DNA of 64,000 bases. Origin: Thermoleophilum album. GTDB lineage: Bacteria; Actinomycetota; Thermoleophilia; Solirubrobacterales; Thermoleophilaceae. Location: the NCBI RefSeq assembly GCF_900108055.1, contig NZ_FNWJ01000001.1, positions 930,001-994,000 on the forward strand. The letters run 5' to 3'. This document shows, one piece after another, positions 1 to 64,000 of this stretch (position 1 is the stretch's first letter; every line of letters starts with the position of its first letter). The notes beneath the pieces were generated by a model. It did not search any database. It was not told the origin of the DNA and was given only the letters and a program-made list of their open reading frames with translations. A program made the translations under genes and the position numbers.

Positions 1-393
1 GACCTGTCAGCGTTCTTCGACTACCGCGGAGCCCCTTACCTGATCGCCGAGTCGCTGTTGATCCTCGTCTTCACCTACTTCTACACCGCCGTGACCTTCA
101 ATCCCGTAGAGCAGGCCGACAATCTCAAGAAGTACGGCGGCTTCATCCCGGGTGTGCGCCCGGGTCGTCCGACCGCCGAGTACCTCGACCGCATCCTTGC
201 GCGCCTCACCCTGCCGGGCGCCATCTACCTGGCCGCCGTGGCAGCGCTACCGACGATTCTGGCCAACCAGACGTCTACGAACTTTGCGTTCGGTGGTACT
301 TCGTTGCTGATCGTTGTGGGCGTCGCCCTCGACACGATGAAACAGCTCGAGGCGCAACTGATGATGCGCAACTACGAGCGGTTCTTGAAGTGA
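1..393 (+). CDS. secY: Preprotein translocase subunit SecY, C-terminal part (gene enters from left edge)
   Basis: Frame 1 is open from the first base to the TGA at 391-393, giving the last 130 residues of SecY, the channel subunit of the Sec translocon in the cytoplasmic membrane. The segment carries membrane helices and the conserved cytosolic loop before them: [18 protein letters not shown] followed by [14 protein letters not shown], a signature of bacterial SecY. The start lies outside the window. The stop overlaps the adk start by four bases (GTGA), so the two are translationally coupled, in the usual secY-adk-map order of the ribosomal superoperon. Confidence 0.96.
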
Positions 394-1064
394 GCGAGCT
401 GAACCTCGTGCTGCTGGGCCCCCCAGGGGCCGGAAAGGGTACGCAGGCGGAGCGCCTGCGCGAGGACTTCGAGATCCCCTACTTCGCGACCGGCGACATC
501 CTGCGCGAGGCGGTGCGCGCCGGCACCGAGCTAGGAAAGCGCGCCCGCGAGTACATGGAACGCGGTGAGCTAGTTCCCGACGAGCTCGTCTGCGACCTGA
601 TCATGGAGCGGCTCGACGACCCTGATGCGCGCGACGGTTTCTTGCTCGACGGCTTCCCGCGAACGATCCGGCAAGCCGAAGTGCTCGAAAAAGCGCTGGC
701 GGAAAGGGGTCGGCAGCTGACGGCGGCGCTGCTGATCGAGGTGCCAGACGAGGAAGTCGTGCGCAGGCTCTCCGGCCGCCGCATCTGCACAAAAAATCAG
801 CACGTCTACCACGTTGAGTTCGATCCCCCCAAGACGCCTGGTGTGTGCGACCAGGATGGCTCGCGCTTGATTCAGCGCGACGACGACAAGCCGGAAACGA
901 TCCGCAAGCGGCTCGAGGTCTACCACCGAGAGACCGAGCCACTCGTCGAGTGGTACGAGGAGCGCGGCTTGCTGCGGCGCTTCGACGGCACGCGCGATCC
1001 TGACGAGGTCCACCGGCACATTCGCGCGACGCTCGCGACACTGCGCCTCGAGGCAGAGCTCTAA
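390..1064 (+). CDS. adk: Adenylate kinase
   Basis: 224-residue long-type adenylate kinase, which interconverts ATP + AMP and 2 ADP in the cytosol. The P-loop GPPGAGKGT is at residues 10-18, the AMP-binding TGD is near residue 35, DGFPRT is at 87-92 and the LID domain is about 128-165. In Gram-positive enzymes the LID binds zinc through four Cys, or three Cys and one Asp. Here the four positions read C133, N136, C153, D156, so the site is degenerate and may not hold zinc. The GTG start overlaps the secY stop. Neighbour order secY-adk-map supports the call. Confidence 0.97.
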
Positions 1065-1075
1065 CCTCGGGCGCA

Positions 1076-1921
1076 GTGGCAAAGCTCAAGAGCCCCGAAC
1101 AGATCGAGCGGATAGCGGCTGCCGGCGCGATCGTCGCTCAGTGCTTGCGCCTCTTGCAGCAGCGGGCACGGCCGGGAGTGCGGACGCGAGAGCTCGACGC
1201 ACTCGCCGAGCGCTTCATCCGCTCCCGCGGTGCTGAGCCGGCGTTTAAGGGCTACCACGGCTACCCGGCCTCGATCTGCGCTTCCCCCAACTCGTTGGTG
1301 GTACACGGGATTCCCGACGACTACGAGCTGACCCCGGGTGACGTGCTCTCGCTCGACGTCGGCGTCGAGCTCGACGGCTGGATCGCCGACGCCGCTCTAA
1401 CCGTCGCGGTCGGTCGGCCTTCGCCGACTGCGCGCCGCCTACTGGACACTACGCGCGCGGCGCTCTACGCAGGAATCGCCAAAGCCCAACCCGGGGCCCA
1501 TCTCGGCGACGTCTCCCACGCCATTCAGCAACGTGTCGAGCAGGACGGTTTCTCGGTCATCCGTGCGCTCGTCGGTCATGGCGTTGGGCGCGCGATGCAC
1601 GAAGAGCCACAGATCCCGAACTTCGGTCGACCGGGCACCGGTCCGCTGCTCGAGCCGGGCATGGTTCTGGCGATCGAGCCAATGGTCAACGCCGGCGGCC
1701 ACGAGGTCGAGATGGGGCCCGACAACTGGGCCGTCTACTCCCGCGACGGATCGCTCGCCGCGCACTTCGAGCACACGATCGCGGTGACCCGCGAAGGGCC
1801 GCGCATCCTCACGCCCTGGGATCCCGATGCCCCCGCCGCGCTAGTGCGCGAGAGCGCGTCGGAGAAGGCGGAGCGAGGATCTGCGGAATCTGCGCTCACG
1901 CCCCACCGAGAGGTTCGCTGA
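1076..1921 (+). CDS. map: Type I methionine aminopeptidase
   Basis: 281 residues with the pita-bread fold. It removes the initiator Met from nascent proteins in the cytosol. The five metal ligands are visible as D94 (LDVG), D105 (ADAA), H168 (GHGVG), E201 (IEP) and E232 (FEHT), and the substrate-contacting H77 is in VVHGIP. The GTG start at 1076 follows adk by 11 bases. Roughly 35 residues after the core end (LTPW) are polar and probably disordered. infA, which normally follows in this operon, is absent, and rpmJ comes next after 126 bp. Confidence 0.96.
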   Translation: MAKLKSPEQIERIAAAGAIVAQCLRLLQQRARPGVRTRELDALAERFIRSRGAEPAFKGYHGYPASICASPNSLVVHGIPDDYELTPGDVLSLDVGVELDGWIADAALTVAVGRPSPTARRLLDTTRAALYAGIAKAQPGAHLGDVSHAIQQRVEQDGFSVIRALVGHGVGRAMHEEPQIPNFGRPGTGPLLEPGMVLAIEPMVNAGGHEVEMGPDNWAVYSRDGSLAAHFEHTIAVTREGPRILTPWDPDAPAALVRESASEKAERGSAESALTPHREVR

Positions 1922-2047
1922 CGCTAAGGCCGCGGTCGTTAGCTGGCCGCGTGCGACAGCCGTTTGCTGCTAGTCTTGCCCGCTGGCGCGCAGCCGACTC
2001 CTGGGCTCCGCGCACTTCCTCTCTAGTAGGCGACAGATCACGGAGCG

Positions 2048-2161
2048 ATGAAGGTCCGACCCTCGGTCAAGCCGATGTGCGAAAAGTGCAAGGTCATCAA
2101 GCGCCGCGGCGCGGTGCTCGTGATCTGTCAAAACCCGCGTCACAAGCAGCGGCAGGGGTAG
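2048..2161 (+). CDS. rpmJ: 50S ribosomal protein L36
   Basis: A 37-residue protein starting [15 protein letters not shown] and ending NPRHKQRQG. It is the smallest protein of the large ribosomal subunit. The zinc-ribbon ligands C11, C14, C27 and H32 are all present, so this is the zinc-binding (C+) form. It lies between map and rpsM, the standard position, ten bases before the S13 start. A GGAG sequence lies just upstream of its ATG. Confidence 0.96.
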
Positions 2162-2171
2162 GCCGCCGGCC

Positions 2172-2561
2172 GTGGCGCGGATAGCCGGAATCAACATCCC
2201 CCTCAATAAGAGGGTCGAGATCGGCCTCACGTACATCTACGGCATCGGCCGCTCGACCGCGCGGCGGGTGCTGGCCGAGGCCGGTGTCGATCCCGACACA
2301 TACGTCAAGGATTTGACCGACGACGAGATCAGGCGTTTGCGCGAGATCATCGACAACGAGCTCGTCGTCGAGGGCGATTTGCGGCGTGAGCGAGCCCAGA
2401 ACATCAAGCGCTTGATGGAGATCGGGTGTTATCGGGGCTTGCGCCATCGGCGCGGGCTGCCGGTGCGTGGGCAACGGACGAAGACGAATGCCCGTACCCG
2501 CAAGGGACCGCGCAAGGGCAGCGCCGCCGGCGCCGGCAAGAAGAAGGTCCGCAAGCACTAG
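2172..2561 (+). CDS. rpsM: 30S ribosomal protein S13
   Basis: 129 residues with a GTG start. The N-terminus [20 protein letters not shown], the IYGIG motif, and the C-terminal [18 protein letters not shown] tail that reaches the decoding site are diagnostic of S13, a head protein of the small subunit. The very basic end (KKKVRKH) is typical. It sits in the rpmJ-rpsM-rpsK-rpsD-rpoA-rplQ order found in most bacteria. Confidence 0.98.
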
Positions 2562-2586
2562 CGCGCACGCCGAGGTCCAGTAATCG

Positions 2587-2982
2587 ATGGCTCAGAAGGG
2601 CACAAAGCAGCGTGGTCGACGCAAGGCGCGGAAGAACGTGCCGGTCGGTCAGGCGCACATCAAGACCAGCTTCAACAACACGATCGTCTCGATCACCGAC
2701 CGCGAGGGCAACGTAATCGCCTGGGAGTCGGCTGGCTCAGCCGGCTTCCGTGGCTCGCGCAAATCGACGCCCTTCGCCGCCCAAGTGACCGCGGACGGGG
2801 CTGCCAAGAAGGCAATGGAGCACGGTGTGCAGAAAGTCGAGGTCTTCGTAAAAGGTCCCGGCTCGGGCCGCGAGACCGCGATCCGCTCGCTACAAGCGGC
2901 GGGCCTCGAGATCATTTCGATCCGGGACGTCACGCCGCATCCCCACAACGGTTGCCGCCCGAAGAAGCGGCGGAGGGTCTGA
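2587..2982 (+). CDS. rpsK: 30S ribosomal protein S11
   Basis: 131 residues. The conserved core reads [19 protein letters not shown] and later [19 protein letters not shown], the classic S11 end. S11 forms part of the platform of the small subunit near the mRNA exit. It starts 25 bases after rpsM and ends three bases before rpsD, so it belongs to the same transcript. Confidence 0.98.
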
Positions 2983-2985
2983 TCG

Positions 2986-3606
2986 ATGGCGCGCTACACG
3001 GGACCCGTATGCAAGCTTTGCCGACGCGAGGGGGAGAAGCTCTTCCTCAAAGGTGAGCGTTGTCTAACCGACAAGTGCGCGATCGAGCGCCGCAACTACC
3101 CACCAGGGCAACATGGACGCGCACGTGTGCGGCAGTCCGAGTATCGGCTCCAGCTGCGCGAAAAGCAGAAGGCACGTCGTTACTACGGAGTGCTCGAGCG
3201 GCAGTTCCGCAACTACTACGAGCGTGCCAGCCGGCTACCGGGAGCGACCGGCGAAAACCTCCTCCGGTTGCTGGAAACCCGCCTCGACAACGTGCTCGTG
3301 CGTCTCGGATTCGCCGCCTCGCGGCGTCAGGCACGGCAGTTCATCCGCCACGGCCACTGGCTGGTCAACGGACGCCGCGTCGACATCCCCTCCTATCAGG
3401 TGCGTCCAGACGATGTCATCACGCTCAAACCGGGATCCGGTGCCGAGGCGGCGGTGCGTGAGGCGACCGAACTCACGTCTGCCGTGCCGGCCTGGTTGCA
3501 GGCGGACCACGACGGCCTCACCGCGAAGGTACTGCGGTGGCCCGAGCGGGACGAGATTCCTGCACCGGTCCAAGAGCAGTTGATCGTCGAGCTCTACTCG
3601 AAGTAA
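2986..3606 (+). CDS. rpsD: 30S ribosomal protein S4, zinc-binding form
   Basis: 206 residues. S4 nucleates assembly of the 30S body. The N-terminal four-cysteine knuckle (C9, C12, C26, C31) shows this is the zinc-binding paralogue. It is followed by [15 protein letters not shown] and a central S4 RNA-binding domain ([20 protein letters not shown]). Length is normal. It is the last ribosomal gene before rpoA, and S4 commonly acts as the translational regulator of this operon. Confidence 0.98.
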
Positions 3607-3671
3607 GCGTCTTACGCGCGCGCCATCAGTAGCACTCGGGTGCGCGCGAGAACCCGACAAGGAAGCCCGCC

Positions 3672-4640
3672 ATGACCGAGTTCCAGACACCGCAGATCTC
3701 CGTCGAGAAAGCCGACTACCGACGCGGCCGGTTCGTTATCGAGCCGCTCGACAAAGGGTTCGGCTACACGTTCGGAAACTCGTTGCGCCGCGTGCTCCTC
3801 ACCTCGCTCGGTGGGGCGGCAGTAACGAGCGTGAGGATCGAGGGCGTCGCGCACGAGTTCTCGACGATTCCAGGGGTCAAGGAGGACGTAACCGACATCG
3901 TCCTCAACCTCAAAGAGGTCGTCTGCCGGATGCACACCGACGCCGACGAGATCGAGGCGCCGCTGGTCGCCACTGGTCCCGGCGAGGTGCGCGCCGGCGA
4001 CATCGACTTTCCCGCGGGTGTCGAGGTGCTCAACCCCGAGGCCCATATTGCGACACTCGAGAAGAAGACCACGCTCGAGATGTACCTGACGATCGGGCGT
4101 GGGCGCGGTTATGCGCCGGCGGAGGAAAACAAGCAGCCAGACCAGCCGATCGGTGTGATCCCGATCGACTCGATCTTCTCACCGGTGAAGCGCGTCAGCT
4201 ACCGCGTCGAGGCAGCTCGTGTCGGTCAGCGGACCGACTACGACAAGCTGATCCTGGACATTGAGACCGACGGCTCCCTCGACCCGGAAGCAGCGCTCCG
4301 CGAGGCAGCCGAGATCCTTATCCGTTACCTCGCGATCTTTACCGACGCCTCGCGCGTCGAAGAGCTGCGGCGCGAGGGTGCAGCGCTCGTCGGCGACTCT
4401 GGCAACGGTTCCGCCGCTGGCGGCGGCGCGCGGACCGCGATGGACGACATCCTGATCGAGGAGCTCGAGCTCGGGGTCCGCTCCTACAACTGCTTGAAGC
4501 GGGCCGGCATCCAGACCGTGGGCGACCTGATCTCGAAGACCGAGGCTGAGCTCGCAGCGATCCCGAACTTCGGTCGCAAGTCGATCGAAGAGGTCAAGGA
4601 GACGCTCGCAGCGCGTGGTCTCTCGCTGCGACAGGGCTAG
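3672..4640 (+). CDS. rpoA: DNA-directed RNA polymerase subunit alpha
   Basis: 322 residues. The N-terminal dimerisation domain includes FVIEPLDKGFGYTFGNSLRR (about residues 20-39) and the beta-contacting region. A short Gly/Ala linker near residues 238-253 leads to the C-terminal domain with its helix-hairpin-helix sequence (VRSYNCLKRAGIQTVGDL, then IPNFGRKSIEEV). The C-terminal domain binds UP elements and activators. AAGGAAG lies seven bases before the ATG. The 65-bp gap from rpsD contains GC-rich inverted repeats but no clear promoter. Confidence 0.98.
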   Translation: MTEFQTPQISVEKADYRRGRFVIEPLDKGFGYTFGNSLRRVLLTSLGGAAVTSVRIEGVAHEFSTIPGVKEDVTDIVLNLKEVVCRMHTDADEIEAPLVATGPGEVRAGDIDFPAGVEVLNPEAHIATLEKKTTLEMYLTIGRGRGYAPAEENKQPDQPIGVIPIDSIFSPVKRVSYRVEAARVGQRTDYDKLILDIETDGSLDPEAALREAAEILIRYLAIFTDASRVEELRREGAALVGDSGNGSAAGGGARTAMDDILIEELELGVRSYNCLKRAGIQTVGDLISKTEAELAAIPNFGRKSIEEVKETLAARGLSLRQG

Positions 4641-4687
4641 GCTGCGCTAGCGAAAGACGGTCGGTCTGCCGGGGATGTGATCGAGCG

Positions 4688-5041
4688 ATGAGGCACCGTA
4701 AGCAACGGGGAAAGTTGAGTCGGGACGCGGCGCACCGTCGAGCGCTCGTGATGAACCTTTGCCGGGAAGTCATCGAGCACGGTCGCATCCGCACGACCGA
4801 GGCGAAGGCGAAGGCTGCCAAGCCCGAACTCGAACGTCTCATTACGCTCGCCAAGCGCGGCGACATGCACGCCCGGCGCCAGGCGATGGCCCGCCTCGGC
4901 CAAGACAAGTTCCTCGTCTACAAGCTCTTCGAGGAGGTGGCTCCGCGTTACCGCGAACGTGAGGGCGGTTACACGCGCATTCTGAAGCTCGGACCGCGGC
5001 CCTCCGATGCCGCGGAGATCGTTCTGCTCGAGCTCGTCTGA
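4688..5041 (+). CDS. rplQ: 50S ribosomal protein L17
   Basis: 117 residues starting MRHRKQRGKLSRDAAHRRAL, the L17 signature, with EHGRIRTTEAKAKAAKPELE following. L17 lies near the peptide exit tunnel of the large subunit. It closes the ribosomal block; the end ILKLGPRPSDAAEIVLLELV matches the family. truA follows after 18 bases, as in many bacteria. Confidence 0.98.
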   Translation: MRHRKQRGKLSRDAAHRRALVMNLCREVIEHGRIRTTEAKAKAAKPELERLITLAKRGDMHARRQAMARLGQDKFLVYKLFEEVAPRYREREGGYTRILKLGPRPSDAAEIVLLELV

Positions 5042-5059
5042 AGCTCGAGTCACGGTTTC

Positions 5060-5797
5060 TTGGCGGCAGCTCCGCAGGTGAGCGCCAAGCTATTGCTGGA
5101 GTACGACGGCAGCGGATTTCGCGGCTGGGCTCGGCAGCCGGGCCTACGAACCGTCCAAGGAGTTCTCGAAGACGCGCTTGCGGAGCTTTGCGGCATCCCG
5201 GTAGCGACGACCGTGGCGGGACGCACCGACGCCGGTGTCCACGCCCTCGGCCAGGTCGTAAGCCACCCTGGCCGGGCCTTACCCGCCGGCGCGATCAATG
5301 CCCGTCTGCCCGCCGACGTGCGGGTGCTGCGCTCGGAGGACGCTCCGGAAGGCTTCGACGCGCGCCGCGACGCGCGCTCGCGCCGCTACCGGTACCGGAT
5401 CTACACCCGCGCGGTCCCGAGCCCTTTCGAACACGGCCGTGCCTGGCAGCTCGGCTTCTCGCCGGACCTCGAGCTGCTGCAAGCCTACGCTGGCCTATTG
5501 CCCGGCACACACGACTTCACTGCTTTCACACCGGCAGACACCGATCACGTGCGTTTCGAACGGGTCGTGCTCGAGGCGCGCTGGCTGCGCGAGAGTGAGC
5601 ACCTGATCGCCTTCGAGATCGAGGCCGACACCTTCCTGCGGCACATGGTCAGAACGCTTGTGGGGACGATGGTCGAGATGGCCCGTCGGCGCCACGATCC
5701 GGCGCGCCTCGCGCGACTTCTGACCGGCCGCCCGCGGACCGAGGCAGGGATGACGGCTCCGCCCGACGGTCTGTACCTCACCCACGTCCGCTACTGA
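5060..5797 (+). CDS. truA: tRNA pseudouridine(38-40) synthase TruA
   Basis: 245 residues. TruA converts uridines 38, 39 and 40 in tRNA anticodon arms to pseudouridine. The nucleophile is D57 in [14 protein letters not shown]. Other family marks are [18 protein letters not shown] near the start, [16 protein letters not shown] and [11 protein letters not shown] near the end. The TTG at 5060 gives the longest form, while a GTG at 5078 gives a protein beginning just before LLLEYDG; neither has a clear Shine-Dalgarno, so the start is uncertain by six codons. Confidence 0.94.
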
Positions 5798-5816
5798 AGT
5801 GCCTCACCCGCCCGGA

Positions 5817-5822
5817 TATCCT
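5817..5822 (+). promoter_or_regulatory. -10 element of surE, apparently leaderless
   Basis: TATCCT lies eight bases before the surE GTG at 5831, with no Shine-Dalgarno sequence between. A transcript starting seven or eight bases after this hexamer would begin at the start codon. Confidence 0.45.
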
Positions 5823-5830
5823 CGCTGCTC

Positions 5831-8756
<2,926 letters not shown>

Positions 8757-8798
8757 TCGATTTCGCACAGTTCGGTTCGCCCCTCGCGCGGCTGCGGT

Positions 8799-10208
8799 TC
8801 AGCTGTCCGCAAGCGCCTGCACGACCGCCTCTTCGGTGGCGCGTGCCCGCGCCGTCGGTGTGCCGTTGGCTAGCAGCGAGAACCAGTAGCGCTCGCCGCT
8901 GCGGGCCCGGCAGTAGCCGGAAAGCGCCGTGACACCGGTCAAGGTTCCGGTTTTTGCGCGGCAGCGTCCGCGTGCGGGGCCGCTGCGGAAACGTCGTCGC
9001 AGCGTACCCTCGCGCCCGGCTAGTGGCAGTGAGCGCAGCCACTGTGGGCCCCAAGGTCGCCGCAGCGCGTTGCGCAACAGCCGCACTATCTCGCTGGGCG
9101 ACGCCCGGTTCGCGCGCGAAAGGCCGGAGCCGTCGACGAGCTTGGGTTGCACGCCGAGTCGTTGCAATACCGCTCGTTCGATCCGCAAACCCAGCTCAGT
9201 ACTCCCCGGCGTCGCGGCACGGGTCGCGAGCTGCTTGAGCAGCATTTCCGCGAAGAAGTTGTCGGAGTCGCGGTTCGTGACGCGAACGATCAGCGACAGC
9301 GGGGGCGACGCCAGCTCCGCCAGCTCTCGCCCGTCGGCCGGCGCGGTTCCCAGGGTCTCGCGGCCCTTCACAGCGACCCCGAGCTGGCTTAGCGCCCGTC
9401 GAAACCGCTGTGCCGTGGCGAGCGCCGGGTCGGCCACGAAGTTGCGACCCGAAGGCGCCAGCCCGCGATCGACGACGAGCGCGGAAAGCGGCCCCACCCA
9501 AATGCTCGTACGCCACGCCGATGCCGGGCCCCCGGTGAGGCGGTCGAAGCGGCTGGCATCGGCGACGATCGGGCCGTCGACCCGCCTGACACCGGCGTCG
9601 CGAACGGCGCGCGCAAGCGCGGCGAGGGTCGGTCCGCCGGTGCCCGCCGTAGGCCCACCGAGACCGCTTGCGAGCGTTGGGTCGCCGCCGCCAACGAGGT
9701 AGAGCGGGCCGCTGACACGGCCCTCGGTGTCCGGCCAGGCCGCGGTCACCACCCGCGTCTGCCACCGCTGCTCGGGACCGAAAAGCTCGAGCGCTGCAGC
9801 GGTCGTGAAGAGCTTCACGTTCGACGCTGGCACGAGCCGCGTTCGCGCACGCAAGGAAGCGACGACCACGCCCCGCTCGTCGACGATCAGTGCGGCGCCA
9901 CCGCCGCCGAGTCGCGCCAGGAGCCGGCGCAAGCGGGTGGGCAACAGCGAGCGCGGCGACTGCGCCGTGCCGCGCTCCGAATTGCCGGCGGAACTACCTC
10001 TTGGCTGCGGTGCCGCCGGCTTGGTCTGGGAAGGCTCGGTACCGGCGACCGGTGGTGCCGAAGCGCCGCCCTCCGCCGAAGCGCGGGCCGTCGCCGCGGG
10101 AGCGCCCGCGCCGGCGATGCCGGCGAGGGCGAGCGCTCCTGTGCACAGGAGCGAGATCAGCATGATCCGGGCGAACCTCAGCGCTCTCACCGACACCGAC
10201 ACGCGCAC
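8799..10208 (-). CDS. dacB: D-alanyl-D-alanine carboxypeptidase / endopeptidase, DacB (PBP4) family, secreted
   Basis: 469 residues from the GTG at 10208. Penicillin-binding protein of peptidase family S13, which trims peptidoglycan stem peptides outside the membrane. The three penicillin-fold motifs are SNVK (in VPASNVKLFTTAAA), SDN (in NRDSDNFFAEML) and KTG (in CRAKTGTLTGV). A signal sequence (RALRFARIMLISLLCTGALA) is followed by a low-complexity Ala/Pro/Ser linker. The frame stays open a further 133 codons upstream, but that part lacks family sequence and overlaps the divergent patatin gene. TAAGCT lies eight bases before the chosen GTG. Confidence 0.9.
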   Translation of the reverse strand: MRVSVSVRALRFARIMLISLLCTGALALAGIAGAGAPAATARASAEGGASAPPVAGTEPSQTKPAAPQPRGSSAGNSERGTAQSPRSLLPTRLRRLLARLGGGGAALIVDERGVVVASLRARTRLVPASNVKLFTTAAALELFGPEQRWQTRVVTAAWPDTEGRVSGPLYLVGGGDPTLASGLGGPTAGTGGPTLAALARAVRDAGVRRVDGPIVADASRFDRLTGGPASAWRTSIWVGPLSALVVDRGLAPSGRNFVADPALATAQRFRRALSQLGVAVKGRETLGTAPADGRELAELASPPLSLIVRVTNRDSDNFFAEMLLKQLATRAATPGSTELGLRIERAVLQRLGVQPKLVDGSGLSRANRASPSEIVRLLRNALRRPWGPQWLRSLPLAGREGTLRRRFRSGPARGRCRAKTGTLTGVTALSGYCRARSGERYWFSLLANGTPTARARATEEAVVQALADS

Positions 10209-10216
10209 GCCGCGCC

Positions 10217-10222
10217 AGCTTA
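10217..10222 (-). promoter_or_regulatory. -10 element of the DacB-family gene, apparently leaderless
   Basis: On the minus strand TAAGCT is followed by eight bases and then the GTG at 10208. No Shine-Dalgarno is seen. It supports a start far downstream of the open-frame limit. Confidence 0.4.
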
Positions 10223-10311
10223 AGGGGCGGCAGCTCGGCACTGAGCGACAACCCTTGTTCGCTGCTAGCGGGTTGCCTGGTCGGCCAGCCAAGTATGCTG
10301 AGGAGCACGGG

Positions 10312-11742
10312 ATGGGGGAGCTGATCGCCCTGGCAGGGCCGCCCCACACGGGTGGGCCGGGCAAGGAGGCCGCGCGAGCCAGGCGCCGGGCGGTGCTTGC
10401 GCACGCCGAGCAGTCCAACGACGGCGCTGCCCGAACCGGCCGCAGCGCGTCCGGTAGTTCCTCGGGAAGCGCCTCAGCGGCGGGCGCCGATCGCCAAACG
10501 CTCTCGCCGGACGCCGGCACGAACAACCGTGGCAAGCGACGGCGTGCTCGGACCACCAAGTCCCGTAGCGGGCGGACCGCGCTGGTTCTAGGGGGCGGCG
10601 GTTTCACCGGCGGGGCCTTCGAGATCGGGGCGCTGCGTGCTCTGGAGATCCTGCTTGGCCCAGGGGCGATCGGTCGTTTCGATATTTACGTAGGCACCAG
10701 TGCGGGGGCCTTCGTCGCCTCATTCGTCGCTAACGGCGTGTCGGCCGAGCGCCTGTTCGCCGCACTGCAGGGAGATGAGGAAGCGGCCGGCCTGCGTCGA
10801 CCGGGTCGACGAACCTTGATGCGTTTGAACCTCGCTGGTCTGGCGCGAGCGACCTACCGGGTGCCGCTCGGCGCTTTGGCGATCGCTGCGCAGATGGCGA
10901 CGCGCCCCGGTTCAGTCTCGCTCGTCGATGCCGTCACGCGGCTCGCCGACGGCTTGCCGAACGGGCTCTACGACGGCGGGGGGATTGAGCGCTACCTCCG
11001 CGAGACCTTTTCCGGGCCCGGTCTGACCGACGACTTTCGGCAACTGTCTCGTCGGCTCTACCTGGTTGCAACCGATATCGATAGCTGTGAGCGCGTCGTG
11101 TACGGGGAGCGCGGTTTCGACGACGTGCCGATCTCCGCCGCCGCCGCGGCGTCGGCAGCCCTGCCGATGGTCTACACGCCTCGTCGCATCGGCGGGCGGT
11201 CGCTGGTCGACGGCGGCATCTTCTCGACCACCAATATCGACGTCGCGGTCGCGCACGGCGCCGAACTGGTCGTCGTACTGAACCCGCTCGTGCCATATCG
11301 CAATTTGCGCGGCGAGGGCGCCGAGGCGACCGAAACGCTCGCCGATCGGGGGTTCGCGCCGATCGGTTACCAAGCGTTCAAGATGCTGGCGCACGAGCGC
11401 CTCCAGCGCGCTGCCCTGAGCTGGCAAGAACGTTTCCCGGGGACGGACATCCTTCTCATCGAGCCCGATCCTGACGACCGCCTGATGTTCGAGACACACA
11501 TCCTCGACTTTGCGCGGGCGCGCACGGTTGCGCGGCGCGCGTTTCGCACGGTCGGCGCTCGGTTGCTCGAACAAAGCGACAAGCTGGCGCCGATTTGGGC
11601 GCGACATGGCATCTCCGCCGATCCCGTCCGTCTGCGCCGGGCACTCGGTTCCCTGCCGAGGAGACGTCGAGGCTCGCGCCTGGGGCGCATCGTGACCGTT
11701 CCGGCTCGGGCCGGTCGGGCGTTGGCAGCCGGTGTGCGCTAA
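10312..11742 (+). CDS. Patatin-like phospholipase
   Basis: 476 residues from the ATG at 10312, which has AGGAG six bases upstream. Patatin-family lipid acyl hydrolase with a Ser-Asp dyad. The oxyanion loop is LGGGGFTGGAFEIGALRAL, the nucleophile elbow GTSAG (in YVGTSAGAFVASFVA) and the catalytic Asp in LVDGGIF. About 85 residues before the domain are Ala/Ser/Arg-rich and probably disordered, and no signal peptide is seen. The likely substrate is a membrane lipid or acylglycerol. It diverges from the DacB-family gene across about 100 bp. Confidence 0.9.
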   Translation: MGELIALAGPPHTGGPGKEAARARRRAVLAHAEQSNDGAARTGRSASGSSSGSASAAGADRQTLSPDAGTNNRGKRRRARTTKSRSGRTALVLGGGGFTGGAFEIGALRALEILLGPGAIGRFDIYVGTSAGAFVASFVANGVSAERLFAALQGDEEAAGLRRPGRRTLMRLNLAGLARATYRVPLGALAIAAQMATRPGSVSLVDAVTRLADGLPNGLYDGGGIERYLRETFSGPGLTDDFRQLSRRLYLVATDIDSCERVVYGERGFDDVPISAAAAASAALPMVYTPRRIGGRSLVDGGIFSTTNIDVAVAHGAELVVVLNPLVPYRNLRGEGAEATETLADRGFAPIGYQAFKMLAHERLQRAALSWQERFPGTDILLIEPDPDDRLMFETHILDFARARTVARRAFRTVGARLLEQSDKLAPIWARHGISADPVRLRRALGSLPRRRRGSRLGRIVTVPARAGRALAAGVR

Positions 11743-11774
11743 CCGCCGCTCGCCCCAGGAGGGCAGCGATCAAC

Positions 11775-12908
11775 TTAGCTGCGGGAGCGATGCGCTCGGC
11801 CCTGCGTTAGCTCGGCAAGGCAAGCATCGAGCGCCGAGAGCAGCCGGTCGCTAGCCGCTCGGTCGCGCACCGCGATCCGCACCCGCGCTCGGTCGCCCAA
11901 CGCCGCTCTCGAAGCCACGCGCACGGCGCGCCGCTCGAGGGCGCGAGCGAGCTCCCGGCCGTCGATGCCGAGCTTCGCCACCCACAGGAAGTTGGCTTCG
12001 CTCGGCGAAACGTCGAAGCCCCGCGCGCGGAGCTCGCGCGCCAGGCGTTCGCGCTCGGCGACGATGCGGCCGACTTGCCCCTCGACCCAACTTTCCCTCA
12101 TGAGCGCCTCGGTCGCCGCGGCCACCGCCGGCGCCGATACCCCGAGGGTCGGTGTCACAAAGCCCGCTCGGTGGGCGAGCGTTGGCGGCAGCACGGCGTA
12201 GCCGATTCGCAAGCCCGCGAGGCCGAACGCCTTCGAGAAAGTGCGCAGCAGCACCACGTTGCAGCGGTTAGACAGGCGCAGCACCGCGTCGCGGTGCTCC
12301 CGGCGCTGGTAGTCGATCAGTGCCTCGTCGACGATCAGCAGCTGCTCGCAGCGGAGAGTCTGCGCGACCGCCGCGAGTTGCGCAGACGTGAAGTAGTGAC
12401 CAGTGGGGTCGTCGGGATTGCAGATCAGAAGGTCGCAACCCGCGCTCGCCGCGCGCGCTAGGGCCTCGCTCGTGCGCTCGATCGGCCGCGCCTTCTTGCC
12501 GGCGCGCTCGATCGCAAGCGGCAGAAGCGGATGGGATGGCCAGGTCACCGCCACCTCTTCGCTGCCTGCCAGGTGTGCGAGCACCCGCTCGAGCAGATCG
12601 GAGATGCCGTGGCCGACCGCGATCAGTGCCGCCTCGACGCCGAGTCGTTCGGCGAGGGCCGAGCGCAGGCCGGCGGCGTGACGGTCGGGTGGCAGGTTGA
12701 TCGGACCACGTAGCGCGGCGATCGCCGCGTTCACGACCTCCGGGTCCGGCATCTGGGGAGATTCGGTGCGCGAGAGGTCGACGATCTCGGCTCGCGCCAA
12801 CGCGCGGCGCCGCCGTTCGCGTCGCCGCTCGGCCGCGGCCACTAGCACCTCCGGGGGAACGTCGTCGTACTGGCGGTAGCGGTCGAGCAAACCCACCGCC
12901 CTGATCAT
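11775..12908 (-). CDS. Class I/II PLP-dependent aminotransferase (HisC/CobD-like)
   Basis: 377 residues. A fold-type I aminotransferase. The PLP lysine lies in RTFSKAFGLAGLRIGY and the cofactor Asn/Asp motifs in CNPDDPTG and IVDEALIDYQ. This pattern is shared by histidinol-phosphate aminotransferase and threonine-phosphate decarboxylase, so the substrate cannot be fixed from sequence. There are no histidine or cobalamin genes nearby to decide. A small membrane protein gene lies 23 bp upstream on the same strand. Confidence 0.85.
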   Translation of the reverse strand: MIRAVGLLDRYRQYDDVPPEVLVAAAERRRERRRRALARAEIVDLSRTESPQMPDPEVVNAAIAALRGPINLPPDRHAAGLRSALAERLGVEAALIAVGHGISDLLERVLAHLAGSEEVAVTWPSHPLLPLAIERAGKKARPIERTSEALARAASAGCDLLICNPDDPTGHYFTSAQLAAVAQTLRCEQLLIVDEALIDYQRREHRDAVLRLSNRCNVVLLRTFSKAFGLAGLRIGYAVLPPTLAHRAGFVTPTLGVSAPAVAAATEALMRESWVEGQVGRIVAERERLARELRARGFDVSPSEANFLWVAKLGIDGRELARALERRAVRVASRAALGDRARVRIAVRDRAASDRLLSALDACLAELTQGRAHRSRS

Positions 12909-12931
12909 GGCGCCTCGGCGCGCTTTTCACG

Positions 12932-13411
12932 TCACCGGGCAGGTGCGAGTTGCGGGCCCGGACCTTGAACTACCAGGAACCAGACGGCGAAGACCGCTAC
13001 CGCGACGACCACCGAGACACCGAAGACGGTCTCCAGCGCGCCTTCGTCCTGGCGGTGTCCGGCGGCCCGGCGCACGAGCTTCCAAGCGTGGTCGACACGA
13101 CGCGCGACCGCCAGCGTCAGGAGCAGCGTCGCGAGCGAGCCGAGCACCGCAACGACGATGCCGCCAAGAGCGCTTCCCGTGAGGTACTCGAAGTGCGAAC
13201 CCAACCACAGCCAAGCGAGCGGCTGCGGACCGAGCACGCTCACGCACAGCAACAGCTCGAGCGCCAAGAGCGCGGCCGCGAGCGCGCGGTCGAGCAGAGC
13301 GACGAGCGGCGACCTTCGGGCATCGCCGACGCGATACCGACGCGTACGCGCGGTGCCCGGACGTCGCCCGATGAAGAGCCCGCCGGTGTCGGTGGGATCG
13401 GTCTTCGGCAT
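12932..13411 (-). CDS. Hypothetical membrane protein, three predicted helices
   Basis: 159 residues, not recognised. A basic N-terminus (about residues 1-35) is followed by three hydrophobic stretches near residues 36-60, 75-103 and 127-149, separated by short charged loops (RRVDHAWKLVRRAAGHRQDE). It begins with an ATG. The opposite strand is also open here but encodes an implausibly charged sequence. Its position between the aminotransferase and fadD, all on the minus strand, suggests co-transcription without hinting at function. Confidence 0.65.
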   Translation of the reverse strand: MPKTDPTDTGGLFIGRRPGTARTRRYRVGDARRSPLVALLDRALAAALLALELLLCVSVLGPQPLAWLWLGSHFEYLTGSALGGIVVAVLGSLATLLLTLAVARRVDHAWKLVRRAAGHRQDEGALETVFGVSVVVAVAVFAVWFLVVQGPGPQLAPAR

Positions 13412-13490
13412 CGCTACGCAGCCGCGCCGCCGCGCTCGGAAACCGCGCGCTCTTAGCGGGTCGCGACGCTAGGCGAGCGCGGCTGCGCGC

Positions 13491-13586
13491 TCAGCTGTCG
13501 CCGTACAGCCCGTCGATCACGTGCGCGTACTTCTCTTGCACGACCTGCCGCTTGACCTTGAGCGTTGGCGTGAGCTCGCCGGTCGG
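13491..13586 (-). pseudogene. Severed C-terminal tail of fadD, in frame after an amber codon
   Basis: Reading on in the same frame past the TAG at 13587-13589 gives 31 residues, [20 protein letters not shown] and then [11 protein letters not shown], followed by TGA at 13491-13493. This is the expected end of a FadD15-type acyl-CoA synthetase, including the A10-type lysine motif (LKVKR) used in adenylation. Without readthrough it is not translated. Confidence 0.85.
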
Positions 13587-15296
13587 CTACGAAAAGTCGT
13601 GCGGCAGGATCGCGAACTTCTTGATCTGCTCCACGCGACCGAAGTGCGAGTTGACCTCGTCGACCACCTTCTGGATCTCTTCGCGCACCCGGGGATCGGC
13701 CGCCAACTTGGCCGGATCGGACTCCTCGATCCCCAGTTTCGCGGCGAGCTGCGGCGCGTTTTCCGGATCGAGCGTGATCAGCGCGACCAGATACGGCCGA
13801 CGATCACCGATCACCACCGCCTGTGAGATCCAGGGGCTCTGCTTGAGCTGGTTCTCGATGTTGGCAGGCGTGATGTTCTTGCCCCCGGCCGTGATGATGA
13901 TGTCCTTCTTGCGGCCGGTGATGTAGAGGAAGCCGTCCTCGTCGATCCGCCCGATGTCGCCGGTGTGCAGCCAACCCTCCGGATCGATCGCCCGGCGCGT
14001 TGCCTCCTCCTCCTTGTAGTAACCCCGGAAGATGTTGGGCCCGCGCACGAGGATCTCGCCGTCCTCGGCGATCTTCACCTCGACGCCAGGTAGCGGCTTG
14101 CCGACCGAACCGAATCGGAAGTCGTCGGGCTCGTTGACCGTGGCGACAGTCGCCGTTTCAGTCATGCCGTAGCCCTCCATGACCGGCACCCCACAGGCGT
14201 AGAAGAACTCGAGGATCTCCTTTGCGATCGGAGCGGCGCCGGTGGTCGCCTGGCGCAAACGGCCACCGAAGATTGCGCGCACCTTGCTGAAAAGCTCCTC
14301 GTCGGCGCGCTCGAAGGCCTTCCTCAGCTCCTCGGGGACCGGTTCTCCTCGCGCTTCCGCCAGTCGCACCTTGAGACCCAGCTCGACGGCTTTCTCCAAC
14401 TGTTCCTTGTCGGGTGCAGCGGCCGTTGCGAGCGCGTAGATCTTCTCGAAGATGCGCGGCACCGAGGGCAAGTAGGTCGGTTTGACCTCTTGCAGGTCCT
14501 GGACGATCTTCTGCGGATCCCGCGACCAGTAGGCGATGGTGACGCCGAGATCGATCGACGCGAACTGGATCAGGATCGCGAACGCGTGCGCGAGCGGCAG
14601 GAAGAGATAGGCAACGTCGTCGGTCTCAAGGACTGCCTGCGACACCACCGCATCAGTGATGTCGCGGTAGTTGCCGTGCGAAAGTAGACAGCCCTTTGGC
14701 GGTCCAGTGGTGCCGGACGTGTAGATGTAGAGGCAGATGTCGTCACGCGTCACGGACCGGTAACGACGCTCGTACTCCGACGCCTCTATCGCGCGTCCGC
14801 GCTCCCGCAGTTGGTCGAGCGTGATGAAGTCGTCTCCCTCAAGTCCCGACGGATCGAACACGATTACGTGCTCGAGCTGAGGCAGGCGCTCGCGCACCGC
14901 GCGGATCTTCGCGACCTGCTCGGCGTCCTCGGCGAACACCGCACGCGAGTCAGAGTGGGCGAGAACGTACTCGCACTCTTCGGGCGAGTTCGTTTGGTAG
15001 ATCGTCACGAAGGTGGCGCCGGCCCCGACGATCCCGAAACAGGCGTGCGTCCACTCGGGTCGCGTGTGCGACAGGATCGAGACCTTGTCACCAGGCTCGA
15101 TCCCCAGCGAAACTAGGCCGAGCGCGACCTCGCGCACGCGGTCGCCTAGTTCGCGGTAAGTGAGATCCTGCCACTGGTCACCGACCTTGAAGCGTTGCGC
15201 GGGCTTGTCGGCGTAGCGCTCCGCGGCCAGCGGGACGAGATCGGCGATCGTGCGCGAGCCGGTGCCGAGACCGGTCTCGATCGTGCGAGCTTCCAT
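13587..15296 (-). CDS. fadD: Long-chain acyl-CoA synthetase, truncated by in-frame TAG
   Basis: 569 residues up to the stop. An ANL-superfamily AMP-binding enzyme that activates fatty acids to acyl-CoA. Motifs in order: YTSGTTGPPKGCLLSHGN (A3), GYGMTETATVATVNEP (A5), LHTGDIGRIDEDGFLYITGR (A7-A8), then KKDIIITAGGKNITPANIE. The frame stops with TAG right after ILPHDFS, and the expected C-terminal tail continues in the same frame for 31 codons. As it stands the protein lacks its catalytic C-terminal lysine, so it is either a recent pseudogene, a sequence error or a readthrough product. AGGAGG stands upstream of the ATG. Confidence 0.92.
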   Translation of the reverse strand: MEARTIETGLGTGSRTIADLVPLAAERYADKPAQRFKVGDQWQDLTYRELGDRVREVALGLVSLGIEPGDKVSILSHTRPEWTHACFGIVGAGATFVTIYQTNSPEECEYVLAHSDSRAVFAEDAEQVAKIRAVRERLPQLEHVIVFDPSGLEGDDFITLDQLRERGRAIEASEYERRYRSVTRDDICLYIYTSGTTGPPKGCLLSHGNYRDITDAVVSQAVLETDDVAYLFLPLAHAFAILIQFASIDLGVTIAYWSRDPQKIVQDLQEVKPTYLPSVPRIFEKIYALATAAAPDKEQLEKAVELGLKVRLAEARGEPVPEELRKAFERADEELFSKVRAIFGGRLRQATTGAAPIAKEILEFFYACGVPVMEGYGMTETATVATVNEPDDFRFGSVGKPLPGVEVKIAEDGEILVRGPNIFRGYYKEEEATRRAIDPEGWLHTGDIGRIDEDGFLYITGRKKDIIITAGGKNITPANIENQLKQSPWISQAVVIGDRRPYLVALITLDPENAPQLAAKLGIEESDPAKLAADPRVREEIQKVVDEVNSHFGRVEQIKKFAILPHDFS

Positions 15297-15436
15297 CCTG
15301 TGCCCTCCTCCTGGCGCTCCTCGTAAGGGCTCCGTCGAGCCCGTCGTACGGATTCTAAGGAGCGCCCGGGGGAGGGTTAGCCCTTAGAAGATTCGTGCGC
15401 AGCTGGCTGTTGTGCTGGCGGCCCGAGCTCGCAGCA

Positions 15437-15631
15437 TCAAGCGCGGATCACCTGCGAACGTTTGGCGCCTTCGGAGCGCCGCTGCTCGTCTCTGACGGTC
15501 TCGAGGAAGAGCTGTTTGTCGATGCGGCCGTTGAGGATCGGTACACCGAGTTCGACGCATTTGCGGATCACTTCTCGCCGGTGCATTCCCGCCTCACGGC
15601 CGAGCTCGGTGGGCGTCAGGTGGATCGCCAT
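15437..15631 (-). CDS. Small conserved-looking protein, possible helix-turn-helix
   Basis: 64 residues, not assigned to a family with certainty. The sequence TPTELGREAGMHRREVIRKC followed by VELGVPILNGRIDKQLFLET resembles a small winged or helix-turn-helix DNA-binding fold, in which a specific ligand or promoter is unknown. A GAGGAGGAG stretch lies 10-12 bases before the ATG, which supports translation. It stands alone between fadD and the Nif3 gene. Confidence 0.6.
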   Translation of the reverse strand: MAIHLTPTELGREAGMHRREVIRKCVELGVPILNGRIDKQLFLETVRDEQRRSEGAKRSQVIRA

Positions 15632-15751
15632 CGTGGAACCGCTCCTCCTCCTCGCTTGTAACGATCATTTCGAGGTTACCCCCGCCAGGGGACGTTGCAA
15701 ACCCTTCAGCAAGTAGCCAGCAGAGGTGCCGCTGCCGGTCACTAAATCGGG

Positions 15752-16516
15752 CTAAATCGGGTTCGGAAAGTCGACGAACGAGTGCCGCACACCGAAGCGC
15801 GCGGCGACAACCTCCCCGAGACGCTGGATCCCCAGCGTTTCCGTGGCGTAGTGGCCGGCGGCCAAAAAATGAACGCCGCGTTCGCGTGCCTCCGCGAAGG
15901 CAGCCTCGCGCGGCTCGCCAGTCAACAACGCGTCGATGCCGGCCGTTCGCGCCTCCGTTAGCGCCTCAGCGCCCGCTCCGCTTACGACTCCCACGCGGCG
16001 CACCAGTGGCGGTCCGAACGGCAGGCACAATGGCTCTCGTCTGCTGAGCTCGCGACAGCGCTGGACGAGTTCTTCGATCGTCAGCGGCGGGTCAGCTTCG
16101 GCCACGAAGCCGATCGCGTGTCCGCGCACCTCAGCGAAGCGCTCGCGCACGTTCAGCCCAAGCGCGCGGGCGAGCAACACGTTGTTGCCGATTTCGGGGT
16201 GCGCGTCGAGCGGTAGGTGGTAGGCGGCCAGCGCGACGTCGGCAGCCAGCAGCGTGCGCAGGCGTTCGCGCAGCGGTCCCGCGATCGTCGTCGGGCCCGA
16301 GCCCCAGAAGAGGCCGTGGTGGGCGAGTACGAGCTCGGCTCCGATCTCGACGGCCCGGGCGAGCGTCCCGGCGTGGGCGGACACACACGTCGCGACGTGG
16401 GACACCTGACGGTCCTCGGTGGCGGCGACTTGCAGGCCGTTCGGACACCAGTCCGTGTACTGCCTGACGTCGAGCAGCGCATCGAGGTGCGCGACGATCT
16501 CTTCGACGGTGGGCAC
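15752..16516 (-). CDS. Nif3-like dinuclear metal centre hexameric protein
   Basis: 254 residues. NIF3/DUF34 family, cytosolic toroid hexamers with two metals per subunit; the function is unsettled (often labelled GTP cyclohydrolase 1 type 2). Metal-binding sequences include LVLAHHGLFWG near residue 62-72, YHLPLDAHPEIGNN near 98-111 and LAAGHYATETLG near the C-terminus. GTG start at 16516. TAACTT lies eight bases upstream on the same strand. Confidence 0.88.
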   Translation of the reverse strand: MPTVEEIVAHLDALLDVRQYTDWCPNGLQVAATEDRQVSHVATCVSAHAGTLARAVEIGAELVLAHHGLFWGSGPTTIAGPLRERLRTLLAADVALAAYHLPLDAHPEIGNNVLLARALGLNVRERFAEVRGHAIGFVAEADPPLTIEELVQRCRELSRREPLCLPFGPPLVRRVGVVSGAGAEALTEARTAGIDALLTGEPREAAFAEARERGVHFLAAGHYATETLGIQRLGEVVAARFGVRHSFVDFPNPI

Positions 16517-16524
16517 GAGCGAGC

Positions 16525-16530
16525 AAGTTA
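16525..16530 (-). promoter_or_regulatory. -10 element of the Nif3-family gene, apparently leaderless
   Basis: TAACTT on the minus strand ends eight bases before the GTG at 16516, and no ribosome-binding site is visible. Confidence 0.4.
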
Positions 16531-16673
16531 GCCGTCACCACGAGCGCTGCGCGTTTGCTGGGCCACGAGGGCTGCACGTTCGCGCAGGCACCGGCGACCT
16601 CGGGCACGCTACCGGCTGGCGAACCTACCAGGCTGCGTGTAGCATGGGAGGCGACCCCACGGGCAGAGGGATT

Positions 16674-16689
16674 GAGGCGGGAACGCCTC
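16674..16689 (+). other. Short inverted repeat upstream of the ECF sigma gene
   Basis: GAGGCG and CGCCTC flank a GGAA loop about 30 bp before the sigma-factor ATG. It could be an operator or an mRNA hairpin near the ribosome-binding region. The rest of the 204-bp gap holds nothing else I can name. Confidence 0.3.
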
Positions 16690-16720
16690 CAAGCTCGGCA
16701 CGTGTCGGGCGCAGGCGAGG

Positions 16721-18295
16721 ATGAGCGCTGCCACCGCCACAGTCACGAGACCGGCCACAGCGGTCGACCCCCAACAACCGGCCGGCGTCGGAACGGTCGA
16801 CGATCGCGTGCTGGTCGCGCGCATACGGCGTGGCGACGAACGCGCTTTCGAGGAGCTCTACCGTCTTTACCGGCGGCCGCTGTTGTCGTTCTTGCGTCGC
16901 CTGACTGGTGACGATGCGCGCGCCGAGGATCTTCTGCAGGAGACGTTCCTCTCGGCCTTGCGTCGAATCCGCAGCAGCGAACAAAACTTGGCGCTCAAAC
17001 CGTGGCTCTTCGAGATTGCGCGCAACGCCGCCATCGACTCTTGGCGGCGCACCAACCGGGCCGACGAGGTGCCGCTCGAGGGTGTCTTCGGGAGTGGGCA
17101 TGAGCCCTCCGGCGAGCCGGACGTCGAGGTCTCCGCGCGTGAGCAGCTGAAGCTGTTGCGTGGGGCTTTCGACGAGCTGCCGCGGCAGCAGGCGCGGGCG
17201 CTGGTGATGCGCGAGCTCGAGGGGCGAAGCTACGAAGAGATCGCGGGCGAACTCGCGCTTTCGCGGTCCGCCGTGGAGAGCACCATCTTCCGGGCCCGCC
17301 GGCGACTGGAGCGCGAGTACGAGCTCCTCGCCGACGGCTCCCGCTGCCGCAGCGCACGTGACGCCGTGGCGCGGATCACCAGTGGGCGAGCGCGCGGCGC
17401 CGACGAACGGCTGCTCGCGCGCCACTGCCGCCGCTGCGTGCTCTGCCGCCGCTACGCGCGCGCTCACGGGGTCGAGCCGCTGCGGACGCTGGTCGACAAG
17501 GTCGCTGCCGCACTGTCGCCGCTACCGCTCTTCTTCGAGCGCTTGGCTGCACGTATCGCGGGCGCCGGGATGCCGGCCGCGCCGGACCTGCCAGCGAGCG
17601 CAGGCAAGGGCGTAGCTGCTGCCGTCGCCGCGCTCGCCGCGCTTGGCGCGGCCGTTGGTATCGAGGGCGACAAGCCTGCGTCCCCAATCCGTCACCCCGT
17701 GCCGCTGGTCGCGCCGCAGTCAACGGCGGGCAGCGCAAGTCCGCGGGCGCCGCGCCCTAGTCAGGACAGCAAGCGGTCCCCCGCGGCGCAGCGCGCGACC
17801 GACGAGCGGGACGGGCGAGGGTTCTCGGGCGGCGGCCGCAGTCGACTCTCTAAAGGCGGCGATTCGCGTGTGCGGCAGGCGCCGAGTAGCCCCGCTGCTG
17901 TTGGGCCGCACGGGGATCGCTCGCACTCGCAGCCGTCGTCGGTGCTGCCGCTTGTGCGAGAGATCGACCCGGGGCGTGGCGCGAGCGACGTACAACGCAG
18001 CACGGGCAGTCTTGTCGGTGGTGTCGGGGAGACGCTCGGCAACACTGTGCAGGGAACGGGCAGTGCCACGGGTGGTGTAATCGGCGGCGTCGGCAGCACG
18101 GTCGGCGGTACGACACGTGCACTGGGCGGCGTTGTTGGTGATGCGACTGGCAACCGGCCCCTCGGTGATGCGATCACGGGTGTCGGCACGACCGTCGAGG
18201 GTGCGGTGAACGGCCTCGGCGCCACCACCCAGGGGCTGACCGACGGGCTGGGCGCCGCCGTCAAGGGTCTTACAGGCGGCGGACTCTCGCGCTAG
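16721..18295 (+). CDS. ECF sigma factor fused to a zinc finger, a hydrophobic helix and a Gly-rich tail
   Basis: 524 residues. Sigma-70 region 2 spans about 27-108 (EDLLQETFLSALRRI) and region 4 about 143-200 (LEGRSYEEIAGELALSRSAV). It is followed by a Cys cluster (C209, C236, C239, C242, in HCRRCVLCRRY) that resembles the zinc finger of anti-sigma factors. A hydrophobic Ala/Gly helix lies at 297-314 and a 200-residue low-complexity tail follows; residues 428-524 repeat VGG/GTV units. Usual ECF factors are about 200 residues. The fusion suggests a sigma factor carrying its own membrane tether or control domain. No separate anti-sigma gene is adjacent. Confidence 0.85.
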   Translation: MSAATATVTRPATAVDPQQPAGVGTVDDRVLVARIRRGDERAFEELYRLYRRPLLSFLRRLTGDDARAEDLLQETFLSALRRIRSSEQNLALKPWLFEIARNAAIDSWRRTNRADEVPLEGVFGSGHEPSGEPDVEVSAREQLKLLRGAFDELPRQQARALVMRELEGRSYEEIAGELALSRSAVESTIFRARRRLEREYELLADGSRCRSARDAVARITSGRARGADERLLARHCRRCVLCRRYARAHGVEPLRTLVDKVAAALSPLPLFFERLAARIAGAGMPAAPDLPASAGKGVAAAVAALAALGAAVGIEGDKPASPIRHPVPLVAPQSTAGSASPRAPRPSQDSKRSPAAQRATDERDGRGFSGGGRSRLSKGGDSRVRQAPSSPAAVGPHGDRSHSQPSSVLPLVREIDPGRGASDVQRSTGSLVGGVGETLGNTVQGTGSATGGVIGGVGSTVGGTTRALGGVVGDATGNRPLGDAITGVGTTVEGAVNGLGATTQGLTDGLGAAVKGLTGGGLSR

Positions 18296-18355
18296 CGGCG
18301 CTCGGCGCGACGCTTCCGCGCGCCTGAGATGCGTACCGCTCACCAGAGCAGCATC

Positions 18356-18415
18356 GGCTGTGGCCGGCTAGCACGCGGCCAGTGTGGCTGTGGCCGGCTA
18401 GCACGCGGCCAGTGT
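18356..18415 (+). repeat. Two tandem copies of a 30-bp unit, each with an internal hairpin
   Basis: The units occupy 18356-18385 and 18386-18415 and are identical. Each contains TGGCCG-N9-CGGCCA, able to form a six-pair stem. The repeat lies between the sigma gene stop and the start of the next gene. If translated upstream of 18452 it would give a repeated peptide, but the better start is downstream. Confidence 0.85.
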
Positions 18416-18436
18416 TCGTCGCAGGCTCGCGCGCTG

Positions 18437-18442
18437 TATGTT
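18437..18442 (+). promoter_or_regulatory. -10 element before the 114-residue hypothetical gene
   Basis: TATGTT ends nine bases before the ATG at 18452. The intervening CGGGGGCGC could instead act as a weak ribosome-binding site. Confidence 0.35.
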
Positions 18443-18451
18443 CGGGGGCGC

Positions 18452-18796
18452 ATGGCGGGCAGTCGTGGCAGGCCCGATCAACCGGCGTCGCGTGACGACG
18501 AACCGCTCGGTGTCGGCGAGAGCGGCGCACGGGTGGGCGAGGGCGGCGCACCGGTCGTCGAGGGCGACGATCAGCAGTTCCTACAAGCGCTGATGGAGAC
18601 AAGCCTCTACTCGATCGGCGCCTACTTCTCGGACCGTCACCCGGAGCTCGTCGATCAGGTGATCGCGGAAAGCGAGGAGATCGAACGCATCGGCCTCGGC
18701 GAGTACGCCCGTCGCGAGGGCCTGCCCGTAGAGCAGTGTTTCGAGACGCTGCTCACCGGGCTCGCCCTGCGCTACTACAACGCGGTCGCTTCCTGA
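18452..18796 (+). CDS. Hypothetical acidic protein
   Basis: 114 residues, not recognised. The first 45 residues are polar and Gly/Glu-rich; the rest (QQFLQALMETSLYSIGAYFS, then EIERIGLGEYARREGLPVEQ) looks like a compact helical domain. No membrane segment or metal motif. The frame is open 41 codons further upstream through the tandem repeat, but the ATG at 18452 has the better context. It lies between the sigma gene and tRNA-Pro. Confidence 0.6.
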   Translation: MAGSRGRPDQPASRDDEPLGVGESGARVGEGGAPVVEGDDQQFLQALMETSLYSIGAYFSDRHPELVDQVIAESEEIERIGLGEYARREGLPVEQCFETLLTGLALRYYNAVAS

Positions 18797-18971
18797 GGCC
18801 TTCCAGGCGAGGTCCTCGGCCGGGCGCTGGTGCGTCGCTGGCAGGGTCTCGTCGTCTAGGGTGCTGGGGGTGGCTGGCGGTGCGCGATCGGCGCAAGCTC
18901 ACGGAAATCGACGCCGGTCCGTAGCCGCTGCCCTGCCACGGCTCGTGTGCACAGCGGTAGGCTTTCCCCTG

Positions 18972-19045
18972 CGGGCTGTGGCGCAGCCTGGTAGCGCGCT
19001 CCGTTCGGGTCGGAGAGGTCGCCGGTTCAAATCCGGCCAGCCCGA
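18972..19045 (+). tRNA. tRNA-Pro (anticodon CGG)
   Basis: A 74-nt cloverleaf. The acceptor stem CGGGCTG pairs with CAGCCCG, with discriminator A. The D arm is GCGCAGCCTGGTAGCGC, the anticodon stem CTCCG/CGGAG encloses TTCGGGT (anticodon CGG), and the T arm GCCGG-TTCAAAT-CCGGC is complete. CCA is not encoded. It reads proline CCG codons, which are common in this GC-rich DNA. Confidence 0.96.
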
Positions 19046-19061
19046 TTTTCGATCGAGTGTC

Positions 19062-20252
19062 TTGATCCGCAGCGCGATGCTCGCTGCTCTGATCGTCGTG
19101 TGCTTGCCGTTGCCCGCTTGCGCGTCGCAACCACGCACGGGCGAGTCGAGCAAGCCGGCGGTGACTGCGCCCCCCAGCTTGCGGCTCAAGCTGGTCGGGA
19201 AGTTCGCGGCACCCACGTACGTCACGGCCGCTCCCGCCGACACCTCGCGACTGTTCGTGACCGAGCGCGACGGCACCGTACGAGTGGTGCGTCGCGGGCG
19301 GATTCTGCCGCGACCGTTTCTCGACATCCGCTCGCGCGTCTCGACTGAAGGCGAGGGAGGTCTGCTGTCGCTCGCGTTCGCGCCCGACTACCGGCGGTCT
19401 CGTCGGTTCTTCGTGTACTACACGGACAAGCGCGGATACATCGTCATCGACCAGTTCTTGACGAGTTCGCAGGACCCCGACCGGGCGCTTCCCAGCACGC
19501 GTCGCAACGTGATCACCCAAGTGCACAATCGGCCCAACCACAAGGGCGGTCAGATCGTTTTCGGTCCAGACGGCCTACTTTGGGCGGGCTTCGGTGACGG
19601 GGGCGGTGCCGGTGATCCAGACGACAACGCCCAGAACCTGAGCGTGCTGCTCGGCAAGCTGTTGCGCATCCGCCCGCGTCCGAATGGCGGCTACGAGGTG
19701 CCACGCGACAACCCCTTCGTTGGGCGGGCGGGCCGCGACGAAATCTACGCCTACGGCCTGCGCAACCCGTACCGCTTCTCGTTCGATCGCTTGCGGGGGC
19801 ACCTGCTGATCGCCGACGTCGGCCAGGATGCGGCCGAAGAGATCGACCTGCTTCGTTCGCCCGGCGGGGGTCGCGTAGCCCCTGGCGGGGTCAACTTCGG
19901 CTGGCCGATCTTCGAAGGTTTGCTGCGCTATCGCGAGGGCCCGTTGCGCGGCCCGGGGCGCTACGTGCGGCCGGTTCTACAAGAGCTGCACCAAAAGCTG
20001 CCGGTCTGCTCGATCATTGGCGGTTACGTGCTGCGCGATCCGGAGCTCGGCCGCCTGCGCGGGAAGTACGTCTACGGAGACCTTTGCGACCCCCGGATCC
20101 GGATCGCTTCGTTCCCTCGCGGGCGTAGCGCGAGCGTCCGTTTCACGAGACTGCGTGTGCCCAGCCTCGTGTCCTTCGGTGAGGACTCCCGCGGTCGGGT
20201 CTACGCGGTTTCACTAGAGGGCGGGGTGTGGCGCCTCGCTCCCGGCCGTTAG
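19062..20252 (+). CDS. PQQ-dependent sugar dehydrogenase-like lipoprotein (YliI/GSDH family)
   Basis: 396 residues from the TTG at 19062. Six-bladed beta-propeller of the soluble glucose/aldose sugar dehydrogenase family, which oxidises sugars with PQQ outside the cell. Family sequences: FVTERDGTVRVV, GLLSLAFAPDY, HKGGQIVFGPDGLLWAGFGD, YAYGLRNPYRFSFD, LLIADVGQDAAEEID and GGYVLRDPELGRLRGKYVYG. The N-terminus MIRSAMLAALIVVCLPLPAC has a lipobox-like LPAC. TTG was preferred over the ATG at 19077 because it supplies the Arg of the signal peptide. It starts 17 bases after tRNA-Pro. Confidence 0.87.
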   Translation: MIRSAMLAALIVVCLPLPACASQPRTGESSKPAVTAPPSLRLKLVGKFAAPTYVTAAPADTSRLFVTERDGTVRVVRRGRILPRPFLDIRSRVSTEGEGGLLSLAFAPDYRRSRRFFVYYTDKRGYIVIDQFLTSSQDPDRALPSTRRNVITQVHNRPNHKGGQIVFGPDGLLWAGFGDGGGAGDPDDNAQNLSVLLGKLLRIRPRPNGGYEVPRDNPFVGRAGRDEIYAYGLRNPYRFSFDRLRGHLLIADVGQDAAEEIDLLRSPGGGRVAPGGVNFGWPIFEGLLRYREGPLRGPGRYVRPVLQELHQKLPVCSIIGGYVLRDPELGRLRGKYVYGDLCDPRIRIASFPRGRSASVRFTRLRVPSLVSFGEDSRGRVYAVSLEGGVWRLAPGR

Positions 20253-20902
20253 GCGAGCCAGCGGGCCATTGCCCGCAGCCGCTCGTCGGCCTCGGGAGGC
20301 CAACGGTCGGGATCCGGGTGCCACCAGGCGAACGCATCGTGCTCTTCGTCGGGGATCGGTTCGGCGTCGGCCGCGACGAGAGCGCTGCCGACGATCATCG
20401 CCATTCCGCCGGGTAGGTCGAGAAGCGCGCGAACCCGCAGCTCGCGTGGCTCGAGTCGCCACTCCTCGGCGAGCTCGCGGGCGAGCGTCTCGGCCGGGTT
20501 TTCCCCGACCTCCACCGCTCCGCCGGCTCCGAGCGCCCAGCGTCCCGCCCAGGTGGCAAGCCAGGAGGCGCGGCGGCCGGCGAGCCAACGACCGTCCTCG
20601 GTCCGCACGACGCAGAGGGCCGTCAGCGAGCGGCAGCGATCGCCACCGACCAGGCGCAGCGACCAGCGCGCCGGCTGCAATTCGAGCTCCAGTCGCTCGC
20701 TCGTGGCGCGGAAGTCGGCCAGCCGAGCGGCGAGGCCATCGTGGGTCGGGGAGCCACGCTCGGCGAGCGCAGCGATCGCCCGGTCGGCCTCGCGCTCCAG
20801 CTCGGGCGGCGGTTGGTAGGGGCGATCGAGCCAACGCACGGCGACCGACGCGGGATCCCAGCTCCCGCTTGCGAGCACCACCGGTCGCTCGCCGGCCGCC
20901 AT
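20249..20902 (-). CDS. Nudix hydrolase
   Basis: 217 residues. The Nudix box is GAVEVGENPAETLARELAEE followed by WRLE, matching GX5EX7REUXEE with Trp in place of the usual Gly. It probably hydrolyses a nucleoside diphosphate linked to another group; the substrate is unknown. About 95 residues precede the Nudix fold and may form an extra domain (ELEREADRAIAALAERG). It is convergent with the sugar-dehydrogenase gene, overlapping by four bases, and follows the ALDH gene's opposite end by four bases. Confidence 0.87.
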   Translation of the reverse strand: MAAGERPVVLASGSWDPASVAVRWLDRPYQPPPELEREADRAIAALAERGSPTHDGLAARLADFRATSERLELELQPARWSLRLVGGDRCRSLTALCVVRTEDGRWLAGRRASWLATWAGRWALGAGGAVEVGENPAETLARELAEEWRLEPRELRVRALLDLPGGMAMIVGSALVAADAEPIPDEEHDAFAWWHPDPDRWPPEADERLRAMARWLA

Positions 20903-20906
20903 CGTC

Positions 20907-22403
20907 TCAGGCTAGGTTCACCCAAACCGTCTTCGTCTCGAGATAGGCCTCGAGACCCTCGCGACCGTGCTCGCGCCCAATGCCCGACGCCTTGACGCCC
21001 CCGAACGGTGCCGCGGGGTCGCTCGGTCCCCAGATATTGACGTAGACGTCACCCGCTTCCAGTAGCTCTGCCATCCGGTGGGCCTTGCTGACGTCGCGTG
21101 TCCAAACGCCTGCGGCGAGTCCGTATTCGGTCGCGTTGGCGCGCCGCGCCACCTCCTCCAAGTCCTCGTACGGAAGCGCGACCAGCACCGGTCCGAAGAT
21201 CTCCTCGCGCGCGATCGTGATGTCGTCGCGTTCGCTCACGAACAGCGTCGGCGCGACGTAGTAGCCGCCCTCGATCGGCTTCTGGCCGTCGCCGCCGGCG
21301 ACGAGTTCGGCGCCCTCCGACACGCCGCGCTCGATGTAGCTGCGGACGCGCTGCTCCTGCTCTCGAGACACCAGCGGACCGATCTGGGTGGATGGGTCGA
21401 GGCCGGGACCGACCTTCGCCGCTCGCGCTTGCTCAGCCAACCGGGCGACGACCTCGTCGAACTGGCTTTTGTGCACGAACAGCCGCGAGCCGGCCGTGCA
21501 GACCTGGCCGGTGTTGTAGTAGATGGCTTGAAACGATCCCTTTATCGCCCGCTCGAGATCGGCGTCGGGCAGGATCACGTTCGGTGACTTGCCGCCGAGC
21601 TCGAGCGTCACCCGCTTGAGAGCGCGTCCCGCCTTCGCGCCGATTTCGCGTCCGACCGCGGTCGAGCCGGTGAAAGCGATCTTGGCGACGAGCGGATGCT
21701 CGACCAGCGCTGCCCCGGTGTCGCCGGCGCCCGTCAGTACGTTGACCACTCCCGGCGGCACCCCTGCCTCGAGGCACAGCTCGCCCAGCCGCAGCGCGCT
21801 CAGCGGCGTTTGCTCGGCGGGCTTCAGCACTACCGTGCAGCCGGCGGCGAGCGCGGGCGCGATCTTCCAAGCCGCCATCAGCAGCGGAAAGTTCCAGGGA
21901 ATGATCTGCGCGCACACCCCGACCGGCTCGCGACGCGTGTAGCAGTGCATGTTGGGAAGCGAGACGGGCAGGGTCGCGCCCTCGATCTTCGTCGGCCAAC
22001 CGGCGAAGTAGCGGAAGTGTTCGGCCGCGAGCCGCACGTCGACGCGCTTAGCTAGCGCGATTGGCTTGCCGCCATCGAGCGACTCGATCTGCGCGAGCTC
22101 GTCCGCGTGCTCTTCGATCAGCTCGGCGATACGCGTGAGGATCCGTTGGCGCTGGGCGGGGGGTGGCCCGTGCCACCGTCGTTCCTCGAACGCCCGTCGG
22201 GCGGCCCGCACGGCCCGGTCGACGTCCTGCTCCCCGGCATGAGCGACAGCAACGATCGTCTCGCCGGTGGACGGATCGGGATCGTCGAAGCGCCGACCGT
22301 CCGCCGGTTCGACCCACTCGCCGTCGATTAGCAGTCGCTTCGGTTCAGCGAGGAAGCGGCGGACCGCCTCCAAGAGTTGGTTGCTCGCTGCTTGCGTAGA
22401 CAT
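20907..22403 (-). CDS. NAD(P)-dependent aldehyde dehydrogenase
   Basis: 498 residues from the ATG at 22403, preceded by GGAGGGAGG. It oxidises an aldehyde to the acid. The catalytic residues fall at the canonical places: N171 (IIPWNFPLLMA), E268 (TLELGGKSPN) and C302 (NTGQVCTAGSR), with the NAD-binding FTGSTAVGREIG between. The frame runs open upstream into the alcohol dehydrogenase gene but without family sequence. It lies 14 bases after the alcohol dehydrogenase on the same strand, so the pair could turn an alcohol into an acid in two steps. Confidence 0.95.
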   Translation of the reverse strand: MSTQAASNQLLEAVRRFLAEPKRLLIDGEWVEPADGRRFDDPDPSTGETIVAVAHAGEQDVDRAVRAARRAFEERRWHGPPPAQRQRILTRIAELIEEHADELAQIESLDGGKPIALAKRVDVRLAAEHFRYFAGWPTKIEGATLPVSLPNMHCYTRREPVGVCAQIIPWNFPLLMAAWKIAPALAAGCTVVLKPAEQTPLSALRLGELCLEAGVPPGVVNVLTGAGDTGAALVEHPLVAKIAFTGSTAVGREIGAKAGRALKRVTLELGGKSPNVILPDADLERAIKGSFQAIYYNTGQVCTAGSRLFVHKSQFDEVVARLAEQARAAKVGPGLDPSTQIGPLVSREQEQRVRSYIERGVSEGAELVAGGDGQKPIEGGYYVAPTLFVSERDDITIAREEIFGPVLVALPYEDLEEVARRANATEYGLAAGVWTRDVSKAHRMAELLEAGDVYVNIWGPSDPAAPFGGVKASGIGREHGREGLEAYLETKTVWVNLA

Positions 22404-22417
22404 CGCCGCCTCCCTCC

Positions 22418-23452
22418 TCAGGGCTTGAGAACGACCTTCAGAGCCTCTCGGCGATCGTAGATCGCGTACCCCTCCGCAGCTTCGTCGAGCGACAAACGAT
22501 GGGTAACGAGCGGGCGCGGGTCGAGCTTGCCGCTCTGTAGCAGCGCGATCACGCGATCGAGGTGACCGACTACGTTGGCGAACCCCGTGCGTAGCGAGAG
22601 CGCCTTGATCCACACAAGACCCATGTGCACCTGCACTCGTTCGGCGTAAACACCGATCCCGGAGATCCGCCCCGCCTTGCGCGCTAGACGGATTGCGAGC
22701 TCCAGCGCATCGGGGTGGCCTACCGCCTCGACCACGACGTCCGCGCCGCGCCCGTCCGTCGCAGCGCGCACCGGCTCGCGCGGGTCTTCGCGTTCGAGGT
22801 CAATTGGACGCGCCCCTAGGCGCTCGGCAAGCGCCAGGCGGTCGCGCACCCGGTCGACGGCGAAGACGTGCGCCGCCCCGCAAGCCTGCGCCGCCTGCAC
22901 GGCGCACAGACCGACCGGTCCGAGACCGACGACGCAAACGGTCTCGCCGGCGACGAGGCCAGCGTCGACGATGGCGTGGTAGCCGGTGCCCATCACGTCA
23001 CCGGCAAACAGCGCTACCTCGTCGGGCATGCCCTCGGGGACGCGTCGCAGGGTTAGGTTGGCGTGCGGGACGAGCACCAACTCGGCCTGCGCACCCTGCA
23101 GGTTGCCGAGCGTCTTGCCGTGTCCGAAGACGCGTCCGTGGTCGCACTTGTGGAAGTCGCCGTGACGGCAGAAGAAGCAACGACCGCAAGCGGTACAGAA
23201 GCAGCCGAGCACACGGTCTCCGACCGCCACCTCGGTGACCGCCGCGCCCGTTTCCACGACCGTGCCGACGAACTCGTGACCGAGCGTGAAGCCTGGCTCG
23301 ATCTTCACCCGGCCGTGGAAGATGTGCAGGTCGGAGCCGCAGATGCCGGTCGTCTCGACCCGCACGACCGCGTCTTCGGGGTCCTGCACGCTTGGCTCGG
23401 GCCGTTCCTCGACGCGTACCTTCCCCGGGGCCTGGAACGTCACCGCGCGCAC
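22418..23452 (-). CDS. Zinc-dependent alcohol dehydrogenase
   Basis: 344 residues from the GTG at 23452 (MRAVTFQAPGKVRVEE). Medium-chain dehydrogenase. Catalytic zinc ligands are the Cys in GICGSDLHIFHG and His-Glu in LGHEFVGTV. The structural zinc lobe carries four Cys (CFCTACGRCFFC, then KCDHG). The NAD fold is VGLGPVGLCAVQAAQACG. It belongs to the broad ADH/threonine-dehydrogenase-like group; substrate not determined. It lies between the epimerase-family gene (11-base gap) and the aldehyde dehydrogenase. Confidence 0.92.
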   Translation of the reverse strand: MRAVTFQAPGKVRVEERPEPSVQDPEDAVVRVETTGICGSDLHIFHGRVKIEPGFTLGHEFVGTVVETGAAVTEVAVGDRVLGCFCTACGRCFFCRHGDFHKCDHGRVFGHGKTLGNLQGAQAELVLVPHANLTLRRVPEGMPDEVALFAGDVMGTGYHAIVDAGLVAGETVCVVGLGPVGLCAVQAAQACGAAHVFAVDRVRDRLALAERLGARPIDLEREDPREPVRAATDGRGADVVVEAVGHPDALELAIRLARKAGRISGIGVYAERVQVHMGLVWIKALSLRTGFANVVGHLDRVIALLQSGKLDPRPLVTHRLSLDEAAEGYAIYDRREALKVVLKP

Positions 23453-23463
23453 GGCGCGTGAAC

Positions 23464-24507
23464 CTACAGCAACGGCGTGCCGGCGCGGCGGGCCGCTTCG
23501 ATCGTCGCGCGCAGCGTCGCAAGCGCGGTGCGTCGCGGCTGCCAGCCAAGCAGTTTGCGTGCGCGCTCGCAACGCATCAGCACTGGGCGGCGCAGAGCGT
23601 GTATCCAGGTGAGCTCGGCGGGTGCGAAGGGCAACCGGCGCAACACCTCGCCGCCGGCGACGACTGCCGCCCGTGGCACCGGCAACGCGTGCCAACGGAG
23701 TTCACGCGCGAGCCGCGAGATCGTCAGCTGGCCGGGGCCGGCGAGGTTGTACGGACCCGGTTCGCCGCGGCCCAGAACCGCCGCTACGAAGGCACGCGCA
23801 AGGTCGTCCTCGTGCACGAGCTGGAAGGGCACGCCCGGATCGGGAAGCACGGGGCGCAGCAGCGGCGCCGAGCGCACGATCGAGCGGACCGGCCCGGGCA
23901 GGGCCCGCGCGGCGCGTACGTAGGGGAGCTCTTCGATCAGTGTGCGCGCTCGCGGCCCGGCCACGATGCAGGGACGCATCACCCACGCCTGGGTGCGAGC
24001 GCCGCTGGTCTCGAGCAGAGCCTCGAGCGCTCGCTCGACTGCGGCTTTCTGCGCCGAGTAAGGGTGTTCGGGCGAGCCGAGCGTCGGCTGACGCTCGTCG
24101 ATGCGCGCCGGCAGGTCGTCACGGAAGCCGTAGGCGGCAACGCTCGAGGCGTAGACGATGCGGCCGACCCCGGCCTCGATCGCCTCCTCGAAGACGATTC
24201 GCGAGCCGCCCACGTTCAGCTCCCAAGTCTCGTCGGAGGCGCCCAAGACGGCGAACGCAAGGTGTACGACGACGTCGGCACCTCGCACCAGCTCGCGCAC
24301 CGCGTGGCGATCGGTGATGTCGCCTTGCAGGTACTCGAAACGCCGCCAGCCGGCGCTGCGCGCGTCGAACGGCCGTCGCGCCATGCCGATCACGCGCCCG
24401 ACGCGCCGGTTGCGCAAGAGTGCGGGTACCAGCGCACGTCCGAGGTCACCGGTGGGGCCGGTGACGGCCACTGTCAAACGCCTATCTGTCGTCGATCGTT
24501 GTGACAT
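23464..24507 (-). CDS. NAD-dependent epimerase/dehydratase family protein
   Basis: 347 residues. Extended short-chain dehydrogenase. The NAD site is AVTGPTGDLGRALVPALL near residues 14-31, with YLQGDITD at the adenine pocket and the catalytic YSAQK. The downstream part (YNLAGPGQLTISRLARELRW) is typical of atypical SDRs acting on nucleotide sugars or other substrates. It is the first gene of an operon with the alcohol and aldehyde dehydrogenases; GAAGG stands six bases before the ATG. Confidence 0.86.
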   Translation of the reverse strand: MSQRSTTDRRLTVAVTGPTGDLGRALVPALLRNRRVGRVIGMARRPFDARSAGWRRFEYLQGDITDRHAVRELVRGADVVVHLAFAVLGASDETWELNVGGSRIVFEEAIEAGVGRIVYASSVAAYGFRDDLPARIDERQPTLGSPEHPYSAQKAAVERALEALLETSGARTQAWVMRPCIVAGPRARTLIEELPYVRAARALPGPVRSIVRSAPLLRPVLPDPGVPFQLVHEDDLARAFVAAVLGRGEPGPYNLAGPGQLTISRLARELRWHALPVPRAAVVAGGEVLRRLPFAPAELTWIHALRRPVLMRCERARKLLGWQPRRTALATLRATIEAARRAGTPLL

Positions 24508-24674
24508 GTAGGCCTTCGGCTTTGGCGCAAACAGCGGTGGCCGTTATGCCGGCCGACGCCGCACGCAATCGGTGGCCTCGCTACGCAGTCGCGAGGCAAA
24601 GAGCACAGGGGGCGCGTGCTCGCTCTTCAGACTACCTTCCTGCGCGCTGAGACGGCGCCGCGCCGAGGCCGTCG

Positions 24675-25295
24675 TCAAGCGCTGTCGTAGCCGGGCTCGC
24701 CGGGCAACAAGACGCGTGGACTCCCGTTTTCAACCACCACGCGCGGCTCGATCGGACGTATCTCGCGAGATCGCGCGAAGGCGATGGCAGCCTCCGCGGA
24801 GGGCAACGGTGCCAGCAGCTCGAGGTGTTTGATCGTCGGGAAGACCAGTTTCAGCTGGCCTTCCCGCCAGGCGCGCAGCGCTGCTCGCGGAGCCATCCAA
24901 CGGACGTCGACGCACTCGCTGCCGTCGGCTCGTGGTCGGCATCCCGGTGGGGCGAGCGCGACGAAGAACCGCGTGTCGAAGCGCACACGAACCTCGCGCG
25001 GCGTGATCCAGCGCGAGAGCGGAACCAGCGCCTCTTCTCCGGCGAGTGCTATCGATGCTTCCTCGCGCAGCTCGCGCAGCGCCGCTTGCGCCAGGGTTTC
25101 GCCCTCGTCGACGGCGCCGCCCGGGAACACCCAAAAGTCGGCCATAAACCGCTGCGTCGGACTGCGGCGCACGAGCAGCACCTCCAATGCCTGCTCGCCG
25201 TCGCGCAGGAGAATCACGGTCGCGGCTGGGCGCGGCTCGGCTGTGGGCTCGTCGCCCCGCAGCGCTTCGGCCGGTGGCGGCCGGTCGAACGACAC
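24675..25295 (-). CDS. Nudix hydrolase (ADP-ribose/CoA diphosphatase-like)
   Basis: 206 residues from the GTG at 25295. The Nudix box is [20 protein letters not shown] followed by EAS, preceded by [12 protein letters not shown]. Such proteins (NUDT7/NUDT19 type) cleave CoA or other diphosphates, but specificity cannot be read from sequence. The frame continues upstream into the divergent rubredoxin gene, so the GTG is preferred. TACGCT lies six bases before it. The 167 bp between this gene's end and the epimerase start hold nothing recognised. Confidence 0.87.
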
Positions 25296-25301
25296 GGAGC
25301 G

Positions 25302-25307
25302 AGCGTA
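25302..25307 (-). promoter_or_regulatory. -10 element of the Nudix gene, apparently leaderless
   Basis: TACGCT on the minus strand, six bases before the GTG at 25295. The same hexamer precedes the divergent rubredoxin start. Confidence 0.42.
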
Positions 25308-25359
25308 TCGCCGCGACGCCTCCACAGGTAGTTCGTGCCGGGTTGGGGTCGCCAGTCGG

Positions 25360-25365
25360 TACGCT
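25360..25365 (+). promoter_or_regulatory. -10 element of the rubredoxin gene, apparently leaderless
   Basis: TACGCT ends nine bases before the GTG at 25375, with no purine-rich ribosome-binding site between. Confidence 0.42.
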
Positions 25366-25374
25366 CCCGGGCTC

Positions 25375-25563
25375 GTGGGAGACGCACAGACGACAACGCT
25401 CCAGAAGTGGATCTGCACCTCTTGCGGCTACATCTACGACCCGGCGGAGGGTGACCCCGACGGTGGAATCCCGCCGGGCACTCCGTTCGAGGAGATTCCC
25501 GACGACTGGTTCTGCCCGGTCTGCGGGGCGCGCAAGCGCGACTTCGAGCCGCTCGAGGAGTAA
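25375..25563 (+). CDS. Rubredoxin
   Basis: 62 residues. A single Fe(SCys)4 electron carrier. The two knuckles are CTSCGY (C14, C17) and CPVCGA (C47, C50), with the usual [20 protein letters not shown] between and DDWFCPVC. Rubredoxins of this type pass electrons from a reductase to alkane hydroxylase or to oxygen/peroxide-scavenging enzymes. No such partner is in the window. The long upstream open frame is not part of it. Confidence 0.95.
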
Positions 25564-25593
25564 CGGAACTCGCCGAAAGGAACTTGCCGCCAG

Positions 25594-26919
25594 TTAGGAG
25601 GCGGCGATAGCCGGTGTCGGTAGGTCGCGTGTGGCCGCGACTATCGACTCGGCTGTGATCTGGACGAGACGCTCGAGATCTTGTTCGGAAATCGCGAGCG
25701 GGGGCATCAGCACGACGACGTTGCCGAGCGGTCTGATAACCGCACCGCGTCGGCGTGCCTCGAGCGTCACGCGATGGCCAGCGACTAACGCCGGGTCGTA
25801 CCCGAGCAGCTCGATCCCGACCATGAAGCCGCGTTGACGGATCTCGCGCACGCTCGCCAGCGGCTTGACATGGCGGCCCAAGAGCTCGCTGAGCAGCTCG
25901 ATCTTCGGTGCGAGCCGCTCGAGCGTGCGCTCGCGTTCGAACACCTCGAGCGAGCCGAGGGCGGCCGCACAGGCCAGCGGGTTGCCGGTGTACGTGTGAC
26001 CGTGAAAGAAGGTCCGGTTCTCCTCGGGCTCGCCCAGAAAAGCCTGGTAGATCTCCTCGGTCGCAAGCGTCGCGGCGAGCGGCAGATAGCCACCGGTGAT
26101 CCCCTTGGCTAGACACAGCAGGTCGGGCTCGACCTGCTCGTGCTCACAGGCAAACATGCGCCCGGTGCGCCCGAAACCAGTGGCCACCTCGTCGCAGATC
26201 AGCAGCACGTCGTAGCGGTCGCACAGCTCGCGCACTCGCCGCAAGTAGCCCGGCGGTTGGAGCAGCATCCCTGCCGCGCCCTGCACGAGCGGCTCGAGGA
26301 TGACGGCGGCAACCTCCTCAGCGTGGCGTTCGAGCAAGCGCTCCAGGTCCCCGGCGTCGCCGGGCTCGGCGCGCAGAGCGTCGAACAGGAGCGGTCGGTA
26401 GAGGGAGTGGAAGAGGTCGATACCGCCGACCGACACCGAGCCGATCGTGTCGCCGTGGTACGCCTCTCGCAGCGCGATGAAGCGGGTCTTGCGACGGAAC
26501 TCACCGCCCCGCTGCTGCCAGTACTGAAAGGCGATCTTGAGCGCGATTTCGCAGGCTGTCGCACCGTTATCGGAGTAGAAGACGCGGGTAAGGCGCGCCG
26601 GGGTGATCTCCACCAGCTTGCGGGCGAGCTCGATTGCCGGTGGGTGGGTGAGGCCGAGCATCGTCGAGTGCGCTACGCGCTCCAGCTGGTCTCTCACCGC
26701 CTGGTCGATGACCGGGTGACGATGCCCGTGGACGTTGCACCACAACGAAGACACGCCGTCGATGTAGCGGCGGCCATGGACATCGATGAGGTCGGTGCCC
26801 TCGGCACGCTCGATGATTAGTGGCTCCTCCTGCTCCCAGACGCGCTGTTGCGTGAAGGGATGCCAGAGGTAGCGGTGATCGTCGGCGGCGAGGCGTGCCG
26901 CACGGTCGCTCTCGCTCAT
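25594..26919 (-). CDS. bioA: Adenosylmethionine-8-amino-7-oxononanoate aminotransferase
   Basis: 441 residues from the ATG at 26919 (a TTG three codons upstream is possible). It makes 7,8-diaminopelargonate from KAPA using S-adenosylmethionine, the second step of biotin ring assembly. The family start HRYLWHPFTQQRVWEQEEPL, the SSLWCNVHGHRHP substrate segment, GATACEIALK, ICDEVATGFGRTG and the PLP lysine in LAKGITGGYLPLAA are all present. It is separated from bioD, bioF and bioB by five kilobases of sulfur-metabolism genes. Confidence 0.96.
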   Translation of the reverse strand: MSESDRAARLAADDHRYLWHPFTQQRVWEQEEPLIIERAEGTDLIDVHGRRYIDGVSSLWCNVHGHRHPVIDQAVRDQLERVAHSTMLGLTHPPAIELARKLVEITPARLTRVFYSDNGATACEIALKIAFQYWQQRGGEFRRKTRFIALREAYHGDTIGSVSVGGIDLFHSLYRPLLFDALRAEPGDAGDLERLLERHAEEVAAVILEPLVQGAAGMLLQPPGYLRRVRELCDRYDVLLICDEVATGFGRTGRMFACEHEQVEPDLLCLAKGITGGYLPLAATLATEEIYQAFLGEPEENRTFFHGHTYTGNPLACAAALGSLEVFERERTLERLAPKIELLSELLGRHVKPLASVREIRQRGFMVGIELLGYDPALVAGHRVTLEARRRGAVIRPLGNVVVLMPPLAISEQDLERLVQITAESIVAATRDLPTPAIAAS

Positions 26920-26940
26920 GGGCGGCAAGGTACTAGCGCG

Positions 26941-28098
26941 TTATTGCTCTTGGCCGGCGAACCGCTCGACGAAGGACGAGAGCTCCTCGCCGGCGATCTT
27001 GGTCTCGCTGCCCCAAGGTGGGGTATCAGCAACCGTCGACTCGAAGCCGCGGCCAGCAATTACGCGCGCCTCCAGGTAGAGCGGCGCGCCACCAGTAAAG
27101 AGCTTCGCCCGCACCACTGCGCGGAACGAGTGACAGCCGACATGAGCCAGGCCTAGGCGTGTGGCCAGGCATTCGGCGGCGGCGTCGGCCTGTGCGCACG
27201 CGATGCTGCCGTGCTTAACCGGAAAGGCCGAAGCGTCGCCGGCGCAGAAAACGTGCCCGGTGGTTCCGACGACGCGGCACGACGAGTCGATCGGGATCCA
27301 GCCGTCCACGGTTGCCGGCAGTCCGTGCAGTGCCGGGCCGACCAGGCGCGGTAGCGCGACGATGCGATCGCAAACGAGTTCGGTGGCGGCGGGTTGAACT
27401 AGCACACGCCCCTCTTCGACGTGCGCAACGGCAGAGAAGTGGGTCTCGATCCCGCTCTCCGCGAGTAGGCGCTGGACGGCGACGCTCGCGCGCTCACCGA
27501 AGATCGCGAGCGGTGCCGGTTCCTCGGTGACGAGGGTGACCGCGCAATCGATCCCCATCTCGTGCGCCCTGGCGGCGAACAGCAGCGCCAGCTCGTAGGC
27601 GGGTAGCGGCCATCCGGGGCCAGGTGGCACGAGGATCGCTAGTCGACGGCAGAAGCCTTGCTCGAGATCGCGGACCAGGCCCGCGAAGCCGGTGTCCGTG
27701 CGCAGGGGATCGAAGACCGTGGCGTGCGCGTATGGCGGTACACGCTTGGCCCCGGTTGCGACCAGCAGACCGTCGTAGCCGACCTCACCGCCGTCGTCCG
27801 ATAGCAACAGCCGACGGCGCTCGAGGTCCACGAGTTCGACAGCGCCCTTGCGCAGCTCGAGGTCGAGTTCGCCAGCGATCGCTTGCCACGGGAGACGCAG
27901 CGCTGCTCGCCAGCCGAAGGGCTCGGCCACCGTCTCCGGCAGCACCACGAGCTCGTCGTTCGGTGCCGCCACCACTATGCGCGGACGCTCACCGGCTACC
28001 CGTCGCACGCGCAAAGCAGCCTCTAACGCCGCGACGCCGCCGCCTGCGATCGCCACGCAAGGTCGCTGATCGACCCTCGCAGCAGTGGCAGCACTCAT
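26941..28098 (-). CDS. FAD/NAD(P)-dependent oxidoreductase, sulfide:quinone oxidoreductase-like
   Basis: 385 residues. Two-dinucleotide-fold flavoprotein. The FAD site is VAIAGGGVAALEAALRVR near the N-terminus, with LLVATGAKRVPPYAH and the second FAD contact HVFCAGDASAFPVKHGSIAC. The architecture fits the SQR/FCSD/NDH-2 group. The neighbouring persulfide dioxygenase, rhodanese and ArsR genes make sulfide:quinone oxidoreductase the best guess, but the redox-active Cys pair cannot be fixed by eye. It would hand electrons from sulfide to quinone at the membrane face. Confidence 0.75.
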   Translation of the reverse strand: MSAATAARVDQRPCVAIAGGGVAALEAALRVRRVAGERPRIVVAAPNDELVVLPETVAEPFGWRAALRLPWQAIAGELDLELRKGAVELVDLERRRLLLSDDGGEVGYDGLLVATGAKRVPPYAHATVFDPLRTDTGFAGLVRDLEQGFCRRLAILVPPGPGWPLPAYELALLFAARAHEMGIDCAVTLVTEEPAPLAIFGERASVAVQRLLAESGIETHFSAVAHVEEGRVLVQPAATELVCDRIVALPRLVGPALHGLPATVDGWIPIDSSCRVVGTTGHVFCAGDASAFPVKHGSIACAQADAAAECLATRLGLAHVGCHSFRAVVRAKLFTGGAPLYLEARVIAGRGFESTVADTPPWGSETKIAGEELSSFVERFAGQEQ

Positions 28099-28135
28099 CG
28101 CTCGGAGCGTACCGAGCGCGCCCTGCGGTAGGTGG

Positions 28136-29533
28136 TCAGCCCGCGTAACCGGTGGCGGCGGTGCTCTCCAGGCAGGCGTTTGAGCCGCTGTCGGCTCCGA
28201 GGCCGTCGACTACGTGCAGCACCCGTTGGAAACCGTGTCGGGCGAGCAGACTGGCGGCCGTGCCCGCTCGTGCCCCCGATGCACATAAGGTCGCTACCGG
28301 CTCGTCCGGAGCGATCTGTGGCGGCCCGTCGCGCAGTTCGTGGTACGGAACGTTGATTGAACCGGGGAAGTGGGAGCGCTCGAATTCGCTGCGCTCGCGC
28401 ACATCGAGCACGCGGATCGGTTCGCCGCTCGCCAAGCGCTCGCGCAACTCTGCGACCGTGATCTGTTGGATGCGCGCCACCGGCCGGCCCTCTTCGCGCC
28501 AGCTAGTCATGCCCCCTGCCAGGTAGCCGGCGACCCGCCGCAAGCCGACCGCTTCCGCGAGTCGTACGGCGCGTAGCGCATCGGCGTCGTCGCGTCCGAC
28601 GAACAAGAGCTCCTGCGCGGGATCGGCGATCCATGCCAACTTCGTCCCGAAGCCTGGGCGGGCTGCCGGCACAGACACGGCACCCGGAATGTGCGCCTCG
28701 TCGAACTGGAAGGGCGTTCGAATGTCGACGACGAGCGCTCCCTCGCCCCGCCGCACCTCTACTTGTCGCGGTGTCAACGGGTGCGCCTCTACACCTTCCC
28801 GCAGCAGCGGCCCGCGGTTAAGCGCCACGATGTTCTGGAAGTTCGGAGGCTGCGGCGGTAGCGCGCTAGTGGCGCGCCGCACGAAGTCTTCCTCGTCGGC
28901 GAGTCGCAGCATGGGGTTATGGGCGCGCTCGAAGGCCAGCGTCGAGCTTGGTTTGCGGTCGACGGTGTCACCGCCGCACAGCGAGCCGCCGGTGTGGCCT
29001 GGCCATATTTCGACGTGGTCAGGTAGTGCAAGCAGTCTTCGCAGCGAGCGGAAGATGCCGCGTGCCCCGGCTTCCTTATCGATCGCCAGGTCGGGCCGCG
29101 CGATGTCGCCCACGAACAGTGAGTCGCCGGTCAGCAGCGCCCACGGCTCGTGTGAACGGCGGAGGTCGTAGACCAGGAAGGCGGTGTGCTCCGGCCGATG
29201 CCCGGGCGTGTGCAGAGCCCTGATGCGCACGTCGCCGAGCGCCAGCTCGAAGTCGTCGTCGAAAGGCTCGTGTTCGTAAACGGGCTCAGCGAGGCGATGG
29301 ATGTGGATCGTGGCGCCGGTGGCAGCCGCGAGTCGGCCGTGGCCCGAGACGTGGTCGGCGTGGTTGTGAGTCTCGAGCACATGCTCGATCGACAGCCCGA
29401 ACCGGCGGGAGAGCAGCAGGTACTCGTCGATCTCGAACTTGGGGTCGACGATCGCCGCGCGCCCCGTGCGCTCGTCGCCGATCAGAAACGAGGCACACCC
29501 GAGATCGTCGTGAGGTATCCAGCGGAAGATCAT
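28136..29533 (-). CDS. Persulfide dioxygenase-like metallo-beta-lactamase fused to two rhodanese domains
   Basis: 465 residues from the ATG at 29533. The N-terminal MBL domain has THNHADH (H56, H58, D60, H61), HTPGHRPEHTAF, TGDSLFVGDIARPDL and WPGHTGGSLCGG, the ETHE1/persulfide-dioxygenase pattern that oxidises persulfide to sulfite with iron. Two rhodanese domains follow (about 265-360 and 370-460). The first lacks the active-site Cys (VGRDDAD at that place); the second keeps it in LCASGARAG. The start overlaps the arsR stop (ATGA), so the two are coupled. Confidence 0.88.
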   Translation of the reverse strand: MIFRWIPHDDLGCASFLIGDERTGRAAIVDPKFEIDEYLLLSRRFGLSIEHVLETHNHADHVSGHGRLAAATGATIHIHRLAEPVYEHEPFDDDFELALGDVRIRALHTPGHRPEHTAFLVYDLRRSHEPWALLTGDSLFVGDIARPDLAIDKEAGARGIFRSLRRLLALPDHVEIWPGHTGGSLCGGDTVDRKPSSTLAFERAHNPMLRLADEEDFVRRATSALPPQPPNFQNIVALNRGPLLREGVEAHPLTPRQVEVRRGEGALVVDIRTPFQFDEAHIPGAVSVPAARPGFGTKLAWIADPAQELLFVGRDDADALRAVRLAEAVGLRRVAGYLAGGMTSWREEGRPVARIQQITVAELRERLASGEPIRVLDVRERSEFERSHFPGSINVPYHELRDGPPQIAPDEPVATLCASGARAGTAASLLARHGFQRVLHVVDGLGADSGSNACLESTAATGYAG

Positions 29534-29931
29534 CTTTGTTGCACCGCCCTGTTGTCGGTCCCTACCAGCCGCGCGAGCTCCGCGAGTTCGCGCTCGATGC
29601 TGCCGCAGACCAACTCGCACAGTTGCAGAACTGTGTCGTCGGCGATCCGATAGAGCGCGCGTGTGCGCTCCTTTCGTCGCGCCACGATCCCCTGTTGGAG
29701 CAGGATGCCGAGGTGCTTGGAGACGTTCTGCTGTCGTGCACCCAGCAGTTCGACTAGCTCACCCACCGAGCATTCGCCACGCTCGCGGAGCGTGTCGAGA
29801 ATCCGGATTCGGAGCGGATCGGCGAGCGCCGCGAAGCGCCTGGCGATGCGCTCCGCAGCGGCCTCCGTCAGCGGCCTCGGCATGCCCACCGCCCCGCTCG
29901 CGGGGATTTCCGTGCGCGATAGTTCCGTCAT
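29530..29931 (-). CDS. ArsR/SmtB-family regulator with BigR/SqrR-like cysteines
   Basis: 133 residues. Winged helix-turn-helix: LADPLRIRILDTLRERGECS, then VGELVELLGARQQNVSKHLG, and the wing ARRKERTRALYRI. Cysteines at 54 (GECSVGEL) and 105/109 (LQLCELVCGS) sit where the persulfide-sensing pair of BigR/SqrR regulators is found; the match is by position only. It is translationally coupled to the persulfide dioxygenase gene, which it probably represses. The 11-residue repeat ACAAC-N6-GTTGT upstream is a possible operator. Confidence 0.87.
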   Translation of the reverse strand: MTELSRTEIPASGAVGMPRPLTEAAAERIARRFAALADPLRIRILDTLRERGECSVGELVELLGARQQNVSKHLGILLQQGIVARRKERTRALYRIADDTVLQLCELVCGSIERELAELARLVGTDNRAVQQR

Positions 29932-29940
29932 TGGCTCGAT

Positions 29941-29972
29941 ATCCTAGCATTCGTGGACAACATTACGGTTGT
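29941..29972 (-). promoter_or_regulatory. arsR promoter -10 and possible operator
   Basis: TAGGAT (29941-29946, minus strand) lies nine bases before the arsR ATG. Just upstream, ACAAC-N6-GTTGT (29957-29972) forms an inverted repeat where RNA polymerase would sit. No -35 box is recognised. Confidence 0.4.
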
Positions 29973-30068
29973 AAAGGCTTGTGAGATGGCCGGGTGCGAG
30001 ATCGCTCGGGCGCCTGACCGTCGCTACCGCCGGCGCCCCGGCGACGTCAGCCGGAACGTGGACCGAGC

Positions 30069-30878
30069 TTGGCGCGCATCGGGTTGTGCGTTTCTCCTCA
30101 CGTGTGGGAACTAGCGCTGATCGGGTTGTTGGTGGGGGTTGCCGTGGGCGCCCTCGGCGCTGGTGGATCGCTGCTCGCCGTGCCCTTGCTCGTGCAGTTC
30201 GGCAATCAGGGCATCCACCGCGCGACCACGGTTGCGTTGGGAATGGTCGCGGTCTCGGCGGCGGCGGCACTGCCGAGACACCTGCGTGCCGGTCGCACCT
30301 GTCTCGAACAGGCTGCGGCGCTGGCGGTGCCGGTGGCGGTCGGCGCGGTGGCAGGAGCTTTCGCGAACGGCGCACTGTCGGCGCAGGCGCTAACGATTGC
30401 CACTGCTGTTGCACTCCTCGTTGGGGCGCTCGCGATCGCTAGCGGCGCGCCGTCGACTCGGCGCGGAACCGCTGACGAAGCGTCGCTGCCGACTGGTGAC
30501 GCCCGCTGCCCGCCGTTGCAGCGCGGCGTTGCCCTGGGAACCGGTCTATCACTGGGAGCGCTGACCGGCATGCTCGGGATCGGGGGTGGTTTTTTGGCGC
30601 TGCCGATCTTGGTTCGGCTGCAGCGCGTACCGGTCCGCGCCGCAGCCGCGACCGCCTCGCTGGTCGTCGGCGTGGCCGCGCTCGTCGGTCTCGTCGCGCA
30701 TCTGGCCGTTTACCACCGCGCGCCACTGGCAGCGTGGGCCTTGGCATTGCCGACCTGCGTCGTCGGGGGAGCGCTGGGCGCTCGTGTTGCCGAGCGCGCC
30801 TCCGGCGAGGGACTGAAGCGGGCAACGGTCCTGCTGCTCGCACTGTTGGCAGTACTTACGTTGCTGACGCTCGCTTGA
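30069..30878 (+). CDS. TauE/SafE-family membrane transporter
   Basis: 269 residues, about eight hydrophobic segments in two similar halves. Each half has the family sequence: VGVAVGALGAGGSLLAVPLL in the first and ALTGMLGIGGGFLALPILV in the second. Members export sulfite, sulfonates or related anions across the cytoplasmic membrane. Its place beside a persulfide dioxygenase, whose product is sulfite, suggests sulfite export. TTG at 30069 or GTG at 30102 could be the start; neither has a clear ribosome-binding site. It diverges from arsR across 137 bp. Confidence 0.86.
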   Translation: MARIGLCVSPHVWELALIGLLVGVAVGALGAGGSLLAVPLLVQFGNQGIHRATTVALGMVAVSAAAALPRHLRAGRTCLEQAAALAVPVAVGAVAGAFANGALSAQALTIATAVALLVGALAIASGAPSTRRGTADEASLPTGDARCPPLQRGVALGTGLSLGALTGMLGIGGGFLALPILVRLQRVPVRAAAATASLVVGVAALVGLVAHLAVYHRAPLAAWALALPTCVVGGALGARVAERASGEGLKRATVLLLALLAVLTLLTLA

Positions 30879-30895
30879 GCCGGGAGCGTTCTCGG

Positions 30896-31570
30896 CTAAG
30901 CGAGCAACGCGAGGGGATCGAGTTGACTGCCGGCTGCGGCAAGTTGGCCGCGTGTCGTCTCTGGCAAGGTCAGGCAGCGCACGCGCCCGAGCTGGGCCAC
31001 GGTCTCCAGGTTCGAGCGGTGAATCGCTTGCTCGCGATCGGGCCACGGTGTGAAGACCACCGCCGCGACCGTGAGCCCGGCCGACCGCGCGGCCTCCAGC
31101 GTCAGCAACGTGTGGTTGATCGTCCCCAGGCCGGGACGCGCAGCGACGACTACCGGTAGGTCGAGCGCACGAGCCAAGTCGCGGATCAGGAAATCCCGTG
31201 TGAGGGGCACGAGTAGGCCGCCCACGCCCTCGCAGACGAGGAGCTCGGCGCGCGCAGCTTGGGTGCGCGCGTGATCGAGCAAGCGAGTCGGCGAGAGCTT
31301 GACGCCTGCGAGCTCGGCTGCGAGATGGGGCGAGAGTGGCGGACCGAAGCGGTAAGGGGCTACCTCCTCTGGTGTCTGACCGGCGGAGGCGACCGTCGCC
31401 AAAAGTTCGTGGTCGCGTCCGAACGGTCCGGGTTGCTCATCGAGCCCCGTGACCGCTGGTTTGAAGGCAGCTACCCGGCGGCCAGCATGAGCGAGCGCTG
31501 CGATCAGCGCGGCTGCGGTGACGCTTTTGCCGACCTCGGTGTCAGTGGCCGTAACAAAAAGCCCGCGCAC
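30896..31570 (-). CDS. bioD: Dethiobiotin synthetase
   Basis: 224 residues. It closes the ureido ring of dethiobiotin using ATP and CO2. The start MRGLFVTATDTEVGKSVTAA carries the P-loop (TATDTEVGKS), then AFKPAVTG, YRFGPPLSPHLAAELAG and VCEGVGGLLVPL (substrate Glu-Gly-Gly) follow. GTG start. It lies 30 bases after bioF on the same strand and is convergent with the TauE gene, 17 bp apart. Confidence 0.95.
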   Translation of the reverse strand: MRGLFVTATDTEVGKSVTAAALIAALAHAGRRVAAFKPAVTGLDEQPGPFGRDHELLATVASAGQTPEEVAPYRFGPPLSPHLAAELAGVKLSPTRLLDHARTQAARAELLVCEGVGGLLVPLTRDFLIRDLARALDLPVVVAARPGLGTINHTLLTLEAARSAGLTVAAVVFTPWPDREQAIHRSNLETVAQLGRVRCLTLPETTRGQLAAAGSQLDPLALLA

Positions 31571-31600
31571 GATTGGTTGCCCGTCCGACTCGCGCGATGA

Positions 31601-32809
<1,209 letters not shown>

Positions 32810-32813
32810 AGGC

Positions 32814-34001
32814 TCAGGCGGTTACCGCGCGCTCGCGGTTCGGATCGACCTGCACGACGCGCAAGCCGCGGTTGGGGGCGCCGTCCGGACGCGGCGGCAC
32901 GTGCCGTTTCTTGCGGCGACGGAGCTGGCGCGCGGGGTTCCAAAGCGGTGCCTCTGACTGACTGTCGATGAGATCGTCGATCGGCGTGCGAGGCGTCTCG
33001 CCCTCTAGCCAACCGGAGCGGTTGTCGGGCCGCGGGTTGGCGCCGTTGTCAGGCTGACGCGCGACGTTCAGGCCGAGATCGGTGAAGAGCTTCCGGTCCC
33101 AGGCCGGGTCCGAGCCAAGTGTGGTCAAGAAGTTGCCCATCATCACGCCGTTGAGGCCAGCCTTCACCGCCATCTTTTGGAACTCACCGAGCCCGAGGTT
33201 CTCGTTGCGCCCGCCGCATAGGCGGAACAGCGCATCGGGCAGGATGAGCCGGAAGATCGCGATCCACTTGACCGCCTCCCACGGATCCATCAAGGGACGA
33301 TCACCGAACTTGGTGCCCGGGCGCGGGTTCAGCAGGTTGATGGGAACGCTCGTGGGGTTCAGTTCGGCGAGCTCGAACGCCATCTCGACCCGCTGCTCGG
33401 GCGACTCGCCGAGGTTGAGGATCCCGCCGACGCAGGTCTCGAGCCCCGCTTCCTTGACGGCCTTGATGGTCCGTAGGCGTCCTTCGTAGCGGACGGTGGT
33501 GGAAACCTCGGGGTAGTAGGAGCGCGCCGTCTCGACGTTGTGATGAACGCGCTGCACGCCAGCTTCCTTGAGCTTGCGCGCGCGCTCCGGGGAGATGTGA
33601 CCGATCGAGACGCAGCGCTTCAGGTTCGTGTGCTCGGCCACCAGCCGGGCGCCCTCGAGGATCTTCTCGAAATCGCGCTTGGAGAGACCCTGGCCCTGCG
33701 TGACCATGCAGAAGCGGTGCGCGCCGGCGGCCTCGGCAGCTTTCGCGTGCTCGAGGATCTGCTCCGGCTCCATCATCGGGTGCATCGGCGTGTCGGCCTC
33801 GGCGTACCGAGACTGCGCGCAGAAACCGCAGTCCTCGGCGCAGCCGCCGGACTTGGCGTTGACGAGTGAACAGAGGTCGGTGGAGTCGCCGAAACGCTCG
33901 AGCCGCACACGCCACGCGCGTTCGACGAGCTTTTCGATCTCCGCGTGGTCCTCGATCTTCCCGAGCTCGAGGGCCTCCTCCCGCGTTATCAACGGCGGCA
34001 C
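32814..34001 (-). CDS. bioB: Biotin synthase with a C-terminal extension
   Basis: 395 residues. Radical SAM enzyme that inserts sulfur into dethiobiotin, using a sacrificial [2Fe-2S] cluster. The [4Fe-4S] motif CxxxCxxC is C54, C58, C61 (GGCAEDCGFCAQS), with YAEADTPMHPMMEPEQI, RVHHNVETARSYYPEV and GGRNENLG typical. The core ends near residue 320; a further 70 residues (SGWLEGETPRTPIDDLIDSQ, then basic RRRKKRH) exceed the usual 320-346. It is the first gene of bioB-bioF-bioD. Confidence 0.96.
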   Translation of the reverse strand: MPPLITREEALELGKIEDHAEIEKLVERAWRVRLERFGDSTDLCSLVNAKSGGCAEDCGFCAQSRYAEADTPMHPMMEPEQILEHAKAAEAAGAHRFCMVTQGQGLSKRDFEKILEGARLVAEHTNLKRCVSIGHISPERARKLKEAGVQRVHHNVETARSYYPEVSTTVRYEGRLRTIKAVKEAGLETCVGGILNLGESPEQRVEMAFELAELNPTSVPINLLNPRPGTKFGDRPLMDPWEAVKWIAIFRLILPDALFRLCGGRNENLGLGEFQKMAVKAGLNGVMMGNFLTTLGSDPAWDRKLFTDLGLNVARQPDNGANPRPDNRSGWLEGETPRTPIDDLIDSQSEAPLWNPARQLRRRKKRHVPPRPDGAPNRGLRVVQVDPNRERAVTA

Positions 34002-34118
34002 CGCCAGTGCACCTCCTTGCAGCGAACGCGTTCGCTCGACGTCGAAGCTACGCCGCGCTCCGGACGGAACGCGTGGGCGGGGATCTTACGAATTCGCTGC
34101 GCGGCGCGGCTGCTCGCC

Positions 34119-34928
34119 CTAGTGGCCGCGCCACTCGGGCGTGCGCTTCTCGGCGAAAGCGCGGATGCCCTCGTGAAAGTCGGCTGACGCGAAGCACGAC
34201 TCGCGCAGCGCCACGAGCTCCTTTTCGACCTCCGCCGGCAAGTGCCAGCGGTGTGCACGGAGAGTACGAATGATCCGCTTGTTACCGCGCAACGAGAGTG
34301 GCGCACAGGCGACGACGTCGCGGGCGAGATCGAGCGTGAACGACTCGAGCTCCTCGGCCGCCACCAGATGGTTGATTAGTCCGACCCGCAGTGCCCGCTC
34401 GGCGTCGAAGTTGCGAGCTGTGAAGAAGAGCTCCGCGGTGATCGCCGGCCCGCACACGTCAAGGAACTTCCGCAGGCCGGTGTGCGAGTAGATCAGGCCG
34501 AGCTTGCCTGGCGGCATGGCGAGCTTGATGCCGGCGGCGGCGACTCGCATGTCGCAGGTCAAGGCGAGCTCGAGCCCGCCGCCGATGGCGTGGCCGTTGA
34601 GCTGCGCGATGACCGGGTAGGGGTAGCGCTCGAGCGCCTCCATGGCCGCGTGAAAGGGATGTGCCACGAGCCGCTCCGCGGCCTCCGCCAAGTCGCTCCC
34701 GTCGAGATCGCCGATGTCATAGCCAGCAGAAAAGACGCTGCCCGTCCCGCGCACTATGAGACAGCGCGCATCGAGCTGTCCCAGCTCCTCCGCCAGCGCG
34801 TCGAGCATCTCCTGATCGAGCGCTCCTCGCCGGCGTTCGTTGGCGATCGTGATGCGAACGACCCCCTCGAGGGGCTCGTCGAGCAGCAGCTTGCCTGAGG
34901 CGATCTGTCGCGCAGCGGTGGTGCTCAT
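34119..34928 (-). CDS. Enoyl-CoA hydratase/isomerase family protein
   Basis: 269 residues from the ATG at 34928. Crotonase fold: IVRGTGSVFSAGYDIGDLDG gives the first oxyanion-hole segment and AQLNGHAIGGGLELALTCD the second. One usual catalytic Glu position reads KLGLIYSHTGLRKF, so hydratase activity is not assured. An ATG at 34973 is also in frame but would sit inside a TATGAT promoter-like hexamer. The leader holds a 14-bp inverted repeat directly before the start and shows no Shine-Dalgarno. Confidence 0.85.
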   Translation of the reverse strand: MSTTAARQIASGKLLLDEPLEGVVRITIANERRRGALDQEMLDALAEELGQLDARCLIVRGTGSVFSAGYDIGDLDGSDLAEAAERLVAHPFHAAMEALERYPYPVIAQLNGHAIGGGLELALTCDMRVAAAGIKLAMPPGKLGLIYSHTGLRKFLDVCGPAITAELFFTARNFDAERALRVGLINHLVAAEELESFTLDLARDVVACAPLSLRGNKRIIRTLRAHRWHLPAEVEKELVALRESCFASADFHEGIRAFAEKRTPEWRGH

Positions 34929-34929
34929 A

Positions 34930-34971
34930 GATCGGCGCGCCGGGGGAGTGCGCCCCGCCGGCGCGCCGATC
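34930..34971 (-). other. Perfect 14-bp inverted repeat before the enoyl-CoA hydratase start
   Basis: GATCGGCGCGCCGG (34930-34943) and its complement CCGGCGCGCCGATC (34958-34971) flank 14 bases. The near arm ends one base before the ATG at 34928. A TATGAT hexamer (34969-34974, minus strand) overlaps the far arm. Confidence 0.7.
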
Positions 34972-34984
34972 ATAGATCCGACGT

Positions 34985-34998
34985 TGACCGATCGGTCA
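34985..34998. promoter_or_regulatory. 14-bp palindrome, candidate TetR-type operator
   Basis: TGACCGATCGGTCA is a perfect palindrome lying just upstream of the TATGAT hexamer of the hydratase gene, where a repressor would cover the -35 region. TetR regulators often bind sites of this form; the cognate protein is not identified. Confidence 0.5.
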
Positions 34999-35071
34999 GT
35001 CGTAAGGAGGACCGGCGACGCTTCCGATGCGGTCAGGCGGCGCCACGGATCAGCGCCGCCCGGACTTGCCT

Positions 35072-35974
35072 TCAGACGAGTTGCGGGATACCGAGACCGA
35101 TGGCCTTCATGCGGCGCGACAGCGCCTGGAAGGCGTAACCATGAACCTCACTGCGCGTGAAGCCGAACATCTCCCACTCGTCCTCGAGTGAGCAGCCCGG
35201 CGGCACCAGCACTTCCGCTGCGATCGGAAGAAGCTCGGCGAGTTTTGCTTGTACGCGCTCGCCGACGCTCCGATCACGACGGACCGCTTGCTGCAGATAC
35301 CACGTGCCGTAGGCGACGTGGCGGTGCTCGTCCCGACTGATGTTTTGGAACCCCTCGATGAAGCCGGGCAGAATGCCTCGCCGTTCAAGGAAGGTGGTGA
35401 TCGTGTACTGGCCGGTGAGAGCGAGCGTGCCCTCGATCACCATCATGTACGTCGTGATGAAGTCGATCTTCGCGCCGCGGTCTGAGGGATCGGCGATCAG
35501 GCGCTTGTTCTCCGCGACCAGAACCTCGTCGAAGAGCCTTACGAACGCGTCGTTGACGTGCTCGCGCACGCGCTCGAGCTGAGCGTCGATGCCACCGCCG
35601 ATGCTGAAGACCTGGTCGTAGTAGCGGCCGAAAAACTGCGTGTGGCGCGCTTCGTCGACCTGTTGTGTGGCGAGGTAGGCCTCCTCGGACTGGTCCTCGT
35701 AGGCCATCACCAGCCCCGAGAACTGCGTAGTAACCCGCTCCTCGCCGATGAAGAACGACGACAAGCCCCACAAGATGTACTCGCGCTCGTCATCGGAAAG
35801 CGCCTGCCAGTCCGCAGGGTCGCGGGAAAGGTCGATTCCGTGCGCCTGCCACTGCTGCCGCTCCCAAAGCTCGTAGAGCTGCTGGGGGTTCTGGAGCTGG
35901 ATCTTGTCGAGCTGCGACTCGTCGACGATTGTCCCCGGGTCGCCCTGTTGGGTGAGTTCGAGCAGGTGAGCCAT
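35072..35974 (-). CDS. R2-like ligand-binding oxidase (R2lox)
   Basis: 300 residues from the ATG at 35974, preceded by AGGAGG. Ferritin-like protein related to ribonucleotide reductase R2 but of the R2lox class, which holds a Mn/Fe centre and a bound long-chain fatty-acid-like ligand. Ligands: E78 (FFIGEERVTTQF), E108 and H111 (DEARHTQFF), E181 (YMMVIEG), E216 and H219 (DEHRHVAYG). V81 three residues after E78 and Y176 five before E181 match the Val-Tyr pair that forms the ether cross-link in R2lox. A promoter TTGACA-N17-TTCAAT precedes it. Confidence 0.9.
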   Translation of the reverse strand: MAHLLELTQQGDPGTIVDESQLDKIQLQNPQQLYELWERQQWQAHGIDLSRDPADWQALSDDEREYILWGLSSFFIGEERVTTQFSGLVMAYEDQSEEAYLATQQVDEARHTQFFGRYYDQVFSIGGGIDAQLERVREHVNDAFVRLFDEVLVAENKRLIADPSDRGAKIDFITTYMMVIEGTLALTGQYTITTFLERRGILPGFIEGFQNISRDEHRHVAYGTWYLQQAVRRDRSVGERVQAKLAELLPIAAEVLVPPGCSLEDEWEMFGFTRSEVHGYAFQALSRRMKAIGLGIPQLV

Positions 35975-36020
35975 CGTGCCTCCTTGTGAGCCGGTCGCTG
36001 TTGCGCGAGCTCGGGGCTTG

Positions 36021-36061
36021 ATTGAAGCGCGCGCTTGACGATATGTCAAGCAACTTGTCAA
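36021..36061 (-). promoter_or_regulatory. R2lox promoter overlapped by a TetR-type operator
   Basis: On the minus strand TTGACA (36044-36049) and TTCAAT (36021-36026) are 17 bp apart. A perfect palindrome CTTGAC-N5-GTCAAG (36034-36050) covers the -35 box and spacer, and a further half-site TTGTCAA lies at 36055-36061. The TetR gene diverges from here, so it probably controls R2lox. Confidence 0.65.
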
Positions 36062-36083
36062 ACGCGCACCCGACCTCGTGTCA

Positions 36084-36089
36084 TACACT
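36084..36089 (+). promoter_or_regulatory. -10 element of the TetR gene, apparently leaderless
   Basis: TACACT ends nine bases before the GTG at 36099 and no ribosome-binding site is seen. It lies 23 bp from the TTGTCAA half-site of the operator. Confidence 0.42.
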
Positions 36090-36098
36090 CAGCTCACC

Positions 36099-36806
36099 GT
36101 GTCCCCTAGGGCCCCAGCGAAAAATCAAGCTCCAGGTGCCGCCGTTCCAGGTGCCGCTACAGCCCGCAGGGGGGTGCTGTCGCGGCGCAACGATGCGGTG
36201 ACGGGGCCGCGCGAGGGCGAGGCGAAACTGCTGCAGGCAGCGGAGCAGCTGCTCGGCGACGGCCTCTCGCTGGCCGAGCTGAGCGTCGCGCGGATCGCTG
36301 AGCGCGCCGGACTGACGCGGACCGCGTTCTACTTCTACTTCCGTGACAAGCGCGAGCTGCTCGAGCGGCTCACGGAGACGGTCGCACAAGCGCTTTACGA
36401 GCGGGCTGACCGGTGGTGGAGTGGCGCCGGTACGCGCGCCGAGTTGACCGCGGCGCTACGCGCCATCCTCGCCTTGCATCGTCGCCACGCAGCGCTGTTG
36501 CGGGCGGTCGTCGAAGCATCCACATACGACGAACCGACAGCGCGCTTCTGGCGCGCGCTGGTCGAGCGCTTCATCGAGGGCACGGAACGTCGCCTGCGTG
36601 CCGACGGCGTCGAGCCGACACAAGCGCGGGCCTTGTCGGTAGCGCTCGTTTGGGGCACCGAGCGGACCTGTTACCAGCACATCATCGGCTCGACGGGTGT
36701 CGACGACGAAGCGCTGGTCGATGCGCTCGTGGGGATTTGGGACGGCGTTATGGCTCCCCTCCGCCGCAAAGCGGGGCGCGGGGCCGGCGCCGCTACTCGA
36801 GGATGA
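36099..36806 (+). CDS. TetR-family transcriptional regulator
   Basis: 235 residues from the GTG at 36099. The N-terminal helix-turn-helix is AEQLLGDGLSLAELSVARIA followed by ERAGLTRTAFYFYFRDKREL. The C-terminal ligand domain (about 100-225) resembles EthR-like regulators (HAALLRAVVEASTYDEPTAR). It diverges from the R2lox gene across 124 bp that holds a palindrome, and overlaps the end of the biotinyl-carrier gene by 14 bases. R2lox binds a fatty-acid-like ligand, so a lipid-type effector for this regulator is conceivable but not shown. Confidence 0.88.
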   Translation: MSPRAPAKNQAPGAAVPGAATARRGVLSRRNDAVTGPREGEAKLLQAAEQLLGDGLSLAELSVARIAERAGLTRTAFYFYFRDKRELLERLTETVAQALYERADRWWSGAGTRAELTAALRAILALHRRHAALLRAVVEASTYDEPTARFWRALVERFIEGTERRLRADGVEPTQARALSVALVWGTERTCYQHIIGSTGVDDEALVDALVGIWDGVMAPLRRKAGRGAGAATRG

Positions 36807-37005
36807 CGAGCGGATCTCCCTCGGAAACTGCCTGCCCTTCTTCGCAGAGGATCTCCTTCACGACGCCGGCTTCCTCGGCCTCGACCGGCATCTCCATCTT
36901 CATCGATTCGAGGATCACGAGCGTGTCGCCCTCCTCGACCTGTTGGCCTACTTCGCACTCGATCTTCCAGACCGTGCCCGTTATGTGCGCGGGAACCTCC
37001 GGCAT
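36793..37005 (-). CDS. Stand-alone biotinyl/lipoyl carrier domain (acyl-CoA carboxylase BCCP-type)
   Basis: 70 residues from the ATG at 37005, preceded by AGGAGGAGG. A minimal biotin attachment domain. The modified lysine lies in LESMKMEMPVEAEEAG, the standard biotinyl sequence, with GTVWKIECEVGQQVEEGD before it and VKEILCEEGQAVSEGD after. It lacks the N-terminal linker of AccB. It would carry carboxyl groups from a biotin carboxylase to a carboxyltransferase; a candidate for the latter is the beta subunit at 45498-47186, but no biotin carboxylase gene is in the window. Confidence 0.9.
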   Translation of the reverse strand: MPEVPAHITGTVWKIECEVGQQVEEGDTLVILESMKMEMPVEAEEAGVVKEILCEEGQAVSEGDPLVILE

Positions 37006-37120
37006 CCGCTCTGCACCTCCTCCTGCTTGATCCCTCTGCGGCGCGCCAAGATACAGGCCAGCGCGACGCGCGCGACCATCGGGGCGTATCAAAGCCGCGC
37101 CGCGGTTTCATTAACGACGC

Positions 37121-38653
37121 ATGATCCTGGCGATCGACCAAGGTACTACCGGCTCGACGGCGATCCTCTTCGACGAGGATGCCCGCCCGCTCGGCCGGGG
37201 CTACCGCGAAATCAAACAGCACTACCCGCGTCCCGGCTGGGTCGAGCACGACCCGCGGGAGCTCGTCGAGAGCGCGTTGCACGCGGCCCGTGACGCGCTG
37301 CGCGCGGCCGGCGTTGAAGGCCGCCAGCTGCGTGCAATCGGGATCACCAACCAGCGCGAGACAGTCGTCGCCTGGGATGTGCGCAGCGGCGAGCCGCTAG
37401 CCCCGGCGATCGTCTGGCAGGATCGGCGAACCGCCGACCGCTGTCAGGAGCTGCGAGAGCACGGGCGCGAGCCGTTTCTACGCGAGCGCACCGGCTTGCT
37501 GTTGGACCCCTACTTCTCGGCGACGAAGATCCAGTGGTTGCTCCTCAACGAACCGGCGGTCGCTGAGGCAGGGCCCCGCGCACGCTTCGGAACCGTCGAC
37601 TCGTGGCTTTGTTTTCAGCTCTGCGGACGACACGCAACGGACGCCAGTAACGCCAGCCGAACGTTGCTGTTCGACCTCGCAGCGCTCGCTTTTGACGAAG
37701 ACCTCTGCGCCCTCTTCGAGGTACCGCGCAGCGCCCTTCCGGAAGTCCTGCCGAGCGCTGCTGTTTACGGCGAGACCGAGGTTTTCGGGGGTCGAGTTCC
37801 TGTGGCCGGCATCGCCGGCGATCAGCAGGCGGCGCTGTTCGGGCAGGCCTGTCTCGCCTCCGGCGAGTTGAAAAACACCTACGGAACTGGCAGCTTCGTG
37901 CTCGAGAACGTCGGCGAGCGGTTACCGCCACCCGCGCACGGGCTGGTGACGACGATCGCCTGGCTCCTCGATGATCGCCCGACGTACGCGCTCGAGGCGT
38001 CGATCTTCGTGACCGGCGCGGCCGTGCAGTGGCTGCGCGACGGACTCGGTCTGATCGCCGACGCAGCCGAGACTGAAGCGCTCGCAGCGTCGCTGCCGGA
38101 CAACGAGGGCGTTTACTTCGTGCCGGCGCTCACCGGGCTCGGCTCGCCGCATTGGGATCCCCACGCGCGGGGGACGATCGTCGGTCTGACACGCGGCACC
38201 GGCCGCGCGCATCTAGCGCGCGCGGCCCTCGAGGCGATTGCCTACCAGAGCGCTGACGCTGTTGCCACGATGCGCGCGCGGACGGGGCTCGAGCCCCAGT
38301 TTTTGCGTGCCGATGGGGGAGCGACGGTCAACCGCTTCCTGATGCAGTTTCAAGCGGATGTGTTGGGTATTCCGGTGGCAGTGCCGGAGGTCAACGAAAC
38401 CACTGCGCTGGGGGCTGCCCTGCTCGCCGGCGTCGGCGCCGGGCTTTGGTCCAGCGAAGACGTGCGTGACCGTTGGCGGGAACGTGTCCGTTACGAGCCG
38501 CGCATCAGCGACACGGAGCGCGAGTACCTGCTCGAGGGGTGGCGGCGCGCACTTCAAGCGACGCGCGCAGCGTCGTCGCTGTCACCGACAGCAGCTGCCG
38601 CCGACGCAGCTGCGCACCGTCACCTAGACACCACTCCGAACAGGCCGAAGTAG
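37121..38653 (+). CDS. glpK: Glycerol kinase
   Basis: 510 residues. It phosphorylates glycerol to sn-glycerol 3-phosphate. Family motifs: ILAIDQGTTGSTAILFDEDA, the glycerol-binding ITNQRETVVAWD and IVWQDRRTADRC, GIAGDQQAALFGQA, NTYGTGSF and the C-terminal LRADGGATVNRFLMQFQAD. Length is normal with about 20 extra Ala-rich residues at the end. The acyltransferase gene overlaps its stop by one base (TAGTG), so glycerol 3-phosphate formation and acylation may be coupled. Confidence 0.96.
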   Translation: MILAIDQGTTGSTAILFDEDARPLGRGYREIKQHYPRPGWVEHDPRELVESALHAARDALRAAGVEGRQLRAIGITNQRETVVAWDVRSGEPLAPAIVWQDRRTADRCQELREHGREPFLRERTGLLLDPYFSATKIQWLLLNEPAVAEAGPRARFGTVDSWLCFQLCGRHATDASNASRTLLFDLAALAFDEDLCALFEVPRSALPEVLPSAAVYGETEVFGGRVPVAGIAGDQQAALFGQACLASGELKNTYGTGSFVLENVGERLPPPAHGLVTTIAWLLDDRPTYALEASIFVTGAAVQWLRDGLGLIADAAETEALAASLPDNEGVYFVPALTGLGSPHWDPHARGTIVGLTRGTGRAHLARAALEAIAYQSADAVATMRARTGLEPQFLRADGGATVNRFLMQFQADVLGIPVAVPEVNETTALGAALLAGVGAGLWSSEDVRDRWRERVRYEPRISDTEREYLLEGWRRALQATRAASSLSPTAAAADAAAHRHLDTTPNRPK

Positions 38654-39384
38654 TGACAACGACCGAGGCGCCGCGCACACGACTCAAGCCGCAGGCCTAT
38701 CGAGATCCGCGCCCGCCCGAGCACTTCGCGCGTTACCACCGGCGCGCGCGCGAGCGCGACCCCGACTGGATCTACGAGCTGTGCCGTTTCGTGTTGACGC
38801 CCTACACCGTCGGCTTCTACCGGGCGCGGGCACGCGGTTTGGAGAACGTCCCGCCGTTCGGCCCGGCGATCATCGCGCCGAACCACTTCTCGTTTCTCGA
38901 TCACTTCTTCGTCGCGGTATACCTGCGGAGGAAGGTCCGTTTCGTCGCCAAGTCGCAGCTTTTCAAGCCGCCGCTGGACTTCGTGCTCACACACGCCGGG
39001 GTGATTCCGATCCGTCGCGGCGTGGTCGACGAGGAGGCGTTCACGAGCGCCCTCACGGTGCTCGAGCGAGGCGGCCTCGTCGTGATGTACGCAGAGGCCG
39101 GCAGATCGCGTACCGGCGAGCTCGGCCGACCGCGTTGGGGCCTCGGTCGCCTGGCTCTGGAATCCGGCGCACCGGTCGTGCCAACCGCGATTGTCGGGAC
39201 CGAACGGGCGCGCGACTGGCGGCGGCTGCGTTTTCCTCAGGTGACCGTTGCCTTTGGGACGCCGATGGCGTTCGAGCGCGTCGAACGCCCCCGTCGTCAG
39301 CAGTCGCAGCGCGCTTCGGAGCTCGTCTTCGAGCGCGTGCGCGAGCTGCACACGCGCCTCCGCGCCGAGCGCAGTAGGCGCTAA
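38653..39384 (+). CDS. 1-acyl-sn-glycerol-3-phosphate acyltransferase family (PlsC-like)
   Basis: 243 residues from the GTG at 38653, which shares one base with the glpK stop. Membrane-associated phospholipid acyltransferase. The catalytic HX4D is in APNHFSFLDHFFVAVY, the FVAKSQLFKPPLDFVL and GVIPIRRG segments follow, and the glycerophosphate-binding EGTRS block is represented by YAEAGRSRTGELGRP. It probably makes phosphatidic acid or a related acylated lipid. Its last four bases overlap the convergent metallo-hydrolase gene. Confidence 0.9.
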   Translation: MTTTEAPRTRLKPQAYRDPRPPEHFARYHRRARERDPDWIYELCRFVLTPYTVGFYRARARGLENVPPFGPAIIAPNHFSFLDHFFVAVYLRRKVRFVAKSQLFKPPLDFVLTHAGVIPIRRGVVDEEAFTSALTVLERGGLVVMYAEAGRSRTGELGRPRWGLGRLALESGAPVVPTAIVGTERARDWRRLRFPQVTVAFGTPMAFERVERPRRQQSQRASELVFERVRELHTRLRAERSRR

Positions 39385-40280
39385 AGCGCGAGGTCGCCAG
39401 GCCCCGCTAGGAAGCTCGGCTCGTGACCCGGCACAAGCAGCGCTTGCGGGTACTCGCGCGCGAACAGACGCAACTCTTGCAAGGAGCGCTCGTAGAGGTG
39501 GCGATCGTGGACGATCGCGGGCATCGCCTGCGAACGTAAGGTCTCGTAGGTTCCGGCGGCGTCGCCGCACACCAACACCTGGCGCTTACGCGCGCGTAAC
39601 AGCACCGATAGGTGGCCTGCGGAGTGTCCGGGGGTCGAAACGAGGACCACCGAGCCGTCGCCGAAGAGGTCGAAAGTGCGGCCGAAGGTGGCGTGGCTGC
39701 GCGCCGGTTCGCGCGTGAAATCGATCGTGCGCCAAGAGAACGCAAGGTCGAACTGCGCGCGCACGTATCCCTCGAGAGGGCCTGCCGCGAAGGCCGCGTC
39801 CCATTCGGCGCGATCGAGCACGAAGAGCGCGTGCGCGAACTCCCCTGCTGCGCTCACATGGTCGAGGTGGAGGTGCGTGAGGATGACCACCGACACCATC
39901 TGCGGCTCGACGCCCAGAGCGCGCAGGCGTTCCGCTGCTGAGGCGCCTGGTGCGAGCTCGGGGTCACCTAACGCGAGAGCACCGAGGCGTCCCAAGTTGG
40001 AGCGCGGGTCGACCCGCACCGCCGGATGTAGCCCGGTGTCCACGAGCAGCCAGCCGGCGCGCGGATGGCGCACAGCGAAAGCCAATATCGGGATCGCGAC
40101 GCGCTCGCCACCAGGCCACAGACCGAGGCCGCGTAAGCGGGCAAGCCGGCTCGGTGAGCCCGCGAGCCGCTCGCGGGGGACGCGCACGCGACCGCAAACG
40201 AAGCGGTGCACCTCGACGCAGGCCCCGGGTAGACCACCGGCGAGCGGCTGTGTGAGAGGTTCGGGCGTCGCGCTAGGCAC
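39381..40280 (-). CDS. Metallo-beta-lactamase-fold hydrolase (lactonase-like)
   Basis: 299 residues. The zinc motif HLHLDH lies in VILTHLHLDHVSAAGEF, with VSTPGHSAGHLSVLLR, VCGDAA and LLVPGHEPSFL as the remaining metal-binding pieces, and WLLVDTGLHP near the N-terminus. This arrangement is that of AHL-lactonase-like enzymes, but the substrate is unknown. GTG start at 40280. It is convergent with the acyltransferase gene. Confidence 0.86.
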   Translation of the reverse strand: MPSATPEPLTQPLAGGLPGACVEVHRFVCGRVRVPRERLAGSPSRLARLRGLGLWPGGERVAIPILAFAVRHPRAGWLLVDTGLHPAVRVDPRSNLGRLGALALGDPELAPGASAAERLRALGVEPQMVSVVILTHLHLDHVSAAGEFAHALFVLDRAEWDAAFAAGPLEGYVRAQFDLAFSWRTIDFTREPARSHATFGRTFDLFGDGSVVLVSTPGHSAGHLSVLLRARKRQVLVCGDAAGTYETLRSQAMPAIVHDRHLYERSLQELRLFAREYPQALLVPGHEPSFLAGPGDLAL

Positions 40281-40424
40281 TTACGAGCAGGTGTTTCCCG
40301 GGCCCAGGGCGAGTCCCTGCCCGATGGGCGCAAGTGAGCCCCTCGCCGCCGCTCACCAGCGAGACCCCGACCCTAGCTGTGGAACACGCCGGCGATTTGC
40401 CGGCGGGCAGCGATCGCCCGGCGA

Positions 40425-40430
40425 TAGGCT
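40425..40430 (+). promoter_or_regulatory. -10 element of the SDR gene, apparently leaderless
   Basis: TAGGCT ends six bases before the GTG at 40437, without a Shine-Dalgarno. The rest of the 156-bp gap upstream has no recognised feature. Confidence 0.42.
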
Positions 40431-40436
40431 GCCGGC

Positions 40437-41279
40437 GTGCGCTCGGAGCTGTTCAGGGAGGGTTTGCTCGAGGGCAAGGTCGCGATCGTCACGGGAGGCG
40501 GCAGCGGGCTCGGCCGAGCTGCGGCGCTCGAGCTCGCGCGACTAGGTGCGCGGGTCGCGATCTGCGGGCGTCGGCGTGAGCCGCTCGAGGAGACCAGGTC
40601 GCTGGCTCCCGACGGCGCGATCACGGTTGATGTCTGCGACGTGCGCGAGGAGCAGCAGGTCGACGCGTTCGTGGAGCAGGTTCTGGAGCGTCACGGACGC
40701 ATCGACTTTCTGCTCAACAACGCCGGCGGCCAGTACATGGTGCCGGCTGAGGACATCACTCCGAAGGGCTTCCGCACAGTCATCCGCCTGAACGTCGAAG
40801 GCACGTGGTTGATGACCCATGCGGTCGCCACCAAGTGGATGATCCCTAGTGGCGAGGGCGGAAAGATCTGCAACGTAACGCTCTCTCCGCACCACGGTCT
40901 GCCGGGAATGGCCCACTCCTCGGCAGCACGCGCGGCGGTGGAGAACCTAACGCGAGTGCTCTCGATCGAGTGGTCCCGCTTCAACATCCGCCTGACGGCT
41001 ATTGCCGCCGGCCACTTCGAAACCGAGACGCTGCTCACCAAGTACCCCGAGCAGGTGGTACGGGGGGTGGCCAAGACGGTGCCGCTCGGTCGTCTCGGAC
41101 GTCCCGAGGAGTTCGCTTGGTTGGTTGCTTTCCTAGCTTCGCCGGGCGGCGACTACTTCTCCGGAGCAATCCTCACGATCGACGGGGCGCGTGACAACTG
41201 GTTCGGCCCGTATCCGCCTCCCGGGCTCGCCGACGAGAGCGGCAAGCCGCCCGCAGAAGCGCGGCGCCCGCGCGCTTGA
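40437..41279 (+). CDS. Short-chain dehydrogenase/reductase, dienoyl/enoyl-CoA reductase-like
   Basis: 280 residues. Rossmann start KVAIVTGGGSGLGRAAALEL, then LLNNAGGQYMVP. The usual YxxxK is absent: the aligned region reads GMAHSSAARAAVENLTRVL. That pattern is found in the 2,4-dienoyl-CoA reductase and peroxisomal-type enoyl-CoA reductase branch, where the catalytic residues differ. It likely acts on unsaturated acyl-CoA. TAGGCT precedes the GTG by six bases, and the stop codon lies in the loop region of a 13-bp hairpin. Confidence 0.86.
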   Translation: MRSELFREGLLEGKVAIVTGGGSGLGRAAALELARLGARVAICGRRREPLEETRSLAPDGAITVDVCDVREEQQVDAFVEQVLERHGRIDFLLNNAGGQYMVPAEDITPKGFRTVIRLNVEGTWLMTHAVATKWMIPSGEGGKICNVTLSPHHGLPGMAHSSAARAAVENLTRVLSIEWSRFNIRLTAIAAGHFETETLLTKYPEQVVRGVAKTVPLGRLGRPEEFAWLVAFLASPGGDYFSGAILTIDGARDNWFGPYPPPGLADESGKPPAEARRPRA

Positions 41280-41292
41280 GCGCGCGGGCGCC
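41263..41292. terminator. GC-rich hairpin between convergent SDR genes
   Basis: A perfect 13-bp stem (GGCGCCCGCGCGC and its complement) encloses TTGA. The TGA stop of the upstream gene falls in the loop. No T-run follows, so it would act as a U-less terminator or 3' stabiliser for either strand. Confidence 0.55.
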
Positions 41293-41320
41293 TGGCCTGC
41301 CGTCGACTAAGACGCGGTTT

Positions 41321-42148
41321 TTAGAAGTACATCCCGCCGAACATGCCGCCGGTGCAGTTGATCACCTGCCCGTGCACGTAGTTCGACCAGGGCGAACACA
41401 GGAAGAAGATCACGCCAGCGGCTTCCTGCGGCGTGGCTGGGCGACCAAGCGGGATCAGCATGCGCGCCATCTGACGCATCTGCTCGGGGATCCCGAGCTC
41501 GATCTCCTTGCCTTCGATCTCGAGCTTCTCGCCCTGCTCCTTGGCTGCCGTGAGGCGTGTCTCGACGAAGCCGAAGGCAACGGCGTTGACGTTGATCTTG
41601 AACTGGCCCCACTCCTTCGCGAGCGTCTTCGTGAGGCCGACGACGCCGAGCTTCGCCGCCGAGTAGTTGGCCTGGCCGGCGTTGCCCATCATGCCCGAGG
41701 TGGAGCTGACGTTGACGATCTTGCGGAAGACCTCCTTGCCCTCGGCCAGCTCCTGTTTGGCCGCATCGCGCATGTACGGCGCAGCCGCCCGGATGATGCG
41801 GAAGGGGACGACAGTGTGGATGTCGAGCATCGCCTGGAACTGCTCGTCCGACATCTTGTGAATCACGCCGTCCCACGTGTATCCGGCGTTGTTGACGATG
41901 ATGTCGAGGCGCCCGAACTCGTCGACTGCCTTCTTAACGAGCTGGTCGGGCACACCTTCCTTGGTGAGGTCGCCAGCGAAGACCGTCGTCTCGCCCTGGA
42001 TCTCGGAGGCCGCTTGCTCCGCAACGTCGGCGTCGAGGTCGTTGATCAGGACCTTCGCGCCGTGCTCAGCTAGCAGTTCGGCGGTTGCGCGGCCGATGCC
42101 GCGCGCCGAGCCAGTGACGATCGCTGCCTTGCCGTCCAGTACTCCCAC
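41321..42148 (-). CDS. Short-chain dehydrogenase/reductase, 3-ketoacyl reductase-like (FabG family)
   Basis: 275 residues. NAD(P) site KAAIVTGSARGIGRATAELL, IIVNNAGYTWDG, SSTSGMMGNAGQANYSAAK with the catalytic Tyr and Lys, and the C-terminal GQVINCTGGMFGG. It is slightly longer than FabG because of an insertion after NYSAAK. It probably interconverts 3-hydroxyacyl and 3-ketoacyl thioesters. It lies on the same strand as two acyl-CoA dehydrogenase genes, 116 bp after the first. Confidence 0.9.
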   Translation of the reverse strand: MGVLDGKAAIVTGSARGIGRATAELLAEHGAKVLINDLDADVAEQAASEIQGETTVFAGDLTKEGVPDQLVKKAVDEFGRLDIIVNNAGYTWDGVIHKMSDEQFQAMLDIHTVVPFRIIRAAAPYMRDAAKQELAEGKEVFRKIVNVSSTSGMMGNAGQANYSAAKLGVVGLTKTLAKEWGQFKINVNAVAFGFVETRLTAAKEQGEKLEIEGKEIELGIPEQMRQMARMLIPLGRPATPQEAAGVIFFLCSPWSNYVHGQVINCTGGMFGGMYF

Positions 42149-42264
42149 CTCTCACGCTCCTTTCTCTTGCCTTTGGCTCCGCGACGGGGCAGATGCCCCG
42201 CGTTTCGGCGGGCCGTGATATTGACGATTCGCGAGCGCCGGCAGCAGCCGCGCGCCTGCCGGGA

Positions 42265-43431
42265 CTACAAGCCCATTTGCCGACCGAGGATTTCCTTCAT
42301 GATTTCGTCGGTTCCGCCACCGATCGGGCCCAGCCGGAGATCACGAAGGGCGCGCTCGACACCGTCCGCGCAGGTGTAGCCCGCGCCGCCGTAGATCTGG
42401 AGGCAAGCGTCGGCCACCGCGACCGCAGCGCGCTGAGTGAAGAGCTTCGCTTGCGTGACTTCCCGTACTGCGTCGAGTCCGTCGGCGAACAGCCGCAACG
42501 CGTGGTACGTGAGGGCCTCGCCGACGGATAGGACGGTCGCCAGCTCGGCGATCCGGTGGCGAATCGCCTGGAAGCTGCCGAGTGGACGTCCGCGCACGCG
42601 GCGGGCACGCGCACGAGCGATCGCCAGCTCGAGCAGGACGCGCATCGAGCCGACCGCGCCGAGCGCCATGAGCAGCCGCTCCCATTGGAAGTTGGCCATG
42701 ATCAAGTAGAAGCCGGCGTGCTCCTCGCCGAGTAAGGCGTCGTCGGGTACGACGACCCCGTCGAGAGCGATCTCCGCGGTGTCTGAGGCGTGCCAACCGA
42801 GCTTCTCGAGCGGCCGCCGCGTGATTCCCGGTCGATCGGTGTCGACGAGGAAGAAGGAGAGACCGCGGTGCCCTCCTTCGGGCCGGGTGCGCGCGGCCAA
42901 CACCAAGAAGTGCGCTCGCACCCCGTTGGTGATGAATGTCTTGCTCCCACTCAGCCGCCAGCCGCCGTCGACGCGCTCAGCACGGGTGCGGATCGACGCG
43001 ACGTCGGAGCCGGCATCTGGTTCCGTGATCGCCAGCGCCGCGATCTTCTCGCCCTTGATCGCTGGCACCAAGTAGCGCTGCTTCTGTTCCTCCGTACCGA
43101 ACTTCCAGACCGGCGGTGTGGCGATCCCGATATGGGCGCCGATACCCGCTGCGACGCCACCCGAGCCACAGCGGGCCAGTTCCTCGCACAGCACCGCCTC
43201 GTCGACCCACGTACCACCCCTCCCGCCGTACTCCCGTGGGTACTTGAGGCCGAGCAGACCACGCTCGCCCATGCGCCGGAAGACGTCGTCGGGAAACGAG
43301 CGCGCCCGCTCCCATTCGTCGGCGTGCGGGCGCAGCTCGCCTTCGACGAACTCCCTTATCTCGGCTCTTAGGCGCTCATGCCTCTCGCCAAACGGAGGGA
43401 CCGGCTTGCGCTCTGCGCTGGCGCCGAGCAC
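42265..43431 (-). CDS. Acyl-CoA dehydrogenase (LCAD/IVD type)
   Basis: 388 residues. Flavoenzyme forming a 2,3-double bond in acyl-CoA. The two family signatures are ALAITEPDAGSDVASIRTRA and QIYGGAGYTCADGVERALRD. The usual catalytic Glu near the C-terminus (YEGT) is Gly here (IGGGTDEIM). A Glu in QWERLLMALG instead fits the helix-G position used by isovaleryl- and long-chain-acyl-CoA dehydrogenases. GTG start four bases after the second dehydrogenase. Confidence 0.93.
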   Translation of the reverse strand: MLGASAERKPVPPFGERHERLRAEIREFVEGELRPHADEWERARSFPDDVFRRMGERGLLGLKYPREYGGRGGTWVDEAVLCEELARCGSGGVAAGIGAHIGIATPPVWKFGTEEQKQRYLVPAIKGEKIAALAITEPDAGSDVASIRTRAERVDGGWRLSGSKTFITNGVRAHFLVLAARTRPEGGHRGLSFFLVDTDRPGITRRPLEKLGWHASDTAEIALDGVVVPDDALLGEEHAGFYLIMANFQWERLLMALGAVGSMRVLLELAIARARARRVRGRPLGSFQAIRHRIAELATVLSVGEALTYHALRLFADGLDAVREVTQAKLFTQRAAVAVADACLQIYGGAGYTCADGVERALRDLRLGPIGGGTDEIMKEILGRQMGL

Positions 43432-43435
43432 CTGC

Positions 43436-44623
<1,188 letters not shown>

Positions 44624-44650
44624 GCCTGGCACGGTAGCGAGAAACGCGCC

Positions 44651-44672
44651 GAAAGTAAACAGTCGTACTTTC
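44651..44672. promoter_or_regulatory. Inverted repeat between divergent catabolic genes, candidate operator
   Basis: GAAAGTA (44651-44657) and TACTTTC (44666-44672) are separated by eight bases; another ACTTTC follows at 44674-44679. It is AT-richer than its surroundings and lies where both divergent promoters would be. The MerR-family regulator at 49363 is a candidate binder. Confidence 0.5.
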
Positions 44673-44709
44673 CACTTTCGCCCAGGCGTGGTAGCGTGCC
44701 GGCGTCGCG

Positions 44710-45501
44710 ATGACCGACGGCTATCAGCAGATCAGGTACGAGCTCGACGAGCGCGGTGTCCTGCGGGTCACGCTCGACAGTCCCGAGAACCGCAACGCGC
44801 TGACCGCCGAGCTGATGGGCGAGCTCGAGGACGCGCTCCAGCGCGCGCGCACTGACGACGCTGTCCGCTGCCTCGTCTTGACGTCTTCGCACGAACGTGT
44901 CTTTTCGGCAGGCGCGAGCCTCGACGCTTTCGCCGCTGACGTGCCACTCGTGCACAAGCACTTCGGCACGGCGCGCTTCCCGCGGTTGTTCCACGCACTG
45001 CTCGGCCTCGGCAAGCCGACCATCTGTGCTGCCAACGGGCACGTGCTAGCGGGTGCCCTGGGTTTGGCGCTGGCCTGCGATCTGGTAGTGGCCCGCGAAG
45101 GCGCCGAGTTCGGCACCCCGGAGATCAACGTTGGCGCCTTCCCGTTCATGATCATGGCGCTGATCTTCCGCAACGTGCCGCGCAAGCGCGCCAACGAGTT
45201 GCTGCTGCTTGGTGAGCGCATCGATGCACACGAGGCGCAGCGACTCGGCATCGTCAACCGCGTGCTGCCGGCAGATCGCTTCGATCAGTTCGTTGACGAG
45301 TGGGCGGGGCGTCTTGCTGCCAAGTCGCCGGTGATCATGCGCCTCGGTAAGGAGGCCATGTACCGCCAGCTCGATATGGCGCTCGACGAGGCGCTCGAGT
45401 ACCTGCGTGCCCAGCTCTCCCTGGCTTTCACGACCGAGGACATCCAGGAGGGCGTGCGCGCTTTCTTCGAGAAACGCGAGCCGCAGTGGAAGGGTCGATG
45501 A
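44710..45501 (+). CDS. Enoyl-CoA hydratase/isomerase family protein
   Basis: 263 residues. Crotonase fold with LTSSHERVFSAGASLDAFAA and AANGHVLAGALGLALACDLV forming the oxyanion hole. The region that usually holds catalytic Glu residues reads FGTPEINVGAFPFMIMALIF, keeping one Glu (E in TPEINVG). It is the first gene of a plus-strand operon; its stop overlaps the carboxylase start (ATGA). Hydration of an unsaturated acyl-CoA in the same pathway as the neighbouring dehydrogenases is the likely role. Confidence 0.9.
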   Translation: MTDGYQQIRYELDERGVLRVTLDSPENRNALTAELMGELEDALQRARTDDAVRCLVLTSSHERVFSAGASLDAFAADVPLVHKHFGTARFPRLFHALLGLGKPTICAANGHVLAGALGLALACDLVVAREGAEFGTPEINVGAFPFMIMALIFRNVPRKRANELLLLGERIDAHEAQRLGIVNRVLPADRFDQFVDEWAGRLAAKSPVIMRLGKEAMYRQLDMALDEALEYLRAQLSLAFTTEDIQEGVRAFFEKREPQWKGR

Positions 45502-47186
45502 ACGCGGAAGAAGGCTTGAGGGAGGAGGCGCCTCGCTCCGGGACCGGGGGCGAGACGGGGGCGAGGCAGGCCGCAGCGGCCGGCGCGGGCGGGTCACGAC
45601 CCGCCCGCGCCGGCGCCGGCGAGCTCGTCGCCCGGCCGCCGTTGCGCTCGCTGGTTGAGGATCTGCATGCCCGCCGTGAGCGGATCAAGCTCGGTGGCGG
45701 CCCCGAGAAGATCGCCGAGCAACACGCCAAGGGCAAGCTGACGGCGCGCGAGCGGCTCGACCTGCTCTTCGATCCGGGCACATTCGTCGAGATCGGCATC
45801 CATGGTCGCCCGCACTTCTCGCAGCGCGCGATGGAAGGCAAGGACGCTCCGGCCGACGGGGTCGTCTGCGGCTTCGGTCGGATCGACGGTCGCCTGGCCT
45901 GCTGCGCCGCTTACGACTTCACGGTGATGGCGGGGTCGATGGGGATGACCGGTGAGCTCAAGGTGCAGCGGCTTCGACACATGGCCCTCCAGAAGCGGAT
46001 TCCGATGATCTGGTTGCTCGATTCCGCTGGCGCACGCATCCAGGAAGCGGCCGGCTCGCTGTTCGCTGGCTCCGGCGACCTCTTCCGCGAGGAGGTGATC
46101 ATGAGCGGCGTGGTGCCGCAGATTGCGGCGCTGATGGGTCCCTGCGCCGCCGGCACCGCCTACATCCCGGGGCTCGCCGATTTCGTGCCGATGGTCTCAG
46201 GCCGAGGTTCGATGGCGCTTGCCGGTCCGCATCTCGTGCGGGCGGTGACCGGGGAAGACGTCACGCAGGAAGAGCTCGGCGGCGCCAAGGTGCACTGCCG
46301 GGTGTCCGGTGTCGGCGACCTCGAGGTTGCCTCCGACGAGGAGTGCATTGAGGCGATCAAGCGGTACCTCTCGTTCTTCCCCCAGAACTGCGACGAACGA
46401 CCGCCGCGCAGCGAGTGCACGGACCCCGTCGACCGTATGGACGAGGAACTACTCGACGTGCTGCCGGACTCGCCGCGTCATCCCTACGACATGTACGACG
46501 TCATCCGTCGCATCGTCGATCACGGCGAGTACTTCGACATCAAGCCGCGCTTCGCGCGCACGATCATCACCTGCCTGGCGCGCATGGGCGGACGGCCGGT
46601 AGGGATCGTCGCCAACCAACCGAAACACCTGGGCGGCATCCTCGAAAACGATTCCGCCGACAAGGCGGCGCGCTTCATCAACCTCTGCGATGCCTTCAAT
46701 ATCCCGCTCGTTTTTCTGCAGGACGTGCCGGGCTTCATGGTCGGCACGAAGGTCGAGCGGGAAGGCATCATCCGGCACGGCGCCAAAATGCTGTACGCCG
46801 TATCGCGGGCGACGGTGCCAAAGATCACGGTGATCATCCGCAAGGCGTACGGCGCCGGCTACTACGTGATGTGCGGAAAGGCGTACGAGCCGGATCTGAT
46901 CGTCGCCTGGCCATCGGCGGAGATCTCGGTGATGGGGCCGGAGGGCGCCGTCAACATCATCTTCCGCAAGCAGATCGAGGCCTCCGACGATCCCGACGCC
47001 ACCCGGGCGCAGTTGATCGAAGGTATCCGCCGCACGATCGATCCCTACATCGCGGCGGGCAACGCGATGATCGACGACATCATCGACCCGCGCGAGACGC
47101 GCCCGACGATCATCCGCGCGCTCGAGATGGCAGAGAGCAAGCGGGTCGAGCGGCCGCGCAAGAAGCACGGCGTGATGCCGGTGTGA
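45498..47186 (+). CDS. Acyl-CoA carboxylase, carboxyltransferase (beta) subunit
   Basis: 562 residues from the ATG at 45498. Crotonase-like carboxyltransferase with N- and C-halves; it moves the carboxyl group from biotin to an acyl-CoA. Motifs: AEQHAKGKLTARERLDLLFD near residue 75, LLDSAGARIQEAAGSLFAGS, GPCAAGTAYIPGLADFVPMV and in the second half FLQDVPGFMVGTKVEREGII and KAYGAGYYVMCGKAYEPDLI. The first 45 residues are Ala/Gly-rich and extra. The biotin carboxylase partner is not in the window. It is coupled to the upstream hydratase. Confidence 0.93.
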   Translation: MNAEEGLREEAPRSGTGGETGARQAAAAGAGGSRPARAGAGELVARPPLRSLVEDLHARRERIKLGGGPEKIAEQHAKGKLTARERLDLLFDPGTFVEIGIHGRPHFSQRAMEGKDAPADGVVCGFGRIDGRLACCAAYDFTVMAGSMGMTGELKVQRLRHMALQKRIPMIWLLDSAGARIQEAAGSLFAGSGDLFREEVIMSGVVPQIAALMGPCAAGTAYIPGLADFVPMVSGRGSMALAGPHLVRAVTGEDVTQEELGGAKVHCRVSGVGDLEVASDEECIEAIKRYLSFFPQNCDERPPRSECTDPVDRMDEELLDVLPDSPRHPYDMYDVIRRIVDHGEYFDIKPRFARTIITCLARMGGRPVGIVANQPKHLGGILENDSADKAARFINLCDAFNIPLVFLQDVPGFMVGTKVEREGIIRHGAKMLYAVSRATVPKITVIIRKAYGAGYYVMCGKAYEPDLIVAWPSAEISVMGPEGAVNIIFRKQIEASDDPDATRAQLIEGIRRTIDPYIAAGNAMIDDIIDPRETRPTIIRALEMAESKRVERPRKKHGVMPV

Positions 47187-47202
47187 GGGAGGGGGAGGAG
47201 AG

Positions 47203-48123
47203 ATGAGTCGCTTCGAGGACGCTTGCATCATCACCTGCGCGATCTCAGGTGTAGTCGCCAACCGCCAGCAGTGCCCGGCGATCCCCTACACGCCCGCCGA
47301 GTACGCGGCGGAGGCGCGGCGGGCAGTCGACGAGGGCGCGGCGATGATCCACATCCACGCACGCCGGCCGGACGGCACGCCGAGCTTCGAGGTCGAGGAC
47401 TTCCGGGCGATCACGCGGGCGATCCTCGAGGAGGTCGGCGACGTCGTCATCAACTACTCGACCGGCGCGGTGGGCGTGCCCGTCGATAAGCGGATCGCTT
47501 ATCTGTGCGAGCTCCGTCCCGACGTGGCGGCGCTGAACATGGGGTCGATGAACTATGCGAAGTACTCGCCGCGACGGAAGGATTTCGTCTTCAAGATGGT
47601 GTTCGAGAACTCGTTCGACACGATCATCGAGTTCTGCCGCGCGATGCGCGAGTTGGGTATCCGCCCCGAGCACGAGTGCTTCGACGTTGGGCACGTAGCG
47701 AGCCTCGAGCCGCTCCTAGACATGGGGCTCGTCGACGAGCCCCTGCAGGTGCAGTGCGTGATGGGTGTGCTCGGCGGGATTCCGGCGACGCCGCGTCACC
47801 TTCGCTACATGGCCGACGAGGTGCCCGGCGGGGCGGAGTCGCGCAACAACTGGGGGGTGATCGGTATCAGCCGCGATCAGTGGCGACTGATCGCCACGGC
47901 AGCCGCAATGGGAGGGAATGTGAGAGCCGGACTCGAGGACAACTTCTACCTGCCGAATGGCGAGATGGCGCGCTCGAACGGCGATCTGATCGCCGAGGCA
48001 CGGCGCATCGTGGAGGCGGTGGGCCGGCGCCCGGCGACGGTTGCTGAGGCGCGTGAGCTGCTCGGCGTGCCGCGGCGGGAGGTCGGGGTCTTCGCCGAGG
48101 TCGCTAGTGGGGCGGGGGCGTAG
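47203..48123 (+). CDS. Beta-keto acid cleavage enzyme (BKACE, DUF849 family)
   Basis: 306 residues. BKACE enzymes condense a beta-keto carboxylate with acetyl-CoA to give acetoacetate and a new acyl-CoA, with a zinc held by two His and a Glu. Here the His pair is H50 and H52 (AAMIHIHARRPDG) and the Glu is in VRAGLEDNFYLPNG. The N-terminus ACIITCAISG and the GGIPATPRHLRYM segment also match. Substrate specificity is unknown. It sits 16 bases after the carboxylase subunit and overlaps the CoA-transferase start. Confidence 0.92.
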   Translation: MSRFEDACIITCAISGVVANRQQCPAIPYTPAEYAAEARRAVDEGAAMIHIHARRPDGTPSFEVEDFRAITRAILEEVGDVVINYSTGAVGVPVDKRIAYLCELRPDVAALNMGSMNYAKYSPRRKDFVFKMVFENSFDTIIEFCRAMRELGIRPEHECFDVGHVASLEPLLDMGLVDEPLQVQCVMGVLGGIPATPRHLRYMADEVPGGAESRNNWGVIGISRDQWRLIATAAAMGGNVRAGLEDNFYLPNGEMARSNGDLIAEARRIVEAVGRRPATVAEARELLGVPRREVGVFAEVASGAGA

Positions 48124-48125
48124 TG

Positions 48126-49340
<1,215 letters not shown>

Positions 49341-49362
49341 GGGGTTGCGGTCGCGGCGCGCG

Positions 49363-50127
49363 ATGCCCCACGATCAGCCGACACCGGCGAGCCGCGCTGA
49401 TGCACACACGGACGATCAGGGTGCGCCGAACGGACGGCGCGAGCACTTACTAAAAATTAGCGAGCTCGCCCGCGAGAGCGGGGTGAGCACGGCGACGATT
49501 AAGCACTATCTGCGCGAAGGGCTGCTTCCCGAGCCGGTCAAGACCTCGCGCAACATGGCGTACTACCCGCGCGAGTTCGTCGACCGCATCAAGCTGATCA
49601 AGCAGCTGCAGGAGGAGCGGTTCCTGCCCTTGCGCCTGATCAAGACGATGCTCGAGGAGGACCCGGAAAGAGCACGTGCGCTGGTCGAGCTCGAAGATCG
49701 GATCCTCGAGCGCGCGCTCGAGGGAGAGCGCGAACGCACACCTCGGGCGGAGCTCGAACGCCGCTACGGCGTGCCGGGCGAGGTGCTCGATCGGCTCGCC
49801 GAGCTCGGCGTGCTTTCGCCGGACGGAGACGGCTACTCGCCGCTCGACGTGCAGATTGTCGAAGCGATCGGGCGCTTTCGAGCCGGCGGCTACGACGAGC
49901 GGCTGGGCTTCACCGTTTACGACACGTTGCGCTATAAGCGACTATTAGAGGAGCTCGCGCGCGAGGAGATCGCAGTGCTGATGGAGCGCCTTGCGGGACG
50001 CATGGCGACGGAGCGCGCGGTGGCTTTGATCGAGGCCGGAGTCGACCCATTGCACGACCTTATTGCGGCGCTGCACCGCAAGTTGTTGCTGCAGGAGCTG
50101 CGGCGCATGCGCGGACAGCAGGACTAA
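49363..50127 (+). CDS. MerR-family transcriptional regulator
   Basis: 254 residues from the ATG at 49363 (a TTG at 49345 is also in frame). After about 30 polar residues the MerR helix-turn-helix reads ISELARESGVSTATIKHYLR and EGLLPEPVKTSRNMAYYPRE. A long second part (about 110-250) is unusual for the family and may bind an acyl-CoA-like effector. It closes the plus-strand catabolic operon 22 bp after the CoA-transferase, so it probably controls this locus. Confidence 0.88.
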   Translation: MPHDQPTPASRADAHTDDQGAPNGRREHLLKISELARESGVSTATIKHYLREGLLPEPVKTSRNMAYYPREFVDRIKLIKQLQEERFLPLRLIKTMLEEDPERARALVELEDRILERALEGERERTPRAELERRYGVPGEVLDRLAELGVLSPDGDGYSPLDVQIVEAIGRFRAGGYDERLGFTVYDTLRYKRLLEELAREEIAVLMERLAGRMATERAVALIEAGVDPLHDLIAALHRKLLLQELRRMRGQQD

Positions 50128-50145
50128 CGCCAGCGATACGCGTCG

Positions 50146-51051
50146 CTAGCGACCCGGCGCTGTCCGAACAACCGGTGCTGCTGAGAGTGCAGCCCCGCGC
50201 ACCCGCGAAAGCAGCGAAAACACGGTCGCTAAGGGTTCGTCGCGCCTGATCATGATGCGGCGCAACGCCAGTGGGTCGTCGCTGCGCGCGGCTAGCCCGG
50301 GCAGCTCGGTTTGAGCCGCGCGGTAGCCGGCTGCCGCGACCGCGCGCTCGACGCGACGATCGAAACGCCCTGCCGGGTAACAAAAATCGCTGGCCTGGAC
50401 ACCGAATAAGCGTGAGATCAGCCTCCGCGAGCCAACTAGCTCGTGTCGCAGTTGCGGTGCGCTGGCCTGGGTGAGGTCGGGATGGGTGAGCGTATGCGAC
50501 GCGATCTCCCAGCCCGCCGAGTAGAGCGCGCGCACCTCAGGGGGGCGAAGTCCATCGGGCGAGTGCAGCTCGGCGAGCTCGAGGTTCAGCACGCCCGGCC
50601 AGTGCAAACGCTGCAGGACCGGGAAGGCGAAGCGGTAGACGCTCGCGTACCCGTCGTCGAAGGTGAGCACGACCGGTCGCTCGGGCAACGTCGCGCGTCC
50701 GCGCCAGGCCCTTATCACGCGCTCCAGCGTTACCGCCTGGAAGCCCCTTTGCCTGAGCCAAGAAACGATCCTCGCGAACTTCGCCGGGTCGAGGTAAAGC
50801 TCGGGATAGCGGGCCCCTGGTGGCGGGTTGCGAATCTCGTGAAACCCGAGCACCGGCACGCTCGCCGGTACCACGCCACGGACGCCGAGTGCGCGGCGCC
50901 GCTGGATGGAACTGGCCGCTGGCCGGTGTGGCGCGCGTCCGGCCAGGCGCTGCGGTGCGCTGCGACCGCCACCGCAGCCGGCCGTCGCGAGCGCAGCTAT
51001 AGCCCCCATTACTACGAGCGGACGAAACCAGGCGCGGCGCTCTCTGGGCAT
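50146..51051 (-). CDS. Polysaccharide deacetylase-family lipoprotein
   Basis: 301 residues from the ATG at 51051. NodB-type carbohydrate esterase 4 fold: VVLTFDDGYASVYRFAFPVL with the catalytic and metal Asp, and EIASHTLTHPDLTQ with the metal His pair. The N-terminus has Arg residues, a hydrophobic stretch and lipobox TAGC (ALATAGCGGG), so it is likely anchored outside the membrane. It would deacetylate or otherwise trim a cell-wall or surface glycan. GGGGA precedes the start by three bases. Confidence 0.88.
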   Translation of the reverse strand: MPRERRAWFRPLVVMGAIAALATAGCGGGRSAPQRLAGRAPHRPAASSIQRRRALGVRGVVPASVPVLGFHEIRNPPPGARYPELYLDPAKFARIVSWLRQRGFQAVTLERVIRAWRGRATLPERPVVLTFDDGYASVYRFAFPVLQRLHWPGVLNLELAELHSPDGLRPPEVRALYSAGWEIASHTLTHPDLTQASAPQLRHELVGSRRLISRLFGVQASDFCYPAGRFDRRVERAVAAAGYRAAQTELPGLAARSDDPLALRRIMIRRDEPLATVFSLLSRVRGAALSAAPVVRTAPGR

Positions 51052-51194
51052 TGGTCCCCGCAAGTCGCAAGGCACTGGCAGCGGTCGTCGGCAAGCTAGC
51101 GAGTGGCAGTGCTGAAACCCGCGCGCGACGCGCAGCGTCGCTCGCGACTTGCGGCGCACGGCCATCGGCGCACGGCCATCGGCGCGTGGCGGCG

Positions 51195-51200
51195 TAGACT
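51195..51200 (+). promoter_or_regulatory. -10 element of the nitrilase-family gene, apparently leaderless
   Basis: TAGACT ends seven bases before the GTG at 51208. The frame is open further upstream, but this hexamer favours the short start. Confidence 0.43.
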
Positions 51201-51207
51201 CGCGAGC

Positions 51208-52029
51208 GTGGTCGGCGCGGTGGTGCAGATGAACTCCGGTGAGGATCGCGAGGCAAATCTCGCGCGTGCCGAAGAGCTCGTGCGTCGCGCCGCCGCCCAC
51301 GGCGCCCGGCTTGTGGTGCTGCCCGAGAAGTTCAACCGGCTCGGTCGCCCGCAGTTCTGCGCCGAGCGTGCGGAGGGGCTCGATGGCCCGACCGTCGAGT
51401 GGGCAAGGCGACTGGCCAGCGAACTCGCGATCGACCTAGTCGCCGGTTCGCTGCTCGAGCGCCGGCCCGAGGGGCCGCCGGCGAACGCGGCCGTGCACGT
51501 GCGCCCCGACGGCGAGATCGCGGCCGTCTACCGCAAGATCCACCTCTTCGACGTCGATGTCGGATCGACCAGCTACCGCGAGTCGGCCTACGAGTCACGG
51601 GGCGATCGGGTAGTAGTGAGCGAGCTTGCCGATGGCACGAAGCTGGGGCTGGCGATTTGTTACGACCTGCGCTTCCCCGAACTGTTTCGCTGTCTCGCGC
51701 TCGCGGGCGCACAGGTCGTGGCGCTCCCGGCTGCCTTCACCGTTCCCACCGGCCGCGCGCACTGGGAAGTGTTGGTGCGTGCACGCGCGATCGAGAACCA
51801 GTTGTTCGTGTTGGCTGCTGGACAGGTCGGTCGACATCCGCCGGATCACGAAAGCTTTGGGCACTCGCTGGTTGTCGATCCCTGGGGCGCAGTGCTGGCG
51901 CGGGTAGCCGCCGGCGAGGGAGTCGCCGGTGCCCGGCTCGAGTTCGCCCGCCAGCGCGAGCTGCGCGCTCGTTTGCCGGTGCTCAGCCAGCGGGTTCCAG
52001 ACGCTTATCGGGTGCCCGTGCACGCTTGA
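51208..52029 (+). CDS. Carbon-nitrogen hydrolase (nitrilase superfamily)
   Basis: 273 residues from the GTG at 51208 (MVGAVVQMNSGEDREANL). The catalytic triad Glu-Lys-Cys is E40 (VVLPEKFNR), K110 (VYRKIHLFDVDV) and C151 (LAICYDLRFPELFR). The pattern fits the Nit2/omega-amidase branch, which hydrolyses amides such as alpha-ketoglutaramate or deaminated glutathione. A frame 35 codons longer exists but begins without family sequence. Confidence 0.92.
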   Translation: MVGAVVQMNSGEDREANLARAEELVRRAAAHGARLVVLPEKFNRLGRPQFCAERAEGLDGPTVEWARRLASELAIDLVAGSLLERRPEGPPANAAVHVRPDGEIAAVYRKIHLFDVDVGSTSYRESAYESRGDRVVVSELADGTKLGLAICYDLRFPELFRCLALAGAQVVALPAAFTVPTGRAHWEVLVRARAIENQLFVLAAGQVGRHPPDHESFGHSLVVDPWGAVLARVAAGEGVAGARLEFARQRELRARLPVLSQRVPDAYRVPVHA

Positions 52030-52113
52030 GCCGGGGCGAGCTGCGCAGCCGGCGCACCGTCCCAGCGGGAGCGCCGCGCCGCAGGGGGTTACCTGGGCGC
52101 GCGCCATCGCCGC

Positions 52114-52971
52114 TCACCACCGGGCATCGTGGAACTCCATAACACCGGTTCCGGTAACGAGCCGTAGGCCGCCGGGCAGTTCGCCGCTGAACGCACCGAA
52201 GGGCTGGCGGTAGTCGATTGCGATCAACCCCAGCCGCAGGCGTTCTGAGCGCTTGCTCCAGGGGCGAAAGTGCAGGGTGGTGCTTTCGTCGGGGCAGTGC
52301 ACGGCGGTGAGATCGTCTTCAAACTCAACGGCCGGCACTTCGTACGGCTCGCCGGCGACCCACACCGTTCGCTCGCTCGCTTGCGGGGAGTCGTGGATAC
52401 CACGCACGGGGTTCCAGGCGACAGTCTCCCCGGAGCTTGCTGTGCCCACGCCCGCGCACCAACGCCAGCGGGTGCGCCGCGGGTGGTAGCCGGCGCTTTC
52501 GTCGAGCAGCGCACCGCCTTCGAAGTTTTGCGTCGTGCGGTTCCGTCTGAGTCGCGCGCGAGCGGGTCCGTATCGCTTGCGTGTCCAAGCGAAGCTGCGG
52601 CCGGTTGGCGAGATCACCTCCACCTCGCCGCCGGGAGACGCCTCGAGTGTGAACTCAGTTGCACCGCAGCGCACGTAAACCCGCTCGGGCGCGACTGAGA
52701 AACGCCGCAAGAAAGGCGCCGCACGACCCACGAGAGCGCCATCGGGGGTCGCGATCGCCCACCACCGTCGAGGCAGTCCGGCGATCTCGGCGACGGCCGC
52801 GCAGGCGACAAGCTCGCGGCTTGCGAACAACATGTAGGTCCAGCGCTTGCGCGGTCGGCCTCTGTGCCAGAGCGGCATCGCTGCGGGTGGCAAGGGGACT
52901 CCTGGCAGTTCGAGTTGCCGCCGTCTCAGCGGGCGCGACGGCACCTGACTTAGCTCCCCGGGGGCCCTCAC
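52114..52971 (-). CDS. DUF2804 family protein
   Basis: 285 residues from the GTG at 52971. Function unknown. The family block GYHPRRTRWRWCAGVGTASS with ETVAWNPVRGIHDSPQASER and W(V)AGEPYEVPAVEFED is clear. Proteins of this kind are soluble beta-rich domains without known catalytic residues. The GTG is supported by a promoter TTGACG-N16-TAAAGT upstream. It diverges from a TetR regulator, with a palindrome between them. Confidence 0.8.
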   Translation of the reverse strand: MRAPGELSQVPSRPLRRRQLELPGVPLPPAAMPLWHRGRPRKRWTYMLFASRELVACAAVAEIAGLPRRWWAIATPDGALVGRAAPFLRRFSVAPERVYVRCGATEFTLEASPGGEVEVISPTGRSFAWTRKRYGPARARLRRNRTTQNFEGGALLDESAGYHPRRTRWRWCAGVGTASSGETVAWNPVRGIHDSPQASERTVWVAGEPYEVPAVEFEDDLTAVHCPDESTTLHFRPWSKRSERLRLGLIAIDYRQPFGAFSGELPGGLRLVTGTGVMEFHDARW

Positions 52972-52990
52972 ACCAACCAATTCGGGCAGC

Positions 52991-53020
52991 ACTTTAGACT
53001 GCCAGATTGACTCGTCAATC
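52991..53020 (-). promoter_or_regulatory. DUF2804 promoter overlapped by a palindrome
   Basis: Minus strand TTGACG (53013-53018) and TAAAGT (52991-52996) are 16 bp apart. GATTGAC-TC-GTCAATC (53005-53020), a perfect inverted repeat, covers the -35 box. The adjacent divergent TetR gene is the likely source of the binding protein. Confidence 0.6.
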
Positions 53021-53080
53021 AAAGGCGGTCGCTCGTACCGCAGGGCGCAGCGAGACGGCCGCCCACTCACTCGCTTTTCG

Positions 53081-53725
53081 ATGGCAGCGGGAGCGCGTTC
53101 AGCTTCGAGCGGGTCGGCCGACAAGCGCCGACTGATTCTCGACGCTGCGATCCGAGTCTTCGCCGAGCGCGGCTTCCACCAGTGCCGGGTCTCCGATGTG
53201 GCCGACGAAGCGGGAGTCGCGTACGGGCTCGTTTACCACTACTTCCGCTCGAAGGAGGAGATCCTCAACACCCTGTTCCTCGAGCGCTGGCAGCTGATGC
53301 TCGACGCGATCGCCGAGATCGACCGTCGCGATCTGCCAGCCCGCGAGAAGCTCGCGCACGTGGCAGCGTTCATCGTCGATTCTTACCGCCACGACCCAAA
53401 CCTGATGAAAGTGATCATCGTCGAGGTCACGCGCTCCTCGCACTCGTTCGGGGCACGCCACCTCGGGAAGATCCGGGAGGCCTACGACGGCATAGCGAGA
53501 ATCGTCGAGCGCGCCCAGCGCGAGGGCTCATTTCGACAGGACATTCCCGCTGACTTCGGTGCGCTCTTCTTCTACGGCGCGATCGAGCAGCTCCTGACAG
53601 GATGGATCTTCGGCATGCTCCCGACCACCGAAGAGGAGTTCGAGCGTGCCAAACGCCTCGTCGTTGAGGCACTCTGTAGCGGGCTCGAGCTGACGCCGAC
53701 AACGGGACGCGCACTCGCACGTTGA
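53081..53725 (+). CDS. TetR-family transcriptional regulator (FadR-like)
   Basis: 214 residues. Helix-turn-helix: AAIRVFAERGFHQCRVSDVA followed by DEAGVAYGLVYHYFRSKEEI. The C-terminal ligand pocket sequence (HDPNLMKVIIVEVTRSSHSF) resembles acyl-CoA-responsive FadR-type TetR proteins of Bacillus and Thermus. It diverges from the DUF2804 gene with an operator-like palindrome 61-76 bp before its start. Confidence 0.9.
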   Translation: MAAGARSASSGSADKRRLILDAAIRVFAERGFHQCRVSDVADEAGVAYGLVYHYFRSKEEILNTLFLERWQLMLDAIAEIDRRDLPAREKLAHVAAFIVDSYRHDPNLMKVIIVEVTRSSHSFGARHLGKIREAYDGIARIVERAQREGSFRQDIPADFGALFFYGAIEQLLTGWIFGMLPTTEEEFERAKRLVVEALCSGLELTPTTGRALAR

Positions 53726-53784
53726 GCGGGCGGCCCCGGGCGGGCTCTCGCCTTCGCGCCGGTATCTCTGCTTGAATCCGCGCC

Positions 53785-53931
53785 GTGGGTGGGAGCGAGG
53801 TCGTTAAACGTCTCGCCTGGAATGGCTTGCTTGCGGCGACCGGTGCGCTTGCTGCCTACCTTGCGAATCGGCTGGCGGCGGCGATTTGGTGGCGCTTAAC
53901 CGGTGAACGACCGCCCGACGAGCGCGCGTGA
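53785..53931 (+). CDS. Small membrane protein (DUF4235-like)
   Basis: 48 residues, GTG start. VVKRLAWNGLLAATGALAAY followed by LANRLAAAIWWRLTGERP looks like a short DUF4235-type membrane protein with one helix. It ends in TGA at 53929-53931, overlapping the next GTG by four bases (GTGA). It is the first gene of a four-gene membrane cassette. Confidence 0.72.
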   Translation: MGGSEVVKRLAWNGLLAATGALAAYLANRLAAAIWWRLTGERPPDERA

Positions 53932-54197
53932 CCCTACCCCCGCAAACACAGGCCGGAGCTGAGACCGTCGGTGAGGCACGGTCGCCGGGGAGCACTCCCC
54001 GTGCCGCCGGACCGGCAGCTGCAACCGGTCCGAACGATGCGCGAACCGGCACGCGCGGATCCCCCGGTGCAGAGAGCCTTGGCGCCGCCGCGGCACTGGG
54101 TGGCACCGAAGACAAGCGGGCGGCCTTGGAGCTAGCTGGTGCGTTCGTCTTGGGCGTCGCGTTCGCGGCGCTCTTGCGTCGGGCAGTGGCGCGATGA
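53928..54197 (+). CDS. Hypothetical protein with a C-terminal membrane helix
   Basis: 89 residues, not recognised. The first 55 are Ala/Gly/Thr/Pro-rich and look disordered; the last 28 (ALELAGAFVLGVAFAALLRR) form a hydrophobic helix followed by basic residues. It overlaps the previous gene by GTGA and the next by ATGA, which argues that it is translated as part of the cassette. Confidence 0.6.
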   Translation: MTLPPQTQAGAETVGEARSPGSTPRAAGPAAATGPNDARTGTRGSPGAESLGAAAALGGTEDKRAALELAGAFVLGVAFAALLRRAVAR

Positions 54198-54679
54198 ACG
54201 TGCCCGACGGTCATACGCGCGAGGTACAGGACGGCGCCCAGGCGCGCTCGCTCGCCGAGATCGTCGCCGACGTTTCGGCCCATTCGGCGCGCATCGTGCG
54301 TGAGGAGATCGCGCTCGCCAAGGCCGAGGTTGCGACCAAGCTTTCGAGCCTTTGGCGTGGAGCTCTAATCGCGGCCGCCGCCGGCGTGTTCTTGCTGGCC
54401 GCCGTCGTCACCGCCCTGCACGCCATTTCCTTGTTGATCGCCGACCTGCTGGGCGCCGCATCGTGGGTCGGCTACGCCGTCGTTACGTTGCTGCTTGTGG
54501 CGTCCGCGGTGGTTGCCGGCTGGGTCGCCTGGCGGCTCTTGCGGCGCGGTGCGCCGCCAACTCCGGAGCTTGCGATCGAGGAGGCCCGACGGACGCGTGC
54601 CGAAATCACCGGCGACGGCGCGGGCTCGATCTCGCACCGGCCGTCCACTGCTACCGCGGAAAGTCAGGAGGCTCACTAG
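54194..54679 (+). CDS. Holin-X/phage-holin superfamily III-like membrane protein
   Basis: 161 residues. An amphipathic N-terminus (LAEIVADVSAHSARIVREEI) and KAEVATKLSSLWRGAL lead to two membrane helices near residues 55-82 and 90-115, then a polar tail. This fits the actinobacterial Holin-X/DUF1469 family (PF07332), usually chromosomal and not phage lysis genes. It is coupled to the gene upstream and is followed immediately by the DUF3618 gene. Confidence 0.82.
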   Translation: MNVPDGHTREVQDGAQARSLAEIVADVSAHSARIVREEIALAKAEVATKLSSLWRGALIAAAAGVFLLAAVVTALHAISLLIADLLGAASWVGYAVVTLLLVASAVVAGWVAWRLLRRGAPPTPELAIEEARRTRAEITGDGAGSISHRPSTATAESQEAH

Positions 54680-54901
54680 GTGCAGCGTTCGCCGGAGGAG
54701 ATCAGGCACTCGCTGGAGCTCGCCCGCCGTGATTTGGCGCGCTCGCTCGAGGAATTGCGCGCCAAGACGGTCGAGCTGTCGGATTGGCGCCTCCAGTTTC
54801 GGCGACACCGGCGAGCTGCGCTGATCGGGGCGGTCGCCGCCGGCTTCGTGCTCGGCGGCGGCCTTGCCGCCCTCACGAACTGGATCGCCGGCCGTCGCTG
54901 A
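54680..54901 (+). CDS. DUF3618 family protein
   Basis: 73 residues with a GTG start directly after the previous stop. The start RSPEEIRHSLELARRDLARS followed by LEELRAKTVEL is the DUF3618 heptad-like helix, and a single membrane helix (AALIGAVAAGFVLGGGLAAL) ends it. DUF3618 and Holin-X proteins are regularly adjacent in actinobacteria; function unknown. Confidence 0.85.
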   Translation: MQRSPEEIRHSLELARRDLARSLEELRAKTVELSDWRLQFRRHRRAALIGAVAAGFVLGGGLAALTNWIAGRR

Positions 54902-54904
54902 CGC

Positions 54905-56071
54905 TCAGCCAGCGCTGCCGGGGGCGCCGCGGCGCGCTTCGGTGCCGAGGGCGCCGACCTGCGCTCGCGCGCTTACCGCACGCCACGACTGCCACTCGCG
55001 AATCGCGAGCTGAACCGAAGCCGCCACCGGGATCGCGACGAGCGCCCCGAAAACACCGAGCAGTGTGGCGCCGAAGAGCACTGACACGATCACCACAAAC
55101 GGATGAACCTGCACGGTCCGGCGTTGCACCTGTGGCTGCACGACGTGGTTCTCGAGCTGCTGGTAGACGACTGCCCAGATCACCCAGGCGATGGTGGCGG
55201 TCGGGAAGTTGACAAAGACCGTCACCAGCCCGACTACCAGGGCGGCCAGCGTCGCGCCGACCAGCGGTATCAGCGAAAACAGGCCTTGCACCATCGCGAG
55301 GGGGAGGGCAAAGGGAACCTTGAGAACCGTCAGCACTACGTAAGAGAGCGTCCCTGAGAGCGCCGAGATCGCAAGCGCGCCAGCCGCGTAGCCGCCGACC
55401 GCGCGTCCGGTGCCGTCGATCCAACGCTCGAGACTTGCGCGTTGGCCGGGTGGGCGCGTGGCGAGCGCGGCATCGATCCAGCGGCGGCCGTTCGCCAGCA
55501 AGAAGGCGGCCAGTACCAGCACCGTGACGATCGTGAAAAGGGAGTTCACGACTGTGAAGCCGACGTCCCGCAGCGCCTTTGCGGCGTCGGGCACGCGCTG
55601 CGGCAAGCGTGCGGCCTCCTGTCGCACTCGCTCGGTGACGCGATAGTCGCGGTCGATCTTGCGCAGCGTTGGGTTGCGGGCGACGAAGCGCTCGAGGTCG
55701 CGTGCGTAAACCGGTGCGTTGCGTGCCAGCTGCTGCGCCTCGCGCACCAACGGCGGGATCACTGCCGCGGCCAGTCCGACCGGGACCGCCAGCATCACCA
55801 AGTAGACGACCGCGATCGCGAGGGCACGGCGCCGAAGCACGCGCTCGAGACGGCGCACTGGTCCGGCCAGCACCGTCGCCAGGAAGGCCGCCGCCAAGAT
55901 CCAGGACAGCGGCTGTCGCAGCAGCCATAGGAGATAGAGGCCGCCAACGACCGCCGCAGCAACCAGCAAGGAACGCGCGACGGTGCGCGGTGGTAGGTCG
56001 AGCACGATTCTGCTGGCGCCGCCTCCGTCTTCGGCCGGTGGTGATTGTGGGGATTCGCTCATCGAGCTCAA
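54905..56071 (-). CDS. AI-2E family transporter
   Basis: 388 residues with seven or eight hydrophobic segments. Family sequences: LLWLLRQPLSWILAAAFLAT, PPLVREAQQLARNAPVYARD in the outside loop, LVLAAFLLANGRRWIDAALA and MVQGLFSLIPLVGATLAALV. Members of this family include the AI-2 exporter TqsA and Na+/H+ antiporters, so transport specificity is open. Its start overlaps the degV stop (ATGA), linking the two on the minus strand. Confidence 0.92.
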   Translation of the reverse strand: MSSMSESPQSPPAEDGGGASRIVLDLPPRTVARSLLVAAAVVGGLYLLWLLRQPLSWILAAAFLATVLAGPVRRLERVLRRRALAIAVVYLVMLAVPVGLAAAVIPPLVREAQQLARNAPVYARDLERFVARNPTLRKIDRDYRVTERVRQEAARLPQRVPDAAKALRDVGFTVVNSLFTIVTVLVLAAFLLANGRRWIDAALATRPPGQRASLERWIDGTGRAVGGYAAGALAISALSGTLSYVVLTVLKVPFALPLAMVQGLFSLIPLVGATLAALVVGLVTVFVNFPTATIAWVIWAVVYQQLENHVVQPQVQRRTVQVHPFVVIVSVLFGATLLGVFGALVAIPVAASVQLAIREWQSWRAVSARAQVGALGTEARRGAPGSAG

Positions 56072-56958
56072 CCCAGGAACCGTGGGTCCAGCCCGCCGAG
56101 GCCGATCAGTCCGGGCCCGGTATGGACGGCCAGAACGGGCCCGATTTCGCTAACGAAGTGCGGCTCAGAGCGGAAGATCTCGCGGCAACGCTCGACCAGC
56201 GTGTGGCAACTTTCGGGATCCGCGACGTGTTGCACTGCCCAAGCGGTTTGGCCGGCGTCGCGCAGCTCGCGCGCATACTCGAGCATCCGTTCGATTAGGC
56301 GGCGATGCGTGCGGACCCGCTCGACCGGCACCATCTCACCGTCGAGCGTGAGTATCGGCTTCAGCTTGAGGGCGGTGCCAAGCCACGCGCGCGCGGCCCC
56401 GATGCGCCCGCCGCGACGGAGGTACTCCAGGGTGTCGATACCGAACCACATCCGCAACGATCCACGCGCGGCCTCAACGCGCTGCTCAATCCGCGCCGGG
56501 TCCTCGCCGAGCTGTGCGCCTGCCGCCGCGACCAGCGTGAGGAAACCGAGCCCGCCGGCGGCGCTGCGCGAGTCGATCACGTGCACTCGCTCGCCACCGC
56601 GGCCGCGTCGCTCGAGCTCTTCGGCGGCGCGGCGCGCGGACTCCACGGTCCCCGAAAGCCCGCCGGAGATGTGGATCGAGACGATTTCCCGACCGTCGGT
56701 CAGAAGCGGCTCGTAGACCTTCAAGAAGTCGCCGACCGACGGCTGTGAGGTGGTCGGCAGCCGCTCGCTGCTACGTAGTCGCTGGTGGAAGGCAGCCTGA
56801 TCAGCGATCTCGGTCTCCGGTACCTGCCGCTCGTCTTCGACCACGTAGAGCGGCACGACACGGATCTGGTGCTGCTCGATGACGTCTGGGGGCAGGTAGC
56901 AGGTGCTGTCGGTGACGACGACTACTTGCGCTTGTGGTCCGGCGGTTGGCTCGCGCAT
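56068..56958 (-). CDS. DegV family fatty-acid-binding protein
   Basis: 296 residues. DegV/FakB fold that holds a fatty acid, presenting it to a kinase partner in some bacteria. Characteristic segments: VVVVTDSTCYLPPDVIEQHQ, the TSQPSVGDFLKVYEPL ligand segment, SIHISGGLSGTVESARRA and FGIDTLEYLRRGGRIGAARA. No FakA-type kinase gene is in the window. TAGGCT lies ten bases before the ATG. Confidence 0.93.
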   Translation of the reverse strand: MREPTAGPQAQVVVVTDSTCYLPPDVIEQHQIRVVPLYVVEDERQVPETEIADQAAFHQRLRSSERLPTTSQPSVGDFLKVYEPLLTDGREIVSIHISGGLSGTVESARRAAEELERRGRGGERVHVIDSRSAAGGLGFLTLVAAAGAQLGEDPARIEQRVEAARGSLRMWFGIDTLEYLRRGGRIGAARAWLGTALKLKPILTLDGEMVPVERVRTHRRLIERMLEYARELRDAGQTAWAVQHVADPESCHTLVERCREIFRSEPHFVSEIGPVLAVHTGPGLIGLGGLDPRFLG

Positions 56959-57086
56959 CGGCGAGCGCAGCCTAAACCAGCGTCCGACAGCACTTCCGCT
57001 GCAGGGCCGGACGCAACCAGTCGCCGTTCCTAAACTCGTCGCAGAAGCCCGTCGATTGTTCGGGCGCGACCTGGAGGTCGACGAGA

Positions 57087-57479
57087 GTGGCGTTGGGAGC
57101 TGACGAGCTGAAAGCGGCGCGGGAACGCCTCGAGCAGCGACTTGCGCAGGTAGAGCAGATGTTGGCTTCGGTCGCTCGGCGCGAGGAGAGCACCGAGTTT
57201 GCGCACGTCGACAACCACCCGAGCGATCTCGCCACCGACCTGCACGATCGGGAGCTCGATGAGACGACCGTGCTGCTGCTCCGCGACGAGCGCGACCGCA
57301 TCCGCGCAGCGCTACGGGCGATCGAGCACGGCACCTACGGGATCTGCATCGACTGCCATCGTGAGATCCCGCGTGAGCGCTTGCAAGCAGCGCCCGACGC
57401 GTTGCGCTGTCTCAGCTGTCAACGCAAGCGCGAGGCCTATCTCCGCCAGCACATCCACCCCGACGGCGGTCGCGGCTGA
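57087..57479 (+). CDS. DksA/TraR-family zinc-finger protein
   Basis: 130 residues. A coiled-coil N-terminus (ADELKAARERLEQRLAQVEQ) and NHPSDLATDLHDRELDE are followed by the four-Cys finger GICIDCHREIPRERLQAAP and CLSCQRKRE. Proteins of this type may bind RNA polymerase's secondary channel, but the DksA tip residues are not conserved enough to be sure. GGAGG lies nine bases before the GTG. It is convergent with the glutaredoxin gene, the two sharing a small hairpin at their stops. Confidence 0.86.
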   Translation: MALGADELKAARERLEQRLAQVEQMLASVARREESTEFAHVDNHPSDLATDLHDRELDETTVLLLRDERDRIRAALRAIEHGTYGICIDCHREIPRERLQAAPDALRCLSCQRKREAYLRQHIHPDGGRG

Positions 57480-57491
57480 GCACGGGCTCAG
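57476..57491. terminator. Small hairpin at convergent stop codons
   Basis: CTGAGC and GCTCAG flank ACGG. The stem includes the TGA stop of the DksA-like gene and the complement of the glutaredoxin stop. Without a T-run it is only a possible bidirectional terminator. Confidence 0.35.
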
Positions 57492-57943
57492 TCGCGCAGG
57501 CGGTTCTCGAGCTCGATCGGCGGCGCGTTCGGGGGCGCGCTAGCGGGAGCGTCAGAAGGTGCCTCGCCGGCGGCGGACTGGGCGTCGCCGGCTGCCTGCG
57601 CCGCGACGCCGAGGAGCTCTTGGAGCTCGCCGCTCTCGTACATCTCGGTGACGATGTCGCAACCACCGACCAGTTCGCCGTCGATGAAGAGCTGGGGAAT
57701 CGTCGGCCACCCGGAGAGCGCCGAGAGTTCCTGCCGGATCCGTGGGTCGGGGAGGATGTCGAGCGCCGCGTAACGCACGCCGAGCTCGTTGAGGATCGCG
57801 GCGACGCGCGCCGAGAACCCGCACGCCGGGCGATCGGGTGTGCCCTTCATGAAAAGCATCACGCGGTTTTCGCGGATCGCGCGCTCGATGAATTCGCGGA
57901 TCTGCTGACGCGTCAAGTCGTCATTAGGCGCCTCTGCGCTCAT
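57488..57943 (-). CDS. grxD: Monothiol glutaredoxin, Grx4/CGFS type
   Basis: 151 residues. The CGFS active site is C41-S44 (RPACGFSARVAA), preceded by VMLFMKGTPD and followed by LPDPRIRQELSALSGWPTIP and QLFIDGELVGGCD, the glutathione-binding segments. CGFS proteins carry [2Fe-2S] clusters together with BolA. About 40 C-terminal residues (Ala/Pro-rich) exceed the normal 105-110. Its start overlaps the BolA stop, so the two are made together. Confidence 0.94.
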   Translation of the reverse strand: MSAEAPNDDLTRQQIREFIERAIRENRVMLFMKGTPDRPACGFSARVAAILNELGVRYAALDILPDPRIRQELSALSGWPTIPQLFIDGELVGGCDIVTEMYESGELQELLGVAAQAAGDAQSAAGEAPSDAPASAPPNAPPIELENRLRD

Positions 57944-58182
57944 CTGTTCTCCTCCTCCGGGGCGAGTGTTCGTAGCGAGAGAGCGTGGATCGGCCCCCCG
58001 ATCTCGCCATCGAAGATTCCGTACACCAGCCGATGGCGTTCGATCCGCGAAAGGCCGGAGAAACGATCCGACACGATCTCGCAGCGGAAGTGGTCGCCGC
58101 CGCCGGTCAGATCCTCGACCCGGACGACGGCCCCTGGGAGGGCCCGCTCGATCCTCTGCTTGATCTCATCGGCTGAGGGCAT
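57940..58182 (-). CDS. bolA: BolA family protein
   Basis: 80 residues. The BolA sequence GDHFRCEIVSDRFSGLSRIE followed by RHRLVYGIFDGEIGGPIHAL holds the His likely to share an iron-sulfur cluster with the CGFS glutaredoxin. This pair matures or moves Fe-S clusters. TATCGT lies eight bases before the ATG. It diverges from erpA across only 35 bp. Confidence 0.93.
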   Translation of the reverse strand: MPSADEIKQRIERALPGAVVRVEDLTGGGDHFRCEIVSDRFSGLSRIERHRLVYGIFDGEIGGPIHALSLRTLAPEEENR

Positions 58183-58190
58183 CGCGATCG

Positions 58191-58209
58191 ACGATAGCGG
58201 CCCTACAAT
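58191..58209. promoter_or_regulatory. Divergent -10 elements of bolA and erpA
   Basis: TATCGT (58191-58196, minus) is eight bases before the bolA ATG and TACAAT (58204-58209, plus) eight bases before the erpA ATG. Only seven bp separate them, and no ribosome-binding sites are seen. Confidence 0.55.
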
Positions 58210-58217
58210 CGAGACCG

Positions 58218-58577
58218 ATGGTCACGCTCACTGAGTTCGCAGCGCAGAAGGTACGTGAGTTCATGGCCGCCCAGGGGGCCAGCGAGCAAGAGGTCGGCCT
58301 GCGGGTCGGCGTCCGCGGGGGCGGCTGCTCCGGCTTCCAGTACGCGCTGGCGCTCGACGAGCAACGCGAAGGCGACCACGTATTCGAGTCTCAGGGCATC
58401 CGCGTGTTCGTCGACTCGGCGAGCCTGCGCTACGTCGACGGTTCGACCGTCGATTACACCGAGAACTTCATGGGTGCCGGCTTTCAGGTCGAGAACCCGA
58501 ACGTGGTTGCCTCCTGCGGTTGCGGCTCGTCGTTCCGGATCGCTGACGAGGAGCCGTCCTGCGGGGCGGCGGTTTGA
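58218..58577 (+). CDS. erpA: Iron-sulfur cluster insertion protein, ErpA/A-type
   Basis: 119 residues. A-type carrier with the three conserved Cys: C37 (GGGCSGFQYALAL), C100 and C102 (VASCGCGSSF). It accepts an Fe-S cluster and delivers it to target proteins. The family sequence DYTENFMGAGFQVENPN is complete, with 13 extra C-terminal residues. TACAAT precedes the ATG by eight bases. It lies opposite the Grx/BolA pair, giving a three-gene Fe-S trafficking set. Confidence 0.94.
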   Translation: MVTLTEFAAQKVREFMAAQGASEQEVGLRVGVRGGGCSGFQYALALDEQREGDHVFESQGIRVFVDSASLRYVDGSTVDYTENFMGAGFQVENPNVVASCGCGSSFRIADEEPSCGAAV

Positions 58578-58669
58578 CGCCTCCACGCAGCTGCTAACGA
58601 CCCACCGTTCGATGAGCCATTCGGCGCTTGCGGCGCGAGTGGCGCAATCCGTGACTTCTACGTCTCGAC

Positions 58670-58675
58670 TACATT
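58670..58675 (+). promoter_or_regulatory. -10 element of the FAH-family gene, apparently leaderless
   Basis: TACATT ends seven bases before the GTG at 58683, with no ribosome-binding site. Confidence 0.43.
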
Positions 58676-58682
58676 GCCGCGC

Positions 58683-59531
58683 GTGCGGCTCGTGATGTTC
58701 ACGGACGGCGACGGCGCGGCACGCCCCGGAGTACTTGTCGAGGGGGTTGTGCACGAGCTCGATTCGCCACTGCTCGATGCCGGCCTGGAACCTTCTCTGG
58801 ACGCCTTGCTGCGTGCGGGCGGTCTCGGTGCGGTTGAGCCCGGTGAGCCCGTCGCCGAGCTTGACCAGGTGTCGCTTCTGCCCCCGCTGCGCAAGCCCGA
58901 GAAGATCGTCTGCATCGGTCTCAACTACCGCTCGCACGCCGAGGAGCAGGGTGCAGAGCCGCCGCAGCAACCGACCTTCTTCGCGAAGTTCCGGAATGCC
59001 CTCGCCGCACCCGGCGCGACCGTCCCGCTGCCGCGTGCCAGTCGAAAGGTCGACTACGAGGCGGAGGTTGCCTTCGTCGTCGCCGACCGCTGCAAGGACG
59101 TTCCGGAGAGCGAGGCGCTCGACCACGTCGCCGGCTACCTCCTGTTCAACGACCTCTCGGCACGCGATCTCCAGTTCGCGACACCTCAGTGGATGCCGGG
59201 CAAGGTGTTCGATGGCTCGGCGCCGATCGGGCCGGCGCTCGTGACACCCGACGAGGCAGGTCCTCACGACGCGATCGATCTCGAGCTGCTGCTCAACGGT
59301 GAGCGCATGCAGCAGGCCACGACGGCCGATCTCGTCCATTCGGTGCCGGCGCTCCTCAGCTACCTCTCGACTCTGATGACGCTTGAAGCGGGCGATATCG
59401 TCGCCACCGGGACGCCGGCGGGCGTCGGTAGCTTGCGGCGTCCGCGGGTCTGGCTGAAACCGGGCGACGAAGTGATCGTTCGTTCGCGGGTACTTGGCGA
59501 GCTCGTGACGCGCATCGGCGAACCGCGCTGA
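58683..59531 (+). CDS. Fumarylacetoacetate hydrolase family protein
   Basis: 282 residues from the GTG at 58683 (a TTG three codons upstream is possible). FAH-fold hydrolase or decarboxylase on diketo acids. The metal site is EAEVAFVVADRCKDVPESEA (Glu) and YEAE before it, with LLFNDLSARDLQFATPQWMP and KVFDGSAPIGPALV following. IVCIGLNYRSHAEEQG and ALLSYLSTLMTLEAGDIVAT complete the pattern. Substrate unknown; fumarylpyruvate- or acylpyruvate-type is likely. Confidence 0.92.
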   Translation: MRLVMFTDGDGAARPGVLVEGVVHELDSPLLDAGLEPSLDALLRAGGLGAVEPGEPVAELDQVSLLPPLRKPEKIVCIGLNYRSHAEEQGAEPPQQPTFFAKFRNALAAPGATVPLPRASRKVDYEAEVAFVVADRCKDVPESEALDHVAGYLLFNDLSARDLQFATPQWMPGKVFDGSAPIGPALVTPDEAGPHDAIDLELLLNGERMQQATTADLVHSVPALLSYLSTLMTLEAGDIVATGTPAGVGSLRRPRVWLKPGDEVIVRSRVLGELVTRIGEPR

Positions 59532-59630
59532 CGGCGAACATCGCGCGCGGCCCAGCAGGGCGCGTACGTGGCGGTCTGTTCGTTTCGCAGCGGGCCAACA
59601 CCCGCTCGGCGAACGCGCTGTCCCGAGACT

Positions 59631-59636
59631 TAACTT
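59631..59636 (+). promoter_or_regulatory. -10-like element before the RDD gene
   Basis: TAACTT lies immediately before an ATG at 59637. A transcript starting seven bases on would use the ATG at 59664, which has AGGA four bases before it. Confidence 0.35.
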
Positions 59637-59663
59637 ATGCGGTCTGCTGCCGATCAGGACCGC

Positions 59664-60926
59664 ATGGAGATTCGTTCGGGGCTGCTCGAGTACGGCGGTC
59701 GCAATACCGACGTGGCGCGAGTGGTGGCGGCCCTTATCGATGGCGTCGTGTGCGCGGCGATCTACCTGGTCGTCGCCGCCCTCGTCGGCGGTGGTGTCGA
59801 GGCCGCCGCGCTGGCGACAGCCTGGGCGCTCTTCTACTTCTTCGCCTGCGAGTCGCTGTCCGGGCAGACGCTTGGCAAGCGCCTGATGAAGCTGCGCGTG
59901 TTCCGGGTCGACGGATCGTTGCCCGGAATGCGCGAGGCCGCGATCAGGAACGTGTTGCGTCTGGTTGACGGGCTCTTCCTGTACGCCGTCGGCGCGATCG
60001 CGATGCTGCGCAGCGGTGCGCGCCGGCAGCGCATCGGCGATCTGCTCGCCGAGACCTTGGTGCTCCCGCAAGATGCCGAACCGAAGGCGGCGGAGCCGCG
60101 GCCGGAAGACGGTTGGGTTAGCGTCGTCGAGCAGCCGACTGCGTCGCGGCCTTTCGAGGTCGGTGGGCCGGCCGAGGAAGCGAACGCGCCCGAGGCCAGC
60201 GTGCCCGACGAAGCAAGCGCACCCGCAGCGAACGTGCCTGAGGCGAGCGCGCCCGAGGCCAGCGTGCCCGCAGCGAACGTGCCCGAGGCCGAGGCGACCA
60301 CCGAGGAACCGACGGTACCGCTCGCGTCATCCGTCCCGGTGGCGCCCGCTGACCGCCCCGCGCCCATCGATTCCCCTGCTGCGGCCGATTCCCCTGCCCC
60401 CGCCACCCCCACCGAGACAGTGGCGGAGCCTGTCGCGGAAGAGGCCTCACCGATCGGGGCTGCGCCAGTCGAGCCGCTCGAACAAACCGCGCAAGTCGAG
60501 CCGCCCGAGCCCCTCGATGAACCGCAGCAGGAGGGTCCTTCCGAGCAGGGCGAGCAGCCCGCGCCGGCGCAGCACACAGAACACGCGGAGGAGCCGGCGC
60601 AGGTTACGCAGGTGGAGTACGCCGAAGAGTCGGCGCAGGTTGCGCAGGCGGAGCCCGCCGAAGAGCCGGCGCATTCCGAACACGCCGAGCACGCCGAAGA
60701 AACGGCGCACTCGGCGTCGGCGGAGAGCGCCCAGTCGCCGACGGCCGAAGCGACCGAGGCGACCACGTCGGCTGATGACGCAGGCATCAAGGTGCGTCAA
60801 ACGGAGGTTGTCTCGTCGCCGATCGAGCTCCTAATGGGGGACTGGCAAGACCGCGACACAACCCTCACGCAGAGTGAAGAGGAGCGCTCGGCATCGGCGG
60901 GCCGCGACCGGCAGTCCGCGTCCTGA
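59664..60926 (+). CDS. RDD-domain membrane protein with a long acidic repetitive tail
   Basis: 420 residues from the ATG at 59664. RDD domain in the first 140 residues: VARVVAALIDGVVCAAIYLV and LVAALVGGGVEAAALATAW are membrane segments, and GQTLGKRLMKLRVF carries the Arg-Asp pattern. RDD proteins are linked to salt and ion stress; the exact role here is unknown. The following 270 residues are Glu/Ala/Pro-rich, with repeats of PEASVPA and AEEPAQ types. An ATG at 59637 is also in frame. Confidence 0.82.
   Translation: MEIRSGLLEYGGRNTDVARVVAALIDGVVCAAIYLVVAALVGGGVEAAALATAWALFYFFACESLSGQTLGKRLMKLRVFRVDGSLPGMREAAIRNVLRLVDGLFLYAVGAIAMLRSGARRQRIGDLLAETLVLPQDAEPKAAEPRPEDGWVSVVEQPTASRPFEVGGPAEEANAPEASVPDEASAPAANVPEASAPEASVPAANVPEAEATTEEPTVPLASSVPVAPADRPAPIDSPAAADSPAPATPTETVAEPVAEEASPIGAAPVEPLEQTAQVEPPEPLDEPQQEGPSEQGEQPAPAQHTEHAEEPAQVTQVEYAEESAQVAQAEPAEEPAHSEHAEHAEETAHSASAESAQSPTAEATEATTSADDAGIKVRQTEVVSSPIELLMGDWQDRDTTLTQSEEERSASAGRDRQSAS
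60184..60300 (+). repeat. Imperfect coding repeats in the RDD protein tail
   Basis: Units encoding PEASVP/APAANVPEAS recur; a 22-base piece beginning GCGCCCGAGGCCAGCGTG is identical at 60186-60207 and 60249-60270. A second set (AEEPAQV/AEESAQV, about 60580-60710) follows. Confidence 0.7.
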
Positions 60927-60983
60927 CCGTCGGCCGCTCGTGGCGTAAGCCCCCCGTGACGCACGGCGCGTTGAGGGCGCGGT

Positions 60984-60989
60984 TAGGCT
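60984..60989 (+). promoter_or_regulatory. -10 element of the FprA gene, apparently leaderless
   Basis: TAGGCT ends seven bases before the GTG at 60997; the same hexamer precedes the SDR gene at 40437. Confidence 0.43.
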
Positions 60990-60996
60990 CGCTTTC

Positions 60997-62520
60997 GTGT
61001 CCGCGCACCACAGCGGAGAAGACGTCTTACGGGTAGCCGTAGTCGGGGCGGGTCCCGCCGGTTTCTACGTCGCCGGTGCCCTGCTGCGCCACGAACGGCA
61101 CCGCTTCGCGGTCGATCTGTTCGAGCGCCTGCCGACGCCCTGGGGGCTCGTTCGCGCCGGTGTCGCTCCCGATCACCAGAACATCAAGGCAGTGGCACGC
61201 GCCTTCGACCGCATCGCGCGATTGCCCGGCTTTCGCTTCGTGGGAAACGTCGAATTGGGTACCGACGTCGAGCTTGCCGCGCTGCGCCGGGTATACGACG
61301 CAGTGGTAATAGCGATCGGGGCCGCAGTCGACCGCCGGCTCGGGATTCCCGGCGAAGAACTCACCGGGAGTCACGGCGCCGGGGAGTTCGTGGGCTGGTA
61401 CAACGCGCACCCCGATTACGCCCACCTGGACTTCGACCTGAGCCACGAGCGTGCTGTCGTGATCGGCAACGGAAACGTCGCCGCCGACGTCGCTCGGATC
61501 CTCCTCACGCCTGCCGAACGCCTTGCAACAACCGACATATCCGATCGCGCGCTTGCGCGGCTGCGTGAGAGCGCGGTTCGGGAGGTCGTGATCGTCGGCC
61601 GTCGTGGCCCTGCCGAGGCTGCGTTCACCAACCCCGAACTGCGGGAACTGGGCTCAATACCTGACTGCGCGGTCGTCGTCGCCCGCGAGGAGCTTGAGCT
61701 CGAGGAGCCGTCGCGCCTGGCACTCGAGCAGTCGGCCGACGCGACGCGTCGCCGCAACCTCGCGACCTTGCGCGAGTTTGCGGAGCGTGGCGAGGCCAGC
61801 GAGCAGCGACGACTGCGCTTGCTGTTTCGTCGCTCGCCAGTACGTCTGCTCGGCGCCGATCGTGTCGAAGCGATCGAACTGGAACGCAACGAGCTAGTAG
61901 CGGTAAGTGACGGCCGAGTCCTCGCGCGCCCAACGGGTCATCGCGAGCGCTTGGCTTGCGGGCTCGTGCTGCGGGCGATTGGCTATCGCACGCTGCCAAT
62001 CGACGGACTGCCCTTCGACGCCAAGCGGGGCGTCGTACCCAACCTGCAGGGACGGGTCGTCGACCCCGCCAGTGACGGCCAGCCGGTGCCCGGGCTGTAC
62101 GTGGCTGGTTGGGCCAAGCGCGGTCCTAGCGGCGTGATCGGGACTAACAAGCAAGATGCCCAGGAAACGGTCTCGGCGCTTCTAGAAGACCTCGAAGCCG
62201 GTGTCTTGCCGCGCGCCGCGCGCCTTAGCCGTGACCCGCTGGAGCTGCTATCGCTCGCCGGTGGCGCGATCGTCGACTACGCAGGGTGGTTACGGATCGA
62301 CGCCGTCGAACGCGAGCGCGGGCAGTCTGCCGGGCGACCACGCGTCAAGCTAGCGACCCGCGACGAGCTGCTCCGACACGCCCTCGGCGGCGTAAACGAC
62401 CATCCGGTTGGCGATCGCGACGACCGTCTCTTCCGTGACCGCATCGAGCGCGTCCGGATCAAGCCAGCGCTCAAGCCGCGTAGCTCGCTCGGCAACACCG
62501 GCACGCGCGACCAACGCTAG
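60997..62520 (+). CDS. fprA: Ferredoxin/adrenodoxin-type NADPH reductase (FprA family)
   Basis: 507 residues. Adrenodoxin-reductase-like flavoenzyme that passes electrons from NADPH to ferredoxin. FAD site RVAVVGAGPAGFYVAGALLR, then FERLPTPWGLVRAGVAPDHQ, and NADPH site VVIGNGNVAADVARILL with VVIVGRRGPAEAAFTNPELR; the C-terminus has GWAKRGPSGVIGTNKQDAQE. The core ends near residue 460. About 45 further residues are in excess of the family and run antisense through the end of the convergent MerR gene. Confidence 0.94.
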   Translation: MSAHHSGEDVLRVAVVGAGPAGFYVAGALLRHERHRFAVDLFERLPTPWGLVRAGVAPDHQNIKAVARAFDRIARLPGFRFVGNVELGTDVELAALRRVYDAVVIAIGAAVDRRLGIPGEELTGSHGAGEFVGWYNAHPDYAHLDFDLSHERAVVIGNGNVAADVARILLTPAERLATTDISDRALARLRESAVREVVIVGRRGPAEAAFTNPELRELGSIPDCAVVVAREELELEEPSRLALEQSADATRRRNLATLREFAERGEASEQRRLRLLFRRSPVRLLGADRVEAIELERNELVAVSDGRVLARPTGHRERLACGLVLRAIGYRTLPIDGLPFDAKRGVVPNLQGRVVDPASDGQPVPGLYVAGWAKRGPSGVIGTNKQDAQETVSALLEDLEAGVLPRAARLSRDPLELLSLAGGAIVDYAGWLRIDAVERERGQSAGRPRVKLATRDELLRHALGGVNDHPVGDRDDRLFRDRIERVRIKPALKPRSSLGNTGTRDQR

Positions 62521-63219
62521 GCAGCTGCGGGCGGCAGCCAGCACCGGCTGCGGCTGAGTCGTCCACAACGCCTCGAAACGACGCTGATGGTCGGCTACCG
62601 CCGCCGGTGACGCGGCCAGCTCGCGCGCGCAGAAGGCGAGCGAGAAGGGCGGCGAGACGGCGACTATCACCCACTCGCGAGACGCCGGCTCGGTCTCCGG
62701 CAGCGGCACTTCGAGCAGGCGATTGGCGTGCGGTCGAGCGAAATCGGCGAAAACCACGCAGGCGTCGACGACGCCCGCGAGATCGTGCCACCGCGCACGC
62801 GACGCAACGAAGAAACTGCGGCGCTGGAAGAGTCCGAAGAGCACTCCGCCGCGCATCCGGAGCGCGCACTCGTCCTCGATCGCCCTGCTCAACGCGACCA
62901 TCGTGCGCTTGCGGCAAGTCAACGGCGTGAGCCCGCGGCCTGCGCGCACCAGCGCCTCATGAGGCGTCTCTGCTGCTGCCCGCTGGCCGGTCGCCCGGAC
63001 CCGAGCGATCGCCGCCTCGAGGGCGAGGCCCTGCTCGCGCATCGCCAGCACCCGTCGCACCTGTTCGACCGCAGTGGGCGGGTAGCGGCGCCTTCCGGAC
63101 GCTGCGCGAACGGCCTCTGGAAATCCGTATCGACGCTCCCAGGTGCGGATCGTGGCTTGAGGTAGCCCGCAGGCTGCTGCCAGCTCGCCGATCGAGAGCG
63201 TTCCTTCCTGCGTGCTCAC
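62350..63219 (-). CDS. MerR-family regulator with a DICT sensory domain
   Basis: 289 residues from the GTG at 63219 (a TTG at 63243 is possible). The MerR helix-turn-helix is LSIGELAAACGLPQATIRTW followed by ERRYGFPEAVRAASGRRRYP. A DICT domain follows (about 90-230, TMVALSRAIEDECALRMRGG and ARWHDLAGVVDACVVFADFA), a sensory module seen with cyclic-di-GMP and light-response proteins. It diverges from an ECF sigma gene and probably controls it. Its last 171 bases overlap the fprA end on the other strand. Confidence 0.84.
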   Translation of the reverse strand: MSTQEGTLSIGELAAACGLPQATIRTWERRYGFPEAVRAASGRRRYPPTAVEQVRRVLAMREQGLALEAAIARVRATGQRAAAETPHEALVRAGRGLTPLTCRKRTMVALSRAIEDECALRMRGGVLFGLFQRRSFFVASRARWHDLAGVVDACVVFADFARPHANRLLEVPLPETEPASREWVIVAVSPPFSLAFCARELAASPAAVADHQRRFEALWTTQPQPVLAAARSCLALVARAGVAERATRLERWLDPDALDAVTEETVVAIANRMVVYAAEGVSEQLVAGR

Positions 63220-63280
63220 AGCGACAAGCCTCGCAGGGGCCAAGCAAGCAAGCGTCGCGCCCCTGCGGCGCGATCACCAG

Positions 63281-63309
63281 TTGTCTTAGTCATACTGAAT
63301 CAGTAAAGT
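63281..63309 (+). promoter_or_regulatory. Promoter of the ECF sigma gene with an internal palindrome
   Basis: TTGTCT (63281-63286) and TAAAGT (63304-63309) are 17 bp apart. ACTGA-A-TCAGT (63294-63304) is a palindrome within the spacer, where MerR-family regulators bind. The ATG at 63315 follows five bases later, so the mRNA is probably leaderless. Confidence 0.6.
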
Positions 63310-63314
63310 TGGTC

Positions 63315-63947
63315 ATGATGAACAACCTGAAGAAGCTCGACGAGCACCGCGAAACACCTGCCGACCTGCTGAGCCCGGAAGTGTTCGAGCGGGCGTTCCG
63401 TGACTGCGCCCCGCTGGCTCGGGCGGCAGCGCTGAGGGTCCTCGGCGACGTCGACGCAGCGGAGGACGTTGTGCAGGAGGTCTTCCTCGGTCTCTGGCAC
63501 CGGCCCGAGCGTTTCGATCCGCGGCGAGCGTCACTGGAGACTTACGTAACGATGGTCGCGCGCTGTCGGGCGCTCGACCGAATCCGCTCGCGCTCTGCCG
63601 CCAGCGGCGCTGTTCAGCGGCTCGCCGAGCAGGAGATAGCGATGCAGGTTACGGAGGGTCCTGACGAGGTGGCGCTGGCACGTGAAGAGGCGAGGTCAGC
63701 GGTGCGGGCGCTTGCGGCTGTGCCCGAGGAGCAGAGGCGCGCGGTCGCCTTGCGTCTGATCGCAGGGATGAGCACCAACGAGGTCGCTCGCCGCGAACGC
63801 TCGCCGGCGGGAACCGTCAAGAGCCGCGTCCGACTCGGCCTACCGAAGGCGCGCGCCGAGCTGGAGCGGGCATGGGGTGAACCGGTAGCGCGCCGATCCG
63901 CACAGCGAGGGGGCCAGCGAGAGCACGGTCTCAAGCGGGCCGCTTGA
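63315..63947 (+). CDS. ECF RNA polymerase sigma factor
   Basis: 210 residues from the ATG at 63315 (TTG at 63309 and ATG at 63318 are in frame). Region 2: AAALRVLGDVDAAEDVVQEV followed by FLGLWHRPERFDPRRASLET. Region 4: VPEEQRRAVALRLIAGMSTN and EVARRERSPAGTVKSRVRLG. No zinc-finger anti-sigma gene is seen before the window ends. It faces the MerR-DICT gene, an arrangement resembling LitR/LitS-type light-response pairs, but that link is inference only. Confidence 0.9.
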   Translation: MMNNLKKLDEHRETPADLLSPEVFERAFRDCAPLARAAALRVLGDVDAAEDVVQEVFLGLWHRPERFDPRRASLETYVTMVARCRALDRIRSRSAASGAVQRLAEQEIAMQVTEGPDEVALAREEARSAVRALAAVPEEQRRAVALRLIAGMSTNEVARRERSPAGTVKSRVRLGLPKARAELERAWGEPVARRSAQRGGQREHGLKRAA

Positions 63948-64000
63948 TGGGTTTCGAGCCACGCAATCAGGGTCTCGGCACGACTCGCGGGGCCAAGGGG

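Follow-up and report, generated by a model that had tools for sequence, protein, structure and literature searches.

Does a fadD-like gene that meets an in-frame TAG shortly before its conserved end still encode a whole enzyme, by recoding or because the base is wrong, or has it been cut by mutation? The locus that raises this question lies in the window, the whole 64,000-nucleotide stretch of DNA analyzed here, which belongs to a 2.2 Mb genome in five contigs (95.6% complete). On the minus strand, the frame as it stands (13587..15296) runs from an ATG at 15296 to the premature TAG and encodes a protein of 569 residues, the last of which are ILPHDFS. The TAG, codon 570, occupies 13587..13589, and the minus strand around it reads ATC CTG CCG CAC GAC TTT TCG TAG CCG ACC GGC GAG CTC ACG CCA ACG CTC AAG GTC AAG CGG. 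Beyond the stop the frame is open for 31 codons and ends GAC AGC TGA, with the TGA at 13493-13491; this conserved C-terminus (13491..13586, minus strand) would close the protein with GDS. An earlier note on this DNA had placed a TAG directly after ILPHDFS and had read the 31 codons up to the TGA at 13491 as the expected end of the enzyme. The minus-strand sequence and the comparison described below bear out both claims, and the coordinates are right.

Its domain content places the product in the ANL superfamily, among the long-chain acyl-CoA ligases. The Pfam AMP-binding model PF00501 matches residues 24-427 with 288 bits, well above the curated cut-off of 29.9; the top NCBIfam model, FadD11, scores below its cut-off. 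The gene has the full AMP-binding plus AMP-binding_C_3 architecture of ANL long-chain acyl-CoA ligases and aligns collinearly across 601 codons to its orthologue in a same-genus genome; it departs from these enzymes in that the stop at codon 570 cuts the C-terminal domain. When the frame is read through, the AMP-binding_C_3 model, 124 positions long, scores 58.7 bits and is matched up to position 121; with the stop in place, the 569-residue product scores 40.2 bits and its match breaks off at position 86. That product ends before the motif TPTLK and lacks the complete C-terminal domain with its A10 lysine. The gene body is thus an ANL family member by descent, whereas the present product is without a complete C-terminal domain. 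Within the intact body is a GRKKD stretch that is probably the A8 hinge region, a region whose role in ANL enzymes has been described (PMC11253843). A scan for promoters and terminators found none.

The site of the stop was compared with homologous genes. Some near relatives of the fadD protein come from MAGs that bear the name Thermoleophilaceae. Within the genus, a full orthologue was found only in G001, a genome in one contig; it is 88% identical. Apart from the TAG, the frame has no stop, frameshift or gap relative to this orthologue, and both span 602 codons including the final stop, which agrees with the earlier description of the rest of the gene as undamaged. A third genome of the genus (72% complete) contains no full fadD orthologue; since it also lacks the flanking genes or matches them only in part, the absence is probably an assembly gap and this genome is uninformative about fadD. 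In G001, codon 570 is CAG (Gln570), and the TAG differs from it by one C-to-T transition that is private to our assembly. Sixty-five homologous loci, some of them duplicates of one species, extend over the site. The codon is CAG or CAA in 61, ATC in 2 and CCG in 2; none of the 65 has a stop there. Nor does any relative among these loci end naturally at the position of residue 569. The earlier note had named relatives ending at the same residue, with no homology downstream, as the case that would overturn its reading, and the sense codon in 65 of 65 loci is the opposite of that pattern. A second in-frame TAG, in a relative from G017 (L178), proved to be a normal terminal stop after EALYA.

We then asked whether the sequence after the stop had been coding. 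Thirty of its 31 residues are identical to those of G001; 7 of the 31 codons differ, with 6 synonymous changes and 1 replacement. The motif immediately after the stop, or a near variant of it, is kept at the same point in nearly all relatives. Nei-Gojobori omega against G001 is 0.088 for the tail (31 codons) and 0.112 for the body. The DNA past the TGA looks by eye unrelated between the two genomes, so background similarity does not account for how well the tail is conserved. On this comparison, the tail did not arise as an open frame by chance; selection acted on it until very recently, and it has not yet decayed. When replacements were polarized with 17 relatives, 12 fell on the gene's own lineage and 17 on the sister lineage, with no excess on its own lineage. 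With no sign of relaxed selection on that lineage, the stop is either very young or not real.

An open, constrained frame behind a stop would also fit readthrough or recoding, in which UAG would be translated often enough for the complete enzyme to be produced. The base after the TAG is a C, which creates a somewhat leaky stop context. The earlier note had offered programmed amber readthrough as one of its explanations and had proposed a search for an amber suppressor tRNA or pyrrolysine genes. We counted terminal stops and glutamine codons in 81 well-aligned orthologue pairs from a 204 kb stretch (G000 C1:830001-1034000) compared with G001. TAG terminates 25 of the 81 genes in the present genome; at 9 terminal stops G001 has TGA where this genome has TAG, and at 5 the reverse holds, the direction of change not being polarized. 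At the sites where G001 encodes glutamine, the present genome has 515 CAG, 130 CAA, 166 other codons and a single TAG, that of fadD; no other glutamine site in the 81 pairs has turned into TAG. Release factor RF1 was found above its cut-off. Infernal identified 46 tRNA genes, all of whose anticodons were read by ARAGORN, and none of the 46 has a CTA anticodon. A pattern search for suppressor tRNAs gave three matches: an ordinary tRNA-Gln(ttg), an ordinary tRNA-Glu(ctc) and a sequence that holds no tRNA. The best match to PylS (TIGR02367) reached 28.6 bits, where the cut-off is 178.15, and weak matches below the cut-off also occur in most control genomes. Finally, the RNA fold after the stop has no excess stability (z -0.80 and -1.24).

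The resemblance to pyrrolysine or amber-suppressor systems therefore ends with an in-frame TAG followed by conserved sequence; here there is no suppressor tRNA, PylS is below its cut-off, TAG serves as an ordinary terminator, and no relative has it at this site. With RF1 present and the fold unremarkable as well, readthrough or recoding is not supported, and we consider it highly improbable. Extremely improbable, in our judgment, is a variant in which a real TAG is usefully read by a near-cognate tRNA, such as tRNA-Gln CTG, so that a leaky amber codon sets the amount of full-length ligase. Traces of full-length protein may possibly arise through ordinary low-level near-cognate misreading.

The other explanation in the earlier note, a single-base change caused either by recent inactivation or by a sequencing error, is the one that stands: the nearest relative has CAG, the tail is constrained and the gene carries no other damage. 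Between these two causes, we favor a real mutation over an error in the consensus, and we think it probable that fadD has suffered a private, very recent C-to-T nonsense mutation. A single transition would have turned Gln570 from CAG into TAG in a previously functional long-chain acyl-CoA ligase, very recently relative to divergence within the genus. The unanimous sense codon among homologues, the near-identical tail and the genuine use of TAG as a terminator are all as this reading predicts, although the lack of further decay would be expected equally from a sequencing error. It is possible, at lower probability, that the TAG stems from an error in sequencing or in the consensus, or from a minority variant of the strain that entered the consensus, the gene still having CAG and the enzyme being whole. 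Consistent with such an error, fadD is otherwise free of signs of decay or relaxed selection, its surroundings show no wider decay either, and in about 204 kb compared with G001 no gene but fadD has a clear internal premature stop. (The remaining stops listed in that comparison were judged to reflect starts extended too far, shadow frames or badly aligned ends.) That single clear stop, however, also implies that the assembly is not generally error-ridden, which favors a real mutation; we saw no error pattern and no other clear internal stop in the orthologous genes over 204 kb, and the change itself is a transition, the common kind of real mutation. The nonsense codon is ordinary in kind. It resembles other recent nonsense pseudogenes with an intact downstream frame in having arisen by one transition, in showing no further decay and in having paralogues present, and it differs from them in nothing beyond the ordinary.

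If the nonsense mutation is real, RF1 would terminate translation at the TAG and yield a 569-residue protein without its last 31 residues. With them it would lose the final part of the C-terminal domain, including the probable A10 lysine. The earlier note had located the lysine motif, LKVKR, after the stop, and it does lie within the lost tail. There, TPTLKVKR was matched by eye to the published A10 motif ...TPSGKILR... (PMC8388817), and this match makes K580 the probable A10 lysine; that its position was set by eye against a published motif weighs against the proposed consequence of the mutation. During adenylation, the A10 lysine makes contact with the alpha-phosphate, and it is described as the key catalytic residue of this reaction in the superfamily (PMC8388817); in NRPS adenylation domains, the equivalent K517 stabilizes the adenylation half-reaction (PMC11253843). 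Because the tail with this probable A10 lysine would be missing, the 569-residue product has most likely lost, wholly or in large part, the ability to form acyl-adenylate. Alternatively, the truncation might be adaptive, the 569-residue form having an altered but useful activity, such as thioesterification only, or a regulatory role. The intact body, including GRKKD, is compatible with this idea, but no relative ends at the same residue, and a tail kept under constraint until recently leaves little time for selection on a short form; we regard adaptive truncation as very unlikely.

How the recent nonsense mutation might be tolerated is suggested by the paralogues. PF00501 has 10 matches in the genome. 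Two of these lie side by side and seem to be fragments of a single gene, which leaves about 8 AMP-binding genes besides fadD. One FadD-like paralogue, at C2:460416-462197, is 42% identical and has an intact C-terminus (DELTPTMKLKRK). Its presence is consistent with a real mutation in fadD, and it could make the loss tolerable. What the comparison shows directly is the conserved Gln codon, the single base change and the constraint on the tail; that translation terminates at the TAG, that activity is lost and that paralogues make this tolerable are inferences. The genus Thermoleophilum, which is heat-loving, is restricted to n-alkane substrates (PMC6544083). If our organism lies, as is probable, in or near it, losing one of the ligases that activate fatty acids would point to paralogues that suffice. 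An annotation of fadD should mark it as a probable pseudogene or note that the base is unverified, and should present it neither as a recoded gene nor as a shorter enzyme; beyond annotation, the finding has little significance.

Just downstream of fadD, DNA similarity to G001 is patchy. An open frame for a membrane-protein-like product of 159 residues (12932-13411, minus strand) lies there, followed by an aminotransferase-like gene (11775-12908).
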